Assembly: GCF_900473965.1 (NCBI RefSeq)
Contig: NZ_UCNJ01000012.1
Coordinates: 62,001 to 126,000 of the forward strand
DNA: 64,000 nucleotides
Source of the DNA: Synechococcus sp. UW179A
Lineage (GTDB): Bacteria; Cyanobacteriota; Cyanobacteriia; PCC-6307; Cyanobiaceae
Direction: 5' to 3'
A program made the position numbers and the translations under genes. Shown here in pieces: positions 1-64,000 of this stretch; the stretch's first letter is position 1, and each line of letters starts with the position of its first letter. The notes beneath the pieces were generated by a model. It saw nothing but the letters and a program-made list of their open reading frames with translations. It had not been told where the DNA came from and ran no database searches.

Positions 1-1689
1 GTGCCTGCCGAACACCAACAGGTTCTGCCCATCGCTGTTCAGGTTGCCGGGAGGTTTGCCCCAGTTCTCCTCAAGCCGCTCTGAGTAGGGAGTGAGTCGC
101 TCATATTCCTCGACGCTCATCCGGTGGGCGATGGAAAGCTCCGGTGATCCCTGCATGGCATTGGCATCGTTGATCACCGCTTCCAGCAGTGCCCGGGGGG
201 TGGCAGGCAGATCAGTCACGTTGTATCCCTTCGCTTTCATCTCCTCCATAACGCGATGGATGGAGCCAAAGACATCGAGATAGGCCGCAGTGCCAACATT
301 TCCTTTGTCGGGTGGGAAGCTGAATACCGTGATCGCCAGTTTTTTGTCGACGCGGGGTTTGATTCGTAGAGACGACCACCTGATCGCGCGTTCAGCGATT
401 GCGTCAACTCGATCCTGCAATGTGTGAGCTTTTCCGGTGGCGTCATCTCTGCCTGAGAGAACAATCGGTTCGATCGCGCCGTCCAGCTCTGGAATGGCAA
501 TTTGCAAGGCAACTTGAACCGGATGCAGACCGAGGTCACTGTCTTCCCATTCCTGAGTCGTCTGAAACACCAGTGGCAAAGCCACCATGTAGGGGCGATT
601 GAGTTTTTTTAGTGATTCAACTGCCTTTGGATGGTCCTGACGGGCAGGGCCACCCACTAACGCAAAACCGGTGAGGGAAACGATGCCGTCAACAAGCGGT
701 TGCTCTGGATTGAGAGGGTCGTAAAAGAAGGCGTTGACTGGTTTGGAGAAGTCGAGGCCCCCGCAGAAGATGGGAATGACACGGGCACCACGGAACTCCA
801 ACTCCTGGATCGTGGCCACGTAGTGGGCATCATCTCCGGTGACAATGTGACTGCGCTGTAGAACAAGACCGATCACCGGCCCTTTTAGAGCTTTCTCTGA
901 GAGATCTGTGCGGCTGGATGTCCAGTTGAGGTATTCCCTGAGGTCTTCGAACATCGAGGGTGCCAGTGGATGCCAGATGCCGAGATCAGGAAAGACTTCG
1001 GGGGCTGCAACGTCCATCACAGGACGCTCCTCGCCTTCCTCTGCAGGGAAAACATATTTGTCAGCCAGCATCAGCAGAAAGTTGCGCAGATTGTCTGGTG
1101 TTCCACCCAGCCAGTACTGAAAACTGAGCATGAAGCTGCGCGCGTCCTGCGCCTTCTCGACCGGCAAATATTTTAGAACCGTGGGCAGGGTGTTGAGGAG
1201 CTTGAGCATGGCGTCCTGGAACCCTGCTCCGCCAGCCTCCTTGCGCTTTTTCATAAACCCGGCAATGGCGCTCTTGCTCTGCCCGAGCTGAGCCATTGAG
1301 AAGCTGCCGAGTTTGTTGAGACGCATGACCTCCGGCATGGAGGGAAAGACAACTGCAGCTTTAAGACTGTCGCGATGTGGTGTTACGGCATCGACGACCT
1401 TCTGAGCCAGATCTTCGATAAAAATCAATGAGGCGATGAAGACATCCGCTTCAGAAACATCTTGTTTGAAGTCCTCGTAATTACTGTCGTCCCGAAGTTC
1501 TTCAATCAGGTATCCACTGAGTTCGATTCCCAGATCGCTCCCACCGGCATTCAGAGCTGTGGCTGCTTGCGTGAGCGCATTTTGATATTGAGGCTCCAAA
1601 ACCACATAAACCGCTTTCATCACGGATTTGTGGTTCTGACCCTCCACAGGAGCCACGCGGCGATTGGCGGAGCGGACCTGTGTGAACAT
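1..1689 (-). CDS. chlH: Magnesium chelatase subunit H, N-terminal part (cut by window edge)
   Basis: This is the large porphyrin-binding subunit of Mg-chelatase, which with ChlI and ChlD inserts Mg2+ into protoporphyrin IX at the start of chlorophyll synthesis. The minus-strand frame is open from an ATG at 1689 to the window edge, giving 563 codons of a protein that normally has about 1,330 residues. It begins [17 protein letters not shown], and the segments [30 protein letters not shown] and [20 protein letters not shown] are typical of ChlH. The C-terminal two thirds lie outside the window. It diverges from dapB across a 116-bp gap that should hold both promoters. The identification is firm from the sequence; the start is the first ATG of the conserved frame. 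Confidence 0.95.
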
Positions 1690-1805
1690 CGGCGCACGTT
1701 TAGCTGTGTAACGAACTTTACGGCGAGGAGCAGATCTAGGCGCATGTTTTCTCGCGGTGTTACAACTCGATCTGCCCATAGGCTCCGACGAGAGACACCC
1801 CTGGC

Positions 1806-2657
1806 ATGAGCGCTGTTGCGAATCAGACGATCCCTGTTCTGGTCACCGGAGCGCTGGGGCGCATGGGTGCCGAGGTGATCCGCGCTGTTCAGTCTTCAAA
1901 GGACTGTCATCTGGTGGGGGCTGTCGATACGACACCTGGCAAGGAAGGAGCAGACATCGGTGAACTGCTGGGTCTCGGAGCCATAGAAGTGGCCGTTACG
2001 GCAGACCTGGAGGGTTGCCTTTGCGCCACCAGTCAGGCGGTTCGTGATGCAGGTCCCGGCCAAGGGGCAGTGATGGTGGATTTCACCCATCCATCTGTGG
2101 TCTATGCGAATACCCGAGCCGCCATCGCATACGGAGTGCATCCCGTGATCGGCACCACAGGTCTGTCTCCAGATCAACTCAATGATCTGCAGAGTTTTTC
2201 AGAGAAAGCCTCCGTGGGAGGCGCTGTGATTCCAAACTTTTCTGTGGGCATGGTGCTGCTCCAGCAGGCCGCGGCTGCAGCGGCACGTTTCTATGACCAT
2301 GCCGAGCTCACCGAGCTGCATCACAACCGCAAGGCCGATGCTCCCAGTGGGACTTGCATCAAAACCGCAGAGCTGATGGAGGAGCTCGGCAAGTCATTCA
2401 ATGCCGCAGAGGTGGATGAGCATGAGTCGCTCGAGGGCAGTCGCGGCGGTGAACGCCCCAGCGGGCTGCGTCTGCATTCCCTTCGCTTGCCAGGGCTGGT
2501 GGCTCACCAGGAAGTGATGTTCGGTGCACCGGGTGAGACCTATACGCTTCGCCACGACACGATTGATCGCGCCGCTTACATGCCCGGTGTTTTGCTGTGT
2601 GTTCGCAAAGTGAGGCAGCTTTCAGGGCTTGTCTACGGCCTGGAGAGGCTGATCTGA
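1806..2657 (+). CDS. dapB: 4-hydroxy-tetrahydrodipicolinate reductase
   Basis: DapB is a cytosolic enzyme that reduces 4-hydroxy-tetrahydrodipicolinate to tetrahydrodipicolinate with NAD(P)H, in the diaminopimelate/lysine pathway that also feeds peptidoglycan. The 283-residue protein has the nucleotide-binding loop GALGRMG at residues 15-21, VIGTTG at about 114-119, and the catalytic segment [13 protein letters not shown] starting at residue 171, with the histidine pair and the lysine expected of the active site. The length is normal or slightly long for the family. The start ATG gives a conventional short N-terminus before the Rossmann strand. The next gene follows after only a few bases and may be co-transcribed. 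Confidence 0.96.
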
Positions 2658-2663
2658 GTTTTC

Positions 2664-3317
2664 ATGCTGATTCCACTTCGTCCCGGCGAATTGCAGAAGC
2701 TGATCCCCGCTGTGGCGACAGGAACCCAGTTCAGGTTTGCACTTGGTGATCCACGCAAGGTTCTGCAGCGTTTGCTGATCTCAGGCATCGGAGGAGTGAT
2801 CACTCTTTTGATCAGTCAGAGCCTTTCGTTCAACCGATGGGGCTCTGTCTGGCTCATAGCCGGAGTCGTTTTGCTCCTCTACATCCTCTGGGGGCCGATT
2901 CTTGAGGCGGGTCGCCGCAATGCGTCCTTGCGGCGCTACCCATCAGCCGCCCTGTTTGAGGGTGAAGTCATTGAGGCCTACACCAGGGAACGGGTGGAGA
3001 ACCAGCGCGAACAAGCTGATGCCAGCGGTCGGCTTGAACTGGTTGAAAACCGTAGAACCTGGATGATCCTTGAGCTTTCCGATGAGGACGGCTACCTGGG
3101 ACGGGTCAGTTTTCCCATGACCAAGACCCATTCAGCGATCCGTGCCGGCGTGCTGGTTCGCTGCATTGTTCTCAGTGACCGCAAGGACTTTTCCAGTGTT
3201 GGCGCCCTCACTGATGTATGGCTGCCTCAACTCAAGCTCTGGGTTGGGGAGTATCCCTATCTGCTTAGACCGGCTTTTCAGGATCTCTGCAGGATGCGTT
3301 TGCGTAAAAGTTCTTAA
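2664..3317 (+). CDS. Conserved two-TM membrane protein, function unknown
   Basis: This 217-residue protein has two hydrophobic segments, at about residues 33-52 (RLLISGIGGVITLLISQS) and 58-76 (VWLIAGVVLLLYILWGPI). They are followed by a soluble domain of about 140 residues rich in charged residues and beta-type sequence. The topology suggests a thylakoid or plasma membrane anchor with a cytosolic domain. I recognise it only as a conserved protein of cyanobacteria and name no function. It starts a few bases after dapB and is read in the same direction, so read-through is likely. The codon use looks like that of the core genes around it. Confidence 0.8.
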   Translation: MLIPLRPGELQKLIPAVATGTQFRFALGDPRKVLQRLLISGIGGVITLLISQSLSFNRWGSVWLIAGVVLLLYILWGPILEAGRRNASLRRYPSAALFEGEVIEAYTRERVENQREQADASGRLELVENRRTWMILELSDEDGYLGRVSFPMTKTHSAIRAGVLVRCIVLSDRKDFSSVGALTDVWLPQLKLWVGEYPYLLRPAFQDLCRMRLRKSS

Positions 3318-3353
3318 TAATGCGTTACGCTACGTAAAGAAGTCAGGTTGATC

Positions 3354-3605
3354 ATGACCCAAGTCCCCTCCAACGCACCCGCTATTCGCGGCGCCACAGT
3401 CACCACTGAAGATGGTGGCCGGCTGAATGCCTTTGCGACCGAGCCCCGTATGGAAGTGGTGGATACAGAGAGTGGCTGGGGCTTTCATGAGCGTGCAGAA
3501 ATGCTGAATGGCCGTATGGCCATGCTTGGTTTCGTGGCATTGCTGGCCACGGAATTCGCTCTGGGTGGCGAAGCTTTTACTCGTGGTCTTCTCGGCATTG
3601 GCTGA
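3354..3605 (+). CDS. hli: High-light-inducible protein (Hlip / small CAB-like protein)
   Basis: Hlips are one-helix relatives of plant light-harvesting proteins. They bind chlorophyll and carotenoid in the thylakoid membrane and protect photosystem II and chlorophyll synthesis under light stress. The 83-residue protein ends in the diagnostic helix RAEMLNGRMAMLGFVALLA, with the Glu, Asn and Arg chlorophyll ligands in place. The N-terminal 45 residues are polar. I prefer the ATG at 3354 over an in-frame TTG at 3348 because GTCAGG lies at a suitable distance upstream. Expression is likely light- and stress-induced, as known for the family. Its neighbours are a membrane protein and a UbiH-type hydroxylase. 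Confidence 0.93.
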   Translation: MTQVPSNAPAIRGATVTTEDGGRLNAFATEPRMEVVDTESGWGFHERAEMLNGRMAMLGFVALLATEFALGGEAFTRGLLGIG

Positions 3606-3614
3606 TTATTCGGA

Positions 3615-4826
3615 GTGGTGACAGCTGACCCTCAATTTCGAGACTCCGCTGTCAAAGCAGTCCATCACCAGTTCCGCGTCGTTGGGGCTGGTCCTACGGG
3701 ATCCCTGTTAGCGCTTGGATTGGCGCAACAGGGTTTTTTTGTTGTTTTATCTGACCGTTTGAGTGCTGAGTTGCTGCTGAATCGCAGCCGCGCTTACGCC
3801 ATCACACACTCTTCCAGGCGTCTTCTGCAGGATCTGGGCCTGTGGACGGCCTTGCTGGATCAGATGGAGCCCTTCTGCTCTTTGCGGCTCGATGATTGCT
3901 TTGCCCACCGCACAGCCTGGTTCAACGTTCGCGATCTGCGACCTGGCAATCGCAGCTCAGAGGCGATCGGATGGATTCTTGACCATCGCCCTTTGATGAA
4001 CCTTTTGCTGGAGCGGCTTGAGTGCTCGGATCATGTTGAGCTGCAACTCGATCAAGCTTCGCCAGCAGAGGACCCTCTCGTTAAAGCTTGTTCTCGCGAT
4101 TGGATCGTCGCTGCTGATGGTCCACGTTCCATGCTGCGGCGTCGTGCTGAGGTGCCCTTTTGGTCTCATGCTTACCAACAGGGTTGCCTGACCGCGAAGC
4201 TTCGCTTAACAGGCGCCGATCAACACTGTGCTTACGAGCTGTTCCGTCCTGAAGGTCCTATGGCAGTTCTGCCGCTTGGGCAGGATCGTTATCAGGTGGT
4301 CTGGAGTGCACCGCTGCAGCGATGTCGAGACCGCGCGGCGTCCTCTCCCGCAGAGTTGTTGTCGGCGCTGGACGCAATCCTTCCTGATGGGGTGAACGTT
4401 GTTCAACTCCTTGATGATCCTGGAGCATTTCCACTGGAGTTGAGCCTGGCGCTGCGTCTCCACCGTGGATCCCTACTTCTGGTGGGAGAAGCAGCTCATC
4501 GCTGCCATCCAGTGGGTGGCCAGGGTTTGAATCTTTGCTGGCGTGATGTCAGTGACCTCTTGAATCTGACCGAGGCAGTGCGTCATGGAGACATAGCCCC
4601 CACCTCTCTGGCGAGACGCTACTCCCGTTGTCGTCGCTTCGATCTGGCTAGTGTTTTGTTGGCAACGGATCTGCTGATTCGTTTCTTCTCCAATCACAAT
4701 CCGCTGCTGATGCCGTTCAGGCGTTTAGCGCTTTTCATGCTGAAGAACGTCAGCTGGATTCGACGCTTGAGTCTGTCCGCAATGACCGATGGCCCGGGCA
4801 CCTTGTTGAAAACGCTGCCAAAATAA
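3615..4826 (+). CDS. FAD-dependent hydroxylase of the UbiH/COQ6 family
   Basis: The protein is a 403-residue flavoprotein monooxygenase. The dinucleotide fold VVGAGPTGSLLALGLAQQG starts at residue 22, there is a substrate-domain segment GWILDHRPLMNLLLERL, and the second FAD motif reads GEAAHRCHPVGGQGLN. In most relatives that motif begins GDAAH, so the acidic residue is Glu rather than Asp here. By family it should hydroxylate an aromatic ring, possibly in quinone metabolism, but the substrate cannot be told from sequence. It starts with GTG at 3615, preceded by CGGAG, ten bases after the Hlip gene. Membrane association at the C-terminus is plausible but not clear. Confidence 0.88.
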   Translation: MVTADPQFRDSAVKAVHHQFRVVGAGPTGSLLALGLAQQGFFVVLSDRLSAELLLNRSRAYAITHSSRRLLQDLGLWTALLDQMEPFCSLRLDDCFAHRTAWFNVRDLRPGNRSSEAIGWILDHRPLMNLLLERLECSDHVELQLDQASPAEDPLVKACSRDWIVAADGPRSMLRRRAEVPFWSHAYQQGCLTAKLRLTGADQHCAYELFRPEGPMAVLPLGQDRYQVVWSAPLQRCRDRAASSPAELLSALDAILPDGVNVVQLLDDPGAFPLELSLALRLHRGSLLLVGEAAHRCHPVGGQGLNLCWRDVSDLLNLTEAVRHGDIAPTSLARRYSRCRRFDLASVLLATDLLIRFFSNHNPLLMPFRRLALFMLKNVSWIRRLSLSAMTDGPGTLLKTLPK

Positions 4827-4845
4827 GCGTCTCGCTCTGCAGTTG

Positions 4846-5058
4846 ATGGTCATCAGCAGTGATCCACAACCAGTGGCTTCCCGCGCGTTGATTGCCTTTC
4901 TGCAGCAAAAGCTGGGATTGAGCGAAAACGCCATCAATCTCGGCATCCGTCAGGCCCATCTGGAGCAGGCTCCCCTCCCGGTTGTTCTTTGGAGTTTTGG
5001 ACTGCTGAACCTCACGCAATATCAGGAAGTTCTGGATTGGCAACAGCAGCAGGATTAA
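4846..5058 (+). CDS. DUF2949 family small protein
   Basis: This 70-residue cytosolic protein belongs to a small family that I know only from cyanobacteria (DUF2949). The recognisable pattern is an N-terminal helix ALIAFLQQKLGLSENAINLG followed by PLPVVLWSFGLLNLTQYQEV, ending with a Gln-rich tail. No enzymatic motif is visible and no function is known to me. The ATG at 4846 is preferred over a TTG one codon upstream. It lies 19 bases after the UbiH-like gene in the same direction and converges on apt. Confidence 0.75.
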   Translation: MVISSDPQPVASRALIAFLQQKLGLSENAINLGIRQAHLEQAPLPVVLWSFGLLNLTQYQEVLDWQQQQD

Positions 5059-5109
5059 ACGCCCCTGTCGTCGTGTTGCAGGGTCTGGCGTCCCGCCATG
5101 ATGCCCGAA

Positions 5110-5664
5110 TCAGTCGTAACGGATGAGTGATGTGATTGGAAGCCCCTCCGGCAATCGACTTCGTCCGGCCAAATCTGCCAGCTCAATAACAAACCCGCAG
5201 CCCACGAGCTTGCCTCCAGCCTTTTGAATCAGCTCAACACTGGCTGCTGCCGTTCCACCGGTGGCAAGCAGGTCGTCGACCAGCAGGACACGTGATCCAT
5301 CCGCTAAAGCATCGGTCTGGATTTCAAGACGATCGCTGCCGTATTCGAGGGTGTAATCAACACCCGTCACCTCGCCTGGAAGTTTTCCAGGTTTTCTTAC
5401 TGGTACAAAGCCAATCCCTTTCTGGGTTGCCAGCGGAGTGCCCACGATGAAGCCCCTGGACTCAATTCCCACGATCAGGTCTGGTTGGAGTCGATCGCAT
5501 ACGTCGCCAAGCCGCTGCATCACTTCACTCCATCCACGGGGATCCCGAAGCATTGGCGAGATGTCGCGGAACAGAATTCCTGGCTTTGGAAAGTCCGGCA
5601 CATCGCGAATGAACTGACGAAGATCCACAGGGTGGTGACGCAAAGGCCTCAACCCTGGCATCAT
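5110..5664 (-). CDS. apt: Adenine phosphoribosyltransferase
   Basis: Apt salvages adenine by condensing it with PRPP to AMP in the cytosol. The 184-residue protein carries the PRPP loop [15 protein letters not shown] and the N-terminal block [20 protein letters not shown], both diagnostic. The open frame continues 47 codons upstream to 5805, but that extension is low-complexity Arg/Ser sequence antisense to the next gene. I therefore start at one of the tandem ATGs at 5664/5661. An ATG at 5673 would overlap the divergent gene's start codon. The gap to the divergent DUF3038 gene is only a few bases, so the promoters must lie inside the neighbouring coding sequence. Confidence 0.94.
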
Positions 5665-5671
5665 CGCAGCC

Positions 5672-6229
5672 ATGACCGATGTCACTGCTGAGGCGGCTCC
5701 TGATCCGTCGATTCCTGAAGCGGTTCTTGGCCGCCGTGCTCTTGAGCGCCTTGATCTGCTTCTGCTCACTGTTGAATCTCTCGACCTGAACGGAGGGGAG
5801 GCCATGCTCTGGGCAACCCGTCAGCTTGGTTTTGAGACGATCTTTCCCAATCGGGTTGAGCTCTGGAAACGTCGCTGTCACAACCCGCTCAGACGTTCAA
5901 CACGACGTGGTCAGCTCAGTGCTGTGGAAACAGAGGCCTTGATCAGGATCCTCTGCATGATGGCCGACCGTCTCTATCCGATGCTTCACCAGTTGCTTTC
6001 CAGCAAAGAGCCCAGTGAGCTGACTCGTCAGCGCTGGGAACTGGTCCATCAGCGTCTGCGCGATCTGATCGAGGAGCGCATGAATCTGCGGCGTGGTGCC
6101 ATTCAGCGCTTCCTTGGTAGCGAGCCTGAAGGCCCGCTGCAGCGACAGCTGGTCCTGACCCTGGCACTCGCTGCTGGACCCGGTGGGGTGGATCGTCTCC
6201 GCGCCAGTCTTCTTGATCCGACCCCCTGA
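5672..6229 (+). CDS. DUF3038 family protein
   Basis: This is a 185-residue, mostly alpha-helical cytosolic protein without membrane segments. It matches the cyanobacterial family DUF3038: the segment [20 protein letters not shown] is followed by a basic stretch [16 protein letters not shown] and a long Leu/Arg-rich helix. No catalytic motif is visible. Its stop codon overlaps the start of the following DUF4335 gene in the sequence TGATG, so the two are translationally coupled and probably act together. The family function is unknown to me. The start is an ATG directly next to the divergent apt start. Confidence 0.8.
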
Positions 6230-6870
6230 TGGTGATGCTCAAACAGTCCTACCGCTACGACCAAACCACTGCTCGACTGGAAGTTGAAGGGTTGCCTGAC
6301 TATTCAGCCGGTCATGCAGAGCAGGCCATTGGAATTCTTTCCACATGGCGCTTGAAAATTGTCGGTGCCTCCGAGCTGGAGGGCAAACGCGAACATTTAG
6401 AAGCGTTGATGCAGGTGGTGATTCCCTATGTGCGTCTGCGTCTTTCAGGTGTGGTTCGTTCCCTGGGAGCGCTGCACGATCCAGTGAGACTGGTCCCCGA
6501 TGGGGCCCAGCATCGTCTTGATCTCACCAGTGGCCAGCCGGATATTCCGCCACTGTCCATTCATCTTGATGATGCTCAACTGGCCGATCTCGTCCGTTGT
6601 CTTGATGCCTTACGAAGCGACGGCCGTGTCTGTCTGGCCTGGCCATCGATTCAGCATGAACCACTTCATCGCCGGGATCTTGTTGAGCGGATCCCTTTGA
6701 CGCAAAGGCTGACAGCTCCGCTGCTTGGAGGTGCAACGGTGGTTGTTTTGGGCGTCTTGGGAATTCTGTTGCCATTGCCTCAAATCCAACCTCCCAGCCC
6801 TGCGCAGGCCCCCGAGGTCAAAACAGAAACTCCGATCAGCGATCCTGCACAACCTGATGAAGAGCGTTGA
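6229..6870 (+). CDS. DUF4335 family protein with C-terminal membrane segment
   Basis: The 213-residue protein starts inside the stop codon of the DUF3038 gene. A soluble domain with LPDYSAGHAEQAIGILSTW near residue 22 and EHLEALMQVVIPYVRLRLSG is followed by one hydrophobic segment near residues 165-185 (LLGGATVVVLGVLGILLPL) and a Pro/Glu-rich tail. This is the DUF4335 pattern, and it pairs with DUF3038. A tail-anchored position at a membrane is inferred. No enzyme motif is seen. A second in-frame ATG two codons in (6235) is an equally possible start. Confidence 0.8.
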   Translation: MVMLKQSYRYDQTTARLEVEGLPDYSAGHAEQAIGILSTWRLKIVGASELEGKREHLEALMQVVIPYVRLRLSGVVRSLGALHDPVRLVPDGAQHRLDLTSGQPDIPPLSIHLDDAQLADLVRCLDALRSDGRVCLAWPSIQHEPLHRRDLVERIPLTQRLTAPLLGGATVVVLGVLGILLPLPQIQPPSPAQAPEVKTETPISDPAQPDEER

Positions 6871-6917
6871 CCTCTGAGCCAGGCAGCTCAGAATGACGCG
6901 TATGCCTCAGCTTTCGA

Positions 6918-7055
6918 ATGGCTGTGAGTCCGTCCAACCTCAAGAGTTCTGTTGTTTGGATCGCTGAGTTCATTCCGTCAGCGTCGCTCTGCTTTTTGAT
7001 CGCCTTTGTGCGTCGATTACTGATCACTGGCTTCGCTCAGGAAACGGTGTCATGA
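6918..7055 (+). CDS. Possible small membrane peptide coupled to the next gene
   Basis: A 45-codon frame starts at ATG 6918 and its TGA overlaps the ATG of the following gene (ATGA at 7052-7055), a spacing typical of coupled genes. The peptide has one moderately hydrophobic stretch, FIPSASLCFLIAFVRRLLI, with basic residues after it. I do not recognise it. It may be a real small protein, the remnant of a longer gene, or a chance frame in the 180-bp gap after the DUF4335 gene. Confidence 0.3.
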   Translation: MAVSPSNLKSSVVWIAEFIPSASLCFLIAFVRRLLITGFAQETVS

Positions 7056-7462
7056 ATTCCCCAAATCTGAGACCTCTTCGTGCTGTGCCCAAGACTCGGA
7101 AAGTGTTCAGAAAGCGTCCCCGGTTGAGGGCTGTTTCAGTCGGCCGTCAGATGCTTGAGGGTGTTCTATTGCTGGCCCTTGGCACAGGCTTGCTCGCATT
7201 TCTGAGCTGGTTGCCTCAGAAGGTCGACGCCATGGTTGTGGTCAGTGAAGCCATCGCTGACCTGATCCGAGGTCTTGGACAGCTCCTGGAGGCCTTGCTC
7301 GGGCTTGCTGCGGTCATTTTGATCGCAGTGCTTCTTCTGGCGGGCCTTTTGGCCCTGCTGTCTGGAGGCTTCCGTCTGGTCAAATCCTTCACACGCTTGA
7401 TCAGTTCTGAGCGGCCCAAGCCAAGCCAAGCGATCCATCGTCGATCCAGGCCCCGCCGTTGA
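7052..7462 (+). CDS. Conserved two-TM membrane protein
   Basis: This 136-residue protein has a basic N-terminus (KTRKVFRKRPRLR), two hydrophobic helices near residues 35-52 (MLEGVLLLALGTGLLAFLSW) and 86-108 (ALLGLAAVILIAVLLLAGLL), and a basic, proline-containing C-terminus. Both ends are probably cytosolic. It resembles small holin-like or scaffold membrane proteins only in topology, and I assign no function. Its ATG overlaps the stop of a 45-codon frame upstream. It converges on the EF-hand gene with an 17-base gap. Confidence 0.65.
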   Translation: MNSPNLRPLRAVPKTRKVFRKRPRLRAVSVGRQMLEGVLLLALGTGLLAFLSWLPQKVDAMVVVSEAIADLIRGLGQLLEALLGLAAVILIAVLLLAGLLALLSGGFRLVKSFTRLISSERPKPSQAIHRRSRPRR

Positions 7463-7479
7463 GCATCAGTTGCTGAGCA

Positions 7480-7944
7480 TCAGGGGCGCGGAGCGAGTGA
7501 ACGCTGCACCGTCCACAGTTCCTCGAGCGTGAGTCCCCCATCGGCGTCGAGATCGAAGCTCACAAAATTTCGGCTCAACCAGGGCAGTGATTGGCATTCA
7601 TGCTGGTCGATCCGACCATCACCATTGCGATCGGCCTGACGGAAACGTTTCTGCAGCCGCTGACCACTTGGATGAGGGCTCAGGGGTCTGAGATCTTTCA
7701 GCAACAAGTAGCCCCGTGAATCAGGCCGTTGCAGTCGCCTCTCGAAATAGGGCCGACCCCGGACTTCGCCCGATTCCAGACGACCGTCACCGTTGACATC
7801 CATCCGGATGAACAGTGCCTCCATGCGTTTCCCATAGACCTGAACATGCCGTGGGCTTGCCAGAACAGAGGAGAACAGGCCAAGACTTTGCAACCCGAGC
7901 AGCACGAAGGCCATCAACACTGGATGTGACAAGCGCTTTGCCAT
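7480..7944 (-). CDS. Secreted EF-hand calcium-binding protein
   Basis: The protein has 154 residues from the ATG at 7944. A signal peptide (VLMAFVLLGLQSLGLF, cleavage near SSVLASP) precedes three EF-hand loops: DVNGDGRLESGE, DRNGDGRIDQHE and DLDADGGLTLEE. The first two have the Asp/Asn/Gly pattern of functional Ca2+ loops; the third has Gly where a coordinating residue is usual. The product is expected in the periplasm or outside the cell. The frame is open further upstream to 8043, but that extension overlaps the response-regulator leader and would bury the signal peptide, so I reject it. The role is unknown; Ca2+ buffering or adhesion is possible. Confidence 0.8.
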   Translation of the reverse strand: MAKRLSHPVLMAFVLLGLQSLGLFSSVLASPRHVQVYGKRMEALFIRMDVNGDGRLESGEVRGRPYFERRLQRPDSRGYLLLKDLRPLSPHPSGQRLQKRFRQADRNGDGRIDQHECQSLPWLSRNFVSFDLDADGGLTLEELWTVQRSLAPRP

Positions 7945-8087
7945 TGCATGAGCATATGGAGATTGGGCGACATGGACATGTCTGAGTCGTGACAGTGATC
8001 CGATCAGCTGTGACAAGGTTCGTTTCAGCGCGACAGGAGGCAACAGGATCCATACGATCAGTGCAACTTGAAGCAGCGACAGAACTC

Positions 8088-8816
8088 ATGCCCCGCACTT
8101 CGATGATCTGGGTGGTCGATGATGACCCTGATTTGCGTCAGATGGTTGGGACCTATCTGCTAGATCAGGGCTATGACGTCCGCAGCCTCAGCGATGTGAA
8201 GCAGCTTGAGGCCCGCCTGGAATTTCAGCGACCGGATCTGATCGTGCTCGATCTGATGATGCCCGGTGATGATGGGCTGACAGCACTGCGTCGCCTGAGG
8301 GATGCTGGCGATGACCTGCCGGTGGTGATGCTGACGGCCCGTGGAGAAGGCGTGGATCGCATCATTGGTCTGGAGCAGGGGGCTGATGATTACCTGGCTA
8401 AGCCCTTTTTGCCCCGTGAGCTTTCAGCTCGGATTGAAGCGGTGTTGAGGCGGCGTAGTGCACTGCCTGCAGGCACACCTTTGGCTGAAGGGGGTGATGT
8501 GGTGTTTGGCGAGAACGTGTTGGATCTGGCTGCCCGCACACTCACCCGCGAGGGCAAGCCTGTTGTGATCACTAGTGGCGAGTTCAGCCTGCTGGCGTCA
8601 TTCGTTCAGCACCCTCATCGCCCTCTGTCGCGCGAACGCTTGATTGAGCTGGCTCGAGGTCCTGGCTGCGATACCGACAGCCGCAGCATGGATGTGCAGG
8701 TCTCCAGGGTGCGCAAACTGGTGGAGCCGGATCCAACTCGCCCGCGCTATCTGCAGACGGTCTGGGGATACGGATATGTATTCGTACCTGATGGCGAGCC
8801 CCGCACAAGGCACTGA
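8088..8816 (+). CDS. OmpR/PhoB-type response regulator
   Basis: This is a 242-residue two-component transcription regulator. The receiver domain shows the acidic pair D11-D12, the phospho-acceptor D55 in VLDLMMPG, the Thr of MLTARGE and the Lys of LAKPF. The C-terminal winged helix runs through RSMDVQVSRVRKLVEPD and YLQTVWGYGYVF. The ATG at 8088 places the receiver right at the N-terminus; the upstream open frame from 7989 is rejected. The most likely partner is the EnvZ-type kinase at 10475, but the two are now separated by an opposite-strand transporter gene. Target genes cannot be read from the window. Confidence 0.93.
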   Translation: MPRTSMIWVVDDDPDLRQMVGTYLLDQGYDVRSLSDVKQLEARLEFQRPDLIVLDLMMPGDDGLTALRRLRDAGDDLPVVMLTARGEGVDRIIGLEQGADDYLAKPFLPRELSARIEAVLRRRSALPAGTPLAEGGDVVFGENVLDLAARTLTREGKPVVITSGEFSLLASFVQHPHRPLSRERLIELARGPGCDTDSRSMDVQVSRVRKLVEPDPTRPRYLQTVWGYGYVFVPDGEPRTRH

Positions 8817-9044
8817 GCCACCCAGCTCACCAATCGTGAAGCATCTGCATGCCTGCTCGGCGTTGATTATTCCTGTTGCACAGCAAGAGCGGAACGGGAT
8901 CATCCTGCCTGGCAAAGCCTGGCTAAATCGTTTGGGCTGGAGGTCAACTCATCTCTAACAAGGTCTGGAGCTTCAATAATTGTTTGAACTGATGATCAGC
9001 TCAAAGGGGTTGGCAAGGTCATCCACAACATGTGGCCAGCCAAG

Positions 9045-10148
9045 TTATGGCCCTTTCGATTCATCGTTATTTGGACCTGTTGAGAGGGTCGCTGGACGTT
9101 GCCATCGCCAGGAAACCAATCCCACGATTGCAAAGACAACAGCAAGTAGCCCTAACCCCCCTCGAACGCCGAATAATTCACCTGTTACCCCCATCGTCAA
9201 ACCTCCGAAAACACCGGCAACAGCACTTGACCGACCGATGATGTCGAAACGTCGTGCAGGATTTCCGTATGAGTGAAGATAATTAATGAGTTCAAGCTCA
9301 ATCCGTGCAACTGAAGCACCTAAGGGCATGAAGAGAACAACGTCGAGCCACACAGGAGTGTTTGGATAGGTCGCTAGAAATATCAGGAATGAGCACAAGC
9401 CATAGTATGAACAAGCCTTTATTTTTGGAAGTATATGCTTCTGAAAAATCCGGCCGAGCATAAAAGAACCGATGATCCAGGAGAGATCAACTGAATCACC
9501 TCCTTCGATTTGGAGGACCCATAATGGTAACAGAGAAAATAGAGCGCCGATCATGAATCCGTTCAATAGGCTCCACTTTTCCAGCGGTGGAACGCTTTTT
9601 GCGGACTCGGCTTTTTTTAGCAACGATTGTGCTTGCTTTTTGATCTCTCTATTGGCAAGCCAGGCCACTGGCAGTATCAGCAACAGTGTGGGAGGAAAGA
9701 GTTTAAAAGCTGGGTAAACTATGCCCCCAAGAAACGTTCCAGTAACTCCCCCAACATCCTTACCTTGGAGGATTTGTTGGTTCGTTGTTCCTTCGCTTGC
9801 TTGCGTAAATCCTATGATGACAGCATCACTTTTAGTGATACCCAGTGATGCCAGCTGGGCACTTAAGAAGGTCAAGAAAATCAGGAATGTTTTGTTGCTG
9901 AGATCGAAATACATTCCAATCACAACAATTTCAAACAATAAGGCTGCCAGTGTGAATAGCAATAGTCCCTGGCGACTGCGTTGAAGGGGCAATAATGCGG
10001 AAATACTTCGAGGTAAGATCAGTAGGCTATTGATCATTGGGGAAGGACTAAGTTCTGCTAAAATCCACGCCGTACTAAAATTAAAAATGCTCATTGATGC
10101 TCTCCAGCTGCCGAGGAAGAGCAATGTTCGTATGTTCTTAAAGGTCAC
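9045..10148 (-). CDS. MFS-like multi-pass membrane transporter, substrate unknown
   Basis: The 367-residue protein has about ten hydrophobic segments, for example LLFTLAALLFEIVVIGMYF, FLIFLTFLSAQLASLGI and LGLLAVVFAIVGLVSW. The layout resembles a short major-facilitator protein, but I see no substrate signature. The base composition is more AT-rich than the flanking two-component genes. It sits between a response regulator and its presumed kinase, on the other strand, which looks like an insertion. Translation appears to start at GTG 10148. A transporter function is inferred only from topology. Confidence 0.7.
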   Translation of the reverse strand: MTFKNIRTLLFLGSWRASMSIFNFSTAWILAELSPSPMINSLLILPRSISALLPLQRSRQGLLLFTLAALLFEIVVIGMYFDLSNKTFLIFLTFLSAQLASLGITKSDAVIIGFTQASEGTTNQQILQGKDVGGVTGTFLGGIVYPAFKLFPPTLLLILPVAWLANREIKKQAQSLLKKAESAKSVPPLEKWSLLNGFMIGALFSLLPLWVLQIEGGDSVDLSWIIGSFMLGRIFQKHILPKIKACSYYGLCSFLIFLATYPNTPVWLDVVLFMPLGASVARIELELINYLHSYGNPARRFDIIGRSSAVAGVFGGLTMGVTGELFGVRGGLGLLAVVFAIVGLVSWRWQRPATLSTGPNNDESKGP

Positions 10149-10474
10149 AATTTATGCCCCAAGACTGAATGAATGAAGTTCTCTGCTGATTGCAGGATAT
10201 GGAGTTGAGTAACATCGTAATGGTGTGATCCATCTTTGTTGTAGAAATAGATGGCTTGTTGACTTCGCGATGACGGAGATGGTATCGATCTCGTGCCTCA
10301 ATTCCAGTGTTCTCCGCTCAGATTGATGTCGATTTAAGCCCGTCCGAAAGCGACCACTTTCCGTACAATTTCATCTGTTTACCAAGCTGTGCATGCAGCG
10401 GGAGTAAAGAACGAGAGCGTGTTCGTTCTACACCGGTCAACCCGATCCCTCTGATTCCCTCGCGACTGTTGTCG
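10149..10474. other. Divergent intergenic region between transporter and kinase genes
   Basis: This stretch of about 325 bases holds the start regions of the divergent transporter-like gene and the histidine kinase. An open frame in phase with the kinase begins at a GTG at 10307, but the peptide it adds is not kinase-like. I see no clear operator, RNA gene or terminator here. Confidence 0.4.
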
Positions 10475-11818
10475 ATGCCTTCCCGTCCCTGGCAGAAGCG
10501 TCTCACTGCTTTGCTGGGCTGGGGAGGACTGGCCCTTGGTAGTTCGGCCTTTTGCCTGGTGGTGTTCCAGGCTCTGTTTGGTCGCCAACTGGAGCAGTTG
10601 CAAACCATTCAGCTCGGCAGAGATCTGGCCCTGAACGTGCGACTCACGGAGCTGGCTCTTGAGCGTTATCCACCTCATCTGGTCGCGGAACTGAGCGGTC
10701 TTGATCTTGAGGTCGCGGTTCGCCCGAAACCCGCACCTTTGCCACCGTCAGCGGCCTTCAAACGTCAGGCAGAGGCGTTGCAACTTCAGCTTTGTCAACG
10801 ACTCTCCCATTGTCCAATGGTCTTGCCCGACCGGGCTGCCCGCGGCGAACGCAGCGTTTGGATCGAACTGATTTCCCCATTGGAGCCCATCTGGCTGCGG
10901 GTGGACGTGCCCTCGGTGATGCGTTGGCCACCGGAGCCCACACTGCTTGGACTTTCACTCGTGGGTGCCGGCATCATCTGCGGTGGATTGTTCCTGCTTG
11001 TGGAGGTGGAGGCGCCTCTGCGTGGGTTGGAGAAAGCTCTTTCTCGAGTGGGTGAGGGAGAAGACCCTGATGCCGTTGCCGCCCGCGGTGCTCCGGAGGT
11101 TCAACGCCTCACTCAACGCTTCAACGCCATGGTGCAGAGGTTGGCTGCCAATCGTCGAGAGCGGGCGACCATGCTTGCCGGCATCGCTCATGATCTCCGA
11201 GCACCGATCACCCGTCTTCAGTTCCGTCTGTCCATGCCACAGCTCTCAGCGGATGAGCGGGAGCGATGTGCTGGTGATCTTCAATCTCTGGAGAGAATCA
11301 CAGGGCAGTTTTTATTGTTTGCCGGCGGTGGCGACAGTGAAACCTCGGTTCAAGTTCCCCTGGATCAATTGCTGGCGGAGGTGGCCAGCAGCCATCCGGC
11401 TGATCAATTGCGTCTCGAGTTAGATCCGCTGTCCGTTTCGGTCAAACCCGTTGCGCTCGGTCGTGCAATCGCCAATCTGATTGATAATGCTTTCTCCTAC
11501 GGAGTGGCCCCGGTCATTCTCCATTTGCATGTCGAAAATGCACGCTGCTGTATCGACGTCTGGGATCAGGGCAAAGGGATGCCTGCCCAGCAATGGGAAG
11601 AGGCTTTGCAACCTTTTCATCGGCTTGATTCATCACGCGGTCAACAGGGCCATTGCGGTTTAGGGCTGGCCATTGTGTCTCACGTCGCCCGTCTGCACGG
11701 CGGCAGGCTCGAGTGCATCCATCGCGCCAACATCAATTCAGGGATTGATCTAGGCAGGTTTGCGATTCGATTCAGCCTGCCTTTGCCGGATGGCCATTCC
11801 GCGACACTGACGAGCTGA
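10475..11818 (+). CDS. EnvZ-type membrane sensor histidine kinase
   Basis: The 447-residue protein has an N-terminal membrane segment (LALGSSAFCLVVFQALF) and a periplasmic sensor of about 120 residues. A second membrane segment (LSLVGAGIICGGLFLLV), a HAMP region and the dimerisation helix follow; the helix carries the phospho-accepting H239 in GIAHDLRAPITRL. The ATP-binding domain shows NLIDNAFSYG, DQGKGMP and GLGLAIVSHVARLHGG. The sequence AGIAHDLRAPITRLQF is close to the EnvZ H-box. I start at ATG 10475 so that the first membrane helix is N-terminal. It probably phosphorylates the OmpR-type regulator at 8088. The stimulus is unknown. Confidence 0.92.
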   Translation: MPSRPWQKRLTALLGWGGLALGSSAFCLVVFQALFGRQLEQLQTIQLGRDLALNVRLTELALERYPPHLVAELSGLDLEVAVRPKPAPLPPSAAFKRQAEALQLQLCQRLSHCPMVLPDRAARGERSVWIELISPLEPIWLRVDVPSVMRWPPEPTLLGLSLVGAGIICGGLFLLVEVEAPLRGLEKALSRVGEGEDPDAVAARGAPEVQRLTQRFNAMVQRLAANRRERATMLAGIAHDLRAPITRLQFRLSMPQLSADERERCAGDLQSLERITGQFLLFAGGGDSETSVQVPLDQLLAEVASSHPADQLRLELDPLSVSVKPVALGRAIANLIDNAFSYGVAPVILHLHVENARCCIDVWDQGKGMPAQQWEEALQPFHRLDSSRGQQGHCGLGLAIVSHVARLHGGRLECIHRANINSGIDLGRFAIRFSLPLPDGHSATLTS

Positions 11819-11893
11819 AATCTGAGAAAAACTAGAGCAGATGGAGAGCTCGCCACATCCGCTGCCTCCAATAGGAACGGATTTGTTCCGAAC

Positions 11894-12847
11894 ATGGGCA
11901 ACAAGGACAAGAGCAAGACCAAAAAGCACGTTCAAGGCAAGGACAAAAAACGTCTTGGCCGCATCTCTGACATTGCCCTTGAAAGCCTTGAGGGAAGTGC
12001 GCAGGACATTGACACTCCCTCTGAGCGACTTGGGGAACTTATGGAAGATCATCATCAAAAGATTACGAGGCTGAACAAGAAGCTTTATGAGGCTGAATTG
12101 ACTCGCCTACAGACTGATCTGGTTAGGATGCAGTACTGGATTCGTGAAACCGGCTACCGGATGATCGTTCTCTTTGAAGGGCGTGATGCCGCTGGAAAAG
12201 GCGGCACGATCAAACGACTGACCGAGCCGCTAAACCCAAGAGGTTGCAGGGTTGTGGCATTGGGAACACCAACCGAGCGCCAAAAAAGCCAGTGGTATTT
12301 TCAGCGCTATGTGGAACATTTTCCTGCTGCTGGTGAGATCGTTGTGTTCGATCGAAGCTGGTACAACCGAGCCGGTGTTGAGCGTGTGATGGGCTTTTGT
12401 AGCCCTAGACAGGTTGACCAGTTTCTTGACGATGCTCCTGAATTTGAGCGAATGCTTGTACGCAGCGGCATTCTTGTTCTTAAGTACTGGTTTTCTGTCA
12501 GCGACACTGAGCAGGAGGCGCGTTTTCAATCGCGCATTGATGATCCAACGCGCCGGTGGAAGCTGAGTCCGATGGATCTTGAGGCGCGCAACCGTTGGGT
12601 TGATTTTTCAAGGGCAAAAGATGAGATGTTTACGCGAACCAATATTCCTGAGGCTCCCTGGTTCACCGTTGAAGCGGATGATAAGAGGAGAGCCAGACTC
12701 AATTGTCTCCGCCATGTACTGAGTAAGGTGCCATGGGAAGATATGACTCCTCCAGGGATCAAGCTTCCTCCAAGACCGAAAAAAGGTGATTATGCGCGCC
12801 CTCCGATCAATGAACAATTTTTTGTTCCTAATGGCTACCCCTATTGA
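11894..12847 (+). CDS. ppk2: Polyphosphate kinase 2
   Basis: PPK2 enzymes transfer phosphate between polyphosphate and nucleotides, usually in the direction of nucleoside triphosphate or diphosphate formation. The 317-residue protein has the Walker A loop GRDAAGKGG at 97-104, the lid-type segment TPTERQKSQWYFQRYV and the Walker B region VVFDRSWYNRAGVERVMG with D153, all typical of one-domain PPK2. The N-terminus is a Lys-rich tail (MGNKDKSKTKKHVQGKDKK) that could bind polyanionic substrate; that is inference. It follows the kinase gene by about 75 bases, and an AT-rich accessory region begins just after it. Phosphate-dependent regulation is possible, but I see no convincing Pho box. Confidence 0.93.
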   Translation: MGNKDKSKTKKHVQGKDKKRLGRISDIALESLEGSAQDIDTPSERLGELMEDHHQKITRLNKKLYEAELTRLQTDLVRMQYWIRETGYRMIVLFEGRDAAGKGGTIKRLTEPLNPRGCRVVALGTPTERQKSQWYFQRYVEHFPAAGEIVVFDRSWYNRAGVERVMGFCSPRQVDQFLDDAPEFERMLVRSGILVLKYWFSVSDTEQEARFQSRIDDPTRRWKLSPMDLEARNRWVDFSRAKDEMFTRTNIPEAPWFTVEADDKRRARLNCLRHVLSKVPWEDMTPPGIKLPPRPKKGDYARPPINEQFFVPNGYPY

Positions 12848-13232
12848 CTTAGGACCAGTTTGAAATAAGGATAGAGTGCCGATGAATCTTGAGTGGAATT
12901 GATCCTGAATTAGGTTTTCAAAACTCATCGTGTTTAATGCAGGATCCCTTCCGAAAACAGAAATAATTTAAACGCGGTTGACAAAGATTGTAGTTATAAC
13001 GAGTGCTCAGTGGCCAAGAGTTTGTCAATGAAGTCGGTCAATCCAGATGCTCTATGTTATAAAATATTGTTTTAAAGCCCGTCTAGAGAATCCGTTTACT
13101 CGCATCTGAAAACAGTTTTTATCCTCGGCCCAGTTAGGCCTGCTCATAGTGATTAAAGTATGTGCCGAGTGTATCTGCTTATTCGCGAAGGCAGAATCAA
13201 GGTCACTAGTGTGTTTCAAATATTTTTTATCC
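12848..13232. other. AT-rich intergenic region after ppk2
   Basis: This region of about 385 bases has lower G+C than the preceding genes and marks the left edge of the accessory stretch that reaches to about 19.5 kb. Short frames exist on both strands, but none has a recognisable product or a good ribosome-binding site. I see no RNA gene or strong hairpin. Confidence 0.4.
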
Positions 13233-13574
13233 ATGTCTAATACGACAGCTATCTACTTCACAATAAGATGTATTGAGTTAAAGAATACGATTGCAGATGG
13301 ATATGAAAAAGACAGTCTTGAAAGATTCCTGAACCAGTATATTAGTCGAGGTATTCAAGGCCCCGTTCGATATTTTTGTGAATCAGAATCTGACGTCTAT
13401 GCAAAAATTAGAGTGGTTATGGAATTCATGCAACAAGACTTGGATTCAGTGAATGAAATTCTCGAAATGATTCAAACCATTGAGCTTGATCAGTGGTGCC
13501 TTGAAACGAATACAGGAAATGTTTCCCCAAGACTGGTGCGTCGAACTAGCTTTAGCGACCATCAAGCGGCTTAG
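13233..13574 (+). CDS. Small hypothetical protein
   Basis: The frame from ATG 13233 gives a 113-residue acidic, helical protein (SNTTAIYFTIRCIELKNTIA, then CESESDVYAKIRVVMEF). It has no signal peptide and no membrane helix. I do not recognise the family. A longer version from 13149 adds a Cys-rich stretch that looks non-coding. The AT-rich codon use matches the surrounding accessory region rather than the core genes. The repeated Asp/Glu/Leu pattern in DLDSVNEILEMIQTIELDQW suggests a helical bundle. Moderate confidence that it is a real gene. Confidence 0.5.
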   Translation: MSNTTAIYFTIRCIELKNTIADGYEKDSLERFLNQYISRGIQGPVRYFCESESDVYAKIRVVMEFMQQDLDSVNEILEMIQTIELDQWCLETNTGNVSPRLVRRTSFSDHQAA

Positions 13575-13821
13575 CTAGGGCAAATTGTTATAGTTTGAAT
13601 CATGGATTGGTCACTCAGTCTTAGATAAATCAGAGAATTTGTAATTCCATTAATTATTGATGATCTTAGGGTTTCGCTGGATGCAACAATTTTGCTCGTA
13701 TTTATTTTCTGGGGTGATGCAATATAAATTTAAGAGGCATAAAAGATTTGTGTGTTTATATTCTGCTGTTCAGTCTAATCACTCAATACCGTATCCATTG
13801 TTTTGGGGTGATTCAGGTGTT

Positions 13822-13962
13822 TTAGATCACATCCTCAAACAACTCATCTTCGCCGTAAAACAACCAAGGCTGGCCACTGTCAAGACGGTTGCGCTTCATC
13901 CAGGCGGTAAAGCTCTCTATGTCCTCCTGTTGAGGCAGTGGATCGTTTGAATTTTCGTTCAT
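13822..13962 (-). CDS. Very small acidic hypothetical protein
   Basis: On the minus strand, ATG 13962 opens a 46-codon frame. The peptide starts MNENSNDPLPQQEDIESF, continues with a Trp/Arg segment (AWMKRNRLDSGQPWLFYG) and ends in an acidic tail (EDELFEDVI). Inside a very AT-rich neighbourhood, this stretch is locally richer in G+C and uses codons typical of the core genome (ctg, gac, cgc), which argues for coding. I do not recognise the product. The plus-strand frame covering the same bases (13657-13950) looks like its shadow. Confidence 0.5.
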   Translation of the reverse strand: MNENSNDPLPQQEDIESFTAWMKRNRLDSGQPWLFYGEDELFEDVI

Positions 13963-14661
13963 GGAAAACAATCTGGTCAGTAGCCGCGATTATCACGTGT
14001 GATTTCATGCAATGAACCGTGACTGTTTAGTCATTCCCAGGTTCCTGCCACTTGGCTCGGAATGGGAATAGGTCTGTGTTCTGTGTATATGGCTACTTGT
14101 CTAGGGAAAGGCTGGTGTCATCTGCTGCTGATGTCTGCCTTTCGTTACGGACTTACGCGTACTGAAGTCAAGATCACCGATGGCATGGCTCTGATGGATG
14201 AAAACTCTGAATACAAGCAGTGGATCCACAGTCGTTCTTGTTATTCGAGATAATTTCGAAGTCTGGAGTCCTTGCCCCAGATACTTGTTCTGTGACGGGG
14301 CGATAGGGATACCGCTCCGTTTTTTATTGGCGCTCAATTCCTTCAATGTTCTTTCGAGTAGATGGAATTGCTGTTTTCTGTCAATCAGGATGGTCAGACT
14401 TTGGGGCAGAGAGTCCATTGCTTTCAATTGCCTCTGCCCGGTTGAGCTGTTGATGCGATCCAGTGTCCAATTGGACGTTTTGGCTTGTCTTGGCCCGCCT
14501 GGATTGAATACTGTTTAATTGGTGTATTTGTTGATCCGATGTTCTGATTGAGTCACGCCGTAGCGGCTGATTGTTCGTGGTGTTTTGGTCATGACATGGA
14601 ATTTAAAAGCACTTGACATCTTGCCTTTTGACGTAATGATATTAAAAATTTCTTAGAAGCA
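13963..14661. other. Long intergenic region before the ParA-like gene
   Basis: About 700 bases carry no gene that I can support. Two plus-strand frames (14062-14253 and 14198-14518) and one minus-strand frame (14101-14427) overlap each other, and none shows a recognisable motif, so at most one could be real. A short promoter-like element sits at the right end, upstream of the ParA-like gene. I see no tRNA and no strong terminator. Confidence 0.35.
14613..14642 (+). promoter_or_regulatory. Promoter-like element upstream of the ParA-like gene
   Basis: A perfect -35 type hexamer TTGACA at 14613-14618 is followed after 18 bases by TGATAT at 14637-14642, about 20 bases before the ATG at 14662. 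This is a reasonable sigma-70 class promoter with a short leader. The evidence is sequence pattern only. Confidence 0.4.
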
Positions 14662-15354
14662 ATGTTTATCACTGTTTTTGGTCAGAAAGGAGGTGTTGCT
14701 AAAACATGTACGAGCGTTCATTTGGCCGCTATCTGGGCCCAGCAACATAAAAAAGTCGCTCTAATTGATGCCGATAGAAATCGATCGGCAACTGCTTATG
14801 GAGCACGTGAATTGCTTCCTTATCCGGTCATTCCTATTGAAGCTGCAGCCAAAGCTGCAAGAGGTGCGGATATTGTTGTGACAGATGGTCAGGCGAGCAG
14901 CAACGAAGAAGAACTTAAAAATCTTGTTGAAGGTTCCGATATTATTATACTTCCTACGACCCCTCAGAGTCGCTCCTTAGAGTTAACAGTTGAAATGTCG
15001 AAGTTGTTAAATAATTATCGCATTCCTTATGCCGCTTTGTTGGTTAAGGTTGACTCACGAAAAAAATCCTCAGCTCAGTCAGCTATTGAAATTCTCGAAG
15101 GTTTTGATATCCACGTCTTAAATTCTCAAATTCCTCTTTTAAGTGCTTTTGAGAGTGCTGAAACTGAAGGTGTTACGGTTGACCATTCTGTGGACAATCG
15201 AGGTCGGGCACATTCAAGACGCATGATGGGTTGGTTCGCTTATGACAAAGCGTGCGTTGAGATTGAAGAGCTTTATCAGGCTTATCAAGAAAAAAACCTT
15301 ACTTCAACTCCAATCGGTTGGGATTTCACACCCTTGGAGAACAGAGCCGCTTAA
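14662..15354 (+). CDS. ParA/MinD-family ATPase, orphan
   Basis: The 230-residue protein begins with the deviant Walker A motif FGQKGGVAKT (signature K9, K14), followed by the switch-type segment LIDADRNRSATAYG. This places it among ParA/MinD ATPases, which position plasmids, chromosomes or protein cargo by cycling on DNA or membrane. The usual Walker B sequence ending in DTPP is replaced by DIVVTDGQASSNEE; the Asp is kept but the prolines are absent. No parB-like gene or carboxysome gene is adjacent; the next gene is feoB on the other strand. Codon use is AT-rich like its surroundings. The cargo is unknown. Confidence 0.85.
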   Translation: MFITVFGQKGGVAKTCTSVHLAAIWAQQHKKVALIDADRNRSATAYGARELLPYPVIPIEAAAKAARGADIVVTDGQASSNEEELKNLVEGSDIIILPTTPQSRSLELTVEMSKLLNNYRIPYAALLVKVDSRKKSSAQSAIEILEGFDIHVLNSQIPLLSAFESAETEGVTVDHSVDNRGRAHSRRMMGWFAYDKACVEIEELYQAYQEKNLTSTPIGWDFTPLENRAA

Positions 15355-15575
15355 TTTAAAAGTCGGTGTTTGGCTGATTAGAAATTGGTTGTTTTCATCA
15401 TATCGTTCATCCTTTTCTGTTAAAGGGATCAGTTTCTAATTGCGCTTATATAAATTTTCGTCAATCAACTGTTGAATTCTTTTTAATCATCTTTTGAATT
15501 GTCTCCTGTTCTTTAGTTCCGCAAGGCTGAATTCTGTTTGTTGGCATGAATCAATTTTCTTGTGCAAAATAGACA

Positions 15576-15618
15576 ATAAAAAACTTGGTGGTGTTATTTG
15601 TGATCACCACCAAGTTTT
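15576..15618 (-). terminator. Intrinsic terminator of the feoAB operon
   Basis: A 13-bp perfect stem (15581-15593 with 15605-15617, arm CACCACCAAGTTT) encloses an 11-base loop 17 bases past the feoB stop codon. On the minus strand it is followed by a U-rich run (complement of the A-run at about 15576-15581). Read on the plus strand it also ends in TTTT, so it may stop transcription from both sides. Confidence 0.85.
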
Positions 15619-15634
15619 GCTCAATTTATGAAAT

Positions 15635-17479
15635 TCAAGATGTAAAGATTAAGTTGTATGCTTGATAGAACCCAAAAGCAACAACCCAGGCAACGATCAT
15701 TGATACGGCAACAGAGAATAGGGTGAATCTCGCTGATTTTGTTTCACCCCAAATCGTGGCAACAGTGGTTAAGCATGGAACGTACAAAAGGCTGAAAAGG
15801 CAGTAACTGAAGCCTTGCTGGAAATTGATAGCTCCTCCCAGTGTTGTTTTGAGTGCATCACTGCCTTCACTCAATCCATACATCGTCGCAACAGCAGCCA
15901 ACTGAACCTCTTTAGCGACGAAGCCAATGATGAGTGAAACAGTCAATAATGGATTGATGCCCAAGGGAGCCATCAAGGGTTGGAAGAAAGTTCCGATTTG
16001 TCCTGCATAGGTATTTAAACCCTCGGCACCACCAGGATAATTAGTCAGGAACCACGTGATAGTTGTACCAATAATCATGAAGACAGATAACTTTTGAACA
16101 AATGTCTTCATTTCACTCCATACATTCAATGCAACTTGTTTGAATGTAGGTGTTCTGTAGGGAGGCAATTCAATGACAAACGGATCTTTCGACTTGAACT
16201 GTCCACTAGCATTGAAAATCATCGCCATGACGAAGGCCACGATAAAGCTAATGATGTAGAGAAGCCATAGGGCTACAGCACCTAAGTAGCTAGGAAGAAT
16301 GATTCCCAGGAAGAAAACAAATACTTGTAGCCTTGCAGAACATAATGCGAATGGGATGACAAGAATCGAAAGCAATCTCTGACTGCGTGAACGAATTGTT
16401 CTTGTTCCCATAATCGCTGGGACATTACAGCCAAACCCGAACAGCTGCATCACGAATCCGCGGCCGTCAAGACCTGCCTTGCGCATGATGTTGTCCATCA
16501 GATATGCAGCTCTTGAGAGATATCCACTGTCTTCAAGGGCAGTCATCACCACAAAGAAGAAGGCAACAAGTGGCACAAAGCCGAGCAATGAAGCGAATCC
16601 TGTGTAAGGTCCGCTGATTACAAAATCTTTAACGATGGCAGGGAGAAAGCTCAACCCTGGTTCTAAGACAGTTGCTTGCAACCAATCCGTGAAATCGCCA
16701 ACCGGATCCTGGGCCGGCATGCCCACGTTCCAGATAAAGAGGAACAGGACCAACATGGTCAGGAAAAAGATTGGCAAACCGAAAATGGGATGCAAAAGCA
16801 CTGCATCCATGCGGTTCGTAAACGTCACCAGGTTTTCCGGTGGCATTTCAATGCCTTGGTCTAGAGATTCTTGAATTTCTTCATCGGTGATCTTATTCTC
16901 TCGGCAAAATTCAACAAGTTCAGATACTTTATAAGAATCTTTGACGTCGTTAACAGTATTCCAGATACCATCGATTGCCAAGCTGCAGCCAGCGCCATAT
17001 TTTGCACTAATCGTAAAGACAGGCATCTCAAGGTGTTGAGATAGCTTCTGGGTATTGATTTTCACTCCAAAGCGCTTGACCTCATCAGCCATATTGAGTG
17101 CAACTAAACTCGGAATACCAAGTTTTTTGAGTTGCAGTGGTATAAGTATCTGTCTATCAATTTGAGATGCATTGACAACGCAAACGATTAAATCAAAATT
17201 GTATTGCTGTAGAAAATCCTGAACGACCTTCTCATCCTCTGTGAATCCATCGAGATCGTAGATTCCTGGTAGATCAACAAATTCAACGGTTTTCCCATCG
17301 CGTTCAACTTTTGCCTGCATGAAATCAACCGTTAAGCCAGGCCAGTTAGCGACTCCTGCGGTCGCGTTGGTGACACGATTGAAGAATGTTGATTTGCCCG
17401 TATTGGGTTGACCTATAAAAACGATCCTTGGTAATTCGTTTTTTGTCTGGATTGTTTTACCAGTTTCTGCGGTGATCAT
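15635..17479 (-). CDS. feoB: Ferrous iron transporter FeoB
   Basis: FeoB imports Fe2+ across the plasma membrane. The 614-residue protein has an N-terminal G domain with G1 GQPNTGKST at residues 23-31, G3 DLPG at 69-72, G4 NMAD at 129-132 and G5 SAKYGAG. A polytopic membrane domain follows, containing the two gate motifs GFGCNVPAIMGTR and PFALCSARLQVFVFF. The length fits the shorter cyanobacterial FeoB, which lacks the long C-terminus of the E. coli protein. The gene lies downstream of feoA in the same direction and ends in a strong terminator. Fur control is likely from family knowledge; I could not identify a convincing Fur box. Its AT-rich composition is unlike the core genome. Confidence 0.97.
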   Translation of the reverse strand: MITAETGKTIQTKNELPRIVFIGQPNTGKSTFFNRVTNATAGVANWPGLTVDFMQAKVERDGKTVEFVDLPGIYDLDGFTEDEKVVQDFLQQYNFDLIVCVVNASQIDRQILIPLQLKKLGIPSLVALNMADEVKRFGVKINTQKLSQHLEMPVFTISAKYGAGCSLAIDGIWNTVNDVKDSYKVSELVEFCRENKITDEEIQESLDQGIEMPPENLVTFTNRMDAVLLHPIFGLPIFFLTMLVLFLFIWNVGMPAQDPVGDFTDWLQATVLEPGLSFLPAIVKDFVISGPYTGFASLLGFVPLVAFFFVVMTALEDSGYLSRAAYLMDNIMRKAGLDGRGFVMQLFGFGCNVPAIMGTRTIRSRSQRLLSILVIPFALCSARLQVFVFFLGIILPSYLGAVALWLLYIISFIVAFVMAMIFNASGQFKSKDPFVIELPPYRTPTFKQVALNVWSEMKTFVQKLSVFMIIGTTITWFLTNYPGGAEGLNTYAGQIGTFFQPLMAPLGINPLLTVSLIIGFVAKEVQLAAVATMYGLSEGSDALKTTLGGAINFQQGFSYCLFSLLYVPCLTTVATIWGETKSARFTLFSVAVSMIVAWVVAFGFYQAYNLIFTS

Positions 17480-17522
17480 GATGATGTTTTAGAACTCGTT
17501 GAAAAGGATTAAAGGGACAGTG

Positions 17523-17783
17523 TCATGATTTTCTGGTGTCTGAGACATCTGTGATTTCAACCAGAGCCGCCTCAGACTTTCGTATAGCAATTTCAGTGGT
17601 ACTGCCAACTCTTACTTCGTAAGGATCACCACCTGGAGCCTTGCGCATGACTCGTACCGTTCTACCTTTCCTTATTCCCATTGCTTCCAGACGATCTTTG
17701 AAGGAATTGCTCAAGTCACTTCCGTCACTACTGACTCCAACAACTGTTGCTGAATGATGGACGCCTAACTCACTTAAATTCAT
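17523..17783 (-). CDS. feoA: Ferrous iron transport accessory protein FeoA
   Basis: FeoA is a small cytosolic SH3-like protein needed for FeoB function. The 86-residue product shows the family pattern: LGVHHSATVVGV at the N-terminus, then DRLEAMGIRKGRTVRVMRKA, GDPYEVRVGSTTEIAIRKSE and the ending LVEITD. It starts at ATG 17783, and feoB begins 43 bases after its stop, so they form one operon. The upstream gap of about 265 bases, up to the divergent gene at 18049, should carry the iron-responsive promoter. Confidence 0.94.
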   Translation of the reverse strand: MNLSELGVHHSATVVGVSSDGSDLSNSFKDRLEAMGIRKGRTVRVMRKAPGGDPYEVRVGSTTEIAIRKSEAALVEITDVSDTRKS

Positions 17784-18048
17784 CTGGGTAGCTTGGCTAA
17801 TGCAACTCTATAAAAAGGTTAGAGCGCCAAGATTGATCTGGCAATTAAAGACGAGTGAATAATGACTGATAAGAACGGTGACTGTAGAATTTTTTACGGA
17901 TGAACTTTGTACTTTTTTTCGGAAAACAAGCAAAACCTTTAGACGCAGCCTGAGGTGCGGACTTGCCTGTAACATTTGATACGTCGTAGTTGATGTTGCT
18001 TGTCGACCCTTGAATCACTGCTAATTTGAGATTTGATTGTACGTAATC

Positions 18049-18348
18049 ATGCTGATTATTGAAATTGAACTGCTCATTGCGCTGGTGCTTGTTTTAATAG
18101 CAATTACTCGTCGTACCGCAATAACGCAATGGCTTGCTAATAGAAGATATCAAATTGGCCTCAAGCGGGCTCGAAAATTGTTTCAACTGTTAGATCAAAA
18201 GGACGGCCAAAATGCGATTACCAATCACTTACTCGAAGAAGGACACTTTTTACGTTCAAAGCGTAGAGTTGGGGATTTTTATTGTATCCCGGATGAGGAT
18301 ATTGATGGTGAAAAGCAAAATATTATGCTTAGAATGTCACAAAAATGA
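18049..18348 (+). CDS. Small membrane-anchored hypothetical protein
   Basis: From ATG 18049 the 99-residue protein begins with one hydrophobic helix (IEIELLIALVLVLIAI). A basic segment follows (TRRTAITQWLANRRYQIG), then a soluble region with LKRARKLFQLLDQKDGQNA and an acidic loop (PDEDIDGEK). The pattern is that of a single-pass membrane protein with a cytosolic tail. I do not recognise the family. A TTG at 18037 is an alternative start. A GTA-N8-TAC sequence lies upstream at 17969. Its 3' end overlaps the start of another small frame. Confidence 0.55.
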   Translation: MLIIEIELLIALVLVLIAITRRTAITQWLANRRYQIGLKRARKLFQLLDQKDGQNAITNHLLEEGHFLRSKRRVGDFYCIPDEDIDGEKQNIMLRMSQK

Positions 18349-18535
18349 GCCCCGTTGGGTCGCACTGCGCAGGCTTTATCTGAGCTCTATCCAGGATGGC
18401 TATTTTAAAAAATCTGTTATCGATATCCCTGCTCTTTGGGATCGTGAGTTTGATGTGGCTTATGATCATTGGAAAGACAACCTGTCTGGAACCATTCAAA
18501 GAGACGATCAAGAAGATGCTTGGATCGTCGCTTAA
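18305..18535 (+). CDS. Small hypothetical protein overlapping the previous gene
   Basis: A 76-codon frame from ATG 18305 overlaps the end of the 18049 gene by 44 bases in another frame. The product has CLECH near the N-terminus, then WVALRRLYLSSIQDGYFKKS and an acidic C-terminus (RDDQEDAWIVA). The sequence after 18348 has a protein-like composition with Trp, Tyr and balanced charges. It could be an independent gene or the rest of a longer protein joined to the 18049 gene by a frameshift. I do not recognise it. Confidence 0.4.
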   Translation: MVKSKILCLECHKNEPRWVALRRLYLSSIQDGYFKKSVIDIPALWDREFDVAYDHWKDNLSGTIQRDDQEDAWIVA

Positions 18536-19126
18536 TTTCTAGTTTTGAACGATCTTTTGACTTTGATCACCTTGGTCTAATCAGAGGTCAAGGTATTTTA
18601 GTAGCGATCATGTTTATTTGACTTGCTGTTTTTTATTCCTGGATTTCAGAAGGTTTGAAATGGAATGAAATAGCGCTTCAAGAAGGTGACCAAAACTTCT
18701 CATCAGGCGCTTAAGGCCTAAGTTTGGCATCTTGCCGCATTTGCTGCAGTGGGGCATCAGTTTGTCTCATACACATTCAACCCTAATCAGACAGGTTGGT
18801 GAAAACCCTATTCTTTTGATTTCTTTTCTGTCCTTGGCCTCGTTGGTTCATGATAAAAATTGATGGTTTCAAATTGATTTGATCCATATGTTCTGCCTGA
18901 GTTCCCTGAGCTCGCTTTGATGGAATCAATTGCTACCTGGGCTTGATCATATTTGCTTCGTTTTTTATGGGCTAGTTTGTGCCCTAATTACACGGTTTTT
19001 CTCGCTTTGTACAGTTAATTTTGGTAGGCGGCTGATCAGCGAAGTCACCAATGCATTTCTGCAACAAGCTTGATCTCTACTCCTGCCATTGTTAGGCTGT
19101 TATTAGCATTCTTCCCATAGCTGCTG
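18536..19126. other. Intergenic region of about 590 bases without a supported gene
   Basis: The stretch is AT-rich with frequent stops in all frames. I see no long open frame, no tRNA-like cloverleaf, no strong terminator and no repeat. It could hold an untranslated leader for the TM2 gene or a small RNA, but nothing in the sequence shows this. Confidence 0.4.
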
Positions 19127-19444
19127 ATGAGAAAAGAGTATCAACATCTTGCTAAAAAAATGTCTCTCGTCGAGCAGATGGTTTTTGAAAATGAATTCGA
19201 ACTTCGTTGCAGGCAGCCTTCCTTGGGAGTTGTATATGCTCTTCTTTTAGGATGGTTTGGTTTTCATCGATTTTGGTTGAATGATCGCAATAGCGGTATT
19301 GTGTTTCTCGTTTTTTCGTGGACATTGCTGCCTGCGCTTTTTTCTATCTTTGACGCTCTTTGCATGCGTGAATTGTGTACGGGCTATAATAATAAATTGG
19401 CAAAACAGTTGTATGATGATATTAAGAAGATTAGTCCTTATTGA
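19127..19444 (+). CDS. TM2-domain membrane protein
   Basis: The 105-residue protein has a charged N-terminal region (about 45 residues), then the TM2 hairpin: first helix GVVYALLLGWFGFHRFWLND with the diagnostic GWFGFHRFW pattern, then SGIVFLVFSWTLLPALFSIF ending in an Asp. TM2 domains occur widely in bacteria and animals; no general biochemical role is settled. The C-terminus is basic. It is a single gene in an AT-rich neighbourhood between the feo region and the porin. The start ATG is the first in frame. Confidence 0.75.
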   Translation: MRKEYQHLAKKMSLVEQMVFENEFELRCRQPSLGVVYALLLGWFGFHRFWLNDRNSGIVFLVFSWTLLPALFSIFDALCMRELCTGYNNKLAKQLYDDIKKISPY

Positions 19445-19610
19445 TTGCTGGATTTGATCTTCCTGTCTGAATAGTCTCTTGTGTCCTGCTTTTACGACTG
19501 TATTAGACGACTTTGAGGATCATTTGAATGTAAGATTGTTGCGACCCCTTGCGAGCTTGATCTTTCTTCTTAACATTTGAGTTCCTCTTTTTTTTGGTGT
19601 GAGGAATTCC

Positions 19611-21374
19611 ATGAAACTTTTTAAGCAACTGCTAGTTGCTCCTGCTGCCCTGGGCCTTTTGGTTCCTACGGTCGCCAACGCCTCTGAAATGAACGTGAGT
19701 GGCGTGTCCAACTATGCCTCCGTAACGCACGATTCAGGGGCAGAGGAGCAGGTCACCAGCATCACCCAGTTCTCTGATGTCTACCCGACCGACTGGGCTT
19801 ATCAGGCTCTCAGCAACCTGATTGAGCGCTACGGCTGCGTTGCCGGCTATCCCAACGGCACCTACCGCGGCAACCGTGCAATGACCCGCTTCGAAGCGGC
19901 TGCACTGTTGAACGCCTGTCTCGACCGCGTCACCGAGGTGACCGACGAGCTCAAGCGCCTGATGAAGGAGTTCGAAAAGGAACTCGCCATCGTTAAGGGT
20001 CGTGTTGACGGCCTGGAAGCTCGCGTTGGTGAACTGGAAGCAATGCAGTTCTCCACCACTACAAAACTTGAGGGTCAGACCAGTTTCGTTCTTGGCGCCA
20101 ATACTTTTGGCGGGGATCTGAATGAATACGATCTTTTTGGACTCAGAGACGCATACGATCTGGATCTGACCGATGCCCAGATTAATGATTACCTGGCTGA
20201 TCCTGATGACGGTCTTTTCGAAAACACACCGTTTAGTGATCTGGCTATTGCTCAGCTTTTCATCAGTGGTGAAAATGCTCAAGACTATGAAAACAGAGAG
20301 TACGGAGCCACAACCTTTAACTACGACACGCAGATCAACCTCAATACCAGTTTTACTGGTAAGGATCTGTTGACGACGACCCTCCGAGCAGGAAATTTCG
20401 GAAGTACCGCCTTCTTCGGTGCTCCTTCGACTCTGTCAACACTTGAAGTCGCTTCAGATTCTCTGGACGGCGGTAATAGTAGTGATGCAATTTATATCGA
20501 TAAGATCTTTTATACAGCTCCGATTGGAAGTAGTTTCAGCTTTATTGTGGGTGCCAACGTTGGTCAGGATGACATGATGCCGATGTGGCCATCTGTTTAT
20601 CCATCCGGTGATAGCAACACAGTTCTTGATGTACTAACACTTAATGGTGCGCCTGGTGCCTACAACAAGACCCAGGGTCCAGGTGCCGCTCTCAACTACG
20701 AAAATGATGGTTTCGTCGCTGGCGTTCAGTACGTTTCTCAAAATGGCATGGATGGCAATCCTCAGGAAGGTGGAATTGCTACAGATGGTTCAGTTGGAGT
20801 TGGTACTGTTCAAATTGGATATCAGGCTGAGCAGTGGGGCATTGCTGGTATTTACTCCTACTTGCAGGATGCGCAGCTAGTTCCCTACACCACTGCATTT
20901 ACCCAGCTTAGTTATATCGTTAGTGATGCAACGAGTAACAGCTCTCTAAACGCCTTTGCGCTTTCAGGGTATTGGCAGCCTGAAGATACAGGCTGGATTC
21001 CTGCAATCAGTGCGGGTTGGGGCATTAACACCCTGAACGATACGGATGGAGCTCCTGACCGCATTGTGACGACTTCGCAGTCCTGGCAGGTTTCACTCCA
21101 TTGGGACGATGCATTCCTTCAGGGCAACAGCCTTGGTTTTGCGATTGGACAACCAACCTTCGCGACTGCATTAAAAGGTGGAGACACTCCCTATGATGGT
21201 AATTACGTTATGGAGGCTTATTACGGTTTCCAAGTTACCGATAACATCACTGTTACTCCAGCGGTGTTTTATTTAAGTCGTCCTTTGGGTGAATTAACCT
21301 ACCTTGGCCGACAAGGTTCAGATAGCACCTTCAATCAGTTCGGCGGAGTTCTGCGTACAACTTTCACGTTCTGA
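19611..21374 (+). CDS. SLH-domain outer-membrane porin (iron-uptake porin / OprB type)
   Basis: The 587-residue protein has a signal peptide (LLVAPAALGLLVPTVANA) and an SLH domain with FSDVYPTDWAYQALSNLIER and GCVAGYPNGTYRGNRAMTRF. A short coiled coil (about residues 105-145, Glu/Lys-rich) and a beta-barrel that ends in Phe (VLRTTFTF) complete it. This is the standard cyanobacterial porin architecture, in which SLH anchors the barrel to peptidoglycan-linked polymer. The ATG at 19611 has AGGAA six bases upstream, so I prefer it to the GTG at 19599. A strong terminator follows. Many relatives are annotated as iron-uptake porins, and feoAB lies 2 kb upstream, but the solute is not shown by sequence. 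Confidence 0.9.
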   Translation: MKLFKQLLVAPAALGLLVPTVANASEMNVSGVSNYASVTHDSGAEEQVTSITQFSDVYPTDWAYQALSNLIERYGCVAGYPNGTYRGNRAMTRFEAAALLNACLDRVTEVTDELKRLMKEFEKELAIVKGRVDGLEARVGELEAMQFSTTTKLEGQTSFVLGANTFGGDLNEYDLFGLRDAYDLDLTDAQINDYLADPDDGLFENTPFSDLAIAQLFISGENAQDYENREYGATTFNYDTQINLNTSFTGKDLLTTTLRAGNFGSTAFFGAPSTLSTLEVASDSLDGGNSSDAIYIDKIFYTAPIGSSFSFIVGANVGQDDMMPMWPSVYPSGDSNTVLDVLTLNGAPGAYNKTQGPGAALNYENDGFVAGVQYVSQNGMDGNPQEGGIATDGSVGVGTVQIGYQAEQWGIAGIYSYLQDAQLVPYTTAFTQLSYIVSDATSNSSLNAFALSGYWQPEDTGWIPAISAGWGINTLNDTDGAPDRIVTTSQSWQVSLHWDDAFLQGNSLGFAIGQPTFATALKGGDTPYDGNYVMEAYYGFQVTDNITVTPAVFYLSRPLGELTYLGRQGSDSTFNQFGGVLRTTFTF

Positions 21375-21431
21375 TTAAGCCATTCCTCCCGGATTGGTTG
21401 ATTATTCATACGTGATTAATTTTTAGGGCTT

Positions 21432-21460
21432 AAACCGACCTGGAAACAGGTCGGTTTTTT
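21432..21460 (+). terminator. Intrinsic terminator of the porin gene
   Basis: An 11-bp perfect stem AAACCGACCTG (21432-21442) / CAGGTCGGTTT (21447-21457) closes a GAAA tetraloop and runs into a T-tract, about 58 bases past the porin stop codon. This is a textbook rho-independent terminator. Confidence 0.93.
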
Positions 21461-21522
21461 GTTGATCTAAGCAGGACTTTCCCTTTCAATGACATCCTGT
21501 TGTCTAGGCTTGAATTTCACCC

Positions 21523-21837
21523 ATGAGTGAACAGACCGGTCAGTCGCATCCGCTTTATGCAACGGATCGTGACCAGGTGGATTCCCTGCTTGGTCATCAA
21601 GGAGATCCAGGTCCTGAGCAGCTCACTGTGGCGGCCAGACTTGTGATGCGATACGGCGATTTTCCAGGCGCCGATGACATCAAACAAGATATTCAGAAGG
21701 TTGTAGCCGATTGGGGACTGGATTCTCAAAGCCTGAATGCCCGTTGTCGTGAGATCTGGGCTAGTGGTTGGAAGCCTGGTCAGCAGCTTGATAGTGATCT
21801 GGGCTCTGGCGCTGATGTGGCCGACCAGGAGGGTTAA
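21523..21837 (+). CDS. DUF3288 family protein
   Basis: This 104-residue soluble protein has the cyanobacterial DUF3288 pattern: HPLYATDRDQVDSLLGHQGD near the N-terminus, then ARLVMRYGDFPGADDIKQDI and VVADWGLDSQSLNARCREIW. No catalytic residues or membrane segment can be seen and no function is known to me. It begins about 60 bases after the porin terminator and so has its own promoter. It converges on rpe, with a G+C-rich hairpin in the gap. Confidence 0.78.
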   Translation: MSEQTGQSHPLYATDRDQVDSLLGHQGDPGPEQLTVAARLVMRYGDFPGADDIKQDIQKVVADWGLDSQSLNARCREIWASGWKPGQQLDSDLGSGADVADQEG

Positions 21838-21857
21838 GGGCAGCTGAGTTGGCTGAT

Positions 21858-21874
21858 CCCCGGTGCGACCGGGG
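21858..21874. terminator. Possible hairpin between convergent genes
   Basis: CCCCGGT (21858-21864) pairs with ACCGGGG (21868-21874) around a GCG loop, in the convergent gap between the DUF3288 gene and rpe. There is no U-tract on either side, so termination activity is uncertain. Confidence 0.35.
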
Positions 21875-21903
21875 CAACACTTTGGCTCACTCAATTGAAC
21901 TGC

Positions 21904-22638
21904 TCAGGCAGGCGTCGGCAAGACTTTGCCGGCTCTGGCTTCCTGGGCAACGCGGCGCAGATCGTCGCAGCCTTCTTTCAGTGTTGGGTAAGCGAACATG
22001 CCGCTTCCCGCAATGAAGCAGTTGGCGCCGGCTGCACAACATTGGGAAATGGTCCAGTTGGCCTTGATTCCGCCGTCGACTTCAATATCAACAGTGAGAC
22101 CACGCTCATCGACGGTTTTTCTCAGTTGTGAAATCTTGTCCAGCATGGTGGGGATGTAAGCCTGACCACCAAAGCCAGGATTCACAGTCATCACAAGCAC
22201 GTGATCGACCAAGTCGAGCACGTTTTTGACCATCTCCATCGGAGTATGGGGATTCATCGCAACAGATGGACTCCCGCCGAGCTGTCGAATCTTGCCAAGC
22301 ACTCGGTGCAGGTGGGTGTTGGCTTCCACGTGAGCAATAACAACTCCAGGTTCTCCGTTTGGTCCCTTGCTTGCATCGACGTATTGCTCAAGCATCGTTT
22401 CTGAGTTGTATTGACTGACCATCAGCTGAGTTTCAAACTTCACATCGCAGTATTTGCGACACGCCTTGATCAGTTCTGGGCCAAATGTGAGGTTGGGCAC
22501 GAAGTTACCGTCCATCACGTCAAACTGAATCCTGTCGACACCAGCTGCTTCGAGATCCTTCACGCATTGGCCCATGGCAGCCCAATCAGCGGGCAGCACC
22601 GATGGGATGATCTGAATTGGGCGTTCGGATGCGGTCAT
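21904..22638 (-). CDS. rpe: Ribulose-phosphate 3-epimerase
   Basis: Rpe interconverts ribulose-5-phosphate and xylulose-5-phosphate in the Calvin and pentose phosphate pathways. The 244-residue TIM-barrel protein shows IIPSVLPADWAAMGQCVKDL, the metal-site strand IQFDVMDGNFVPNLTFGP, VLVMTVNPGFGGQAYIP and DIEVDGGIKANW, which are the four conserved blocks with the metal-binding His/Asp residues. The length is about 15-20 residues above that of E. coli Rpe, mainly at the ends, as usual in cyanobacteria. It diverges from glpX across about 160 bases, joining two Calvin-cycle genes at one intergenic region. Confidence 0.97.
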   Translation of the reverse strand: MTASERPIQIIPSVLPADWAAMGQCVKDLEAAGVDRIQFDVMDGNFVPNLTFGPELIKACRKYCDVKFETQLMVSQYNSETMLEQYVDASKGPNGEPGVVIAHVEANTHLHRVLGKIRQLGGSPSVAMNPHTPMEMVKNVLDLVDHVLVMTVNPGFGGQAYIPTMLDKISQLRKTVDERGLTVDIEVDGGIKANWTISQCCAAGANCFIAGSGMFAYPTLKEGCDDLRRVAQEARAGKVLPTPA

Positions 22639-22796
22639 GGAGGGTCTGAAAACTCGGGGGACTTTAGAGAAGCGCCATCGATATCAGGCTTGTTCGAAGT
22701 CACTGATACAGTAAGCCGCGCTTTTGAGCGAAAAGCCCAGTGGCGCCAAGTCCTGAGAGCTGCTCCTCACCGCATCTAGTTCCCCGCCGCACTCCA

Positions 22797-23801
22797 GTGG
22801 ATCGCACTCTCATCCAGGAAATTCTCGAGGTTGTTGAGCAGGCAGCCATCGCCTCTGCTCGCCTCACAGGCCTCGGCAAAAAGGATGAAGCCGATGCTGC
22901 AGCCGTTGAAGCCATGCGTCAGCGCATGGGCCAGATTCAGATGCAGGGTCGAATTGTGATTGGAGAAGGCGAGCGCGATGAAGCTCCCATGCTGTACATC
23001 GGCGAAGAGGTGGGCAGCGGTACTGGTCCTGGAGTGGATTTTGCCGTTGATCCTTGCGAAGGCACCAACCTTTGCGCCAACAATCAGCGCGGATCGATGG
23101 CTGTGCTTGCGGCTTCTGACCGAGGCGGCTTGTTCAATGCGCCTGACTTTTATATGAAAAAGCTGGCGGCTCCTCCGGCAGCCAAAGGCAAAGTCGACAT
23201 CCGCAAGTCCGCAACCGAAAACATCAAGATTCTCAGCGAATGCCTCGGACTAGCTGTTGATGAGCTCACCATCGTTGTGATGGACCGGACGCGTCACAAG
23301 GATCTGATTGCGGAAATCCGTTCGACTGGTGCTCGTGTTCAACCCATCTCGGATGGTGACGTCCAGGCCGCCATTGCTTGTGGTTTCGCCGGAACAGGCA
23401 CCCATTGCCTGATGGGCATCGGCGCAGCCCCCGAGGGTGTGATCTCCGCGGCTGCCATGCGTGCTCTGGGTGGACATTTCCAGGGTCAGCTTGTGTATGA
23501 CCCAGCAGTGGCTCAAACCAAGGAATGGGCTGATCTCACCAAGGAGGGCAACCTGGCTCGTTTGGCAGAAATGGGCATCAGTGATCCCGACAAGATCTAT
23601 GAGGCTGATGAGCTCGCATCCGGTGAGCATGTGGTGTTCGCTGGCAGCGGTATCACCGATGGTCTGCTCTTCCACGGCGTTAAGTTCGAAAAGGACTGCA
23701 CGCGTACCAGCAGCCTTGTCATTAGCAATCTCGACGACACCTGCCGTTTCACCAACACGGTTCACATCAAGGAAGGTGCACAGAGCATCGCTCTGAGCTG
23801 A
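22797..23801 (+). CDS. glpX: Fructose-1,6-/sedoheptulose-1,7-bisphosphatase, class II
   Basis: This dual-function phosphatase dephosphorylates FBP and SBP, two control points of the cyanobacterial Calvin cycle. The 334-residue protein (normal length) shows [40 protein letters not shown] and [20 protein letters not shown], which are the metal and substrate motifs of the GlpX family. I start at GTG 22797, giving the family N-terminus [17 protein letters not shown]; the open frame continues to 22740, but the extra 19 residues are not conserved-looking. It is followed after 31 bases by hemA. Confidence 0.96.
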
Positions 23802-23832
23802 TCTCCTTCTTTCCGCAGCGAGGGTTTTCTCC

Positions 23833-25146
23833 ATGCACATCGCCGTTGTCGGCCTCAGTCATCGAACGGCACCGGTTGAAGTGCGCGAAAAGCTCAGTAT
23901 TCCTGAGCAAACCATGGAGGAATCCCTACAAAACCTGCGGGGGCATGACCAGGTGCTTGAGGCTTCGATTCTCAGCACCTGCAACCGTTTAGAGATCTAT
24001 ACCCTTGTTCGCAATCCTGAACTGGGAATTTCGGCTGTCAGGGAATTTTTGAGTGGACATTCCGGACTGGACACTGGAGATCTCAAACCCCACCTGTTTA
24101 CGTTCCATCACGAGGACGCCGTTGGTCATCTGATGAGGGTCGCCGCCGGTCTTGACAGCTTGGTTCTTGGTGAGGGGCAGATTTTGTCTCAAGTCAAGAA
24201 AATGATGCGCCTGGGCCAGGAGCACAAATCGCTCGGCCCGATCCTGAATCGCTTGCTCACTCAAGCTGTGAGCACGGGCAAAAGGGTTCGCAGTGAAACC
24301 AATCTGGGCACCGGTGCCGTTTCCATCAGTTCTGCTGCAGTTGAACTCGCCCAGTTGAAGCTGGGCCAGAGCCGTGGTCTGGATGATCTGGTCACCCTTG
24401 AAGATGAACAGGTGGCGGTTGTTGGTGCCGGGCGGATGAGTCGTCTTTTGCTTCAGCACCTGAAAGCGAAGGGTGCTTCAGGTGTTGTGGTTTTGAACCG
24501 CACGGTGAGCCGGGCCCAGTCCCTTGCTGCCGATTTCCCTGATCTACCGGTGCAGTGTCGTCCACTGGACGATCTCGATCACTGCCTGAGCACCTGTTCG
24601 CTGGTCTTCACCAGCACGGCAGCCGATAATCCGATTATTAATGCCAGTCGACTTCAGCAGTTGAATCGCCGCAGTTCACTACGGCTGGTCGATATCGGGG
24701 TTCCTCGCAATATTGATGCTGATGTGGAGGGGATTACCGGGGTTGAGGCTTTCGACGTCGATGATCTGAAAGAAGTTGTCGAACGCAATCAGGAAGCGCG
24801 ACAGCAGGTGGCTCGAGAGGCTCAAGGTCTGCTCGATGAAGAGGCGAGGCTGTTTCTGGAATGGTGGGACAGCCTGGAGGCAGTTCCGACCATCAATCGG
24901 CTTCGGTCTTCTCTGGAGTCGATCCGGTCGGAGGAGTTGCAAAAAGCTCTAAGCCGCATGGGACCTGATTTTTCTGCCCGAGAGCGCAAGGTAGTTGAAG
25001 CGCTCAGCAAGGGCATCATCAACAAGATCCTGCACACCCCTGTGACATCACTGCGTGCACCGCAGCAACGCAGCGAACGACAAAATGCGCTGATTGTGGT
25101 TGAGCGTTTGTTTGATCTGGTTCAGGACGACGAGCAGGAACGCTGA
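23833..25146 (+). CDS. hemA: Glutamyl-tRNA reductase
   Basis: HemA reduces glutamyl-tRNA to glutamate-1-semialdehyde, the first committed step of tetrapyrrole synthesis for chlorophyll, heme and bilins. The 437-residue protein has the N-terminal catalytic block VVGLSHRTAPVEVREKL, the active-site Cys in SILSTCNRLEIYTLV, the motif GLDSLVLGEGQILSQVKK, the NADPH loop VAVVGAGRMSRLLLQHL and a long C-terminal dimerisation helix. The length is normal. It is read in the same direction as glpX and glgC; the hairpin in the 130-bp gap after it may separate it from glgC. Confidence 0.97.
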   Translation: MHIAVVGLSHRTAPVEVREKLSIPEQTMEESLQNLRGHDQVLEASILSTCNRLEIYTLVRNPELGISAVREFLSGHSGLDTGDLKPHLFTFHHEDAVGHLMRVAAGLDSLVLGEGQILSQVKKMMRLGQEHKSLGPILNRLLTQAVSTGKRVRSETNLGTGAVSISSAAVELAQLKLGQSRGLDDLVTLEDEQVAVVGAGRMSRLLLQHLKAKGASGVVVLNRTVSRAQSLAADFPDLPVQCRPLDDLDHCLSTCSLVFTSTAADNPIINASRLQQLNRRSSLRLVDIGVPRNIDADVEGITGVEAFDVDDLKEVVERNQEARQQVAREAQGLLDEEARLFLEWWDSLEAVPTINRLRSSLESIRSEELQKALSRMGPDFSARERKVVEALSKGIINKILHTPVTSLRAPQQRSERQNALIVVERLFDLVQDDEQER

Positions 25147-25156
25147 GTCATTTCCG

Positions 25157-25191
25157 GCTGGGAATTTCCCTGTCTAAATCTGATTCCCAGC
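25157..25191 (+). repeat. Inverted repeat in the hemA-glgC gap
   Basis: GCTGGGAAT (25157-25165) is repeated inverted as ATTCCCAGC (25183-25191) with a 17-base loop, ten bases past the hemA stop. The following bases are ATTCTTG rather than a U-run, so it is a weak terminator at best; it might also stabilise mRNA ends or act in the glgC leader. Confidence 0.45.
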
Positions 25192-25277
25192 ATTCTTGTC
25201 GGATCTGGCCCATGCATCGGTTGGGAGCCCCAAAAGTCCGGTAGGTTTGCCCGGCAAAGCCGATCTGCGGGGGCGGC

Positions 25278-26573
25278 ATGAAGCGTGTTCTGGCCATCAT
25301 TCTCGGGGGAGGAGCGGGAACGCGTCTATACCCCCTCACCAAGATGCGGGCCAAGCCCGCGGTTCCTTTGGCCGGCAAGTACCGACTGATCGATATCCCG
25401 ATCAGCAACTGCATCAACTCCGACATCAACAAGATGTACGTGATGACGCAGTTCAACAGTGCGTCTTTGAACCGTCACCTGAGCCAGACGTTCAATCTCA
25501 GCAATTCCTTTGGAGGCGGATTTGTCGAGGTCCTCGCTGCTCAGCAGACTCCCGACAGCCCTTCGTGGTTCGAAGGTACCGCTGATGCAGTTCGCAAATA
25601 TCAGTGGCTGTTTCAGGAATGGGATGTCGATGAATATCTAATCCTGTCTGGGGATCAGCTGTACCGCATGGACTACAGCCGTTTCATTGAGCATCACCGA
25701 CGCACCGGAGCCGACTTGACTGTTGCGGCTCTGCCGGTTGATGCCAAACAGGCTGAATCCTTCGGTCTGATGAGAACGGATAATGACGGCAATATTCAGG
25801 AATTCCGTGAAAAGCCGAAGGGTGACTCCCTGCTCGAGATGGCAGTGGACACAGCACGCTTTGGGCTCAGTCCTGAATCCGCTCAAGAACGTCCCTATCT
25901 GGCTTCGATGGGGATCTATGTGTTCAGTCGTCAAACACTCTTCGATCTTCTCGATGGCAACACCAACCACAAGGATTTCGGCAAGGAGGTGATTCCTGAA
26001 TCTCTTGCACAAGGTGACAAACTCCAGAGTTATGTCTTTGACGACTACTGGGAGGACATCGGCACGATTGGTGCGTTCTATGAGGCCAACCTCGCCCTGA
26101 CGCAACAACCAAAACCCCCATTCAGCTTTTACGACGAGAAATTTCCGATCTACACACGGCCGCGTTACTTGCCTCCGAGCAAACTTGTTGACGCTCAGAT
26201 CACCAATTCAATTATCGGCGAGGGTTCGATTCTGAAGTCCTGCAGTGTTCATCACTGTGTTCTTGGTGTCCGCAGCAGGCTTGAGTCTGATGTGGTGCTT
26301 CAAGACACCCTCGTCATGGGCGCTGATTTCTTTGAGTCCAGCGAAGAGCGCGCAGTGCTTAGAGAGCGTGGTGGCATTCCCCTCGGAGTGGGCCAGGGCA
26401 CCACGGTTAAGCGAGCCATCCTCGATAAAAACGCGCGCATTGGATCCAATGTCACGATCGTGAACAAGGACAATGTTGAAGAAGCCGATCGCGCTGAGCT
26501 TGGCTTTTACATCCGTAATGGAATCGTGGTCGTTGTAAAAAATGCATCGATTCCTGACGGAAGTGTGATCTGA
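25278..26573 (+). CDS. glgC: Glucose-1-phosphate adenylyltransferase (ADP-glucose pyrophosphorylase)
   Basis: GlgC makes ADP-glucose, the rate-limiting precursor of glycogen, and in cyanobacteria it is activated by 3-phosphoglycerate and inhibited by phosphate. The 431-residue protein has the nucleotide loop [60 protein letters not shown], the glucose-1-phosphate site REKPKGD and a C-terminal left-handed beta-helix. The length is typical of cyanobacterial enzymes. It is preceded by a 130-bp leader and followed by gnd, so glycogen synthesis and the oxidative pentose phosphate pathway are encoded side by side. Confidence 0.97.
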
Positions 26574-26660
26574 TCGTTCATTCCTGACAGAGGTTGACCA
26601 TGTTGCAGCCGACTTCGGATGCTGTGGTCACACTGTCGTTAGTGAATGGTCCAGCTGAGC

Positions 26661-28079
26661 ATGTCCAAGGCCCACTTCGGTCTGATTGGTCTAGGCGTGA
26701 TGGGGGAAAACCTTGTCCTCAACGCTGAGCGCAATGGCTTCTCGAGCGTCGTCTACAACCGCACCTATTCCAAGACGGAAGAATTCATGTCCGGCCGCGG
26801 GGCGGGCAAAAACATTCAAGGAGCGACTGACCTCCAGGATTTCGTTAACAAACTGGAACGTCCACGTCGGATCTTGATGATGGTGAAGGCAGGTGGGCCT
26901 GTGGATGCTGTCATCGAACAGATTTCCCCCTATTTGGATGAGGGAGATCTCCTGATTGATGGTGGTAATTCGGAATATCACGACACCGAACGCCGCGTTG
27001 CTGAACTGGAAAGTAAAAGCTTTGGATTCATCGGGATGGGCGTCTCGGGTGGAGCCAAAGGTGCTCTGGAAGGGCCGAGCATGATGCCAGGAGGGACCAA
27101 GTCCTCCTATGACGCCATTGAAAGTCTGGTTTGCAAGATGGCAGCCCAGGTTGAGGATGGCCCTTGTGTCACCTACATCGGCCCGGGAGGCTCTGGTCAC
27201 TTCGTTAAGACGGTCCACAACGGAATTGAATACGGCATTGAGCAAATCCTGGCCGAGGGATATGACCTGATGAAGCGGGTCGCTGGCATGAGCAGCCTCG
27301 AGATGGCGGATGTGTTTGCGCACTGGAACAGCACCGAGGAGCTCGCCTCCTATCTCGTTGAAATCACCGAGGTGTGTCTACGCACCATGGATCCGGATGA
27401 TGGCACCCCGCTTGTGGACAAGATCCAGGACAAGGCTGGTCAGAAGGGAACTGGCCTTTGGACGGTTGTCAGTGCTCTGCAGATGGGGGCCTCGGTGCCC
27501 ACGATCTACGCCGCCCTCAATGGACGGGTGATGAGCTCCATGAAGGAGCAGCGCATCAAGGCTGAGGCGATTCTGAAGGGGCCGTCCATTCAGTCGTTTG
27601 ACATGGGCACATCGGCTGATGGCATGTCTCCAATCATGGATGCCATGGTTTTGGCTTGTATGGCCAGCTACGCCCAGGGAATGGAGTTGCTTCGGATTGC
27701 TTCCGCTGAGCACAACTACAACTTGAACATGCCTTCGATCGCACAGATCTGGAAAGGTGGCTGCATCATTCGTGCTCGCTTGCTCAAGCGCATTCAAGAT
27801 GCGTTCAACGCCAACCCCCAACTGGAGAACCTGTTGATCGATCCCTGGTTCGCCGATCAGGTGAACCGTCGTCTGCCCGGACTGGCAAAAGTGGTCGCCG
27901 GTGCAGCCGCTGCTGGTGTTCCAGTGCCCTGCCTTAGCAGCACACTCGATTACATCAACAGCTACCGCACGGCACGCCTTCCCCAGAACCTTGTGCAGGC
28001 CATGCGTGACTGCTTCGGCTCCCACACCTACGAGCGCGTGGACAAAGACGGCATCTTCCACACCGAGTGGCTCAAGTGA
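26661..28079 (+). CDS. gnd: 6-phosphogluconate dehydrogenase (decarboxylating)
   Basis: Gnd oxidises 6-phosphogluconate to ribulose-5-phosphate with NADP+, giving NADPH in the dark. The 472-residue protein begins MSKAHFGLIGLGVMGENLVL; the Rossmann loop GLGVMG, the substrate strand GMGVSGGAKGALEGPSMMPG and the catalytic block HFVKTVHNGIEYGIEQILAE are all present. I use the ATG at 26661, which gives the usual N-terminus; an ATG at 26646 adds five residues. The end is TEWLK, the usual cyanobacterial C-terminus. The pgl gene starts ten bases after its stop, so the two are co-transcribed. Confidence 0.97.
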   Translation: MSKAHFGLIGLGVMGENLVLNAERNGFSSVVYNRTYSKTEEFMSGRGAGKNIQGATDLQDFVNKLERPRRILMMVKAGGPVDAVIEQISPYLDEGDLLIDGGNSEYHDTERRVAELESKSFGFIGMGVSGGAKGALEGPSMMPGGTKSSYDAIESLVCKMAAQVEDGPCVTYIGPGGSGHFVKTVHNGIEYGIEQILAEGYDLMKRVAGMSSLEMADVFAHWNSTEELASYLVEITEVCLRTMDPDDGTPLVDKIQDKAGQKGTGLWTVVSALQMGASVPTIYAALNGRVMSSMKEQRIKAEAILKGPSIQSFDMGTSADGMSPIMDAMVLACMASYAQGMELLRIASAEHNYNLNMPSIAQIWKGGCIIRARLLKRIQDAFNANPQLENLLIDPWFADQVNRRLPGLAKVVAGAAAAGVPVPCLSSTLDYINSYRTARLPQNLVQAMRDCFGSHTYERVDKDGIFHTEWLK

Positions 28080-28089
28080 GGGCCCCGCG

Positions 28090-28806
28090 ATGAGCTCTTA
28101 TCGCATCGAGCAGGTTCAATCTGCTCAGGATCTTGCTCGGCGCGCCGCCGAGCACATCGGATCCGCGATCGACTTGGCGCTTGATCAAAGGGACCGAGCG
28201 CAGATTGCTTTGTCTGGGGGCACCACCCCTGCTCTGGCCTATGCATTGCTGGGGCAGGAACACTTGCCCTGGGACAGGGTTGATGTGTTTTTGGGCGATG
28301 AGCGATGGGTTGCGGCTGACGATGAATCAAGCAATGCACGCATGTTGCGCAACACCCTGCTCAAGAGGGATCAACCAGGAGCCCGCGCCTGTTTTCACCC
28401 CGTTCCAACTGTTGAATTGGCCTCTCCCGAAGCCAGCGCCGAGGCCTTTGCTGAGCTGGTGGCCAAGGTCTGCCAGGGCGAACCACCCGTGTTTGATTTC
28501 ATGCTGCTTGGTCTTGGTGATGACGGTCACACAGCGTCTCTATTCCCAGGAACTGAGGCTCCGCGAGTTTGTGATCGCTGGACCACCATTGGCCGGGGAA
28601 AAGGGCTTGAGAGGATCACTCTCACGGCTCCTGTTCTCAGTGCCGCACGCCAGGTGGTGTTTCTGGTGAGTGGAGATGCCAAGCGCCAGGCTCTGTCTCG
28701 ACTGATCGATGCTCGGGAGTCCTCGGAACGCACGCCTGCCAAGCTGGTTCAGCCAGCCTCTGAGATTCTCGTGCTCGCCGATCAGGCTGCTGCTGAAGGT
28801 CTTTGA
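28090..28806 (+). CDS. pgl: 6-phosphogluconolactonase
   Basis: Pgl hydrolyses 6-phosphogluconolactone to 6-phosphogluconate, the step just before Gnd. The 238-residue protein is of the DevB/Pgl type: IALSGGTTPALAYALLG, VDVFLGDERWVAADDESSNA and FMLLGLGDDGHTASLFPGT carry the conserved substrate and catalytic residues, including the His of GHTASLFP. The ATG at 28090 gives a standard N-terminus; the same frame is open much further upstream inside gnd, which I reject. It follows gnd by ten bases and overlaps the CIA30-like gene by four. Confidence 0.95.
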   Translation: MSSYRIEQVQSAQDLARRAAEHIGSAIDLALDQRDRAQIALSGGTTPALAYALLGQEHLPWDRVDVFLGDERWVAADDESSNARMLRNTLLKRDQPGARACFHPVPTVELASPEASAEAFAELVAKVCQGEPPVFDFMLLGLGDDGHTASLFPGTEAPRVCDRWTTIGRGKGLERITLTAPVLSAARQVVFLVSGDAKRQALSRLIDARESSERTPAKLVQPASEILVLADQAAAEGL

Positions 28807-29378
28807 CGACACCTCCCTACCAACAGCCACCGGAAATTCGAGTGATCGCTGCAGGTGACTCCTTTCGCGATTGGGCCAGCCTGAATGACACGATCATGGG
28901 CGGGTCCAGTAGTGCAGGATGCCGATTCAGTGACCAGGGCCTTGTTCTTGAAGGCGAGGTGGTGAGTGAAGGCGGCGGTTTCGTGAGCTGCCGTTCTCCG
29001 GTGTTTCGACCGCCCCTAGATCTCAGTTCCTACAAGGGGTTGCGTCTGAGATTGGATGGGCAAGGACGCAGTTTCAAGTTCGCGGTTGCCTGCCGTGATG
29101 GAGTGTTCGGACTCACCGAACTGATTCCAGGTGGATTGCGTTGGGTCACGACAGTTGCAACTGAGTCATCGAACACCACAGTCGTTGACATTCCCTTTGA
29201 TCGTCTCCGGCCTGTGGTGCGTGCGAAACCTGTCAGTCTTCCGGTTCGCTTTGATCCGTCGTGTATTACGCGACTTCAGTTGTTGCATTCACGATTCGGT
29301 GATGATGGTGAGCCAAATCCAGGTTATCGAGCGGGTGCGATCAAGCTCTTGATTCGCTCGATTGAAGCATTTAGATAA
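28803..29378 (+). CDS. CIA30-family protein (NADH:ubiquinone oxidoreductase assembly-like)
   Basis: The 191-residue protein has the CIA30 beta-sandwich pattern: WASLNDTIMGGSSSAGCRF, LVLEGEVVSEGGGFVSCRS, YKGLRLRLDGQGRSFKF and ITRLQLLHSRFGDDG. In mitochondria CIA30 helps complex I assembly; in cyanobacteria the role is open, and NDH-1 assembly is only a guess. Translation could start at TTG 28803, whose bases overlap the pgl stop (TTGA), or at a GTG at 28842. Either way it belongs to the gnd-pgl transcription unit. The codon use is that of the core genome. Confidence 0.72.
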   Translation: MTTPPYQQPPEIRVIAAGDSFRDWASLNDTIMGGSSSAGCRFSDQGLVLEGEVVSEGGGFVSCRSPVFRPPLDLSSYKGLRLRLDGQGRSFKFAVACRDGVFGLTELIPGGLRWVTTVATESSNTTVVDIPFDRLRPVVRAKPVSLPVRFDPSCITRLQLLHSRFGDDGEPNPGYRAGAIKLLIRSIEAFR

Positions 29379-29559
29379 CACTATTCTTCCCATATCCAAG
29401 AAGATCTATTCCTTTTCCCCTTCCATGCTTGACATCACATCTTCTTCGGATTGGTAGGTACTCATAATCGCGTCGTTGGTTTGTTGAGACAGGAATTAAC
29501 CGTGTTCATTTTGAACTTGCGGCTTGATTTGCGTGAGTCTATCGTATTAGTAATAATTC

Positions 29560-30657
29560 ATGAGTTGGGCAATGAAATCACCCTTGCCAGGTAAACATTT
29601 TCTACGTTTTTGTGCATTGCCATTGGCTCTTTTGGCTGCGCATTTCTGTTCTGCAGCTCTCGCCGAGCAAGAAAGTTTTAAAGGCCCTGGGCCATTCGCT
29701 GTTTCGATGTCATCGGTTGATGGCCAGGGGTTGTTGTTTGCGCCTACAGGCTCTGCACCTGAAGGTTCTTGGCCTGCTGTGGTTTTTGCTCACGGTTTGT
29801 GTGGTCCCGCAGAAAAGTATTCGTCTACTTTGTCTCGACTTGCTTCCTGGGGATTCATGGTGATTGCGAGTCAGAAGCAAGGTGATTGTGGAGTGATGAA
29901 TGTTGATCATCCTTTCGCCACTTTGGGTAACCTCTTTCAGCTCCCGGTCAAATTTAATAATGCTGTCGACTTTTCAGGTATGGCAGATGACATTCGTTCG
30001 AACTTGAGATATCTAAAGAGCCGTTCAGATGTTGATTCCAATCGTCTCGCTCTCATGGGTCACAGCATGGGAGGTGGGATGGTTGTTGATGTGGCCTCTA
30101 ATCTCGGGGCAGGTGGGTCCGATTTGGTTAAAGCCGTTGTTGCGATTGCACCGTGGAATGGCGTTCAGCCAACCCCTAGTTCGGTTGTTAGAAGTGTTTC
30201 TGCGCCTATTCTCATTTTCTGTTCAATGTCTGATGCTCTTTGCCCTTGCTCGGGTGAGGTTCAGTTGAGTGATACGCAAGGCTTGCTAACAGGAAGTGTA
30301 TCTCCTGAAATTCCGCTGCTGTTTGGACCTTCAGCTGATCCCACATGGCGTGGTGGGGCTGTGGCGATCTTTGATAATGCCCAGAATGCTGTTTTGATCG
30401 ATATCAACCGTGTTAGCCATTTCACAATCGCTGGCATTGATGATGGAAGAGATATGCAGAATTTTGCGGATTGGGCACGTGGTGAATCAGGACTAAACTT
30501 TAATAAACCCAATCGTCCCTATGTGGATATTCCTACAATTGAATATGCTGTTGCGTTTCTGAATCAGAGTCTTGATATTGATGCTAAATCAGCCCAGTCT
30601 TTCCTCGATGAATCTTCCTCGGATTCACGCATTGTTGATATCCGTCGTTCTCGCTGA
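29560..30657 (+). CDS. Secreted alpha/beta hydrolase with polyesterase/chlorophyllase-like motif
   Basis: The 365-residue protein has a signal peptide (ALPLALLAAHFCSAALA, cleavage near residue 35) and an alpha/beta-hydrolase fold. The oxyanion strand reads VVFAHGLCGP, the nucleophile elbow LALMGHSMGGGMVVDVAS with S169, the acid is probably D225 in CSMSDALCP, and the base H287 in NRVSHFTIAG. The layout recalls the chlorophyllase/dienelactone hydrolase and cutinase-like polyesterase group. Five cysteines (81, 110, 221, 228, 230) could form disulfides in the periplasm. The substrate is unknown. Its composition is more AT-rich than the carbon block upstream, suggesting an accessory gene. Confidence 0.8.
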   Translation: MSWAMKSPLPGKHFLRFCALPLALLAAHFCSAALAEQESFKGPGPFAVSMSSVDGQGLLFAPTGSAPEGSWPAVVFAHGLCGPAEKYSSTLSRLASWGFMVIASQKQGDCGVMNVDHPFATLGNLFQLPVKFNNAVDFSGMADDIRSNLRYLKSRSDVDSNRLALMGHSMGGGMVVDVASNLGAGGSDLVKAVVAIAPWNGVQPTPSSVVRSVSAPILIFCSMSDALCPCSGEVQLSDTQGLLTGSVSPEIPLLFGPSADPTWRGGAVAIFDNAQNAVLIDINRVSHFTIAGIDDGRDMQNFADWARGESGLNFNKPNRPYVDIPTIEYAVAFLNQSLDIDAKSAQSFLDESSSDSRIVDIRRSR

Positions 30658-30819
30658 AAGTTTGTGGTTTCTAGTCGTTCGTTCATGGTTGATTGATAAT
30701 CGTGCTTTGATCGTGGGCAACACTTCCCACTTGCAATTTTCTGCGTGTTCTATTGGGGGTCGAGTAATGAGCTGTTAGCTAACTTCTCTGCACGCAACTT
30801 TTGATCGTTGGAGGGCTTT

Positions 30820-31242
30820 TTGGATCAGAGCATGGACGATTTGAAGCCTTCTTTGGCTGTGTTGATTTGTTCGGCGGCGGATGTTTGCCGAAAGCCGCTG
30901 ATTCATGCGCTTGTTCTAGTCGATCAGCAGTTTTCCGCTGATCAAGCGCCAATGTTGAGTACCGACTCTTTGCAGGCGATGATTGATTTGAGAGCTCGTC
31001 TTGAATGTCGAGACCCAGATGGCAGCCGCTGTAGTGAACAGGATCTCGAATTAGAGATTTATCAGAGTGGTGATGATTTGAATTTAATGCTGAGTTGGTG
31101 GAATCAGACAGACAGACCACTTCTATGGCACGGTCAGCACCCGGTTTGGATGGATGGTGACACTGGCAAGCGCTGTTCGGCTCCCAACGACGGGGCACCG
31201 TTGGAAGCCCTGGCTCGACGCCTCAGGGTCCTGCTGGTCTGA
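30820..31242 (+). CDS. Conserved hypothetical protein
   Basis: The protein has about 140 residues and is acidic and soluble, with SLAVLICSAADVCRKPLIHA, then LQAMIDLRARLECRDPDGSR and LMLSWWNQTDRPLLWHGQHP. I do not recognise a domain. The TTG at 30820 has GGAGGG four bases upstream, the best ribosome-binding site in the area; TTG 30808 and ATG 30832 are alternatives. It ends exactly next to the convergent ilvD stop, with no intergenic bases. Confidence 0.65.
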   Translation: MDQSMDDLKPSLAVLICSAADVCRKPLIHALVLVDQQFSADQAPMLSTDSLQAMIDLRARLECRDPDGSRCSEQDLELEIYQSGDDLNLMLSWWNQTDRPLLWHGQHPVWMDGDTGKRCSAPNDGAPLEALARRLRVLLV

Positions 31243-32913
31243 TTAGGGCTGATCGGTGACTGCTCCCCTGCTGCTGGAACTGACGAGACGAGCGTATTTG
31301 CCGAGGATGCCGGTCCGATAGCGGGGAGTTGGACTGCTCCAATCAGCTCGTCTGCGAGCTAGTTCTTCTTCATCCACGTTGAGTTGAAGCAAGAGTTGAT
31401 TGGCGTCAACGGTGATGCTGTCTCCTTCTTGAACCAGTCCGATGGTGCCGCCGACTGCGGCTTCAGGAGCAACATGCCCTACTACTAGTCCGTAGGAGCC
31501 ACCACTGAAGCGCCCGTCAGTGATCAGGGCCACTTTTTCGCCTAGTCCCTGACCGACGATGGCTGCAGTGGGTGAGAGCATCTCGCGCATACCCGGGCCG
31601 CCCACTGGACCCTCATAGCGGACCACCACCACATCTCCAGCCTTGATTTTGCGATCAAGAATGGCTTCGAGGCAGGTCTCTTCACTTTCAAAAACCCTTG
31701 CTGGGCCTGTCAGCACAGGAGATTTGACTCCGCTGATCTTGGCGACGCTTCCCTCCAGTGCAAGGTTGCCCTTGAGAATGGCCAGGTGTCCTTTCTGATA
31801 AATGGGTTTGCTGATCGGACGGATCACATCCTGATCAGCAGGAGGTTCTGAAGGAACATGTTCGAGTAACTGCTTCAGCGTCTTGCCTTCAATCGTTTGG
31901 CAATCGCCATGCAGGAGGCCTGCATTCAGTAGCAGTTTCATCACTTGGGGGATACCGCCGGCTCTATGAAGATCAACGGTGACGTAACGACCGCTGGGCT
32001 TCAGGTCGCAGAAGACCGGAACCCGCTGGCGGATTTGTTCAAAGTCATCGATGTTCAGGTCGACTCCTGCTGTTCTTGCAATGGCGAGCAGGTGCAGAAC
32101 CGAGTTGGTTGAGCCGCCAACTGCCATGATCACGCTGATGGCGTTTTCAAAGGCCTCCCTCGTCAGCAGATCCAGCGGTCTGATGTTCGCTTTCACCGCT
32201 GCAACAAGGACTTCGGCCGACCGGGCTGCGCTATCGGCTTTCTCGGCATCCTCCGCCGCCATCGTGGAACTACACGGGAGACTCAATCCCATTGTTTCGA
32301 TGGCGGCGCTCATCGTGTTGGCAGTAAACATGCCGCCACAGCTTCCAGCTCCAGGACAGGCGTTCTTCTCGACGGCGATGAGCTGATCCATATCGATCTT
32401 GCCGTTCGTGATCTGTCCAACGGCTTCGAATGCACTCACCACGGTGAGATCGCAACCACCGAGTTTTCCTGGCTTAATCGTGCCGCCGTAGACAAAGATC
32501 GCTGGGATGTTCATCCGTGCCATGGCCAGCATGGCGCCGGGCATGTTCTTGTCGCATCCACCCACGGCGAGAACGCCATCCATGCTCTGACCGTTGCAGG
32601 CTGTCTCAATCGCATCGGCAATCACTTCACGGCTTACCAGGGAGTACTTCATCCCCTCCGTGCCCATGGAGATCCCATCGCTGACGGTGATCGTTCCGAA
32701 CATTTGCGGCATGCCTCCCGCCTGACGTGCTGCAGCTTCCGCACGTTTCGACAAATCGTTCAGGCCCACGTTGCAAGGCGTGATTGTGCTGTAGCCGTTA
32801 GCAATGCCAATGATCGGTTTGCCGAAATCCTGGTCTCCGAAGCCCACGGCTCTCAACATCGCCCTGTTAGGGGAACGCTGGATCCCCTTGGTGACGGCAT
32901 CGGAGCGGAGCAT
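31243..32913 (-). CDS. ilvD: Dihydroxy-acid dehydratase
   Basis: IlvD converts 2,3-dihydroxy-3-methylvalerate and its valine-pathway analogue to the 2-keto acids, the third step of branched-chain amino acid synthesis, with an iron-sulfur cluster. The 556-residue protein (normal length) shows [38 protein letters not shown] and [19 protein letters not shown], which hold the cluster cysteines and the catalytic site. It is the last of three minus-strand genes, after the Upp-like protein and a small membrane protein, and it abuts the convergent gene at 30820. Confidence 0.97.
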
Positions 32914-32965
32914 GGACTATCTCGCGTTGCGGCGGATCACTCCGGTCAACCTACCGGCCGCTCTG

Positions 32966-33262
32966 TTACTGCCTGGAGCCGAGATCTTCAAGTTGACGGC
33001 GCACATCTGCAATCGCCGAATTCAGCTGCTCGACACGCGCTTCAAGGTGGCTATCGGAATCAGGCTCAGGTCGATCTCCGGCACTGAATGCTTCACTCCC
33101 GTCTTGCATGCGCGGTGCGTAAAGCATCGAGCGCTGGTTGCGAAGGCGACGACGGCGATCAGCTTCTGAGAGCAGCCACCAACCGAATCCAGCCGCTCCC
33201 AGAACGGCACCACTGACCAGTGTGGCCAGTGTTCCTGATGCAGAGTCCTGCTGCCGCGCCAT
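32966..33262 (-). CDS. Small membrane-anchored coiled-coil protein
   Basis: This 98-residue protein has one membrane segment near the N-terminus (LVSGAVLGAAGFGWWLLS), a basic patch (DRRRRLRNQRS) and a C-terminal helix with a heptad-like pattern (LEARVEQLNSAIADVRRQLE). It is predicted to be a single-pass membrane protein with a cytosolic coiled coil that could mediate dimerisation. I recognise no family. It lies between the Upp-like gene (24 bases upstream) and ilvD (53 bases downstream) on the same strand. Confidence 0.7.
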   Translation of the reverse strand: MARQQDSASGTLATLVSGAVLGAAGFGWWLLSEADRRRRLRNQRSMLYAPRMQDGSEAFSAGDRPEPDSDSHLEARVEQLNSAIADVRRQLEDLGSRQ

Positions 33263-33286
33263 GGGCTTCCTTTGAATGTGTCCAGC

Positions 33287-33904
33287 CTAGTTCGGCTGAG
33301 CTGTTCTGATTCCCAGTCTTTGCAGGGGATCACCGATACCTGGAAGGATGCGTTCTTGCTCATCGAGGTCGGCATCGATGCAGGCTGTGTGGATTGTGAT
33401 CTCCGGGTACGACTCACCGATTCGTTTCAGACCAGGGCTGGCGGAGAGTGCTGTTATCACACGCAGCCGCGGCGCTTCTACGCCCAGCTGGTCGAGACGC
33501 TGAAGCAGGTCGATTAGTTCATCACCATGACGGATCTGATCCAGAAACATCACCACGCCGGCCTGAGCCTCAATGGTTCCAGGTAGTCCTCCCAGGCAGA
33601 GTTCGGCGCTGGGCAGCACCTGGCGGGCACCTTCCCAGAGGTGGAGCCCACCTGGGACCATCGGAACCGCCAGTAATGGAACCGCTGTTTCAACCACGGT
33701 TCCTTCCGTGCTGCTAAGTGGAGTTTTCACCAGATCCTTGCGATGTGGCAGCCAGTCACGCATTGCTTCGTAGCTGAGCCAGCGTCCGAGCTCCTCCATG
33801 GCGGTCCGGAACAAAGCCGGTGGAGTTCCCTCATGCCTGAGCATGGTCAGCCAGTGGGCGATCAGGGGATGGGGCGGTACCACCACCCGGAGAGTCTTGG
33901 CCAT
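33287..33904 (-). CDS. Uracil phosphoribosyltransferase-like protein lacking the PRPP loop
   Basis: The 205-residue protein follows the Upp fold over most of its length: VVVPPHPLIAHWLTMLRHEG, LGRWLSYEAMRDWLP, then ITIHTACIDADLDEQERILP and GIGDPLQRLG, close to the end of true uracil phosphoribosyltransferases. However, where Upp has the PRPP-binding loop VDPMLATGGS, this protein reads MFLDQIRHGDEL, and the ILRAGLGM block is replaced by MVPGGLHLW. It is therefore unlikely to make UMP from uracil and PRPP. It may be a regulatory or repurposed member of the family; the role is unknown. It heads a minus-strand cluster with ilvD. Confidence 0.8.
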   Translation of the reverse strand: MAKTLRVVVPPHPLIAHWLTMLRHEGTPPALFRTAMEELGRWLSYEAMRDWLPHRKDLVKTPLSSTEGTVVETAVPLLAVPMVPGGLHLWEGARQVLPSAELCLGGLPGTIEAQAGVVMFLDQIRHGDELIDLLQRLDQLGVEAPRLRVITALSASPGLKRIGESYPEITIHTACIDADLDEQERILPGIGDPLQRLGIRTAQPN

Positions 33905-33991
33905 GACGCGTGGCTGGGCAGTCGTCTGCCATATCGTGACCGCTCAAGTTACGGCAGCTGTTCCCAGGCACCTGTCGAGCGTTCACTCACC

Positions 33992-34522
33992 ATGGTCTTG
34001 TCTGCTTTTCTCCGATCTGTCTCCCGCCGCTTGATCGCTTCGTTTGTCTGTGGCCTGCTTGTCGTCACTGCACTTGTGTTCGCTGGAGATGCTGCTGAAG
34101 CGATTACGGCTCCAGAGTTGCGGGGGCAACGGGCTGTTCAGGACATCACAGCCGACATGCATGGACGCGATCTCAAAGAGAAGGAATTCCTCAAAGCCGA
34201 CTTACGTGAGGTGAATCTCAGCGAGACCGACTTGCGTGGTGCTGTGATCAATACCTCTCAGCTGCAGGGTGCTGATCTGCGGGGAGCTGATCTTGAGGAT
34301 GTTGTGGCCTTCTCAAGCCGCTTTGACGGAGCTGACCTGCGCGATGCCAACTTCACCAACGCGATGCTGATGCAGAGTCGTTTCAACGATGCTGAAATCG
34401 AAGGAACGGATTTCACCAATGCTGTGATCGACCTTCCTCAGCTGAAAGCGTTGTGCGGCAGAGCCACGGGTGTTAACAGCCGCAGTGGTCTCAGTACTCG
34501 TGAATCGCTTGGATGTCGCTGA
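33992..34522 (+). CDS. Exported pentapeptide-repeat protein (thylakoid-lumen type)
   Basis: From ATG 33992 the 176-residue protein has a signal peptide (FVCGLLVVTALVFAGDAAEA), then about 90 residues of pentapeptide repeats with the A(D/N)LXX rhythm: LREVNLSETDLRGAVI, LQGADLRGADLEDV and FDGADLRDANFTNAML. These should form a right-handed quadrilateral beta-helix, and the C-terminus keeps two Cys. It resembles lumenal pentapeptide proteins of cyanobacteria and chloroplasts, so I infer the thylakoid lumen. Its TGA overlaps the start region of the cobW-like gene (TGATG), so the two are coupled. The open frame upstream to 33743 is antisense to the Upp-like gene and rejected. Confidence 0.85.
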   Translation: MVLSAFLRSVSRRLIASFVCGLLVVTALVFAGDAAEAITAPELRGQRAVQDITADMHGRDLKEKEFLKADLREVNLSETDLRGAVINTSQLQGADLRGADLEDVVAFSSRFDGADLRDANFTNAMLMQSRFNDAEIEGTDFTNAVIDLPQLKALCGRATGVNSRSGLSTRESLGCR

Positions 34523-35628
34523 TGTCTCTACGACTTCCTGTCACGGTTATCACCGGTTTCCTTGGTGCCGGCAAGACAACTCTTCTCCGTCATCTTCTGA
34601 TTAACAGTGGTCAACGTTTGGCCGTGATGGTCAATGAATTTGGCACGGTCGGTCTCGATGGAGATCTGATTCGCAGCTGTGGTTTTTGCCCTGAAGAAGA
34701 GGTCAGCGGTCGGCTAGTAGAGCTCAACAACGGCTGCTTGTGCTGCACTGTTCAGGACGATTTCCTTCCCACAATGGAGAAATTGCTCCAGCGCTCTGAT
34801 CAGCTTGATGGAATCGTCGTAGAGACAAGTGGTCTCGCTTTGCCCAGGCCTCTGTTACAAGCACTTCAGTGGCCTTCCATCCGTAAACGTGTGCATGTGA
34901 ACGGTGTAGTCACTGTTGTGGATGGTCAAGCTCTCAGTGGTGGAAGCCCTGTTGGAAATCCCGAGGCTCTTGAGCGTCAGCGACAAGAAGATCCAAACCT
35001 TGATCACCTGACCGCCATCGATGACTTGTTCAAGGATCAGCTTGAGGCTGCTGACCTTGTGTTGATCACACGATCGGATCGGCTTGATTCATCCGAATTG
35101 GAGTTGGTGCAGCATCAAATTGCTTCAAAAGTGAGACCTGGAGCCGGTACTTTCGCTATCAGCCGCGGCGTTGTTGATCCAGCTTTGGTGCTTGGAATCG
35201 ACTCGCACCAATGCTCATCTGTTGAAGTGTCTGATCAAACTGGCCATGAGCACCATGAGCACCATGAGCACCATGAGCACCATGAGCACCATGAGCACAC
35301 CCATGTTGAAGCCATCAGTGGCCAGGTTCGATGCGAAGGCTCATTTTCCCGCGAAGAGCTTGAGCAGCTGCTACCTGAATTCGTACTGAACCATGGTGTG
35401 ATCCGTCTTAAAGGTCGTGTTTGGCTGGTGGGCAAATCATTGCCATTGCAAATTCAGATGGTGGGACCTCGTTTAGACAGTTGGTTTGAAGTCGCACCTG
35501 ATCACGCCTGGAAGCCCTCTGGTGGTACAGGAATTGAACTGGTTGTCATCGGCTTTAAAGCTGATGCTTCGCAGCGCTTGAAGGGAATGCTCCTATCAAT
35601 GATTTCATGCGTTCCACAGTCACTCTGA
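34513..35628 (+). CDS. CobW/COG0523 GTPase with histidine-rich repeat
   Basis: This is a 371-residue G3E GTPase of the CobW/P47K group, metallochaperones that deliver Zn, Co or other metals. The P-loop GFLGAGKTT is at residues 15-23, the metal motif GCLCC at about 74-78, and VVETSGLALPRPLLQAL and LVLITRSDRLD are the switch and base-binding segments. Residues about 245-262 are six HEH units, a likely metal sink, followed by the CobW C-terminal domain (LLPEFVLNHGVIRLKG). The ATG at 34513 or 34522 overlaps the upstream gene's stop. The metal is not shown; Zn homeostasis is one known role of such His-rich members. Confidence 0.9.
   Translation: MSLMSLRLPVTVITGFLGAGKTTLLRHLLINSGQRLAVMVNEFGTVGLDGDLIRSCGFCPEEEVSGRLVELNNGCLCCTVQDDFLPTMEKLLQRSDQLDGIVVETSGLALPRPLLQALQWPSIRKRVHVNGVVTVVDGQALSGGSPVGNPEALERQRQEDPNLDHLTAIDDLFKDQLEAADLVLITRSDRLDSSELELVQHQIASKVRPGAGTFAISRGVVDPALVLGIDSHQCSSVEVSDQTGHEHHEHHEHHEHHEHHEHTHVEAISGQVRCEGSFSREELEQLLPEFVLNHGVIRLKGRVWLVGKSLPLQIQMVGPRLDSWFEVAPDHAWKPSGGTGIELVVIGFKADASQRLKGMLLSMISCVPQSL
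35245..35298 (+). repeat. Six tandem copies of a 9-bp repeat inside the CobW-like gene
   Basis: The unit CATGAGCAC occurs six times without change at 35245-35298 and encodes (His-Glu-His)x6. Perfect nucleotide identity between copies, including synonymous positions, points to recent slippage, so the copy number is likely to vary between strains. Confidence 0.95.
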
Positions 35629-35972
35629 TTGCGTTGCTCGTCATGGCGTTAGCAGTGCCATCAACTCTGGCCAATAGCAATTTGGATCCAATTGTTGAGC
35701 GTGGAGACAGCTTTCGTTATCGATGTGAGGGTGGTCAAACAATCAGGGCGACGTACTACTCACTCAACGATCGTTCACTCAGCTTTGTGCGACTACAGCT
35801 GCCTGATGGTCGTCGTCTTACTCTGCCTGAAGTGATGTCTGCTAGCGGAGCGCGTTTTAGCTCCGATCAAGATGTCATTTGGTGGATTAAGGGTAATAGT
35901 GGTTTCGTTCAGCAGCGCGATGAAAAAGGCAAATGGACTGTCACTTTGAGCTCTTGCGTTGCCGAATATTAG
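35607..35972 (+). CDS. MliC-like secreted lysozyme-inhibitor-type protein
   Basis: The 121-residue protein has a signal peptide (LIALLVMALAVPSTLANS) and one small beta domain. FRYRCEGGQTIRATYYS, FVRLQLPDGRRLTLPEVMSA, SGARFSSDQDVIWWIKGN and a final Cys (TLSSCVAEY) match the MliC/PliC pattern of c-type lysozyme inhibitors, including the Cys pair at both ends. Whether it inhibits lysozyme is not shown. There is no lipobox Cys, so it should be soluble in the periplasm. Its ATG lies 22 bases before the end of the cobW-like gene, in another frame, indicating co-transcription. Confidence 0.72.
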   Translation: MRSTVTLIALLVMALAVPSTLANSNLDPIVERGDSFRYRCEGGQTIRATYYSLNDRSLSFVRLQLPDGRRLTLPEVMSASGARFSSDQDVIWWIKGNSGFVQQRDEKGKWTVTLSSCVAEY

Positions 35973-36167
35973 ATGGACAGTACTTTCTGACTTGATTGCT
36001 GAATGTATCTATATAAACGAAAAGCTTAGACTAATTGTGCTCTTTTCTTTCTCGTTGTCTTGCAAGCAGATTGAACTTAATTAGTTCAGATTGTTCACAT
36101 TTTTGTTGGAAAATCTCCTTTTTGTGGGTCAGGTTTATCCATTGTGCGCAAAGTGTCACTTTTCAGT

Positions 36168-37559
36168 TCAAATGTTTTGCGGCACTTGGTTCTGGCCTGG
36201 GATCTGTTGGGCTTGAATACGATTCCAATCACGCATGATGATCAAGCAGGCCAATACCAAGATGGCTGGCATCCATCCCATCACGACGCGGATCATTCTC
36301 AGGGCCGAAAGCGGTTGCTGTGTTCCCAGACTGGCTTCGTAGCCGCTCCAGCTCAACATCAAACCAAGAACAAAGACCGAAGCTGCGCTACCAAGTTTTT
36401 GGACTTGCACCATGAATGCGGTGATCAATCCTGCTGGATGATCTGTCTCAGCATCGACGGCATCTGGAAGGAATGCCCAGGGCAGCAAATAGGCTGTTGC
36501 TGCATTAATCCCCAGCAGTGTGAGGCTGATTAAAAGAGCAGCAAGAGGGCCTCGATTCACGGCATTCAGTACGTTTGATCCGTCCGGGAATGTGGGTAGC
36601 AGAGTGGCAATCAGACACATCAGGATCCATCCCACTCCGCCGATCTGCAGAGCCCGCAGGCGACTCCAACGCTGTGACACCTGATCCCAGATCCAGATTC
36701 CTGCCATGGCACTGACTTGAAAGGGGATCAGCAGGCCCGTGCTCCAGCTGTGGGGTAGGTGCAGACAATCGGATAAAAAAATGATTGCGACAGGCTGCAT
36801 CAGCTGGAGTGCCCCCCAAAGCAGCAGGTACATCGCCACAACGCGTCGAAAAAAGCCGTTGGCAAAAAGTTGCCTCAATTGAGGCAAAAGAGGACGTCTT
36901 CTGGAACTTGGTCTTCGGCAGCGTGCTGCTGCTGGTGCAAGGCCAACTGCGCTGGCCAAACTCCCAGCGATCAAAATCAAACCCGCTGCAAAACCCAGCA
37001 TCAGGTAACCGGAGCTGCCGCGATGGGTCAGAAAAGCTCCCAGCAAAAGTCCAAGCAAACTGGCGAGCACCGAACCGGTGAACCTGACGCTGTTCAAGCG
37101 TGTGCGCCAGTCCACATTGACGGTGAGTTCTGTTGCAAGAGCCGAATACGGCAGGTTGACTCCTGAGTAGGTCGCTTGAAACAAACTGGCGATGAGTACG
37201 AACCATAGAAACCGCCAAGGGTCCATAAAGGGAGGGACCCACCACATCAGCGTCATGGACACGCCAAGTGGAGCTGCGCTCCAGAGCATCCAGGGAATCC
37301 TCGGTCCTTTCTGATTGACGGTTCGATCACTAATCCAGCCAATCATCTGGTCGCTAAGCACATCCCAGAGCCGCACTACCATCAAGACGGTTCCTGCCAG
37401 CCAGGCAGGAAGTCCTGCAATGTCTGTGTAGAACAGGAATAAGTAGAATCCAACAATGGCAGTGGCCATGCCAGTTCCTGCGTCGCCAATGCCATAGGCC
37501 GTCAGCACACGCCGTTGCAACGGCGCGGCTGACAGAGCGATGTCAAGTGGATCGCTCAT
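36168..37559 (-). CDS. GPH-family MFS sugar/cation symporter
   Basis: The 463-residue protein has about 12 membrane segments and the N-terminal signature of the glycoside-pentoside-hexuronide:cation symporters: YGIGDAGTGMATAIVGFYLF, VVRLWDVLSDQMIGWISDR (the conserved Asp-rich loop) and ATYSGVNLPYSALATELT. The substrate cannot be told; sugars or glycosides are usual, and some cyanobacterial members may carry other solutes. The gene is on the minus strand next to an L,D-transpeptidase-like gene, both ends being free of overlap. The G+C content is typical of the core. Confidence 0.85.
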   Translation of the reverse strand: MSDPLDIALSAAPLQRRVLTAYGIGDAGTGMATAIVGFYLFLFYTDIAGLPAWLAGTVLMVVRLWDVLSDQMIGWISDRTVNQKGPRIPWMLWSAAPLGVSMTLMWWVPPFMDPWRFLWFVLIASLFQATYSGVNLPYSALATELTVNVDWRTRLNSVRFTGSVLASLLGLLLGAFLTHRGSSGYLMLGFAAGLILIAGSLASAVGLAPAAARCRRPSSRRRPLLPQLRQLFANGFFRRVVAMYLLLWGALQLMQPVAIIFLSDCLHLPHSWSTGLLIPFQVSAMAGIWIWDQVSQRWSRLRALQIGGVGWILMCLIATLLPTFPDGSNVLNAVNRGPLAALLISLTLLGINAATAYLLPWAFLPDAVDAETDHPAGLITAFMVQVQKLGSAASVFVLGLMLSWSGYEASLGTQQPLSALRMIRVVMGWMPAILVLACLIIMRDWNRIQAQQIPGQNQVPQNI

Positions 37560-37637
37560 GCCATAAAAGAACGGAACTACCCCTCAGAGTGACAAGGGCT
37601 TTCACAAGTTGCAGTCTTCGCTCTGATTGAGTTGGCG

Positions 37638-38234
37638 CTAGTCGGTGACGACCAGTTGTTTCGTGCCGCTGCTTTCGATCAGTTGAGCCAGTTCGAGCAT
37701 GTCGGACCTGTTGACCAGTCCGATGCAGCCGAGCGTGCCGCTGTTGGCGTTCTGAAGACCTGCGCTGGGATCCAGATGAATCCCCAGCACTCTGCGACCG
37801 GTAGTGAATGTCGGCTCGATGCTGATCCATACAGGACCAAGTTCGGGGTAGTGGCCATCGGTCAACGGTTCGACAACACCCACGCTGTAATTCCCGATCG
37901 GTAGGGGAGCACGGCTTCCGAGTTGGTCACGATTGGCGTTCTGACGGTTTGCCCTGCCGCTGAGGGCATCAAAACGACGCATGGGTTCGCCAGGAATCTC
38001 AATTTTGAGATTCCAAATGGGATCTCCGGTTGTTTGCAGCCGCCGATTGGTGCGTTCCAGAACGAGGGTGGGAACAGGATCTGGCGTTGGGGCTACAGGT
38101 TCAAGCAAGGCCATCAAGGACTGGCGTTTGAACGGTTTGGCTTCAGCCATCAGACCTGTCCCTGCCAGAACCATGGCCAGGGTCAGACCTGAGAGCAGGC
38201 TGCTGAACAGTGGGCGAGTTCTGGCGATTTGCAT
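37638..38234 (-). CDS. L,D-transpeptidase-like (YkuD) exported protein
   Basis: The 198-residue protein has a signal peptide (GLTLAMVLAGTGLMAEA) and a YkuD-type catalytic domain: APLPIGNYSVGVVEP, then RVLGIHLDP, and the Cys motif SGTLGCIGLVNRSDM. Canonical enzymes have SHGC(I/V)R; here the residue before GC is Leu rather than His, and the Arg after it is Gly, so activity is uncertain. By family it would crosslink peptidoglycan or attach proteins to it in the periplasm. The neighbours on the same strand are a GPH-type transporter and an ICMT-like protein. Confidence 0.78.
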   Translation of the reverse strand: MQIARTRPLFSSLLSGLTLAMVLAGTGLMAEAKPFKRQSLMALLEPVAPTPDPVPTLVLERTNRRLQTTGDPIWNLKIEIPGEPMRRFDALSGRANRQNANRDQLGSRAPLPIGNYSVGVVEPLTDGHYPELGPVWISIEPTFTTGRRVLGIHLDPSAGLQNANSGTLGCIGLVNRSDMLELAQLIESSGTKQLVVTD

Positions 38235-38303
38235 CCCGTTGGCAGAAAAACGTGCCTTTCCTAAGGGAAATGATTATCGCTTGATAAATGAATAAACGGT
38301 TGT

Positions 38304-38852
38304 TCAGCTGGCCTCGAGTCGGCGCCAGTCCAGGCCAGGGCAATGAGCAACGATGGCTGCCGTCGTTTTCATGTAGTCCGCATAGGAGGGAAGCACTCGA
38401 AGCAGTGCGCGTTCCTCGCGTCGAGCCTTGCCTATAAGCACAGAGACCAGAGCGAGAAATAGCAGCAGATGGAACAGGCTCGCTAACGCGATCACCACTC
38501 CCAGAGAACAGACCAGTACCGCTCGATAGAGGGGATGCCTACAGCTTGCGTAGACCCCTGTTGTGATCAGAACGGCTCCCGGTTTTGGATCTGGCAATGG
38601 AGAAAGGCTGGGCCCCAGCGTTAGAAATCCCTGGACGGCCAAGCTCAGACCGATGGCCAGGGTGATCAGGCCCATGAGTTGAGCAGCATGAGGCCAGGTG
38701 ATCCCGAAGAAGGCAGGCTTGGGCCATCCGGGTATCAGATGGCAGGTGATCAGAGCCAGCTGCGCCAGCAACCACCACTCACCGCGTCGGTTGTTGATCC
38801 ATCCTTCCCAGCTCAGCCCCCAGCCTGTGAACGCTTGTTTCCAGTCGGTCAC
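38304..38852 (-). CDS. ICMT-like membrane methyltransferase family protein
   Basis: The 182-residue protein has four or five membrane helices (LLAQLALITCHLIPGW, MGLITLAIGLSLAVQGF, VLVCSLGVVIALASLFHLLL) and the motif TTGVYASCRHPLYRAVLVC, which corresponds to the RHPxY SAM-binding motif of the isoprenylcysteine carboxyl methyltransferase family. A conserved EERALLRVLPSYADYMKTT follows. The substrate is unknown; bacterial members methylate varied lipophilic or small substrates. The start at 38852 lies about 75 bases from the divergent SDR gene. Confidence 0.82.
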   Translation of the reverse strand: MTDWKQAFTGWGLSWEGWINNRRGEWWLLAQLALITCHLIPGWPKPAFFGITWPHAAQLMGLITLAIGLSLAVQGFLTLGPSLSPLPDPKPGAVLITTGVYASCRHPLYRAVLVCSLGVVIALASLFHLLLFLALVSVLIGKARREERALLRVLPSYADYMKTTAAIVAHCPGLDWRRLEAS

Positions 38853-38926
38853 GGCGGGGTGGCTCCACGACGGCTAAGGCTGTCCCGTCAATGGGACCAT
38901 GCTTCAATCCTGACCTCCCATGAACC

Positions 38927-39631
38927 ATGAGAACCGTTGTGATCACGGGTTCCAACCGGGGAATTGGAGCTGCGGTGGCTCGCACGCTGATCAAGCAGGG
39001 GCATCAGCTCTGCCTGGCAGTGCGGGATCCCGAGAGCTTGCTGGGAACTGATCTGGATCCAGGTCAAGCTCCCGCCCGCCTCATGTCATGCCCTTATGAC
39101 GCTCGCGTTCCAGAGAATGCCCAACGGGTCGTCGATGCGACTATGAGCCGGTTTGGATGCCTTGACACGCTCATTCACTGCGCCGGCATCCTGCGTCATA
39201 CGCCCTTGCTGTTCAGTGCGGAGCAACAGTCTGAACCGGATGAGCTCTGGACGGTGAACGTGATGGGTCCCTGGTGGTTGACCCGCGCTGCTTGGCCGGC
39301 ACTTGTCGAGTCTGGCCGGGGGCGTATTCAGGTGCTGGTTTCGATGAGCGGCAAGCGCTGCAAAGGAACCCTCGCCGGTTATACCGCTAGCAAATTCGCA
39401 CTGATGGGCCTCTGCCAGACCATGCGCAACGAGGGTTGGGAGAAGGGCATTCGCGTGACCGCCGTCTGTCCTGGCTGGGTCAATACCCAGATGGCCGCAG
39501 GGGTCAAGGCCATGCCTCCCGAGCAAATGACACAGCCTGAGGATTTGGCCAGCCTCTGCGCGCATCTGCTGACGCTGCCATCGGCGGCAGTCCCTTTTGA
39601 GTGCGCCGTTAATGCCTCGCTTGAGCGTTGA
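38927..39631 (+). CDS. Short-chain dehydrogenase/reductase
   Basis: The 234-residue NAD(P)-dependent oxidoreductase shows the cofactor loop TGSNRGIG at residues 7-14, the HCAG segment (LIHCAGIL) in place of NNAG, and the catalytic tetrad with N111 (VNVMGP), S139, Y152 and K156 in GYTASKFALMG. The length is standard. The substrate cannot be inferred. It diverges from the ICMT-like gene and converges directly on a small secreted-protein gene with no spacing. Confidence 0.9.
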   Translation: MRTVVITGSNRGIGAAVARTLIKQGHQLCLAVRDPESLLGTDLDPGQAPARLMSCPYDARVPENAQRVVDATMSRFGCLDTLIHCAGILRHTPLLFSAEQQSEPDELWTVNVMGPWWLTRAAWPALVESGRGRIQVLVSMSGKRCKGTLAGYTASKFALMGLCQTMRNEGWEKGIRVTAVCPGWVNTQMAAGVKAMPPEQMTQPEDLASLCAHLLTLPSAAVPFECAVNASLER

Positions 39632-39982
39632 TCAATCCAAAGGGATCTCCCCTCGGGCACAAACGTCATTCCAGCAAAGCGTTCGTTCCGCGATCCAACG
39701 AGCCTGAACGCCTGTCCAGTCGCCATGGTCATTGAGCTGCATCTTCATGCGGCCGCTGCCGTCATGGTGAAAACGTACGGTCTTGTTTTCGAACGCCAGC
39801 TGCCAGCTCCTTCCCGGTTGATCGCTTTCATAGCGACAGTTCTGCCACTCCTGATGCTGTTGCCTGCATTCAACAGGCACGCTGAACGCTGGCCTGGCTG
39901 GTGCTGCCATGCCAAGACCCGACGCAACCAGCAGGCTGGCTTGGCTCAAATTGCGGATCAGTGGAGCCAGTGGATGGGGCAC
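39632..39982 (-). CDS. Small exported hypothetical protein
   Basis: The 116-residue protein begins with a signal peptide (LSQASLLVASGLGMAAPARP). A compact domain follows with four Cys (VECRQQHQEWQNC, TLCWNDVC) that could form two disulfides, and beta-type segments (WQLAFENKTVRFHHDG). It is predicted to be periplasmic. I do not recognise the family. The stop abuts the convergent SDR gene and the start lies 100 bases from purS on the other strand. Confidence 0.65.
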   Translation of the reverse strand: MPHPLAPLIRNLSQASLLVASGLGMAAPARPAFSVPVECRQQHQEWQNCRYESDQPGRSWQLAFENKTVRFHHDGSGRMKMQLNDHGDWTGVQARWIAERTLCWNDVCARGEIPLD

Positions 39983-40081
39983 GGACTAGCCGTCGCAGCA
40001 AGGGTCTTTTTCAACCTGCATTTCGTGGAAAGAAAGCGGCCCCCTGGCCTGTCAATATTTAACAATTGCCGCTCGGAGCCC

Positions 40082-40336
40082 GTGCCGCGTTACCAAGCCC
40101 GCGTTCTGGTGCACCTGCGCCCATCGGTTCTCGATCCAGCCGGTGAGGCTGCCAGGGCTGCCGCGTCCCGCCTTGGTGTGGATGGTGTGGAGCGACTGCG
40201 CATCGGTAAGGCTGTTGAGCTGGAGCTGGAGGCATCGGATGAGGCTGAAGCACGCCGAAACCTTGAGCTGCTCAGTGATCGGCTACTCGCCAATCCTGTG
40301 ATCGAGAACTGGACTCTTGAGCTGACCCAGCCATGA
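40082..40336 (+). CDS. purS: Phosphoribosylformylglycinamidine synthase subunit PurS
   Basis: PurS is the small structural subunit that joins PurL and PurQ in the FGAM synthase complex of purine synthesis. From GTG 40082 it has 84 residues, with [36 protein letters not shown] and [14 protein letters not shown] as family landmarks. The frame stays open far upstream to 39725, but that part is antisense to another gene. Its TGA overlaps the purQ ATG (ATGA), so the two are translated together. Confidence 0.93.
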
Positions 40337-40986
40337 CCATCGGGGTTGTCGTTTTCCCAGGATCGAACTGTGACCGTGATGTGCGTTGGGCTACCGAGGG
40401 CTGCCTGGGGATGCCCACGCGTTATCTCTGGCATGAGGAACGGGATCTGAGTGGCCTTGATGCGGTTGTTCTTCCCGGTGGCTTCAGTTACGGCGACTAT
40501 CTGCGCTGTGGAGCGATTGCCAGGTTTGCTCCAGTCCTTGAATCACTGCTCAGTTTCGCCTCATCAGGAGGCCGGGTGCTGGGCATCTGCAATGGTTTCC
40601 AGGTGTTGACAGAACTTGGACTTCTGCCTGGAGCGCTCACCCGCAACCGGGATCTTCATTTCATCTGTGAAGACACCACTCTTTCTGTGGTGAGTGATCG
40701 CTCTCCATGGCTGTGCTCCCGTGGCCGTGGCAGTCAGTTTTCCTTGCCAATTGCCCACGGAGAAGGGCGTTACCAATGCAGCGATGACACGCTGAAGCAG
40801 CTTCAGGATGATGACGCCATCGCCCTGCAGTACTGCGTGAACCCCAATGGCTCTGTGGGCGATATCGCCGGCATCACCAATGCCTCCGGTTCGGTGCTCG
40901 GATTGATGCCCCATCCTGAGCGCGCCTGTGATCAACAGACCGGTGGCACTGCAGGTCGAGCCATCCTGGAAGCGCTGCTCTCCTGA
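40333..40986 (+). CDS. purQ: Phosphoribosylformylglycinamidine synthase subunit PurQ
   Basis: PurQ is the glutaminase subunit that supplies ammonia to PurL. The 217-residue class I amidotransferase has [39 protein letters not shown], the nucleophile Cys in [15 protein letters not shown] and the His/Glu pair in [16 protein letters not shown]. The length is standard. It overlaps purS by four bases, and the S66 carboxypeptidase gene follows after three bases; the first two form a functional unit, the third is probably only co-transcribed. Confidence 0.97.
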
Positions 40987-40989
40987 CCC

Positions 40990-41967
40990 ATGCGTCGTCG
41001 TTCTCTGTTGGCGCTGGCTCTCTCCGCCGGCTCGGGAGTTGCTGTGTCTTTTGCGGGAGGCCATACCAAAGCCGCCTCCAACTCAAGTCAACCTCCTCGG
41101 CCGGTTCCTCCCCTTCGCCCTGGTTCTCGGCTTAGAGCCATCAATCCAGGCACCTGGATGGATCCTGAAACAGATTTCACGCCATTGCTGCAGCGATGCG
41201 CCGCCCAAGGCTGGGTTCTTGAAATTCCAGAAAGCGTTAAAGGCCAGTGGCAATGGTTTTCCGCCACTGATGCTCAACGACGTGCGTCGATCGAGGAGGC
41301 CTGGAATGATCCCTCTCTCTCTGGTGTTGTTTATGTGGGAGGTGGCTGGGGTGCTGCGCGTGTGCTGGAGTCTGGACTGCGGTTTCCCAAGCGACCGTTC
41401 TGGTCTCTGGGATTTTCAGATAGCAGTGCCCTGCTGCTCGCGCAGTGGCAGGCCGGACTGCTAGGAGCCATCCATGGCTCTGCCTGGGGAGTGGAGGAAC
41501 AGTGGCAGCGCACGGTTGACCTGCTGAGTGGACGACCGACGCAACCCCTCCAAGGACGAGGATTACGCGGTCGTTTGGCACGGGGGCGACTGGTCGTGAC
41601 CAACCTCACAGTTGCCACCCATTTGATTGGCACCCGTTGGTTCCCCTCGCTTAAGGGAGCGATTCTGGTGCTGGAGGATGTGGGCGAAGCGCCCTATCGA
41701 GTCGATCGAATGCTCACCCAGTGGCGCAGCGCAGGTCTGTTCAAAGGTTTGGCTGGAGTGGCATGTGGTCGCTTTCGTTGGAAGGAAGACGACGTTCTGC
41801 CTGGAGATTTCTCTATGGCGGAAATCCTTGAGGAACGCCTGAGTGATCTCGGCGTGCCTCTGGTGATGGATCTTCCTCTTGGCCATGGTTTACCGAACAT
41901 GGCACTTCCTCTGGGACGCGAAGCATTGCTCAATGCACAATCAGGACAACTCACACTGCAGGCCTGA
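40990..41967 (+). CDS. LD-carboxypeptidase (peptidase S66), exported
   Basis: The 325-residue protein is a member of the muramoyltetrapeptide LD-carboxypeptidase family, which trims the terminal D-Ala during peptidoglycan recycling. The N-terminus MRRRSLLALALSAGSGVAVS looks like a secretion signal, Tat-like with only an Arg run. The catalytic Ser is in WSLGFSDSSALLLAQW, the Glu in LVLEDVGEAPYRVDRML, and the His in LPLGHGLPNMALPLG. Most relatives are cytosolic, so the signal suggests periplasmic action here. It lies three bases after purQ. Confidence 0.88.
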   Translation: MRRRSLLALALSAGSGVAVSFAGGHTKAASNSSQPPRPVPPLRPGSRLRAINPGTWMDPETDFTPLLQRCAAQGWVLEIPESVKGQWQWFSATDAQRRASIEEAWNDPSLSGVVYVGGGWGAARVLESGLRFPKRPFWSLGFSDSSALLLAQWQAGLLGAIHGSAWGVEEQWQRTVDLLSGRPTQPLQGRGLRGRLARGRLVVTNLTVATHLIGTRWFPSLKGAILVLEDVGEAPYRVDRMLTQWRSAGLFKGLAGVACGRFRWKEDDVLPGDFSMAEILEERLSDLGVPLVMDLPLGHGLPNMALPLGREALLNAQSGQLTLQA

Positions 41968-41977
41968 AGGGCTTCTT

Positions 41978-42658
41978 TCAGAGGCTGTTGCTTAGATGAT
42001 TCTTTCTGCTTTTGCGTCCTGAACTTTTTCTCAATAGCAAGTCCATTGGAATAATCCCAATACTCAAATAGGGAACCAGCTGCGGCGAAAATTCAGCAAC
42101 AAGACCAAATAATAGAAATGCGGTAACGAAGCTTGCACCACGATATTTTTTAAGTCCTGAGTTTTCACTCCGCTCCAGGAGTACTGACGGCTCTAGCAGC
42201 TCTGGCTTGTTCCATGCATGGATTGCTACAAGCCCTCCAATGCCGCTGATCAGTGCGAGAGTCCACCAGTAAAAAAGGCCAATCCCATTGGGTTCAGTCA
42301 GCTGACCATCATTTAAAGAGCCGTAGAGTGCTGTGGGCCAGGGTAGAAAGACAATCAATGCCATCCAAAATGAATTCAACCAGAAAATTGTTCCATCAAA
42401 AGCCCTCATCGAATTGAAGACCTGATTGTGCTTAATCCAGAGTACGGAAAGGATTAAAAAGCTAAACCAAAAAGCTAAGATCTGAGATGAGTTGTCGCTG
42501 ATTAGTTTCCACATTGATTCTCCATTCGCCGCTTTGATATCTACTAGTGGAAGTAGTTGAAGGGTAATTGCAATTGCAACGACTGCATCTGTGAAATTGA
42601 TTAATCGTTCGAATGATCGCCGCTGAGCAGGCGAGATTGAATTTTCGATGCCGTCCAT
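41978..42658 (-). CDS. TMEM175-like (DUF1211) potassium channel family protein
   Basis: The 226-residue protein has six membrane segments. The first carries the family signature FERLINFTDAVVAIAITLQL, where FTD corresponds to the FSD pore motif of TMEM175 channels. ILAFWFSFLILSVLWIKHN follows, with the conserved WIKHN segment. Bacterial TMEM175 proteins are K+-permeable channels, so ion conduction is likely by family. The composition is AT-rich relative to purQ and to the aldolase genes, so it may be an acquired gene. The C-terminus is basic (RKSSGRKSRKNHL). Confidence 0.8.
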   Translation of the reverse strand: MDGIENSISPAQRRSFERLINFTDAVVAIAITLQLLPLVDIKAANGESMWKLISDNSSQILAFWFSFLILSVLWIKHNQVFNSMRAFDGTIFWLNSFWMALIVFLPWPTALYGSLNDGQLTEPNGIGLFYWWTLALISGIGGLVAIHAWNKPELLEPSVLLERSENSGLKKYRGASFVTAFLLFGLVAEFSPQLVPYLSIGIIPMDLLLRKSSGRKSRKNHLSNSL

Positions 42659-42931
42659 TCGAGATTGATCAGGGATTTCTATGGTAGAGCTCTGCTCGCG
42701 ACGGTCTCTGGGATTTGTTAATCGTTGATTGCTCTTTTCATTGAGTCAGGTTTTGTGAGCATCTTGGTTTAATTCTTTGTTTTTTGGTTTTTCAAGAGGA
42801 GCTTTTTAAGGATGTTGAGTAGATAAAATGCATTAGATTGTTTGTTTTTGGAATTACACTTGCATCAAATTAATAACAATTGATGGAGTTTTTAGTTGTT
42901 TTTGAAGCTTTGAGGCGATCGATGAACGGCC
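42659..42931. other. AT-rich intergenic region between TMEM175-like gene and aldolase terminator
   Basis: This stretch of about 270 bases, extending to about 330 with the terminator, has no open frame worth calling. The promoter of the TMEM175-like gene (minus strand) must lie in its left part. No RNA gene is visible. Confidence 0.4.
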
Positions 42932-42957
42932 AAAAAAAAGGGGCCTGATGGCCCCTT
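42932..42957 (-). terminator. Intrinsic terminator of the class II aldolase gene
   Basis: The perfect 8-bp stem AAGGGGCC (42938-42945) / GGCCCCTT (42950-42957) closes a TGAT loop, and the minus-strand transcript then reads an eight-base U-run (complement of 42932-42939). It lies 30 bases after the aldolase stop. Confidence 0.94.
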
Positions 42958-42986
42958 GTGATGCAAGTTGTGTGATCACAAGTTGA

Positions 42987-44060
42987 TCAGACAGCAACGG
43001 CCGCTTTGGGATCCAGTGCACCCTTGGCGTAGAGGCCTGCGTAGTAGGTGATGCTCTGCTGTTGAATCTTGCTGGCATTGCCTGCTGCCCAGAACTGCTG
43101 ATAGCGGTCGAGGCAGACCTGCTTCATGTATTTGCGAGCAGGCTTGTTGAAATGGCGGGGATCAAAATTGGCTGGATCAGCGATCGCGGCTTCGCGCACG
43201 GCTGCAGTGAAAGCAAGGCGATTGTCGGTATCGATGTTCACTTTGCGAACACCGTTGCGAATCCCTTCCTGGATTTCCTCAACAGGAACTCCATAGGTTT
43301 CTGGGATTGAACCGCCATGCTTGTTAATCATCTCCAGCCACTCCTGGGGAACTGAAGAAGATCCGTGCATCACAAGGTGCGTGTTGGGTATGGCCTTGTG
43401 AATCTCGGCGATTCGGCTGATGGCCAGCACTTCACCCGTGGGTTTGCGGGTGAATTTGTAAGCACCATGGCTGGTCCCGATCGCGATGGCCAGAGCGTCA
43501 CACTTGGTTTTGGCCACGAAATCTGCGGCTTCTGCTGGATCGGTGAGCAACATGTCCTTGGAGAGTTCGCCCTCGAAGCCATGGCCATCTTCAGCCTCGC
43601 CTTTTCCGGTCTCCAGTGAGCCAAGGCAGCCCAGCTCTCCTTCGACACTCACGCCAACGGAGTGGGCGAAATCAACAACTTGCTTCGTAACTGCAACGTT
43701 GTAGTCGTAACTGGCTGGTGTTTTGGCGTCAGCTTCCAACGATCCATCCATCATCACGGAAGTGAATCCATTAATCGCTGCCGAATAGCAAGTGTCAGGA
43801 GCATTGCCATGGTCCTGGTGCATCACCACTGGGATGTGGGGATAGGTTTCGGTTGCGGCCAGGATCAGGTGGCGTAGAAAAATTTCGCCCGCATAGCTGC
43901 GTGCGCCACGGGAAGCCTGCAGGATGACCGGACTGTCGGTCTCGTCGGCCGCTTCCATAATTGCCTGCACCTGCTCAAGGTTGTTGACATTGAATGCAGG
44001 GATGCCGTAGCCGTTTTCGGCAGCGTGGTCGAGCAAAAGCCGAAGCGGAACGAGCGCCAT
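42987..44060 (-). CDS. fba: Fructose-bisphosphate aldolase, class II
   Basis: This Zn-dependent aldolase condenses DHAP with glyceraldehyde-3-phosphate or erythrose-4-phosphate in the Calvin cycle and gluconeogenesis. The 357-residue protein shows [20 protein letters not shown], the Zn His in [56 protein letters not shown] and [20 protein letters not shown]. Length and motifs fit the cyanobacterial CbbA type. An intrinsic terminator belonging to the upstream class I aldolase gene ends only 11 bases before its ATG, which is unusual. It ends in its own strong terminator. Confidence 0.97.
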
Positions 44061-44071
44061 AGAGAAAGTCC

Positions 44072-44108
44072 AAAAAAAAGCCCTATCGGACTAAAAGGTC
44101 CGTAGGGC
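44072..44108 (-). terminator. Intrinsic terminator just upstream of the class II aldolase start
   Basis: Read on the minus strand, GCCCTACGGACC pairs with the later GTCCGATAGGGC (one mismatch) around TTTTA, and eight U residues follow (complement of 44072-44079). It is placed 80 bases after the class I aldolase stop and 11 bases before the class II aldolase ATG at 44060. It ends the upstream transcript and might also act in the leader of the class II gene. Confidence 0.9.
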
Positions 44109-44187
44109 CGAGACTTTACCTGAGTAGTGTTCAATTTGTCACGCACGCCTGTGGCGCAAGTGGCGTCAGGTTGTGCGTGATGGTGAA

Positions 44188-45255
44188 TCAGTAGGTGTAG
44201 CCAGCTACGAAGAGCTGCTCATCGGAGGAGGGCTGTGAGCCAGGCACGTAGCGGCCGAGTGAGGCCTCGGAGTTGGCTTGTGCTCGTGCAAGCAGGGCTT
44301 TCTGGCCAGCTTCGAGATTCGTGCCTGCCCATCCCTTCAGGCAGGAGTGCTGGAGTGCTCTTCCGTAGGAGAAGCCCAGATTCCACTTCGCCTTGCGCTC
44401 GATGGTGTTCATGTTGTTGAGGTAAACCGAAGCAGCTTCTTCGCTCAGGCCACCGGACAGGAAGACAATGCCGGGGACGCTTGCGGGGACGCTGCGCTCA
44501 AGCGTACGCACAGTCATGGCAGCGACTTTTGCTGGATCAGCCTTGTCGGAGCAATCGGCACCCTGCACGGTCATCGAAGGCTTCAGCAGGGTCCCCTCCA
44601 GCAGAACACCGTTGGCCTGACAGGCGTGGTACACCTCTTGGATCACGTGCTCTTGAATTCGGGCCGTGGTTTCGATGGTGTGATCACCATCCATCAGGAT
44701 CTCGGGCTCCACAATTGGAACAAGGCCGGATTCCTGGACTGAGCGGGCATAGCGAGCCAGTCCCCAGGCGTTCTCGCGGACAGACAAAGGCGAGGGGCAG
44801 CCGTCTGAAGTGATCTGCAAGACAGCACGCCATTTGGCGAAACGCGCACCTTGGGCGTAATAGTCAGCGGCACGCTCGACCAGTCCGTCCAGTCCGGTGC
44901 AAAGGGTTTCGACCGAGCCTGCGCCTGCGAGCGGGCGCAGGCCTTTGTCGACCTTGATGCCAGGAATGATGCCCAGCTTGCCAAGCTTGCTCACCATCGA
45001 CTCGCCGTCGGCATGGTTTTGGAAGAGGGTCTCTTCGTAGAGAATGGCTCCGCTGATGAAGTCTCCGAGACCGGCTGTGGTGAAAAGCATCCCGCGATAA
45101 GCCTGACGATTGGCTTCGGTGTTCTCAACTCCGATGGAGCCCAGGCGCTTGCCAATGGTCTTGGTGGATTCATCCACAGCGAGAATTCCCTTGCCAGGTG
45201 AGGCGAGGGATTGCGCGGTTGCAATCAGTTCGGAGGAATAATCAGACAGTGTCAT
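44188..45255 (-). CDS. fda: Fructose-bisphosphate aldolase, class I
   Basis: This metal-independent aldolase works through a Schiff base. The 355-residue protein has GKGILAVDESTKTIGKRLGS at the N-terminus, GIIPGIKVDKGLRPLAGAG, the Lys in KWRAVLQITS, and the Schiff-base Lys in LEGTLLKPSMTVQG. The C-terminus ends with a Tyr (FVAGYTY), as in animal class I enzymes, where it takes part in catalysis. It lies directly upstream of the class II gene on the same strand, separated by a terminator. Having both classes is known in cyanobacteria; the division of labour is not evident from sequence. Confidence 0.96.
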   Translation of the reverse strand: MTLSDYSSELIATAQSLASPGKGILAVDESTKTIGKRLGSIGVENTEANRQAYRGMLFTTAGLGDFISGAILYEETLFQNHADGESMVSKLGKLGIIPGIKVDKGLRPLAGAGSVETLCTGLDGLVERAADYYAQGARFAKWRAVLQITSDGCPSPLSVRENAWGLARYARSVQESGLVPIVEPEILMDGDHTIETTARIQEHVIQEVYHACQANGVLLEGTLLKPSMTVQGADCSDKADPAKVAAMTVRTLERSVPASVPGIVFLSGGLSEEAASVYLNNMNTIERKAKWNLGFSYGRALQHSCLKGWAGTNLEAGQKALLARAQANSEASLGRYVPGSQPSSDEQLFVAGYTY

Positions 45256-45498
45256 TTGATTCTTCGGAATTGAGAGAGTCTCGGGGCCCTGAAGGACACC
45301 CAGACCTCTCTGTTTACACCCTTAAGTGAGATTTGTTACGTAGTTATTGCAACATTTGATTTTGAAGCCCTTGTTGGCTTGCCGCTTGCAGCTAACTGGG
45401 CTAGGGAAATCAACCTGATCTCAACTTGCGGCTCCAGCTGATCGCCTGCTGTCTGGTCGCGCGACTTGGACAAGGTGTTTTTTGCTGGCCTGAGGTGC
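45256..45498. other. Leader region of the class I aldolase gene
   Basis: This region lies upstream of fda on the minus strand and downstream of the histidine-phosphatase gene. It holds no supported gene. A promoter for fda must be here, but I could not pick a -35/-10 pair with confidence. Confidence 0.4.
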
Positions 45499-45532
45499 AA
45501 AAAAGGGCTGGCTCTTTGAGGAGCCAGCCCTT
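45499..45532 (-). terminator. Intrinsic terminator of the histidine-phosphatase gene
   Basis: A perfect 12-bp stem AAGGGCTGGCTC (45503-45514) / GAGCCAGCCCTT (45521-45532) closes the loop TTTGAG. On the minus strand it ends in a U-run (complement of 45499-45504), about 35 bases after the stop at 45567. Confidence 0.94.
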
Positions 45533-45566
45533 CGGTGTTGGAAGCCTCAACCGTGATCAGGCCAGA

Positions 45567-46328
45567 TCAAAGCTGAGAGAGAGGCTCCCACTGATTGGGA
45601 AGGATCTTGGCGACCAGCTCGAACTTGTCATCCCCGAGGGGCTTAACCACGTAGGCCACACCCATGGGTGCTGGATAAATTCCATTGGTGGGGACGACCG
45701 GCATCGTCACTCCCTGGAAAGGATCGTCGTGTCCAACGAGGACCGTGTTTTTCCCGGTCTCAGGCAGCGCGGACATCAAAGGAGCAACACGTGCGGCATA
45801 TTCCTTGTAATCCTCGGGAGTGCACTCCACACAGGGCAGGAAATTCAGATTTGAATTCTTGGTGTATCTGCCGAAAGCTAAATCAGCAGTGTTGTAGGCA
45901 CGGCAGTAGTCGCTTGAGATGACATCTCCGACGGGGATGTTTGCGGCCTTGATGCCTTCACCGATGACTTTGGCATCAGCCTTGCCTTCGGTACTCAGGC
46001 GCCGCTGGGTGTTGCAATCGGCAAGATTCAGTGCAGGGCTGACCTGATCACCCCAATCCTTGACGGTTTTCGTGTGCCGGAGGTAGATGACATGACCACC
46101 ATCCCTCAGAGCGCTGACAAGGTCAGTGTCGTCAAGTTTGTTGACGAAATCTTTGTTGTTCTGTTCTCCAGAAAGGGTGGTGTCGTTCTGTTCGTAGGCT
46201 TCGACCTCACTTCTGTCCGCAGAGAGTTTTTCCTTACTGTCTGTCTTGCTGTCTGAATCACTGACCGATCCAGAGGAGCAGGCCGCCATCAGAAGCAGGG
46301 CTGCAAAGCAGGTTGCTTTTTTAAGCAT
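45567..46328 (-). CDS. Histidine-phosphatase-family lipoprotein
   Basis: The 253-residue protein starts with a lipoprotein signal (ATCFAALLLMAACSSG, lipidated C17). A Ser/Asp/Lys-rich linker of about 50 residues follows, then a histidine phosphatase domain: VIYLRHTKTVKDWGD (RHT in place of RHG), VISSDYCRAYNTADLAFG and VLVGHDDPFQGVT with the second catalytic His. Three Cys in the domain could be structural. It is expected on the periplasmic side of a membrane. Periplasmic phosphate release is one possible role, but the substrate is unknown. It has its own terminator. Confidence 0.85.
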   Translation of the reverse strand: MLKKATCFAALLLMAACSSGSVSDSDSKTDSKEKLSADRSEVEAYEQNDTTLSGEQNNKDFVNKLDDTDLVSALRDGGHVIYLRHTKTVKDWGDQVSPALNLADCNTQRRLSTEGKADAKVIGEGIKAANIPVGDVISSDYCRAYNTADLAFGRYTKNSNLNFLPCVECTPEDYKEYAARVAPLMSALPETGKNTVLVGHDDPFQGVTMPVVPTNGIYPAPMGVAYVVKPLGDDKFELVAKILPNQWEPLSQL

Positions 46329-46444
46329 TGATCAAAATATATTTATTTTTATTAAAGCGATCTAAACAATGCGCAGCCTTTTCAAAGGCACGCAAACTGG
46401 TTGCGGTTGATACAAAGTTGACCGCGCATTAAGCGCTCCGGCAA

Positions 46445-47524
46445 TCAGCATGACGACAAAGTCCTGTCACAGGCTTGCTGACTCGCCAGGCCCTCAGCGA
46501 GGCCGGGCACCATTGGATGGCCGCTATCGATGCTTTCCGCCCACCAGCGCTGCAGACGAGCGACAGGGGCCACGCGTCCATCACTCCATGTGGTGCCGAA
46601 GCGCAGATCCTCATCCGGCTGGACGTTGCGAGGAGCTTCTCCATCTCTCTGCAGGGTGAGGGAAAAACCATGCACATAATCCTTCTGGTTTTCACTTCCG
46701 AGAACCAGACTGCCTTCGGATCCGTAGATCTCAATCCAGCAGCCACGACCATTGCGGGCGACCGAAGACAGTGCCATTTGAGCGGCTACAGCCCCGCCCT
46801 GGTGAGTCGCTAATTCGACATTGATCAGGGCAATGTCGTCAGCGTCGACGGGTCGCATGCTGCCTTCGGAATCTGGTCGCCGTTCAATGGCGGTGCGTGT
46901 CATGGCCCGTGGTTCTCCCACAGAACCGATCAACCAGGCCAATGTGTCAAAGGCATGGGTCCCTAGAGCTCCGAGAACGCCTCCCCCTTGGTGTGCCTGC
47001 GAATACCAGTTCCAGGCTCGTTGCGGATTGGCCCGGCTGCTCATTAACCAGTCCAGTTTCACGAGCCAGGGAGTTCCCACGGCACCCTGCGCGAGAAGGC
47101 GTGCCGTCTGTTGAAACAATGGAACTGCTCTGTACTCGAAGTCAACGGCAACGCTGAGACCTCTGCCGATGGCTTCGCGCTGCAGATCCGCCACCTCCCC
47201 GGCGTTCAGGGCGACCGGTTTCTCTAGCAGCAGATGCTTGCCTGCTTTCAGAGCTCGCTTCGCAAGCTCATACCGGGGGGCCGGTGGTGTGGCAATGATC
47301 ACCGCATCGACTTGGGAATCCTCGAGGAGTGAGTCCCAGCTGCTGTGGCCATTCAGCCCTGAGTTGCTGCAGGCCTGGTCCAGCCGATCCTGACGGGGAT
47401 GCCAGAGAGCGACCGGCTCCAGCTCAGGAACGCTCTGTAGAGCGGGTAGATGCACCGCTTCGCCGAAGCCGAGACCGGCTATGGCAACACCAATCGGGCG
47501 TTGTGCTGTCGGATTGGGAGCCAT
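46445..47524 (-). CDS. Gfo/Idh/MocA-family oxidoreductase
   Basis: The 359-residue NAD(P)-binding protein shows VAIAGLGFGEAVHLPALQSV at the N-terminus, the family motif LLLEKPVALNAGEV with the catalytic Lys, and a C-terminal alpha/beta domain with GGGVLGALGTHAFDTLAWLI. Such enzymes act on sugars, inositols or bilins; biliverdin reductase is a distant relative. The substrate is not indicated by the motifs. It is transcribed from the minus strand after the accD-hypothetical pair, 31 bases downstream of the latter. Confidence 0.88.
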   Translation of the reverse strand: MAPNPTAQRPIGVAIAGLGFGEAVHLPALQSVPELEPVALWHPRQDRLDQACSNSGLNGHSSWDSLLEDSQVDAVIIATPPAPRYELAKRALKAGKHLLLEKPVALNAGEVADLQREAIGRGLSVAVDFEYRAVPLFQQTARLLAQGAVGTPWLVKLDWLMSSRANPQRAWNWYSQAHQGGGVLGALGTHAFDTLAWLIGSVGEPRAMTRTAIERRPDSEGSMRPVDADDIALINVELATHQGGAVAAQMALSSVARNGRGCWIEIYGSEGSLVLGSENQKDYVHGFSLTLQRDGEAPRNVQPDEDLRFGTTWSDGRVAPVARLQRWWAESIDSGHPMVPGLAEGLASQQACDRTLSSC

Positions 47525-47555
47525 GGGGAACTGGGCGAGCGTGAGCAGGAAGCGG

Positions 47556-47951
47556 TTAGGTCAGTTCGGAACTGCAAACGGCGTTGATGACTTCGGTGAT
47601 CAAATCATCTTTGGCCGGCGCTTCCCAGTCAGCTCTAAAACGAGGCAGGCCGTTCTTCTGAGTGTCTCGGTAAAGCGACTGATCACAATCGATCTCCATC
47701 ACCACAAGCGTCCCCAAGGCAGGCGACTCGTCGTCTGTTTTCAGGCTGTATCGGCTGAGAACAGAGACATTGCCATCTCTCGTTCTGCGGACGCTTCCCG
47801 CGTCCCACCACTGCTGCCCTTCGCTGGTTGATGGCACTTCACGCCAATCAACAGGACCAGCGAAAACAGGCTGCGCCAGCACCACGATCAGCAAAGCCAA
47901 CAGTGCTGATGTCAGACACTGTTGAACTCGTTTGGGCAGATTTTCGTTCAT
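47556..47951 (-). CDS. Small exported hypothetical protein downstream of accD
   Basis: The 131-residue protein has a signal peptide ([20 protein letters not shown]) and a domain with two Cys ([21 protein letters not shown]) and Trp residues near the N-terminus ([18 protein letters not shown]). It appears to be a conserved cyanobacterial protein, predicted periplasmic or lumenal. Its ATG overlaps the accD stop by four bases (ATGA), so translation is coupled. Function unknown. Confidence 0.7.
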
Positions 47952-48829
47952 GCCTGGACTGGGACCTCAGGACGACAGCCATGCAGGGTTAAAAGCGTTG
48001 CCAAGGTGGTTTTTAGCTGGGTTCGCGGAACGATTGTGTCAACGAAACCATGGTCTTGAAGGTATTCGGCCGTCTGAAAGTTGTCGGGAAGCTTCTCCCG
48101 CAGGGTCTGTTCAATGACTCTCCGACCTGCAAAGCCGATCAGAGCCTTCGGTTCGGCCAGGATCAAATCGCCGAGCATGGCGAAGCTCGCCGTGACGCCT
48201 CCGGTTGTGGGGTGCGTCAGCAGTGGCATGTAAAGCACACCGGCTTCGCGATGGCGTTCCAGAGCACCGGAAATCTTGGCCATTTGCATCAGGCTCAGCA
48301 TCCCTTCCTGCATGCGTGCACCTCCTGAGGCACAGACGATCAGCAGGGGCAGGCGCTTGGCTGTGGCCGCCTCAATGAGACGGGTGATTTTTTCCCCCAC
48401 CACGGAACCCATGGATCCCCCCATGAAACGGAAATCCATCACGGCAAGGGCCATGGGTATGTCGTCCACCCGGCAGAGTCCGGTGATCACACCATCACGA
48501 AGTCCTGTGCTGGCTTGGGTTTCACGCAGGCGATCGGCATAGGCACGTCGATCTTTGAACCCCAATGGGTCGGTGGGAGTCAGGTCGTCGTCAAGCGGTT
48601 CAAAGCTGCCTTCGTCGGCAATGATCGCGATTCGCTCAGCACTGAAGATGCGGTGGTGATAGCTGCAGTTGCCGCAGACGCTTGCATTGGCCAGAAGGTC
48701 TTTGCGATAGACCACCTGGGAGCATTCAGGGCATTTGCTCCAGAGACCATCCCCCTCCTCGGGCTCCTGCGCGACCTTGACCACGGACTGACCCTTGCGA
48801 CGATCAGCGAACCAGTCGAACAGGCTCAT
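47948..48829 (-). CDS. accD: Acetyl-CoA carboxylase carboxyltransferase subunit beta
   Basis: AccD with AccA transfers the carboxyl group to acetyl-CoA, giving malonyl-CoA for fatty-acid synthesis. The 293-residue protein has the Cys4 zinc ribbon near the N-terminus ([12 protein letters not shown], then [10 protein letters not shown]) and the crotonase fold with [39 protein letters not shown] and [20 protein letters not shown]. Length and motifs are typical. The downstream gene overlaps its stop. Upstream lie about 420 bases without a gene and then plus-strand accessory genes. Confidence 0.97.
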
Positions 48830-49253
48830 ATCCCTTCAGACCTCTAGATCAACTAGTGATCGTAGTTGTTTGCAGCGGGCCAGCCAAAACAGCTGCTTCA
48901 AACAGTACCAAGGAATTCCCCAAGTTTTTGAGATGCCAAGTGCGATGCCAAGGACGACATAATTTCACTTTCAAAGTGAGGCAGGAATTGGTAAGGAGCA
49001 GGCTTGCGTGATCGTGTCAGTTCCTCAAATGCCTGCCGAGGATGTTTGTACCTAACTGGGTTCTTTTATTCAAACCAATATCAACTCTTTGATGATCAAA
49101 ATCGAATCTCACTGCATAGTCGCTTCTTGACTTGTCATCGGATCTGATGGATCGATGCCTGTTCTCAGGCTGCCCAAAGTCAAAAACAAGCTCTTAACCG
49201 TTCCTTAACCTTCTCTGCGCATATTGAAGATTGATCGACCTCGGATTGGGTTA
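48830..49253. other. Divergent intergenic region between accD and the protease gene
   Basis: About 420 bases hold the promoters of accD (minus) and of the subtilisin-like gene (plus). An open frame in phase with the protease can start at TTG 49224. No RNA gene or repeat is clear. Confidence 0.4.
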
Positions 49254-51365
49254 ATGGGCTCCGAATCAATTCAGATTCAGTCAGGTGAATTAAAAACATT
49301 CAGCACATCACTTGGGGAACTGCAGAGTATTCACCCCAGCGACGGCGCAGGTTCTGTTTTTGTTAAATTTTCGGTTCTTGATGCAGTAAACTTAAATATC
49401 ACTTTGTCGCAATTGCCAGGTGATTATGATCTTTATATTGGACAAATTGATCCAGAGACTGGAGGGCCTTATTTCACTGTTTACCCATTTGATCAACCAA
49501 CTGTTCTCAATAGTTCTACGAATCCTGGAAGTGAACCGGAAAATGTATTCGCGCAATTAGAGCCAGGCGAATACTGGCTGCGAATTGTGCCTCAAGTTGG
49601 GTTTGCGCAAGGTCTGAGTCAAGATCTAAGAGACGCTAAATTTGAATTGTCCTTGGATGGAAAGACTTTTAATGATACAACTCTCTTGAGTGATGATGTG
49701 CTTCTTGATCAGCAATGGCATCTGTTTAACACTGGTATTGTCGGTGATTGGAGAGATCGAGGTGGTCAATGGCTAGCAGCGCCTAATGTTGACATTGGCG
49801 CTCCGGAAGCGTGGAAGCTAGCTGTTGATGCAGATTTGCCGATCGCTATTATTGATACGGGAGTTGATGTTAAGCATCCCGATCTTATTAATAATCTGTG
49901 GATCAATTCCCGTGAGATCCCAGGTAATGGTGACGATGATGATGGTAATGGAAAAGTAGACGATATTCACGGCTGGAATTTTGTCAACGACTCGCCGGAA
50001 ATGAATATTGATGAAAGTCATGGAACGCATGTTGCCGGAATTGCAGGCGCTCAGGGAAATAATCAGATTGGTGTTTCGGGAGTTGCCTGGAATACGCAAC
50101 TGATGGTGCTTGATGTTTTTGGTGGAAAACCTACATACGAAAACTCTGATCTTTTAGATGCCATCTATTACGCCGTGGATAACGGCGCCAAAGTGATCAA
50201 TATGTCACTGGGTGGGGCTTTTAAATTAACCCCACAGGACTTTTTGAATAGTCAGGATCCTGAGGTTGGACGTTTTAAGTCGGCCTTGCAGCATGCTTAT
50301 GAGAATGATGTCTTTGTTGCGATGGCTTCTGGCAATGATGGGACGGAATATTTTGATCGAAATAAATGGGATAGTGTCGGTAACTTTGATGCGTATACCT
50401 CACAGCCAGCTGTATTCAGCCAAATCTTTGGAAATATTGCTTCAGTAGGTTCCTCTAATGCTCAAAACTTCAAGTCTAGTTATAGCAACTATGGTCAGTC
50501 CATTTCCATCAGTGCTCCAGGCGGTGACGGAAGCAGTGTGATTGTTGGAGTGAATGCGCTTGGGGACCCGATATATGCAAACACATCTCGGACCGAGATT
50601 CTTAGTACATTGCCTGTGGGAACTGGAGATGTGGGTGATGGAAATTATGGATATCTTGCTGGCACATCGATGGCTTCGCCAGTGATTGCTGGAATGGCAG
50701 GGCTGATCCGTGCGCAAAATGCGTCCATTTCAGCTCCAGAAACCTTGGCGATTTTGAGGGCCGGAGCTATTCAAAATTCAAGGCTGAACTCTGGGGTGAA
50801 TCAAAACTATCAAGCTAACCTTTATTACTCCTTGCAGCTTGCGCAAAATTGGCAAGGGCCAGACTCGCTCACTGGAATAGGGCAGGAGATTGCGCCGGTT
50901 TTGAATCTCTCCTCGCTCACCACAGCGCAGCGTCTTACGGGTTCGCTTGGCATGAGTGGCCAGGCAGGTGGCGATTCTCTGATTGGTTTCTACCAGGTTC
51001 TTGATACAGAAGGAACGGTGATCGACGCGCTCGGTAATGCCGTCAGGCCAGGAGATGCGAATTATCAATCTGTTGCGTTGAATTCAGGCAATTTAGTGGA
51101 TGGGCTGAATGGTCTAAATCTCGATGGGAATTCTTCGCTTACGCGTGACTATGCATTGAGTGGTTCCTTGAGTGGTGTCTATTTAGCGCCTTATGTTATT
51201 TCAGGTGCAGACACTTGGTTTGCCTGGAATGAGGCCAATGCTGATGGCATTGTTCGCTTCAAGGCGCTGGGCCCGAATCAATTCGGGTTCGCTGCCATGC
51301 CTGGATCAAGTGGCGGTGATTTCACCGATGTGGTGATCTCTTTCTCAAGTGATCAAATCTTATGA
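49254..51365 (+). CDS. Subtilisin-like serine protease (S8) with N-terminal PPC-like and C-terminal DUF4114-like domains
   Basis: From ATG 49254 the protein has 703 residues. Residues 1-120 form a beta domain (LSQLPGDYDLYIGQID) like pre-peptidase C-terminal domains. The catalytic domain has all three residues: D201 in AIIDTGVDVKHPDL, H256 in SHGTHVAGIAGAQG and S472 in LAGTSMASPVIAGMAG. The Asp-rich loop NGDDDDGNGKVDD is a likely Ca2+ site. The last 60 residues (WFAWNEANADGIVRFK, FTDVVISF) match the DUF4114 end found in large secreted bacterial proteins. There is no N-terminal signal peptide, so type I secretion is possible. The composition is AT-rich, suggesting an acquired gene. A longer start at TTG 49224 is less likely. 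Confidence 0.9.
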   Translation: MGSESIQIQSGELKTFSTSLGELQSIHPSDGAGSVFVKFSVLDAVNLNITLSQLPGDYDLYIGQIDPETGGPYFTVYPFDQPTVLNSSTNPGSEPENVFAQLEPGEYWLRIVPQVGFAQGLSQDLRDAKFELSLDGKTFNDTTLLSDDVLLDQQWHLFNTGIVGDWRDRGGQWLAAPNVDIGAPEAWKLAVDADLPIAIIDTGVDVKHPDLINNLWINSREIPGNGDDDDGNGKVDDIHGWNFVNDSPEMNIDESHGTHVAGIAGAQGNNQIGVSGVAWNTQLMVLDVFGGKPTYENSDLLDAIYYAVDNGAKVINMSLGGAFKLTPQDFLNSQDPEVGRFKSALQHAYENDVFVAMASGNDGTEYFDRNKWDSVGNFDAYTSQPAVFSQIFGNIASVGSSNAQNFKSSYSNYGQSISISAPGGDGSSVIVGVNALGDPIYANTSRTEILSTLPVGTGDVGDGNYGYLAGTSMASPVIAGMAGLIRAQNASISAPETLAILRAGAIQNSRLNSGVNQNYQANLYYSLQLAQNWQGPDSLTGIGQEIAPVLNLSSLTTAQRLTGSLGMSGQAGGDSLIGFYQVLDTEGTVIDALGNAVRPGDANYQSVALNSGNLVDGLNGLNLDGNSSLTRDYALSGSLSGVYLAPYVISGADTWFAWNEANADGIVRFKALGPNQFGFAAMPGSSGGDFTDVVISFSSDQIL

Positions 51366-51698
51366 ACACTTTATTCAGTGTCTTTTGAGTTTGATTCTCC
51401 TGCGAGGGATTTGGCGGAGGTAGTCATCTGGTGACCAATCCGCTCCCCTTTAAGGAATGAAGGCGCTCCATGATAGTTGCATTTTCAGTTGCCAGTTCCA
51501 CTGGGTGTCTTGAGTCATATCAACGACGGCTCATTTTGTTGGTTCATTCGGTTACGGCTGATCACTAATCGTGAGTTGAATCAGGCGTCGCCTCGAGTAT
51601 CATTTGTTGCAGGCGTGATGTGCTTTGGGCCTTTTTAATCTTTGCTCTAGGGCTCGCTGGGAACGGCATGTCTATAAAAAATTATCAGCTTTCTTTTT
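51366..51698. other. Intergenic region before the ferritin gene
   Basis: About 330 bases. A weak hairpin ACACT...AGTGT followed by TTTT (51366-51386) just after the protease stop may be its terminator. The rest holds the ferritin leader, where I could not pick a promoter or an iron-responsive operator. No gene is supported. Confidence 0.4.
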
Positions 51699-52247
51699 AT
51701 GGCATCGCATACTTCGGCAATCAATGAACATCTTGCGCTTGAGTTTCAGGCTAGTCATACATATCTGGCGATGTCGATTTGGTTGCGTGAAAGAGATCTG
51801 ATTGGTTTCTCTAGTTATATGCTTAATAAGAGTACTGAAGAGCGAGGTCACGCCTCTAAGTTTATTGCCTATCTTGTTGATAGTGAATGCAATGTTCAGC
51901 TGCCAACGATCGATTCGCCTGAGAGAGAGTGGCAGTCTGTTAAAGCGCTTTTTGACAAAGTTTATGAGATGGAAAAGACCGTCACTAAGTCAATCAATAA
52001 CATCTACACGCTCTCTGAGCAGGAAGGCGACAGAACTGCCACGGCCATGCTTGATTGGTTTGTGGGTGAGCAACTGCAGGAAGAATCTGAAGCTCGCTTT
52101 GTTCTGAAACGATTGCGCCTGGCCGACTCCAGCCCGGCGGCATTGATTCTGCTTGATCAACAGTTCCTCGACGGAACCTTGCTTGCCAATGTCAAAGCAG
52201 GAGGAGCTTTTGACATTGCAGGAGCTGGCGGCGGTGCTGCGGTCTGA
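51699..52247 (+). CDS. Non-heme ferritin
   Basis: Ferritins oxidise Fe2+ and store the mineral inside a 24-subunit shell. The 182-residue four-helix protein has ferroxidase ligands E15 (HLALEFQASHTYLAMS), E48 and H51 in KSTEERGHASKFIAYL, and the later acidic pair in GEQLQEESEARFVLKRL. No heme-binding Met is evident. The length fits bacterial ferritin plus a Gly/Ala-rich tail. It follows a secreted protease and ends in a clear terminator; it may be iron- or stress-controlled by family. With feoAB at 15-18 kb, two iron genes lie in accessory-looking parts of the window. Confidence 0.92.
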   Translation: MASHTSAINEHLALEFQASHTYLAMSIWLRERDLIGFSSYMLNKSTEERGHASKFIAYLVDSECNVQLPTIDSPEREWQSVKALFDKVYEMEKTVTKSINNIYTLSEQEGDRTATAMLDWFVGEQLQEESEARFVLKRLRLADSSPAALILLDQQFLDGTLLANVKAGGAFDIAGAGGGAAV

Positions 52248-52308
52248 TCAAAATCAGGCTGAGCGAACTCAGGTCTGGGTTCATTCCCTTATGGGATGAA
52301 AAAGATTC

Positions 52309-52350
52309 AAGGCTCGTTGACCTGTCACTCCAGGATGAACGGGCTTTTTT
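52309..52350 (+). terminator. Intrinsic terminator of the ferritin gene
   Basis: AAGGCTCGTT (52309-52318) pairs over ten positions with AACGGGCTTT (52338-52347), allowing two G-U pairs, and an inner helix CCTG/CAGG (52321-52324 with 52331-52334) extends it; a T-run follows. It ends at the stop codon of the convergent prepilin peptidase gene. Confidence 0.8.
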
Positions 52351-53182
52351 ATGGTCCTATCAGTGCTACCCACTGACTCCACCACCATCGGGGGCCCATT
52401 AACCAGACCAGCCAGATCCCTATGGCAATAAAAGGACCGAATGGAAAAGGTTCTCTGGGTTTCAGGCGGCCTGTGATCCTGCCGATGACTCCGAACAATG
52501 CCCCTGAAATCACAGCGATCCCCATCGCCACTCCAAGTCCAGTCAGTCCCAGCCAGGCTCCGGCCATGGCTGCCAGTTTGGCGTCACCTAGCCCCAGTGC
52601 AGGTTGACCCACCAAGCGTTCCGCCAAAGCGCTGAGAGCTTCCAGGGCCAGTAATCCCGCTGCTGAGGCCAACAGATGATTGAACAGAAGACTTCCGGCC
52701 GTCTGCTGCTCTGCAAAGGCTGTCACAAGTCCAGTGGCCAGTAGTCCCGCGATCACTCCTCCGCGGCAGATGGGTTCCGGCAGCCAGAGGTGATCAATGT
52801 CGATCAGCACCAGCGGCATCAACAGGCTGATCAGCACGACTCCGCCTACCAGCGTGAACAGACTCGTTATGGAGTTCGTTGACAACGTGCCAGCGCTGAA
52901 GCCGGTGGCCCACGTTGCACTCAGCCACAAGCCTGCAGTGAGAGCTTCAATTAGCGGGTAACGCGCTGAAATGGGTTGATCGCAGTTGCGGCAGCGTCCT
53001 CTCAAAGCCAGCCAGCCGATCACGGGGATGTTGTCGTGCCATTGCACGGAATGGCCGCAATGAGGACAGCGACTGCCCGGCCACACAACGGACTCTTCTC
53101 TCGGTAGCCGCCAGACGACGACGTTAATGAAGCTGCCAACACAGGCTCCTGTCAGCAGCACGATCCACAGGAGTGGGTTCAA
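52349..53182 (-). CDS. pilD: Prepilin peptidase (PilD, A24 family)
   Basis: PilD cleaves the leader of type IV prepilins and related pseudopilins and N-methylates the new N-terminus. The 277-residue membrane protein has GACVGSFINVVVWRLPREES, the cytosolic zinc-type Cys pairs CPHCGHSVQWHDN and CRNCDQPISARYPL, and the catalytic Asp motif ALGLGDAKLAAMAGAWLG near the C-terminus, in eight or so membrane segments. All features of a bifunctional enzyme are present. A 114-residue protein of unknown function is encoded directly upstream with a four-base overlap. Confidence 0.94.
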   Translation of the reverse strand: MNPLLWIVLLTGACVGSFINVVVWRLPREESVVWPGSRCPHCGHSVQWHDNIPVIGWLALRGRCRNCDQPISARYPLIEALTAGLWLSATWATGFSAGTLSTNSITSLFTLVGGVVLISLLMPLVLIDIDHLWLPEPICRGGVIAGLLATGLVTAFAEQQTAGSLLFNHLLASAAGLLALEALSALAERLVGQPALGLGDAKLAAMAGAWLGLTGLGVAMGIAVISGALFGVIGRITGRLKPREPFPFGPFIAIGIWLVWLMGPRWWWSQWVALIGP

Positions 53183-53523
53183 GACCCCTGCCCTCTGAGC
53201 CGTTCTTTTGGATGGCGTGATCGCCGGAGCCTGCGACTGATTAGTTCTGCACTGATGAATTGTTCATCGGGCAACAGCGTTGGTGCATCGAGAACAACAC
53301 GCCCCTCTGTGAGATGGATATTCACCACAACCCCGTAGGGTTCGAGTGAATGGGTTGATTCGCTCAGATGCTGGAAATAAATGCTTCGGGCCAAAGCGAT
53401 CAGGCGTCTGCTGTCCACTCGGTCCCAGCGTGGAGTGAGGCTGGCGTTTCCGCCGGCTCCCGCGATCACGAAGGAGGGAGGTGAAACAGAAATAGGCTCA
53501 CCTGAACATTCAGATGAGCCCAC
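53179..53523 (-). CDS. Hypothetical protein coupled to pilD
   Basis: This 114-residue soluble protein has a Ser/Gly-rich N-terminus and a domain with LIALARSIYFQHLSESTHS, VVVNIHLTEGRVVLDAP and ISAELISRRLRRSRHPKERL. I do not recognise it. Its stop overlaps the pilD start (ATGA), so the two are translated together and a link to pilin processing or type IV pili is plausible, though only from context. It starts about 30 bases downstream of the prk stop on the same strand. Confidence 0.6.
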   Translation of the reverse strand: MGSSECSGEPISVSPPSFVIAGAGGNASLTPRWDRVDSRRLIALARSIYFQHLSESTHSLEPYGVVVNIHLTEGRVVLDAPTLLPDEQFISAELISRRLRRSRHPKERLRGQGS

Positions 53524-53555
53524 GATAGGACTGATTGGGACTCTTGATGAAGCAA

Positions 53556-54458
53556 TCAGTTCAGCTTTTTCTTCTCTTCAATCATGCGGTGGATGATTGG
53601 TGTGAGGATCAGCTCCATAGCAAATCCCATCTTGCCTCCGTTCACCACGATGCTGGTGGGACTGGACATGAACGAGTCGTGGATCATGTTCAGAAGATCG
53701 TTGAAGTCAATCCCCCATTTCTCTCGAGCCCCCTTGCGGAAGTGAATGATCACAAAGCTTTCATCTGGGCTGGGAATGTTCCTGCAGATGAAGGGGTTGG
53801 AGGTATCGACCGTTGGGACTCTCTGGAAATTGATATCGGTGCGACTGAACTGTGGACAGATGTGATTGATGTAGTCAGGCATCCTGCGCAGGATGGTGTC
53901 CACAATTGCTTCCGCTGAATAGCCCCGCTCGGCATTGTCACGGTGGATCTTCTGAATCCATTCGAGATTGGTGATCGGCACCACACCCACCAAAAGATCG
54001 GCGAGTGATGCAACGTCGTAGGCATCACCTTTTACTCCACCGTGAAGACCTTCGTAAAACAACAGGTCCGTGCCAGTTGGAATGTCTTCCCAGGGTGTGA
54101 ACTGGCCGGGGTTTAGATCGACTCCTAGGCGTGAATTGTGTTCGGCGGCTTCTTCTGGACTGTGCAGGTAGTAGCGCTTCTGCCCGCCTCCTGTTTCGCC
54201 GTAGACGCGGAAGAGTTCCTCAAGCTTGTCAAACAGGTTGGCTTCAGGGCCGAAGTGGGAGAAGTTCTCACCCTTGGCCAGAGCATCAGCCATGGCATCT
54301 TTCATGGCCATGCGCTCGAAGCGGTGATAGCTGTCACCTTCAACGACAGCCGGTGTGATGCTTTCACGGGCGAAGATGTGCTCGAAGGCACGCTTCACGG
54401 TGCTGGTGCCGGCACCTGAGGAACCGGTGACAGCCACGACGGGGTGACGCTTCGACAT
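53556..54458 (-). CDS. prk: Phosphoribulokinase, class I (proteobacterial type)
   Basis: Prk makes ribulose-1,5-bisphosphate from ribulose-5-phosphate and ATP, the step before RuBisCO. The 300-residue protein has the P-loop VAVTGSSGAGTSTVKRAF, the substrate segment AVVEGDSYHRFERMAMKD, DLLFYEGLHGGVKGDAYDVA and an Arg-rich C-terminal half. The length and the P-loop without cysteine fit the class I enzymes of proteobacteria; the usual cyanobacterial class II enzyme has a redox Cys pair near the N-terminus. The only cysteines lie in HICPQF and FICRNIP. Thioredoxin/CP12 control of this enzyme is therefore doubtful. Another class II gene could exist elsewhere in the genome. Confidence 0.93.
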   Translation of the reverse strand: MSKRHPVVAVTGSSGAGTSTVKRAFEHIFARESITPAVVEGDSYHRFERMAMKDAMADALAKGENFSHFGPEANLFDKLEELFRVYGETGGGQKRYYLHSPEEAAEHNSRLGVDLNPGQFTPWEDIPTGTDLLFYEGLHGGVKGDAYDVASLADLLVGVVPITNLEWIQKIHRDNAERGYSAEAIVDTILRRMPDYINHICPQFSRTDINFQRVPTVDTSNPFICRNIPSPDESFVIIHFRKGAREKWGIDFNDLLNMIHDSFMSSPTSIVVNGGKMGFAMELILTPIIHRMIEEKKKLN

Positions 54459-54533
54459 CGACGGAGGCAGATCTGGCCCGAAGAGTTTGGCAGGTCAACG
54501 GACCGATTCCGAATTTTGCTTGATCTAATCCGC

Positions 54534-55607
54534 TCAGAGTGCCTTGAGCAGCTCTTCGCCCATCGCCCTGCAACCCAGTGGTGTACAACCTTCCGCCATT
54601 AAATCGCCGGTGCGGAAGCCCTTGGCCAGCACTTGATCCACAGCCTTTTCCAGTGCGTCAGCAGCGCTGGGCTGCTTCAAGCCTGTTCTCAGCATCATCG
54701 CTGCGGAGAGAACCATGGCCATGGGGTTGGCTTTGTCTTGGCCAGCGATGTCCGGGGCTGATCCATGCACCGGTTCAAAGAGCCCCGGCCCGTCACTTCC
54801 CAGGGAGGCTGAGGGCAGCATGCCGATGGATCCCGTAAGCATGGCTGCCTCATCGCTGAGTATGTCGCCGAAAAGATTGCCTGTGAGCAGGACATCGAAC
54901 TGACGTGGAGCTCGCACGAGCTGCATCGCAGCGTTGTCCACGTACATGTGACTCACCTCCACGTTGCTGTAGTTGTTCGACAAGGCATCCACGCGGTCTC
55001 TCCATAGCTGGCTGACATCAAGAACGTTGGCCTTGTCAACAGAGCAGAGTTGGCCCCTCCGCTCACCCGCCAGCTCGAAAGCCACCTTGGCGATCCGATC
55101 CACCTCTGAATTCGAGTAGGTCATGGTGTTGAAGCCCCGTTCTTCTCCATCAGCTTCGATTCGACCTTTTGGTTGGCCGAAGTAGATGCCACCTGTCAGT
55201 TCACGGACAACCATCAGATCGACTCCTTCAATGACTTCCGGCCGAAGAGTGCTGGCATCGATCAAGGCGGGCACAATCTTCACCGGGCGGAGATTGGCGA
55301 AAAGCTGCATGCCTGAACGCAGCGCCAGCAGTCCGCTTTCCGGTCGCTTGTCTCTCGGTAATGCATCAAAACGTGGACTGCCGATCGCGGCAAGCAACAC
55401 GGCATCCGCTGAACGGCATGTCTCCAGCGTGCTTGCCGGCAACGGTTCTCCAGTGGCGTCGATGGCGGCTCCACCGATCAGCTGTTGATCGAACGTCAGG
55501 TTGAAGTCGAAACGAGAGGCGACGACTTCAAGCAGCTCTCGGACAACGGCGGTGATTTCCGGACCGATGCCGTCACCAGGAAGAAGAACGACTCGATTCT
55601 GATCCAT
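54534..55607 (-). CDS. leuB: 3-isopropylmalate dehydrogenase
   Basis: LeuB oxidises and decarboxylates 3-isopropylmalate in leucine synthesis. The 357-residue protein shows VVLLPGDGIGPEITAVVREL, the substrate loop RPESGLLALRSGMQLFANLR, VRELTGGIYFGQPKGR, FGDILSDEAAMLTGSIGMLP and LFEPVHGSAPDIAGQDKANP, which form the active site and NAD specificity region. The length is normal. It lies on the minus strand between lpxD and prk. The gaps on both sides are short, so a longer transcript is likely. Confidence 0.97.
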   Translation of the reverse strand: MDQNRVVLLPGDGIGPEITAVVRELLEVVASRFDFNLTFDQQLIGGAAIDATGEPLPASTLETCRSADAVLLAAIGSPRFDALPRDKRPESGLLALRSGMQLFANLRPVKIVPALIDASTLRPEVIEGVDLMVVRELTGGIYFGQPKGRIEADGEERGFNTMTYSNSEVDRIAKVAFELAGERRGQLCSVDKANVLDVSQLWRDRVDALSNNYSNVEVSHMYVDNAAMQLVRAPRQFDVLLTGNLFGDILSDEAAMLTGSIGMLPSASLGSDGPGLFEPVHGSAPDIAGQDKANPMAMVLSAAMMLRTGLKQPSAADALEKAVDQVLAKGFRTGDLMAEGCTPLGCRAMGEELLKAL

Positions 55608-55638
55608 GTTGCCGAGCCCGGACAGTGCTGGGGGGAGA

Positions 55639-56718
55639 TTACTGAGCGGTCTCTGATCCTTCAGGGCGAGAGGCCGGTGGTGCAGCCTGACGCTGGAGCT
55701 GTCGAAGTTGTTTGGTCATTTCCGGCAATTTGCTGAAGGCCGCAGAACAGCGCAGCCAGAGCCTATTGGGAATGGCTGGATAACCACTCACCACTTCCCC
55801 TGAGGCGATCTCGCCATGGATGCCGCTCTTGGAGCTCGCGATGGCTCTGTCGCCGATCACTGCACGATTGGCGACGCCCACCTGTCCGGCAAGAATTACC
55901 CCATGACCGAGACGCGCTCCACCGGCAATACCCACCTGTGAGGCCAGGGCGCAGCCCCGTCCTGTCACCACGCCGTGGCCGATCTGGACCAGGTTGTCGA
56001 CTTTGCTGCCGGCTCCAATCCGCGTTTCACCCACGGAGGGACGATCAATCGTGCTCCCGCAGCCGATCTCGACTCCATCTTCGAGAACCACCAATCCGGT
56101 CTGGGGCATCTTGCGCCAACCCTTGGCCGTTGGCACAAAGCCAAACCCCTCGGATCCCACGACTGCGTTGGAGTGAACAACGCAACCTTTGCCGATGCGG
56201 CATCCGGGGTGAAGAACGGCATTGGCATGCAATTCGCACCCTTCACCGATTTCCACATTGCCGTAGATCACCACTCCTGGATGGATCACGGTTTGAGCTC
56301 CGATCCGAGTGTCATCCCCAATCGTCACGTTGGCGCAGACGCTGACACCAGCGCCAATCTGCACGCGATCGGAGATCACGGCGCTGGGATGAATGCCGGC
56401 GTTTTGAACAGGACGGGGATGCAATTGTTCCAGTGCTTCTGCGAAAGCCAGTCTTGGATCGCGACAGACGGCCCAGGCCAGTTTTCTTTGCTCGGCAAAT
56501 GTCTTCAGCTCCTCCTGATCAGGCAGGAGTAGTGCACCCACTGCACTGGTCTCAAGGCTTGTGATCAGGGCATTGCCTTGTTCAAGGAAGCTGAGCTGAT
56601 CGGGTTGTGCGCATTCAAGAGAAGCAGCCCCACGCAGTTCAGGATCTTGGCCTCTGGAAACCTTCAGAACGCCGCATTCGCCCTGCTCAAGAATGGCGAT
56701 CAACTCGCTGAAGCGCAT
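55639..56718 (-). CDS. lpxD: UDP-3-O-(3-hydroxyacyl)glucosamine N-acyltransferase
   Basis: LpxD adds the second hydroxy-acyl chain in lipid A synthesis. The 359-residue protein has an N-terminal uridine-binding domain and a left-handed beta-helix of hexapeptide repeats ([40 protein letters not shown]). The catalytic His is in [20 protein letters not shown], followed by the C-terminal helix ([17 protein letters not shown]). Cyanobacteria make a simplified lipid A, and lpxD is part of their core set. The start codon at 56718 follows an AT-rich gap of about 800 bases on the right. Confidence 0.96.
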
Positions 56719-57226
56719 GGAGACGTACCGATTGACTGAACATCGTTTTCACAGCTGAAATTCTCAGGCTGGTTGGCAACGCGTTCGCTACTGACAGCCT
56801 TTGAGAATCCAGTGAGAAGTTCCAGTTAATTTAGCCGGCTAAGAGGTTGATGATGCGCCCCCAACGGTTCCGAAATCACGACTTTTCGTGAGTGTAAATA
56901 GGCGATACTGGTTGACTGCATTTGCCGAACACCGCGACTAGGTAATGCTTTATGAAGGGATTTTCGATTTTTTGTCTACTCTCAATTCTGCCAATGCTTC
57001 AAGGAGCAAGCAAGTACTTTCGTGCTTTAGTTTTGAGGTTTAAATTCTTGAGTGCTGAATTCTTAGGCCTTGCGGCTTGAGGCAAGTGTTGTTGTTGTTT
57101 CGTTTCTAGGTTTGGATTTTTTGTCAATATTCTTTCGCTCCGTTGTTGTCTTTTGGTCGTATTTGTTTAGTTGAGAAAAAGGTTGGTTAGCCTGTTGGCT
57201 ATGCTGGACCATCTCAACAAGCAGTT
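56719..57226. other. AT-rich intergenic region right of lpxD
   Basis: About 510 bases. The lpxD promoter (minus strand) should lie at the left end. A plus-strand 42-codon frame from ATG 56952 encodes a peptide with a hydrophobic start (GFSIFCLLSILPMLQG), but it has no clear ribosome-binding site and I do not call it. The rest shows poly-T/poly-A stretches without a clear function. Confidence 0.4.
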
Positions 57227-57310
57227 ATGTCCAAGTGGATTCTGATTCTTGGAGTTTTGTATTCAGGCCTTCTTCTTTATATCTATTTGATTTTGCCTGC
57301 AATTAAGTAG
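57227..57310 (+). CDS. Possible 27-residue single-TM membrane peptide
   Basis: ATG 57227 to TAG 57310 encodes a peptide that is almost entirely one hydrophobic helix (WILILGVLYSGLLLYIYLIL) with Lys near both ends (residues 3 and 27). This is the size and shape of small thylakoid subunits of photosystems, cytochrome b6f or NDH-1, but it matches none of those I know (PetG, PetN, PsaM, PsbM, PsbT). No good ribosome-binding site is visible. It is a candidate only. Confidence 0.35.
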   Translation: MSKWILILGVLYSGLLLYIYLILPAIK

Positions 57311-57465
57311 TCCTTCGCTGTCGGTTCGGTGCGAATCCGTTCATCTGTTTGAAGGAGTTTATCCTTTTTCGTTAGTTTGCGCATTGATCGGAGTTGGATT
57401 GAATGGGTTATAAGCGACTGAAGGTGGGTTGGTTAGGTGATGTATTGCTTCTGATGTTGTTGGTT

Positions 57466-57516
57466 GTGGTAGACGCTGATACCACTGCGTAGCGAGTCTA
57501 TCGCTAATCTAGCGAT
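57466..57516 (+). repeat. Overlapping inverted repeats upstream of a small membrane protein gene
   Basis: GTGGTA (57466-57471) pairs with TACCAC (57480-57485). Directly after it, TAGCGA (57490-57495), TCGCTA (57501-57506) and TAGCGA (57510-57515) alternate, so the central TCGCTA can pair with either flank, giving two mutually exclusive hairpins (the second extends to ATCGCTA/TAGCGAT). They lie 17 bases before the ATG at 57533. Confidence 0.6.
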
Positions 57517-57532
57517 GGTTGTTAATCTTGTT

Positions 57533-57709
57533 ATGTCAGCAAAACAGGATCCGATTATTAGTTTGTTCGCTGCAGCGTCTGTCGGGGCATTTCTGTTGAC
57601 GTCTTGGCTGGCCCACGATTACGCCAATATTATTATCCCATTTCTCTTGCTTAGTATGATTTGTGCCAACGGATTTGGGTATTATATGGGACTTTCCGCA
57701 AACAAATAG
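57533..57709 (+). CDS. Small two-TM membrane protein
   Basis: From ATG 57533 the 58-residue protein has two hydrophobic stretches, IISLFAAASVGAFLLTSWLA and IIIPFLLLSMICANGFGYYM, separated by the polar segment HDYAN. I do not recognise it, but composition and topology are clearly protein-like, and such small proteins are common next to thylakoid functions in picocyanobacteria. ATG 57515, which overlaps the hairpin, is an alternative start adding six residues. No ribosome-binding site is visible for either. Confidence 0.5.
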   Translation: MSAKQDPIISLFAAASVGAFLLTSWLAHDYANIIIPFLLLSMICANGFGYYMGLSANK

Positions 57710-57813
57710 GTCTTTGAATTATGCTAAATTATTTGAGTTTATGCCGGATTGATCAGTGAATTTGGGGGGCTTGAGATGCCTTCCCCTTTAAAATTCTCAT
57801 TTAAATGCACTAT

Positions 57814-58935
57814 TCATGAATTTGAGCCCTGGTGTGTTGTCGGCATCATCAACACCATGGCGTCGCGATGGACCACGACAGGTGAATTGCCAGTGGTTGT
57901 CTGATTCGATGACTGCTCGGTCAAGAGATCGCTCAACTTCTCGCTGCTCATCGTTGCCAGCCCTCTAGCCACTTCCTGGCCGTTCTCATTAAGCAGGAGC
58001 ACAGCCTGGTTTGCATCGAACTGTCCCTCCAGCTCGGTGACACCAACAAGCAGAAGCGAAGCTCCCTTGTTCAGCAGTGCTCGACAAGCTCCTGGATCAA
58101 GGTGCAACGAACCTGTTGGTTTCAGTGCATGGGCTAGCCAGCTCTTGCGATTGCCAAGCGGTTGAGGATGGGGATGGAAAACAGTGCCGCCTCGCCCTCC
58201 GCGCAGAATGTTCTGCAGTGGCTCAGATTTTCGGCCATCGCCCAGATGCACTGTGACGCCGCTTGCTGTGGCGATTCGAGCAGCCGCAAGCTTTGTGGCC
58301 ATTCCCCCAGTCCCCCACTGGCCGCCGCTGCCTGCACCTTCTTCGAGCTCTCCGATCTGCTCGTGATCATGCACATCCTTAATTGGAGTGGCATTGAGAT
58401 CACTGCGAGGGTCTGCTGAGTAAAGGCTGTCCACATCAGTGAGCAGAATCAGCTCATCTGCCTTGACTGCAGCAGCTACGAGAGCTGAGAGGGTGTCGTT
58501 GTCACCGAATTTCAGCTCGTCCGATGACACCGTGTCGTTGCCATTCACCACAGGAAGCACTCCCCACTCGAGCAGTTGATTCAATGTGGCGGATGCATTG
58601 TGGTAGCTCAAGCGGTCTGCAAGGTCCGCTCGAGTGAGAAGCACCTGCGCTACGGGAATGGAGTGGCAGGAGAATGCTTTTTCATAGAGGCTCATTAAAT
58701 ATCCCTGGCCCACTGATGCGGCAGCCTGCAGGCCTGGAAGGCTGAGGGGACGCTGGGTCATTCCGAGCCGTTGGCAGCCGAGACCAACGGCTCCAGATGA
58801 CACCAATACCGTTCGATCGCCGCGGCCCATGCTTTCCGCCAGTGTCCTGGATAACCCTGCAATCGCCTCAGCCGTGGACGTTTCTTGGCGTTGTCTCAGC
58901 AGGCTGGTACCCACTTTCACAACCCTGAGCGTCAT
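57814..58935 (-). CDS. proB: Glutamate 5-kinase
   Basis: ProB phosphorylates glutamate as the first step of proline synthesis and is feedback-inhibited by proline. The 373-residue protein has MTLRVVKVGTSLLRQ at the N-terminus, TVLVSSGAVGLGCQRLGM, VLPVVNGNDTVSSDELKFGD and GGMATKLAAARIATASGVTV, and a C-terminal PUA domain from about residue 275. The ATG at 58935 gives the normal N-terminus; the open frame to 59001 adds 22 unrelated residues. It overlaps the upstream YqeG-like gene by four bases. Confidence 0.95.
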   Translation of the reverse strand: MTLRVVKVGTSLLRQRQETSTAEAIAGLSRTLAESMGRGDRTVLVSSGAVGLGCQRLGMTQRPLSLPGLQAAASVGQGYLMSLYEKAFSCHSIPVAQVLLTRADLADRLSYHNASATLNQLLEWGVLPVVNGNDTVSSDELKFGDNDTLSALVAAAVKADELILLTDVDSLYSADPRSDLNATPIKDVHDHEQIGELEEGAGSGGQWGTGGMATKLAAARIATASGVTVHLGDGRKSEPLQNILRGGRGGTVFHPHPQPLGNRKSWLAHALKPTGSLHLDPGACRALLNKGASLLLVGVTELEGQFDANQAVLLLNENGQEVARGLATMSSEKLSDLLTEQSSNQTTTGNSPVVVHRDAMVLMMPTTHQGSNS

Positions 58936-59444
58936 TGACCCACTGCTCCAAAAAATCTGGCGAGATGCCGTTCCAGCCTTTGAACACGATCGTGACTGCA
59001 CGGTGTGCCGTCGAAGCGAGGTGGTCTCACTAACACGGTGTAAAGCCCCAGTCTGTTGCCGGCAAGAACATCGGTGAACACGCGATCCCCCACCATGGCG
59101 ATCTCTGCGGGCACATTTGGAAGCTTGTTGATCACACGGCGAATCGCTCCTCTTCGAGGCTTTGCTGCCGAGCAGGTGTACGTCACATTGAGCTGATCCG
59201 CCACTGCCTGGATTCTCTGACGCGAGGGGTTGTTGCTGATCAGATGGATGTGCAGCAAACGCGATGCTTCGTCAGCCCAACGACGCATTGGAGCGGGAAG
59301 TTCCACATCACGCCCTGGAAGAAGGGTGCGGTCCACATCGAGTAATAGAACCCTGATTCCCCTCCCGATTAGTGGTTCCAGGGGCAAGTGGGCCAGGGTC
59401 AGCCCCGGATCCCAATCCGGTATTAGCCAGTGACGCTGCATCAC
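58932..59444 (-). CDS. YqeG-family HAD phosphatase
   Basis: The 170-residue protein of the HAD superfamily (subfamily IIIA) has the DxD motif LLLDVDRTLLPGRDVELP with the nucleophile Asp, the Ser/Asn motif HLISNNPSRQRI, a Lys in CSAAKPRRGAIRRV and the acidic motif IAMVGDRVFTDVLAGNRLG. YqeG/GEP4-type enzymes include phosphatidylglycerophosphate phosphatases, so a role in phosphatidylglycerol synthesis is possible here, which would matter for thylakoids; that is inference. The start overlaps the stop of the DUF3727 gene, and the stop overlaps proB. Confidence 0.88.
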   Translation of the reverse strand: MMQRHWLIPDWDPGLTLAHLPLEPLIGRGIRVLLLDVDRTLLPGRDVELPAPMRRWADEASRLLHIHLISNNPSRQRIQAVADQLNVTYTCSAAKPRRGAIRRVINKLPNVPAEIAMVGDRVFTDVLAGNRLGLYTVLVRPPRFDGTPCSHDRVQRLERHLARFFGAVGQ

Positions 59445-59983
59445 TCAGGCAGTCCCTGTTCATCCAGCTCGGCTTCAATTCTTGGTTGAACGCGGTCGAA
59501 CTCATCACCCTCGACCAGCAATGCTGCACCGTCGTCCATCCTTGCCACAACAAAAAATGGATCCAGAGGGATGTACAGGCCGTATTCCTGTTCATCCACC
59601 AGAAAACTCACCAACAGCTCGTAGGTCTCGGATTCATCATCAACGTCCTCATCGTCGAGATCTTCGGGGTCTGGTTCATCAAGCTCACCGTTGACGGTCA
59701 GAGTCACCGCTGAGCGAACCAGGGTGAGATCGTGTTCCTGAAGCACGACGTCAGCGACTGAAAGGATCGGTTCGCTACTGGTGATGCTTTCGATCAGCTC
59801 CGGATCATCCCCGTCTCGCAGCCGGAACAGACATACAGGCGTGTCAACCGGCGTGAGCAGGGCGTAATCCTTGTCATCGAGTGGAATGAGTTGCTCAAGA
59901 AAACAGAGCAGGTCATGTCCGTCACGGTCCTTGACGAGAACGGTGGGCACCTCACCGCTGGATGCAGGTCCGCTTGAACTCAT
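59441..59983 (-). CDS. DUF3727 family acidic protein
   Basis: The 180-residue, very acidic protein (for example EPDPEDLDDEDVDDESETYE) shows two related halves: VLVKDRDGHDLLCFLEQLIP with YALLTPVDTPVCLF, and YELLVSFLVDEQEYGLYIPL. This is the DUF1292/DUF3727 pattern of cyanobacteria and plastids. No catalytic residues are recognised and no function is known to me. It overlaps ruvX at its start and the YqeG-like gene at its end by four bases each, as part of a tight minus-strand operon. Confidence 0.82.
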   Translation of the reverse strand: MSSSGPASSGEVPTVLVKDRDGHDLLCFLEQLIPLDDKDYALLTPVDTPVCLFRLRDGDDPELIESITSSEPILSVADVVLQEHDLTLVRSAVTLTVNGELDEPDPEDLDDEDVDDESETYELLVSFLVDEQEYGLYIPLDPFFVVARMDDGAALLVEGDEFDRVQPRIEAELDEQGLPE

Positions 59984-60486
59984 GGCGCTGGAGGAATTGA
60001 AATACAGGATCTTGCATCAGCATCCGTTTCGCCACGATCCTCAGGCGCCATCTGGACTGGTTGCGCTTCAGGTCCATCGGCTAGCCACTGTTCAAGCAGA
60101 AGTGCTGCCGCTGCGCTGTCCAGTCGGCCAGTGCGATCACCATGCAGCTGATGGCGCTCTCCAGCTGCCCAGCTGCTGCTGTGCTCGTTCACAAGGGCCA
60201 TCGGAAGTGACAGGGCACGGGCCAGGCGGACTCCGTAGCGATGACAGTATTTGGCTTGCATGGTTGGGTTGCCGCTGTCATCCAGAGGAAGTCCCACGAC
60301 CAATGCTTCTACCCGGCGATCGTCGCAGAGTGTCTTGATTTGACTGAGATCGTTGCCGAAGTCACCACGTTTCAACGCCTGGAGTGGTGTGACAGTCAAT
60401 CCAAGGCCGTCACAGCCTGCCAGTCCGATTCTTCGACGCCCTACATCAAGGCTGAGAGCAGATCGCGCGCGGGGACGTGAGTTCAA
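59980..60486 (-). CDS. ruvX: Holliday junction resolvase-like RuvX/YqgF
   Basis: RuvX/YqgF nucleases act in RNA processing and possibly at recombination junctions. The 168-residue protein has the RNase H-like core: SALSLDVGRRRIGLAGCDGL with the first acidic residue, ALVVGLPLDDSGNP, and the third site NEHSSSWAAGER, where the usual DE pair reads NE. The last Asp lies in RLDSAAAALLLEQWL. I place the start at TTG 60486, one base after the stop of the upstream gene; the open frame to 60597 adds non-family sequence. The C-terminal 25 residues are a family-unlike tail. Confidence 0.85.
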   Translation of the reverse strand: MNSRPRARSALSLDVGRRRIGLAGCDGLGLTVTPLQALKRGDFGNDLSQIKTLCDDRRVEALVVGLPLDDSGNPTMQAKYCHRYGVRLARALSLPMALVNEHSSSWAAGERHQLHGDRTGRLDSAAAALLLEQWLADGPEAQPVQMAPEDRGETDADARSCISIPPAP

Positions 60487-60487
60487 C

Positions 60488-61561
60488 TCAACGCCTCGGG
60501 GCCAGGCTCGGGGTGGGCAATGGAGGTTGTTGAGGCTGCAGGCGACCAAGCATGGATTCAAGTGGCCGGAGCCCACCCAGGCTGCGCTGGTGCACACGCC
60601 TCCAGATGCTTCGCCCCAGCATCATTTCTTGAGATCCTTCCTGCCATCCCTCTCTTGCGAGTACGGACTTCAGCTGGTGGTCTTCTTCCGCAACGAGAAG
60701 TGTTGGGGGAATCGGCTGACTGAGTAGTTGAGATAACGCTGCGGGTAATCCAATGCCGATGCGTTCATCCCACGCCGGACCCCGCAGCACTTCAAGACGG
60801 GGTGAATCCATCCCCCATGGACGCTTGATCAGCCCTGCAATCACCTGACTGCTTTCATCTCTCTCCACTGTCAAAACAGTTGACCCGCCGCCGCGCAGGT
60901 CGAGCAGGTCGCACCACTGGCGATCAAGGATCTGTCTGTGCTGTGGACTGATGCTGGCCTGCTCAAGGGCCAACAGCTGTCGTGCATTGTTTTGGTTGAG
61001 AGGATTCCAGCTGAGTCCTTCTGACAGCTGCAGATTGCTCTCTGCGTCAGGGGGTGATGGCGAAACTGTGACCGGCGGATTCCAGATGCGCGCCTGGCGC
61101 AGAGGCTGAAATCCAAGCTCTCGCAGGAGATCCAGTTGCGGCCGGTCCGTGGGGTCGCAGCGCACGAGCCAGCTACGACAGCGGGCGATGTCATCGCTTA
61201 GTGCCTGCTGGATCAGCAATCGCAGGCCTTGCTGGCGACTGAAGTGAAGAGGTGAAGCAATGGAGAGAACGTCGAGATGCCAGCAACTGTTGCGACGGTT
61301 GCTGGAGCGCATTAGTAGCAGGGATTCGATCTGGTCCGCTGATTCAGAGGACGACTCAATCAGAGCGAGCACCCGCGTGAGTCGCGCGTTGAGAGGGTCA
61401 GGAAGACACTGTTCGAGACGGCTAAACCAGGACTGAACCAGCAAGCTCTGCAGAGCGCTGTTCTCGATGCTGGAACAGGCATCGGAAGCCGACGCAATCT
61501 GGGCCAAATGACCGGCTTTTAAGGGCTCAACCCTGAGCCGGAATCCGGCTGATGTTGCCAC
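60488..61561 (-). CDS. GNAT-like conserved cyanobacterial protein
   Basis: The 357-residue soluble protein looks like two acetyltransferase-type halves: an N-terminal part with RQQGLRLLIQQALSDDIARC and RPQLDLLRELGFQPLRQARI, where LGFQ resembles a GNAT beta6 end, and a C-terminal part with VIAGLIKRPWGMDSPRLEVL and REGWQEGSQEMMLGRSIWRR. I could not find a clean acetyl-CoA loop, so enzymatic activity is not assured. It precedes ruvX with a one-base gap, in the proB-DUF3727-ruvX unit. Confidence 0.65.
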   Translation of the reverse strand: MATSAGFRLRVEPLKAGHLAQIASASDACSSIENSALQSLLVQSWFSRLEQCLPDPLNARLTRVLALIESSSESADQIESLLLMRSSNRRNSCWHLDVLSIASPLHFSRQQGLRLLIQQALSDDIARCRSWLVRCDPTDRPQLDLLRELGFQPLRQARIWNPPVTVSPSPPDAESNLQLSEGLSWNPLNQNNARQLLALEQASISPQHRQILDRQWCDLLDLRGGGSTVLTVERDESSQVIAGLIKRPWGMDSPRLEVLRGPAWDERIGIGLPAALSQLLSQPIPPTLLVAEEDHQLKSVLAREGWQEGSQEMMLGRSIWRRVHQRSLGGLRPLESMLGRLQPQQPPLPTPSLAPRR

Positions 61562-61612
61562 GGCAGCCCTCCACCACTGTTTAAATCTATCGCCGCCTTT
61601 CGTTGTGTGAGG

Positions 61613-62779
61613 TCAAGCCGGCCTGACCAGCACCAGTGGAGTGCGCTCGTTGGCATTCCCCGCTGGGTTGGGTCGTAGAGCGCGATGTAGCAGCGCTTCA
61701 TCACAGCCGTTGCTCGAGGCCAGGACCTTCACCCGACCAAGATCGTTGACATCAACGATTGCAACGCAGACGCCCAGAGCGTCTGCGGCATCCTGGCAAA
61801 GGCGGACCGGCTCTGCTGGGCCAAGCACGATGGTTTGGTCGTAAGGGGGTGTTGTTCCGGTGATGTCATCAATCAGGCGCGCTTGATCGCCGGCGAGTCG
61901 ATAGAACCAGCCTTTAAAACCAACACTTTTCAGCGCCAAGCCAATCGACCAAGCGAGGAGGACTCGGGTCGGTCCGACCTGATCGATCAGTGTTTGCAAC
62001 CCGCAGGCGGTAGCGAGGCTGCTAGTGGGGTGGAACACTCGGCAGAGCAAGCGAGCGATCCAGGTCGGTTCGACCATGGAGGGATGGTTGTATCTCCCCT
62101 GAATCACCGCGACAGGGGTTTCCCCGATCGTGAGAATGTCACCTGGTTGCACGAGCTCGCCCGCATAGTCACGAAGTACCTCAATGGTGTTATCGAGAGG
62201 TCCCAGCAAGTGCGTTTTCAAGGGAAGCACCTTGCAGTTCTCTCCAGCGCGGAATTCAGCTTGGCTTGGCTGCACCACAGCAGGTCTGCGTAGGGGCACA
62301 ACCACGCCCTGGCGACGGTTGAGACGTCCGAAGGGGCCGTAGTTCACCCAGTTGACATCGATCCAGACCGTATCGACCCGATTGGCAATCACCTCGCCTG
62401 TCTGACCGCTGAGGCTGACGTTGACCTTGATGCGAGTGGTTTTGTGACCTTTCACGATGTAGGCCGGCCAGTAGCCGTCTGCCCGAGTGTCTTCGTCAGG
62501 ATGGTGTGGTGTGATCCGGGTTTTGACCGTTACATCGCGCAGGTTTGAGCTGCCGATCAGAACAGGGTTGATCTGTAGCTCAGGCACCATCACCTCCATG
62601 CGCGCATGGGGGTTGGAGATTTCGATCCATCCCTCCAGTTCAAGATCATTGCCATTGCTTGCAACGCTCCAATCGTGCTGGCGAAGTGTCAGAGGAGATG
62701 CCGGCCTCAACCGATGCCGCGCTTCGATCCAGAACACTCCCAGTCCGATTAGGAGCAGAATCACAAGCAGAACACACAT
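61613..62779 (-). CDS. CofE-like (F420-0:gamma-glutamyl ligase family) membrane-anchored protein
   Basis: The 388-residue protein begins with a membrane anchor (VLLVILLLIGLGVFWI). A beta-rich domain with ELEGWIEISNPHARMEVMVP follows, then a CofE-like domain: LKTHLLGPLDNTIEVLRDY, VQPGDILTIGETPVAVIQGR and a C-terminal segment with ARLIDDITGTTPPYDQTIVL. True CofE adds glutamate to coenzyme F420, but cyanobacteria in general are not known to make F420 by the standard route, so the substrate may differ. It lies on the minus strand 50 bases upstream of the GNAT-like gene. Confidence 0.78.
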   Translation of the reverse strand: MCVLLVILLLIGLGVFWIEARHRLRPASPLTLRQHDWSVASNGNDLELEGWIEISNPHARMEVMVPELQINPVLIGSSNLRDVTVKTRITPHHPDEDTRADGYWPAYIVKGHKTTRIKVNVSLSGQTGEVIANRVDTVWIDVNWVNYGPFGRLNRRQGVVVPLRRPAVVQPSQAEFRAGENCKVLPLKTHLLGPLDNTIEVLRDYAGELVQPGDILTIGETPVAVIQGRYNHPSMVEPTWIARLLCRVFHPTSSLATACGLQTLIDQVGPTRVLLAWSIGLALKSVGFKGWFYRLAGDQARLIDDITGTTPPYDQTIVLGPAEPVRLCQDAADALGVCVAIVDVNDLGRVKVLASSNGCDEALLHRALRPNPAGNANERTPLVLVRPA

Positions 62780-62839
62780 GTCAACGTCGGCTGTCGGCCG
62801 GTCTCAATGGCGCGCAGCGTAAGGCGTCCGCGTGAACGT

Positions 62840-63376
62840 TCAACGTGAGATCACTTCCGTGTTGAGCTCGTTGAAACTGAGGCTCATACTTTCTCCCTGC
62901 GGGGCGGGAAGTCCGGTTGCCTGACTGATGGCAGCGTTGATCTGCTCGAGAGGGACTTGCCCCTCCTCGTCGAGCAACAGCTGGCCATCTCCGTCGATCA
63001 CCACCACCTGCGGAACAATTCCGTGCCAGTAATGCGCAGGATCAGTGAGGTCGTTGGTGGTTCTCCCCTGCAGAGCGTCAGTGGTCAAAGGCAGAAGGTC
63101 AACGCTGTTTCCCCAGAGCCTTTGAAGTTCCGACACAGCTGGAGAGAAGGCTTTGCTTGTTCTGCTGTCATCGAGGTAGTAAACGATGACGCTTGTGCGT
63201 CCCGCTTGTTGTGAATCAGCCAGGGTGACAGCAGGGGGAACCAGAGATCCATTACCGGCATACAGCGCGAAAATATTGCCGTCGTAGCTGTCTGTTTCCC
63301 GTATGGCCTGAGCCGGTAACGCCATCAGCATCAAGGCCAGTACCGCGACGATGGAACGGATCAGAAACGCGGTCAT
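62840..63376 (-). CDS. Thylakoid PSI accumulation factor-like thioredoxin-fold protein
   Basis: The 178-residue protein has a signal peptide (IVAVLALMLMALPAQA) and a thioredoxin-like fold: YDGNIFALYAGNGSLVPPAV, TSVIVYYLDDSRTSKAFSPA, VPQVVVIDGDGQLLLDEEGQ and a C-terminal SLSFNELNTEV. It matches the family annotated as thylakoid membrane photosystem I accumulation factor (Slr1796-type). The protein has no cysteine at all, so it cannot be a redox enzyme; a structural role in PSI assembly fits better. It lies upstream of the CofE-like gene. Confidence 0.82.
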   Translation of the reverse strand: MTAFLIRSIVAVLALMLMALPAQAIRETDSYDGNIFALYAGNGSLVPPAVTLADSQQAGRTSVIVYYLDDSRTSKAFSPAVSELQRLWGNSVDLLPLTTDALQGRTTNDLTDPAHYWHGIVPQVVVIDGDGQLLLDEEGQVPLEQINAAISQATGLPAPQGESMSLSFNELNTEVISR

Positions 63377-63430
63377 GGCACCGATACAGTCCGGCCATTC
63401 TGAGCCCTGGTCACCCCTCGCCGCTGAGAA

Positions 63431-64000
63431 TCAGCTGCGCCCGAGACTTCGACCCATGCCTTGAGCAATGCCACGTCCGATCAGACCGATCGCCCGACCT
63501 ACCACCTGGGTCAGCACTACCACCATCAAGTCACCAAGACGTTTCACCAAGGCCTGAACCTGTGGTGCGATGGCATCTCGGGCTTCCACGATCAGAGCGA
63601 CCTGCTGTTGCCACCAGCGCAGACGCCTGAGCTCCTGATCCCTTGGCTCGGTCAAAAGCAACGGTTCGATGCGTCCTGTTTTGAGGCTGAACAGCAATCG
63701 CCGACTCTCGTACAAGCGGATCGGACGTTCGATCCAGTCCTGCCAGCGCGACTGACTGTTGAGTTGGTTGCGCAGACGTTCCAGCTCGCGTGTGGAAACC
63801 AGATTCTGCTGCAGCAGATATCGGCGCAGTTCGGGCCATTCGCCGCAGACTCCGAGCAGTTCGGAACCAATCAGCTCTGCTGTGCGCACAAGCCAGTTGC
63901 TGATCAGGGTCTCCAGCTGCAGCAGAGCTCTGGGATCGTCTGAGGGAAGCAGCTGACCATCGACGAGGACCGGTTGATCCAGCACCAGGGACGCCAGCAT
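63431..64000 (-). CDS. DUF3685/Ycf55-like protein, C-terminal part (cut by window edge)
   Basis: The minus-strand frame is open to the right edge; the visible 189 codons are the C-terminal part of a longer protein. The ATG at the very edge is probably internal. RLRNQLNSQSRWQDWIERPI, YESRRLLFSLKTGRIEPLLL and a hydrophobic end (VLTQVVGRAIGLIGRGIAQG) match the C-terminus of the cyanobacterial/red-algal DUF3685 (Ycf55) family. No function is known to me. It is followed by the PSI factor gene after about 55 bases on the same strand. Confidence 0.85.
   Translation of the reverse strand: MLASLVLDQPVLVDGQLLPSDDPRALLQLETLISNWLVRTAELIGSELLGVCGEWPELRRYLLQQNLVSTRELERLRNQLNSQSRWQDWIERPIRLYESRRLLFSLKTGRIEPLLLTEPRDQELRRLRWWQQQVALIVEARDAIAPQVQALVKRLGDLMVVVLTQVVGRAIGLIGRGIAQGMGRSLGRS

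Follow-up and report, generated by a model that had tools for sequence, protein, structure and literature searches.

What keeps a gene in place when its product still resembles uracil phosphoribosyltransferase (UPRTase; Upp) along its whole length, and the parts that would handle PRPP are missing? The question is raised by a locus in the window, the stretch of 64,000 nucleotides of Synechococcus sp. UW179A DNA analysed here, where the ORF list and its translation give an uninterrupted frame of 205 amino acids with an ATG start (33287–33904, minus strand). The initial annotation had proposed a Upp-like protein encoded by an intact frame with normal codon use, and was right on all three points. 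The relative codon score is 0.100, inside the range of six reference neighbour genes (0.054–0.158), and an antisense frame scores -0.099. The Pfam model PF14681 (UPRTase) covers residues 9–192 (E = 1.3e-32; 113.4 bits against a cut-off of 27), two NCBIfam upp models match (E = 7.3e-31 and 2.4e-29), and the best match to a solved structure by sequence is PDB 1o5o (E = 3.7e-17). The Pfam and NCBIfam matches argue that the resemblance is not due to chance, though neither NCBIfam score reaches its curated threshold (107.5 bits where 114 are required, and 102.5 where 208 are). PyrR models are absent among the NCBIfam matches, which were searched up to an E-value of 1.

The same family emerges from the predicted structure. 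AlphaFold2, given an alignment of 65 sequences (the protein itself and 64 of 79 usable distinct proteins), returned a model with a pLDDT of 93.7 and a pTM of 0.89. The best Foldseek matches of the model are UPRTases (TM about 0.8), and the best VIA match is again 1o5o (Z 25.5 over 193 residues, rmsd 2.5), with other PRTases at Z 11.7 or less. Since UPRTases are the best fold matches, the prediction is of a folded, UPRT-like protein that lacks the catalytic loops.

To see what has been lost, we aligned the protein with 22 Upp sequences from other cyanobacterial families (21 whole and one frameshifted) and seven canonical copies. The PRPP loop DPMLATGGS is replaced by LDQIRHGDE (residues 121–129; 33518–33544, minus strand, as are the positions that follow), and PILRAGLGL by PMVPGGLHL, with PGG in place of RAG (residues 81–89; 33638–33664). 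These are the two catalytic elements that the initial annotation had reported as gone; it missed two further losses, a deletion of 16 alignment columns at the flexible loop, with the gap after C103 (approximately residues 103–112; 33569–33598), and a change of the tail from PGLGDAGDR to PGIGDPLQR (residues 188–196; 33317–33343). No PRPP loop was seen elsewhere in the protein in this alignment, and the N-terminal block VPPHPLIAHWL...ELGRWLSYEAMRDWLP is nearly unchanged. With the PRPP-binding elements lost, UPRTase catalysis has most likely been lost as well. Among the matches listed from open-licence literature (titles and beginnings of abstracts), there is no report of a catalytically dead Upp in picocyanobacteria. 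Other parts of the site persist: D177, P188, G189, G191 and R196 are each present in at least 90% of loop-less proteins, so binding of a ligand of some kind is possible. Together with the intact predicted fold, these residues would suit a sensor that no longer binds PRPP, still binds uracil, another base or a nucleotide at its tail, and signals the pyrimidine state, for example by contact with PyrR or a biosynthetic enzyme. Against a sensor of this sort, the PRPP loop is gone and so are the flexible-loop residues R109 and Y119, which remain in 3% and 11%, respectively, of 87 loop-less proteins.

The gene neighbourhood indicates where the protein comes from. A gap of 87 bp (33905–33991) separates its start codon from that of a divergent gene for a pentapeptide-repeat protein (33992–34522, plus strand; PF00805, E = 8.3e-26), whose hydrophobic N-terminus looks by eye like a likely export signal. 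At 134 of 134 Cyanobiaceae loci it lies divergently beside the Upp-like copy, intact or broken, and cobW lies beyond it in 123; the two are divergent neighbours at none of 22 loci from other cyanobacterial families. The loci counted are L005–L038 and L070–L169, some of which are short, some the same genome in two collections (L035 and L111, for example) and some named contigs assigned to Cyanobiaceae by similarity and gene order; L001, L068 and L069 duplicate other loci, and identical proteins were counted once. Because copies with and without the loops share this divergent neighbour, they are the same gene and not paralogues, and the gene tree likewise places the 205-residue protein with intact Cyanobiaceae copies. 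It is thus a vertically inherited orthologue of the cyanobacterial-type Upp. A functional link to the pentapeptide-repeat protein, the neighbour that stays constant while others change, is possible.

Downstream, the initial annotation had described a cluster with ilvD and a membrane coiled-coil protein. The collinear order is real: the Upp-like gene is followed after 24 bp by a 98-residue ORF (32966–33262, minus strand) with, by eye, one N-terminal hydrophobic stretch and a coiled-coil-like tail, for which no Pfam match passed its cut-off, and after a further 52 bp by ilvD, encoding dihydroxy-acid dehydratase (31243–32913, minus strand; PF00920, E = 3.2e-126). However, the order is inconstant, with the ORF and ilvD each found downstream in 111 of 134 Cyanobiaceae loci. 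We considered a functional link to ilvD and rejected it, since the arrangement is missing from 23 of the 134 loci (short contigs among them) and present in one of 22 from other families, and so is not a safe clue. Several other features of the region were noted in passing. The CobW GTPase (34513–35628) carries between its two domains a histidine-rich repeat, HEHHEHHEHHEHHEHHEH, possibly a metal-binding stretch; a protein with an MliC-like lysozyme-inhibitor domain (PF09864; 35607–35972) is encoded by a frame that shares 22 bases with the end of cobW; and a plus-strand ORF (30808–31242) converges on ilvD, their stop codons abutting at 31242–31243.

Orthologues are widespread outside the family. 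When one genome was taken from each of 23 other cyanobacterial families, 22 held an orthologous Upp; the remaining one (G044) gave no match, nor did it with a query weighted towards Prochlorococcus. All 22 keep the catalytic motifs, one of them (L059) only up to a frameshift. This sequence (G042:C18), a cyanobacterial-type Upp shifted near its C-terminus by an assembly error or a real mutation, was excluded from the trees. Seven of the 23 genomes also hold a second, canonical Upp, 31–34% identical to the 205-residue query. A profile of the cyanobacterial type was then compared with 194 genomes sampled across the phylum. All 79 from the same class outside Cyanobiaceae match at 355 bits or more, while outside the class 101 of 102 match at 218 bits or less and one has no match. 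To judge from taxonomy, the class corresponds to the photosynthetic Cyanobacteriia and the remainder to their non-photosynthetic relatives.

What sets the cyanobacterial type apart lies mainly at the N-terminus. Residues 1–55 (33740–33904, minus strand) comprise two helices, placed at residues 13–23 and 29–51 in the AlphaFold2 model, and the signature VPPHPLIxHWL...TP...ELGRWLxYEAxRxWLP; they are the most constrained part of the protein. Mean identity over this stretch is 0.64 with cyanobacterial-type Upp of other families, against 0.37 with the canonical copies. Seventeen residues are common to the loop-less proteins, the intact Cyanobiaceae copies and the other families and absent from the canonical copies, and ten of these fall within residues 6–51, forming the signature set (R6, P10, W18, P28, L39, G40, R41, W42, A47 and W51); the others are P76, P81, L87, L89, R148, L159 and I176. 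The 205-residue protein carries all ten, but because the alignment behind the signature included the loop-less group, and its residues were selected for being different in the canonical copies, such scores are partly so by construction, including the zero of ten in three canonical copies. Two further proteins of the class, outside the signature-defining set and both from one genus (L187 and L188), also carry ten of ten, and seven proteins read from among the 101 outside the class carry two to four.

Within Cyanobiaceae the loop exists in several states. It is intact in, for example, Synechococcus WH 5701 (L168). It is broken as APQVARGDS in some Vulcanococcus MAGs, as EPLVGAATN in Baikal-G1 and relatives, as AAEIATGQG in L157 and relatives, as LPVLARGAT in L162, L164 and L166, and mostly as xDQI in the source genus and Prochlorococcus; in all 29 sequences of the source genus the loop is lost and the flexible-loop deletion is present. 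Several Cyanobium and Synechococcus proteins (L072, L074, L084, L085, L088, L134, L159 and others) have ATAGS or ATAGT for ATGGS, possibly an intermediate or an altered enzyme. The 141 distinct proteins comprise 87 in the lost state, 42 with an intact loop and 12 with ATAG (in Cyanobiaceae alone 87, 14 and 12, as 28 of the intact proteins are the outgroup), though these counts are not frequencies, since the patterns of the scan favour loop-less forms and 80 of 170 matches were kept. States were called by regular expression, by which L146 (DPMVASAGT), a borderline case, was counted as lost. When the motif columns are left out of tree building, the lost state requires six changes in a quick tree of all 141 rows, two of them forced by strong branches, and six in a careful tree of 70 rows hand-picked from the 141, with three forced and a bootstrap range of 4–7; the changes may run in either direction, gain or loss, and calling L146 kept would probably remove about one. 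A single origin appears in 0% of 200 bootstrap trees of the 70-row set. Such repeated changes, together with the apparent ATAGS intermediate, fit relaxed selection, as would be expected were this a case of slow decay, in which uracil salvage had become useless, the active site had been lost and the remnant gene had so far escaped deletion.

Other PRTases are also present. In the source genome (3.06 Mb in 35 contigs, 99.97% complete), no second protein passes the UPRTase cut-off, which answers the question of a further, canonical upp that the initial annotation had raised. The PRTase-family genes identified there are prs, apt, purF, pyrE, a comF-like gene, an OPRT-like fragment and PyrR (L171; NF003549, 250.9 bits against a cut-off of 138). 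The fragment (L174; C32:178775–179104) is a short ORF whose OPRT (pyrE_Therm) match is weak and contains a stop. It looks like an orotate-PRTase-like gene, broken or divergent, in addition to the pyrE of L004. PyrR is a bifunctional pyr regulator and UPRTase that could supply UPRTase activity, and it is found in 231 of 251 Cyanobiaceae genomes (164 of 168 good ones), alongside intact or loop-less Upp alike. Uracil salvage, if needed, could therefore fall to PyrR, which could make Upp redundant, as slow decay would have it. The near-constant company of PyrR also suits a pyrimidine sensor, and regulators with a PRT fold, such as PyrR and PurR, do exist; on the other hand, the ORFs and Pfam matches at the locus include no pyr gene adjacent to the Upp-like gene.

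In Cyanobiaceae, Synechococcus and Prochlorococcus are phototrophs of very high abundance, and many of their genomes are strongly reduced. The Upp-like gene is retained in complete genomes of 1.6–1.7 Mb. It is held by 56 of 60 relatives (48 of 49 good genomes), and at an E-value of 1e-10 or better 227 of 251 Cyanobiaceae genomes match, including 164 of 168 good ones. Of the 24 without a match, G261, G265, G273 and G277 were identified by absence from the match listing; the query weighted towards Prochlorococcus had no match in any of 23 genomes (20 named misses and G002, G003 and G044). Four misses (G136, G257, G265 and G273) are at least 90% complete, and the remainder are less complete genomes. 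The contigs of G136 and G265 end inside ilvD, that of G257 ends inside the 98-residue ORF adjoining the expected position, and G273 has no ilvD match either, which makes an assembly gap likely in that genome; the same query as applied to these good misses found the gene in a control genome (G108). Gene loss is thus shown in no good Cyanobiaceae genome (168, with the four misses inspected). The frame is open in all 29 sequences of the source genus, one of which (L018) stops two residues early. All of this speaks against slow decay.

Selection on the sequence bears on each of the alternatives. We calculated pairwise Nei–Gojobori dN/dS from unsaturated pairs only; as synonymous sites are close to saturated in most pairs, the contrasts weigh more than the values. 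In the source genus dN/dS is 0.129 for the whole protein, 0.058 for residues 1–55, 0.205 for 56–78, 0.104 for 79–100 and 0.157 for 136–175; it is highest, at 0.238, for residues 101–135, the former flexible and PRPP loops. Faster change in that stretch is what slow decay would produce, but the value for residues 1–55 speaks against it, and given selection and retention together we judge pseudogene decay very unlikely. The view of the initial annotation that this is a retained gene and not a decaying one is borne out by these values and by the uniform state of the genus. The 14 intact Cyanobiaceae copies give 0.208 for the whole, 0.168 for residues 1–55 (mean identity 0.83 where the loop is kept), 0.261 for 101–135 and 0.137 for the tail, so that relative to these the N-terminal block has become more constrained after loop loss and the tail less. 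In the source genus the tail (residues 176–198) has a dN/dS of 0.219 and an identity of 0.64, which counts against a sensor that binds its ligand there, while in 20 Prochlorococcus-like proteins it is the second most conserved stretch (identity 0.70; dN/dS 0.179, compared to 0.092 for residues 1–55), which counts in its favour. On balance we regard such a ligand-sensing regulator as unlikely. The constraint on residues 79–100 and the kept Prochlorococcus tail indicate that former parts of the active site are not drifting freely everywhere. Constraint on residues 79–100, beside the former pocket, along with an intact predicted fold in a gene under selection, might also suggest an enzyme with another chemistry or substrate. 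However, there is no new conserved polar cluster, R94 being the only residue newly fixed (in at least 85%) in the loop-less proteins, and the former loops change fastest; this reading seems to us most improbable.

The explanation that we favour, and think probable, is that this is a non-catalytic protein of UPRT fold kept for a second, probably ancestral role in which it binds a partner through its N-terminal face. In the ancestors of the Synechococcus and Prochlorococcus group, cyanobacterial-type Upp would have lost its PRPP-binding elements, most likely ending UPRTase catalysis, and the folded remnant would have been kept for a non-catalytic role that was probably already present in the intact enzyme. 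That role is most likely partner binding by the conserved two-helix face (residues about 6–53), although folding or dimer contacts alone could account for the conservation of the helices, and it counts against this view that residues 1–55 are also well conserved in Cyanobiaceae with the loop. Both the ancestral role and the mode of binding are what we infer from the pattern of constraint: the most constrained part of the protein is common to the intact orthologues and R94 alone is newly fixed, which makes an old second role the likelier. The repeated loss of the loop, the confidently predicted fold and the presence of PyrR in the source genome and most other Cyanobiaceae also favour this explanation. 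Of the proposal in the initial annotation, a retained protein with a new or regulatory function, retention therefore stands and novelty is less supported.

By analogy with plants, one might go further and suppose that Upp of oxygenic phototrophs is both an ancient salvage enzyme and a non-enzymatic factor of the photosynthetic membrane, involved in building or regulating it, and that picocyanobacteria have lost the enzymatic function several times while retaining the other; we offer this tentatively, as a suggestion more doubtful than the one above. If true, the second function would explain both the requirement of plants for UPRT in establishing photosynthesis and the persistence of a upp gene in the Paulinella chromatophore. 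The plant plastid UPP sequence presumably bears the cyanobacterial signature, and its role in the chloroplast is reportedly unrelated to nucleotide levels. The Arabidopsis UPRT (UPP) knock-out is tabulated as a light-dependent albino and dwarf (PMC10380321). The chromatophore of Paulinella micropora encodes EC 2.4.2.9 (K00761, APP88061.1, listed beside EAQ73733), and the authors find it surprising that this step is encoded nowhere else (PMC9450145). By the coordinates listed there APP88061.1 is 651 nt, and so is not the short, 205-residue form. An orthologue that naturally lacks the loops could be used to distinguish between the two roles suspected for UPRT in plants. More generally, a protein that picocyanobacteria retain after the enzyme has been lost is a good lead to an important function that has gone unrecognised. 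Homology would label it uracil phosphoribosyltransferase, so metabolic models that credit such a Upp with uracil salvage may err.

Set beside known systems, the protein is best described as a pseudoenzyme branch of the known UPRTase family. With Upp (EC 2.4.2.9; PF14681; TIGR01091) it has homology over the whole length and the same predicted fold, as well as H12 P13 L14, H17, R23, T27, Y45 E46, R49 and PGxG; it differs in lacking the PRPP loop, the RAG loop, the flexible loop and the GDAGDR tail, and in scoring under the NCBI upp cut-offs. The cyanobacterial-type Upp of other families is alike in its N-terminal signature and its placement in the gene tree, but the 22 sequences aligned keep the catalytic motifs (L059 up to its frameshift), from which we assume activity. 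PyrR also belongs to the PRTase family and is itself a regulatory PRTase, but it is a separate gene of the same genome, and the 205-residue protein has no PyrR model match. The plastid UPRT (UPP) of plants differs in that its catalytic loops are kept. Human UPRT is likewise a UPRTase homologue and is reported to be inactive, although it belongs to another lineage.
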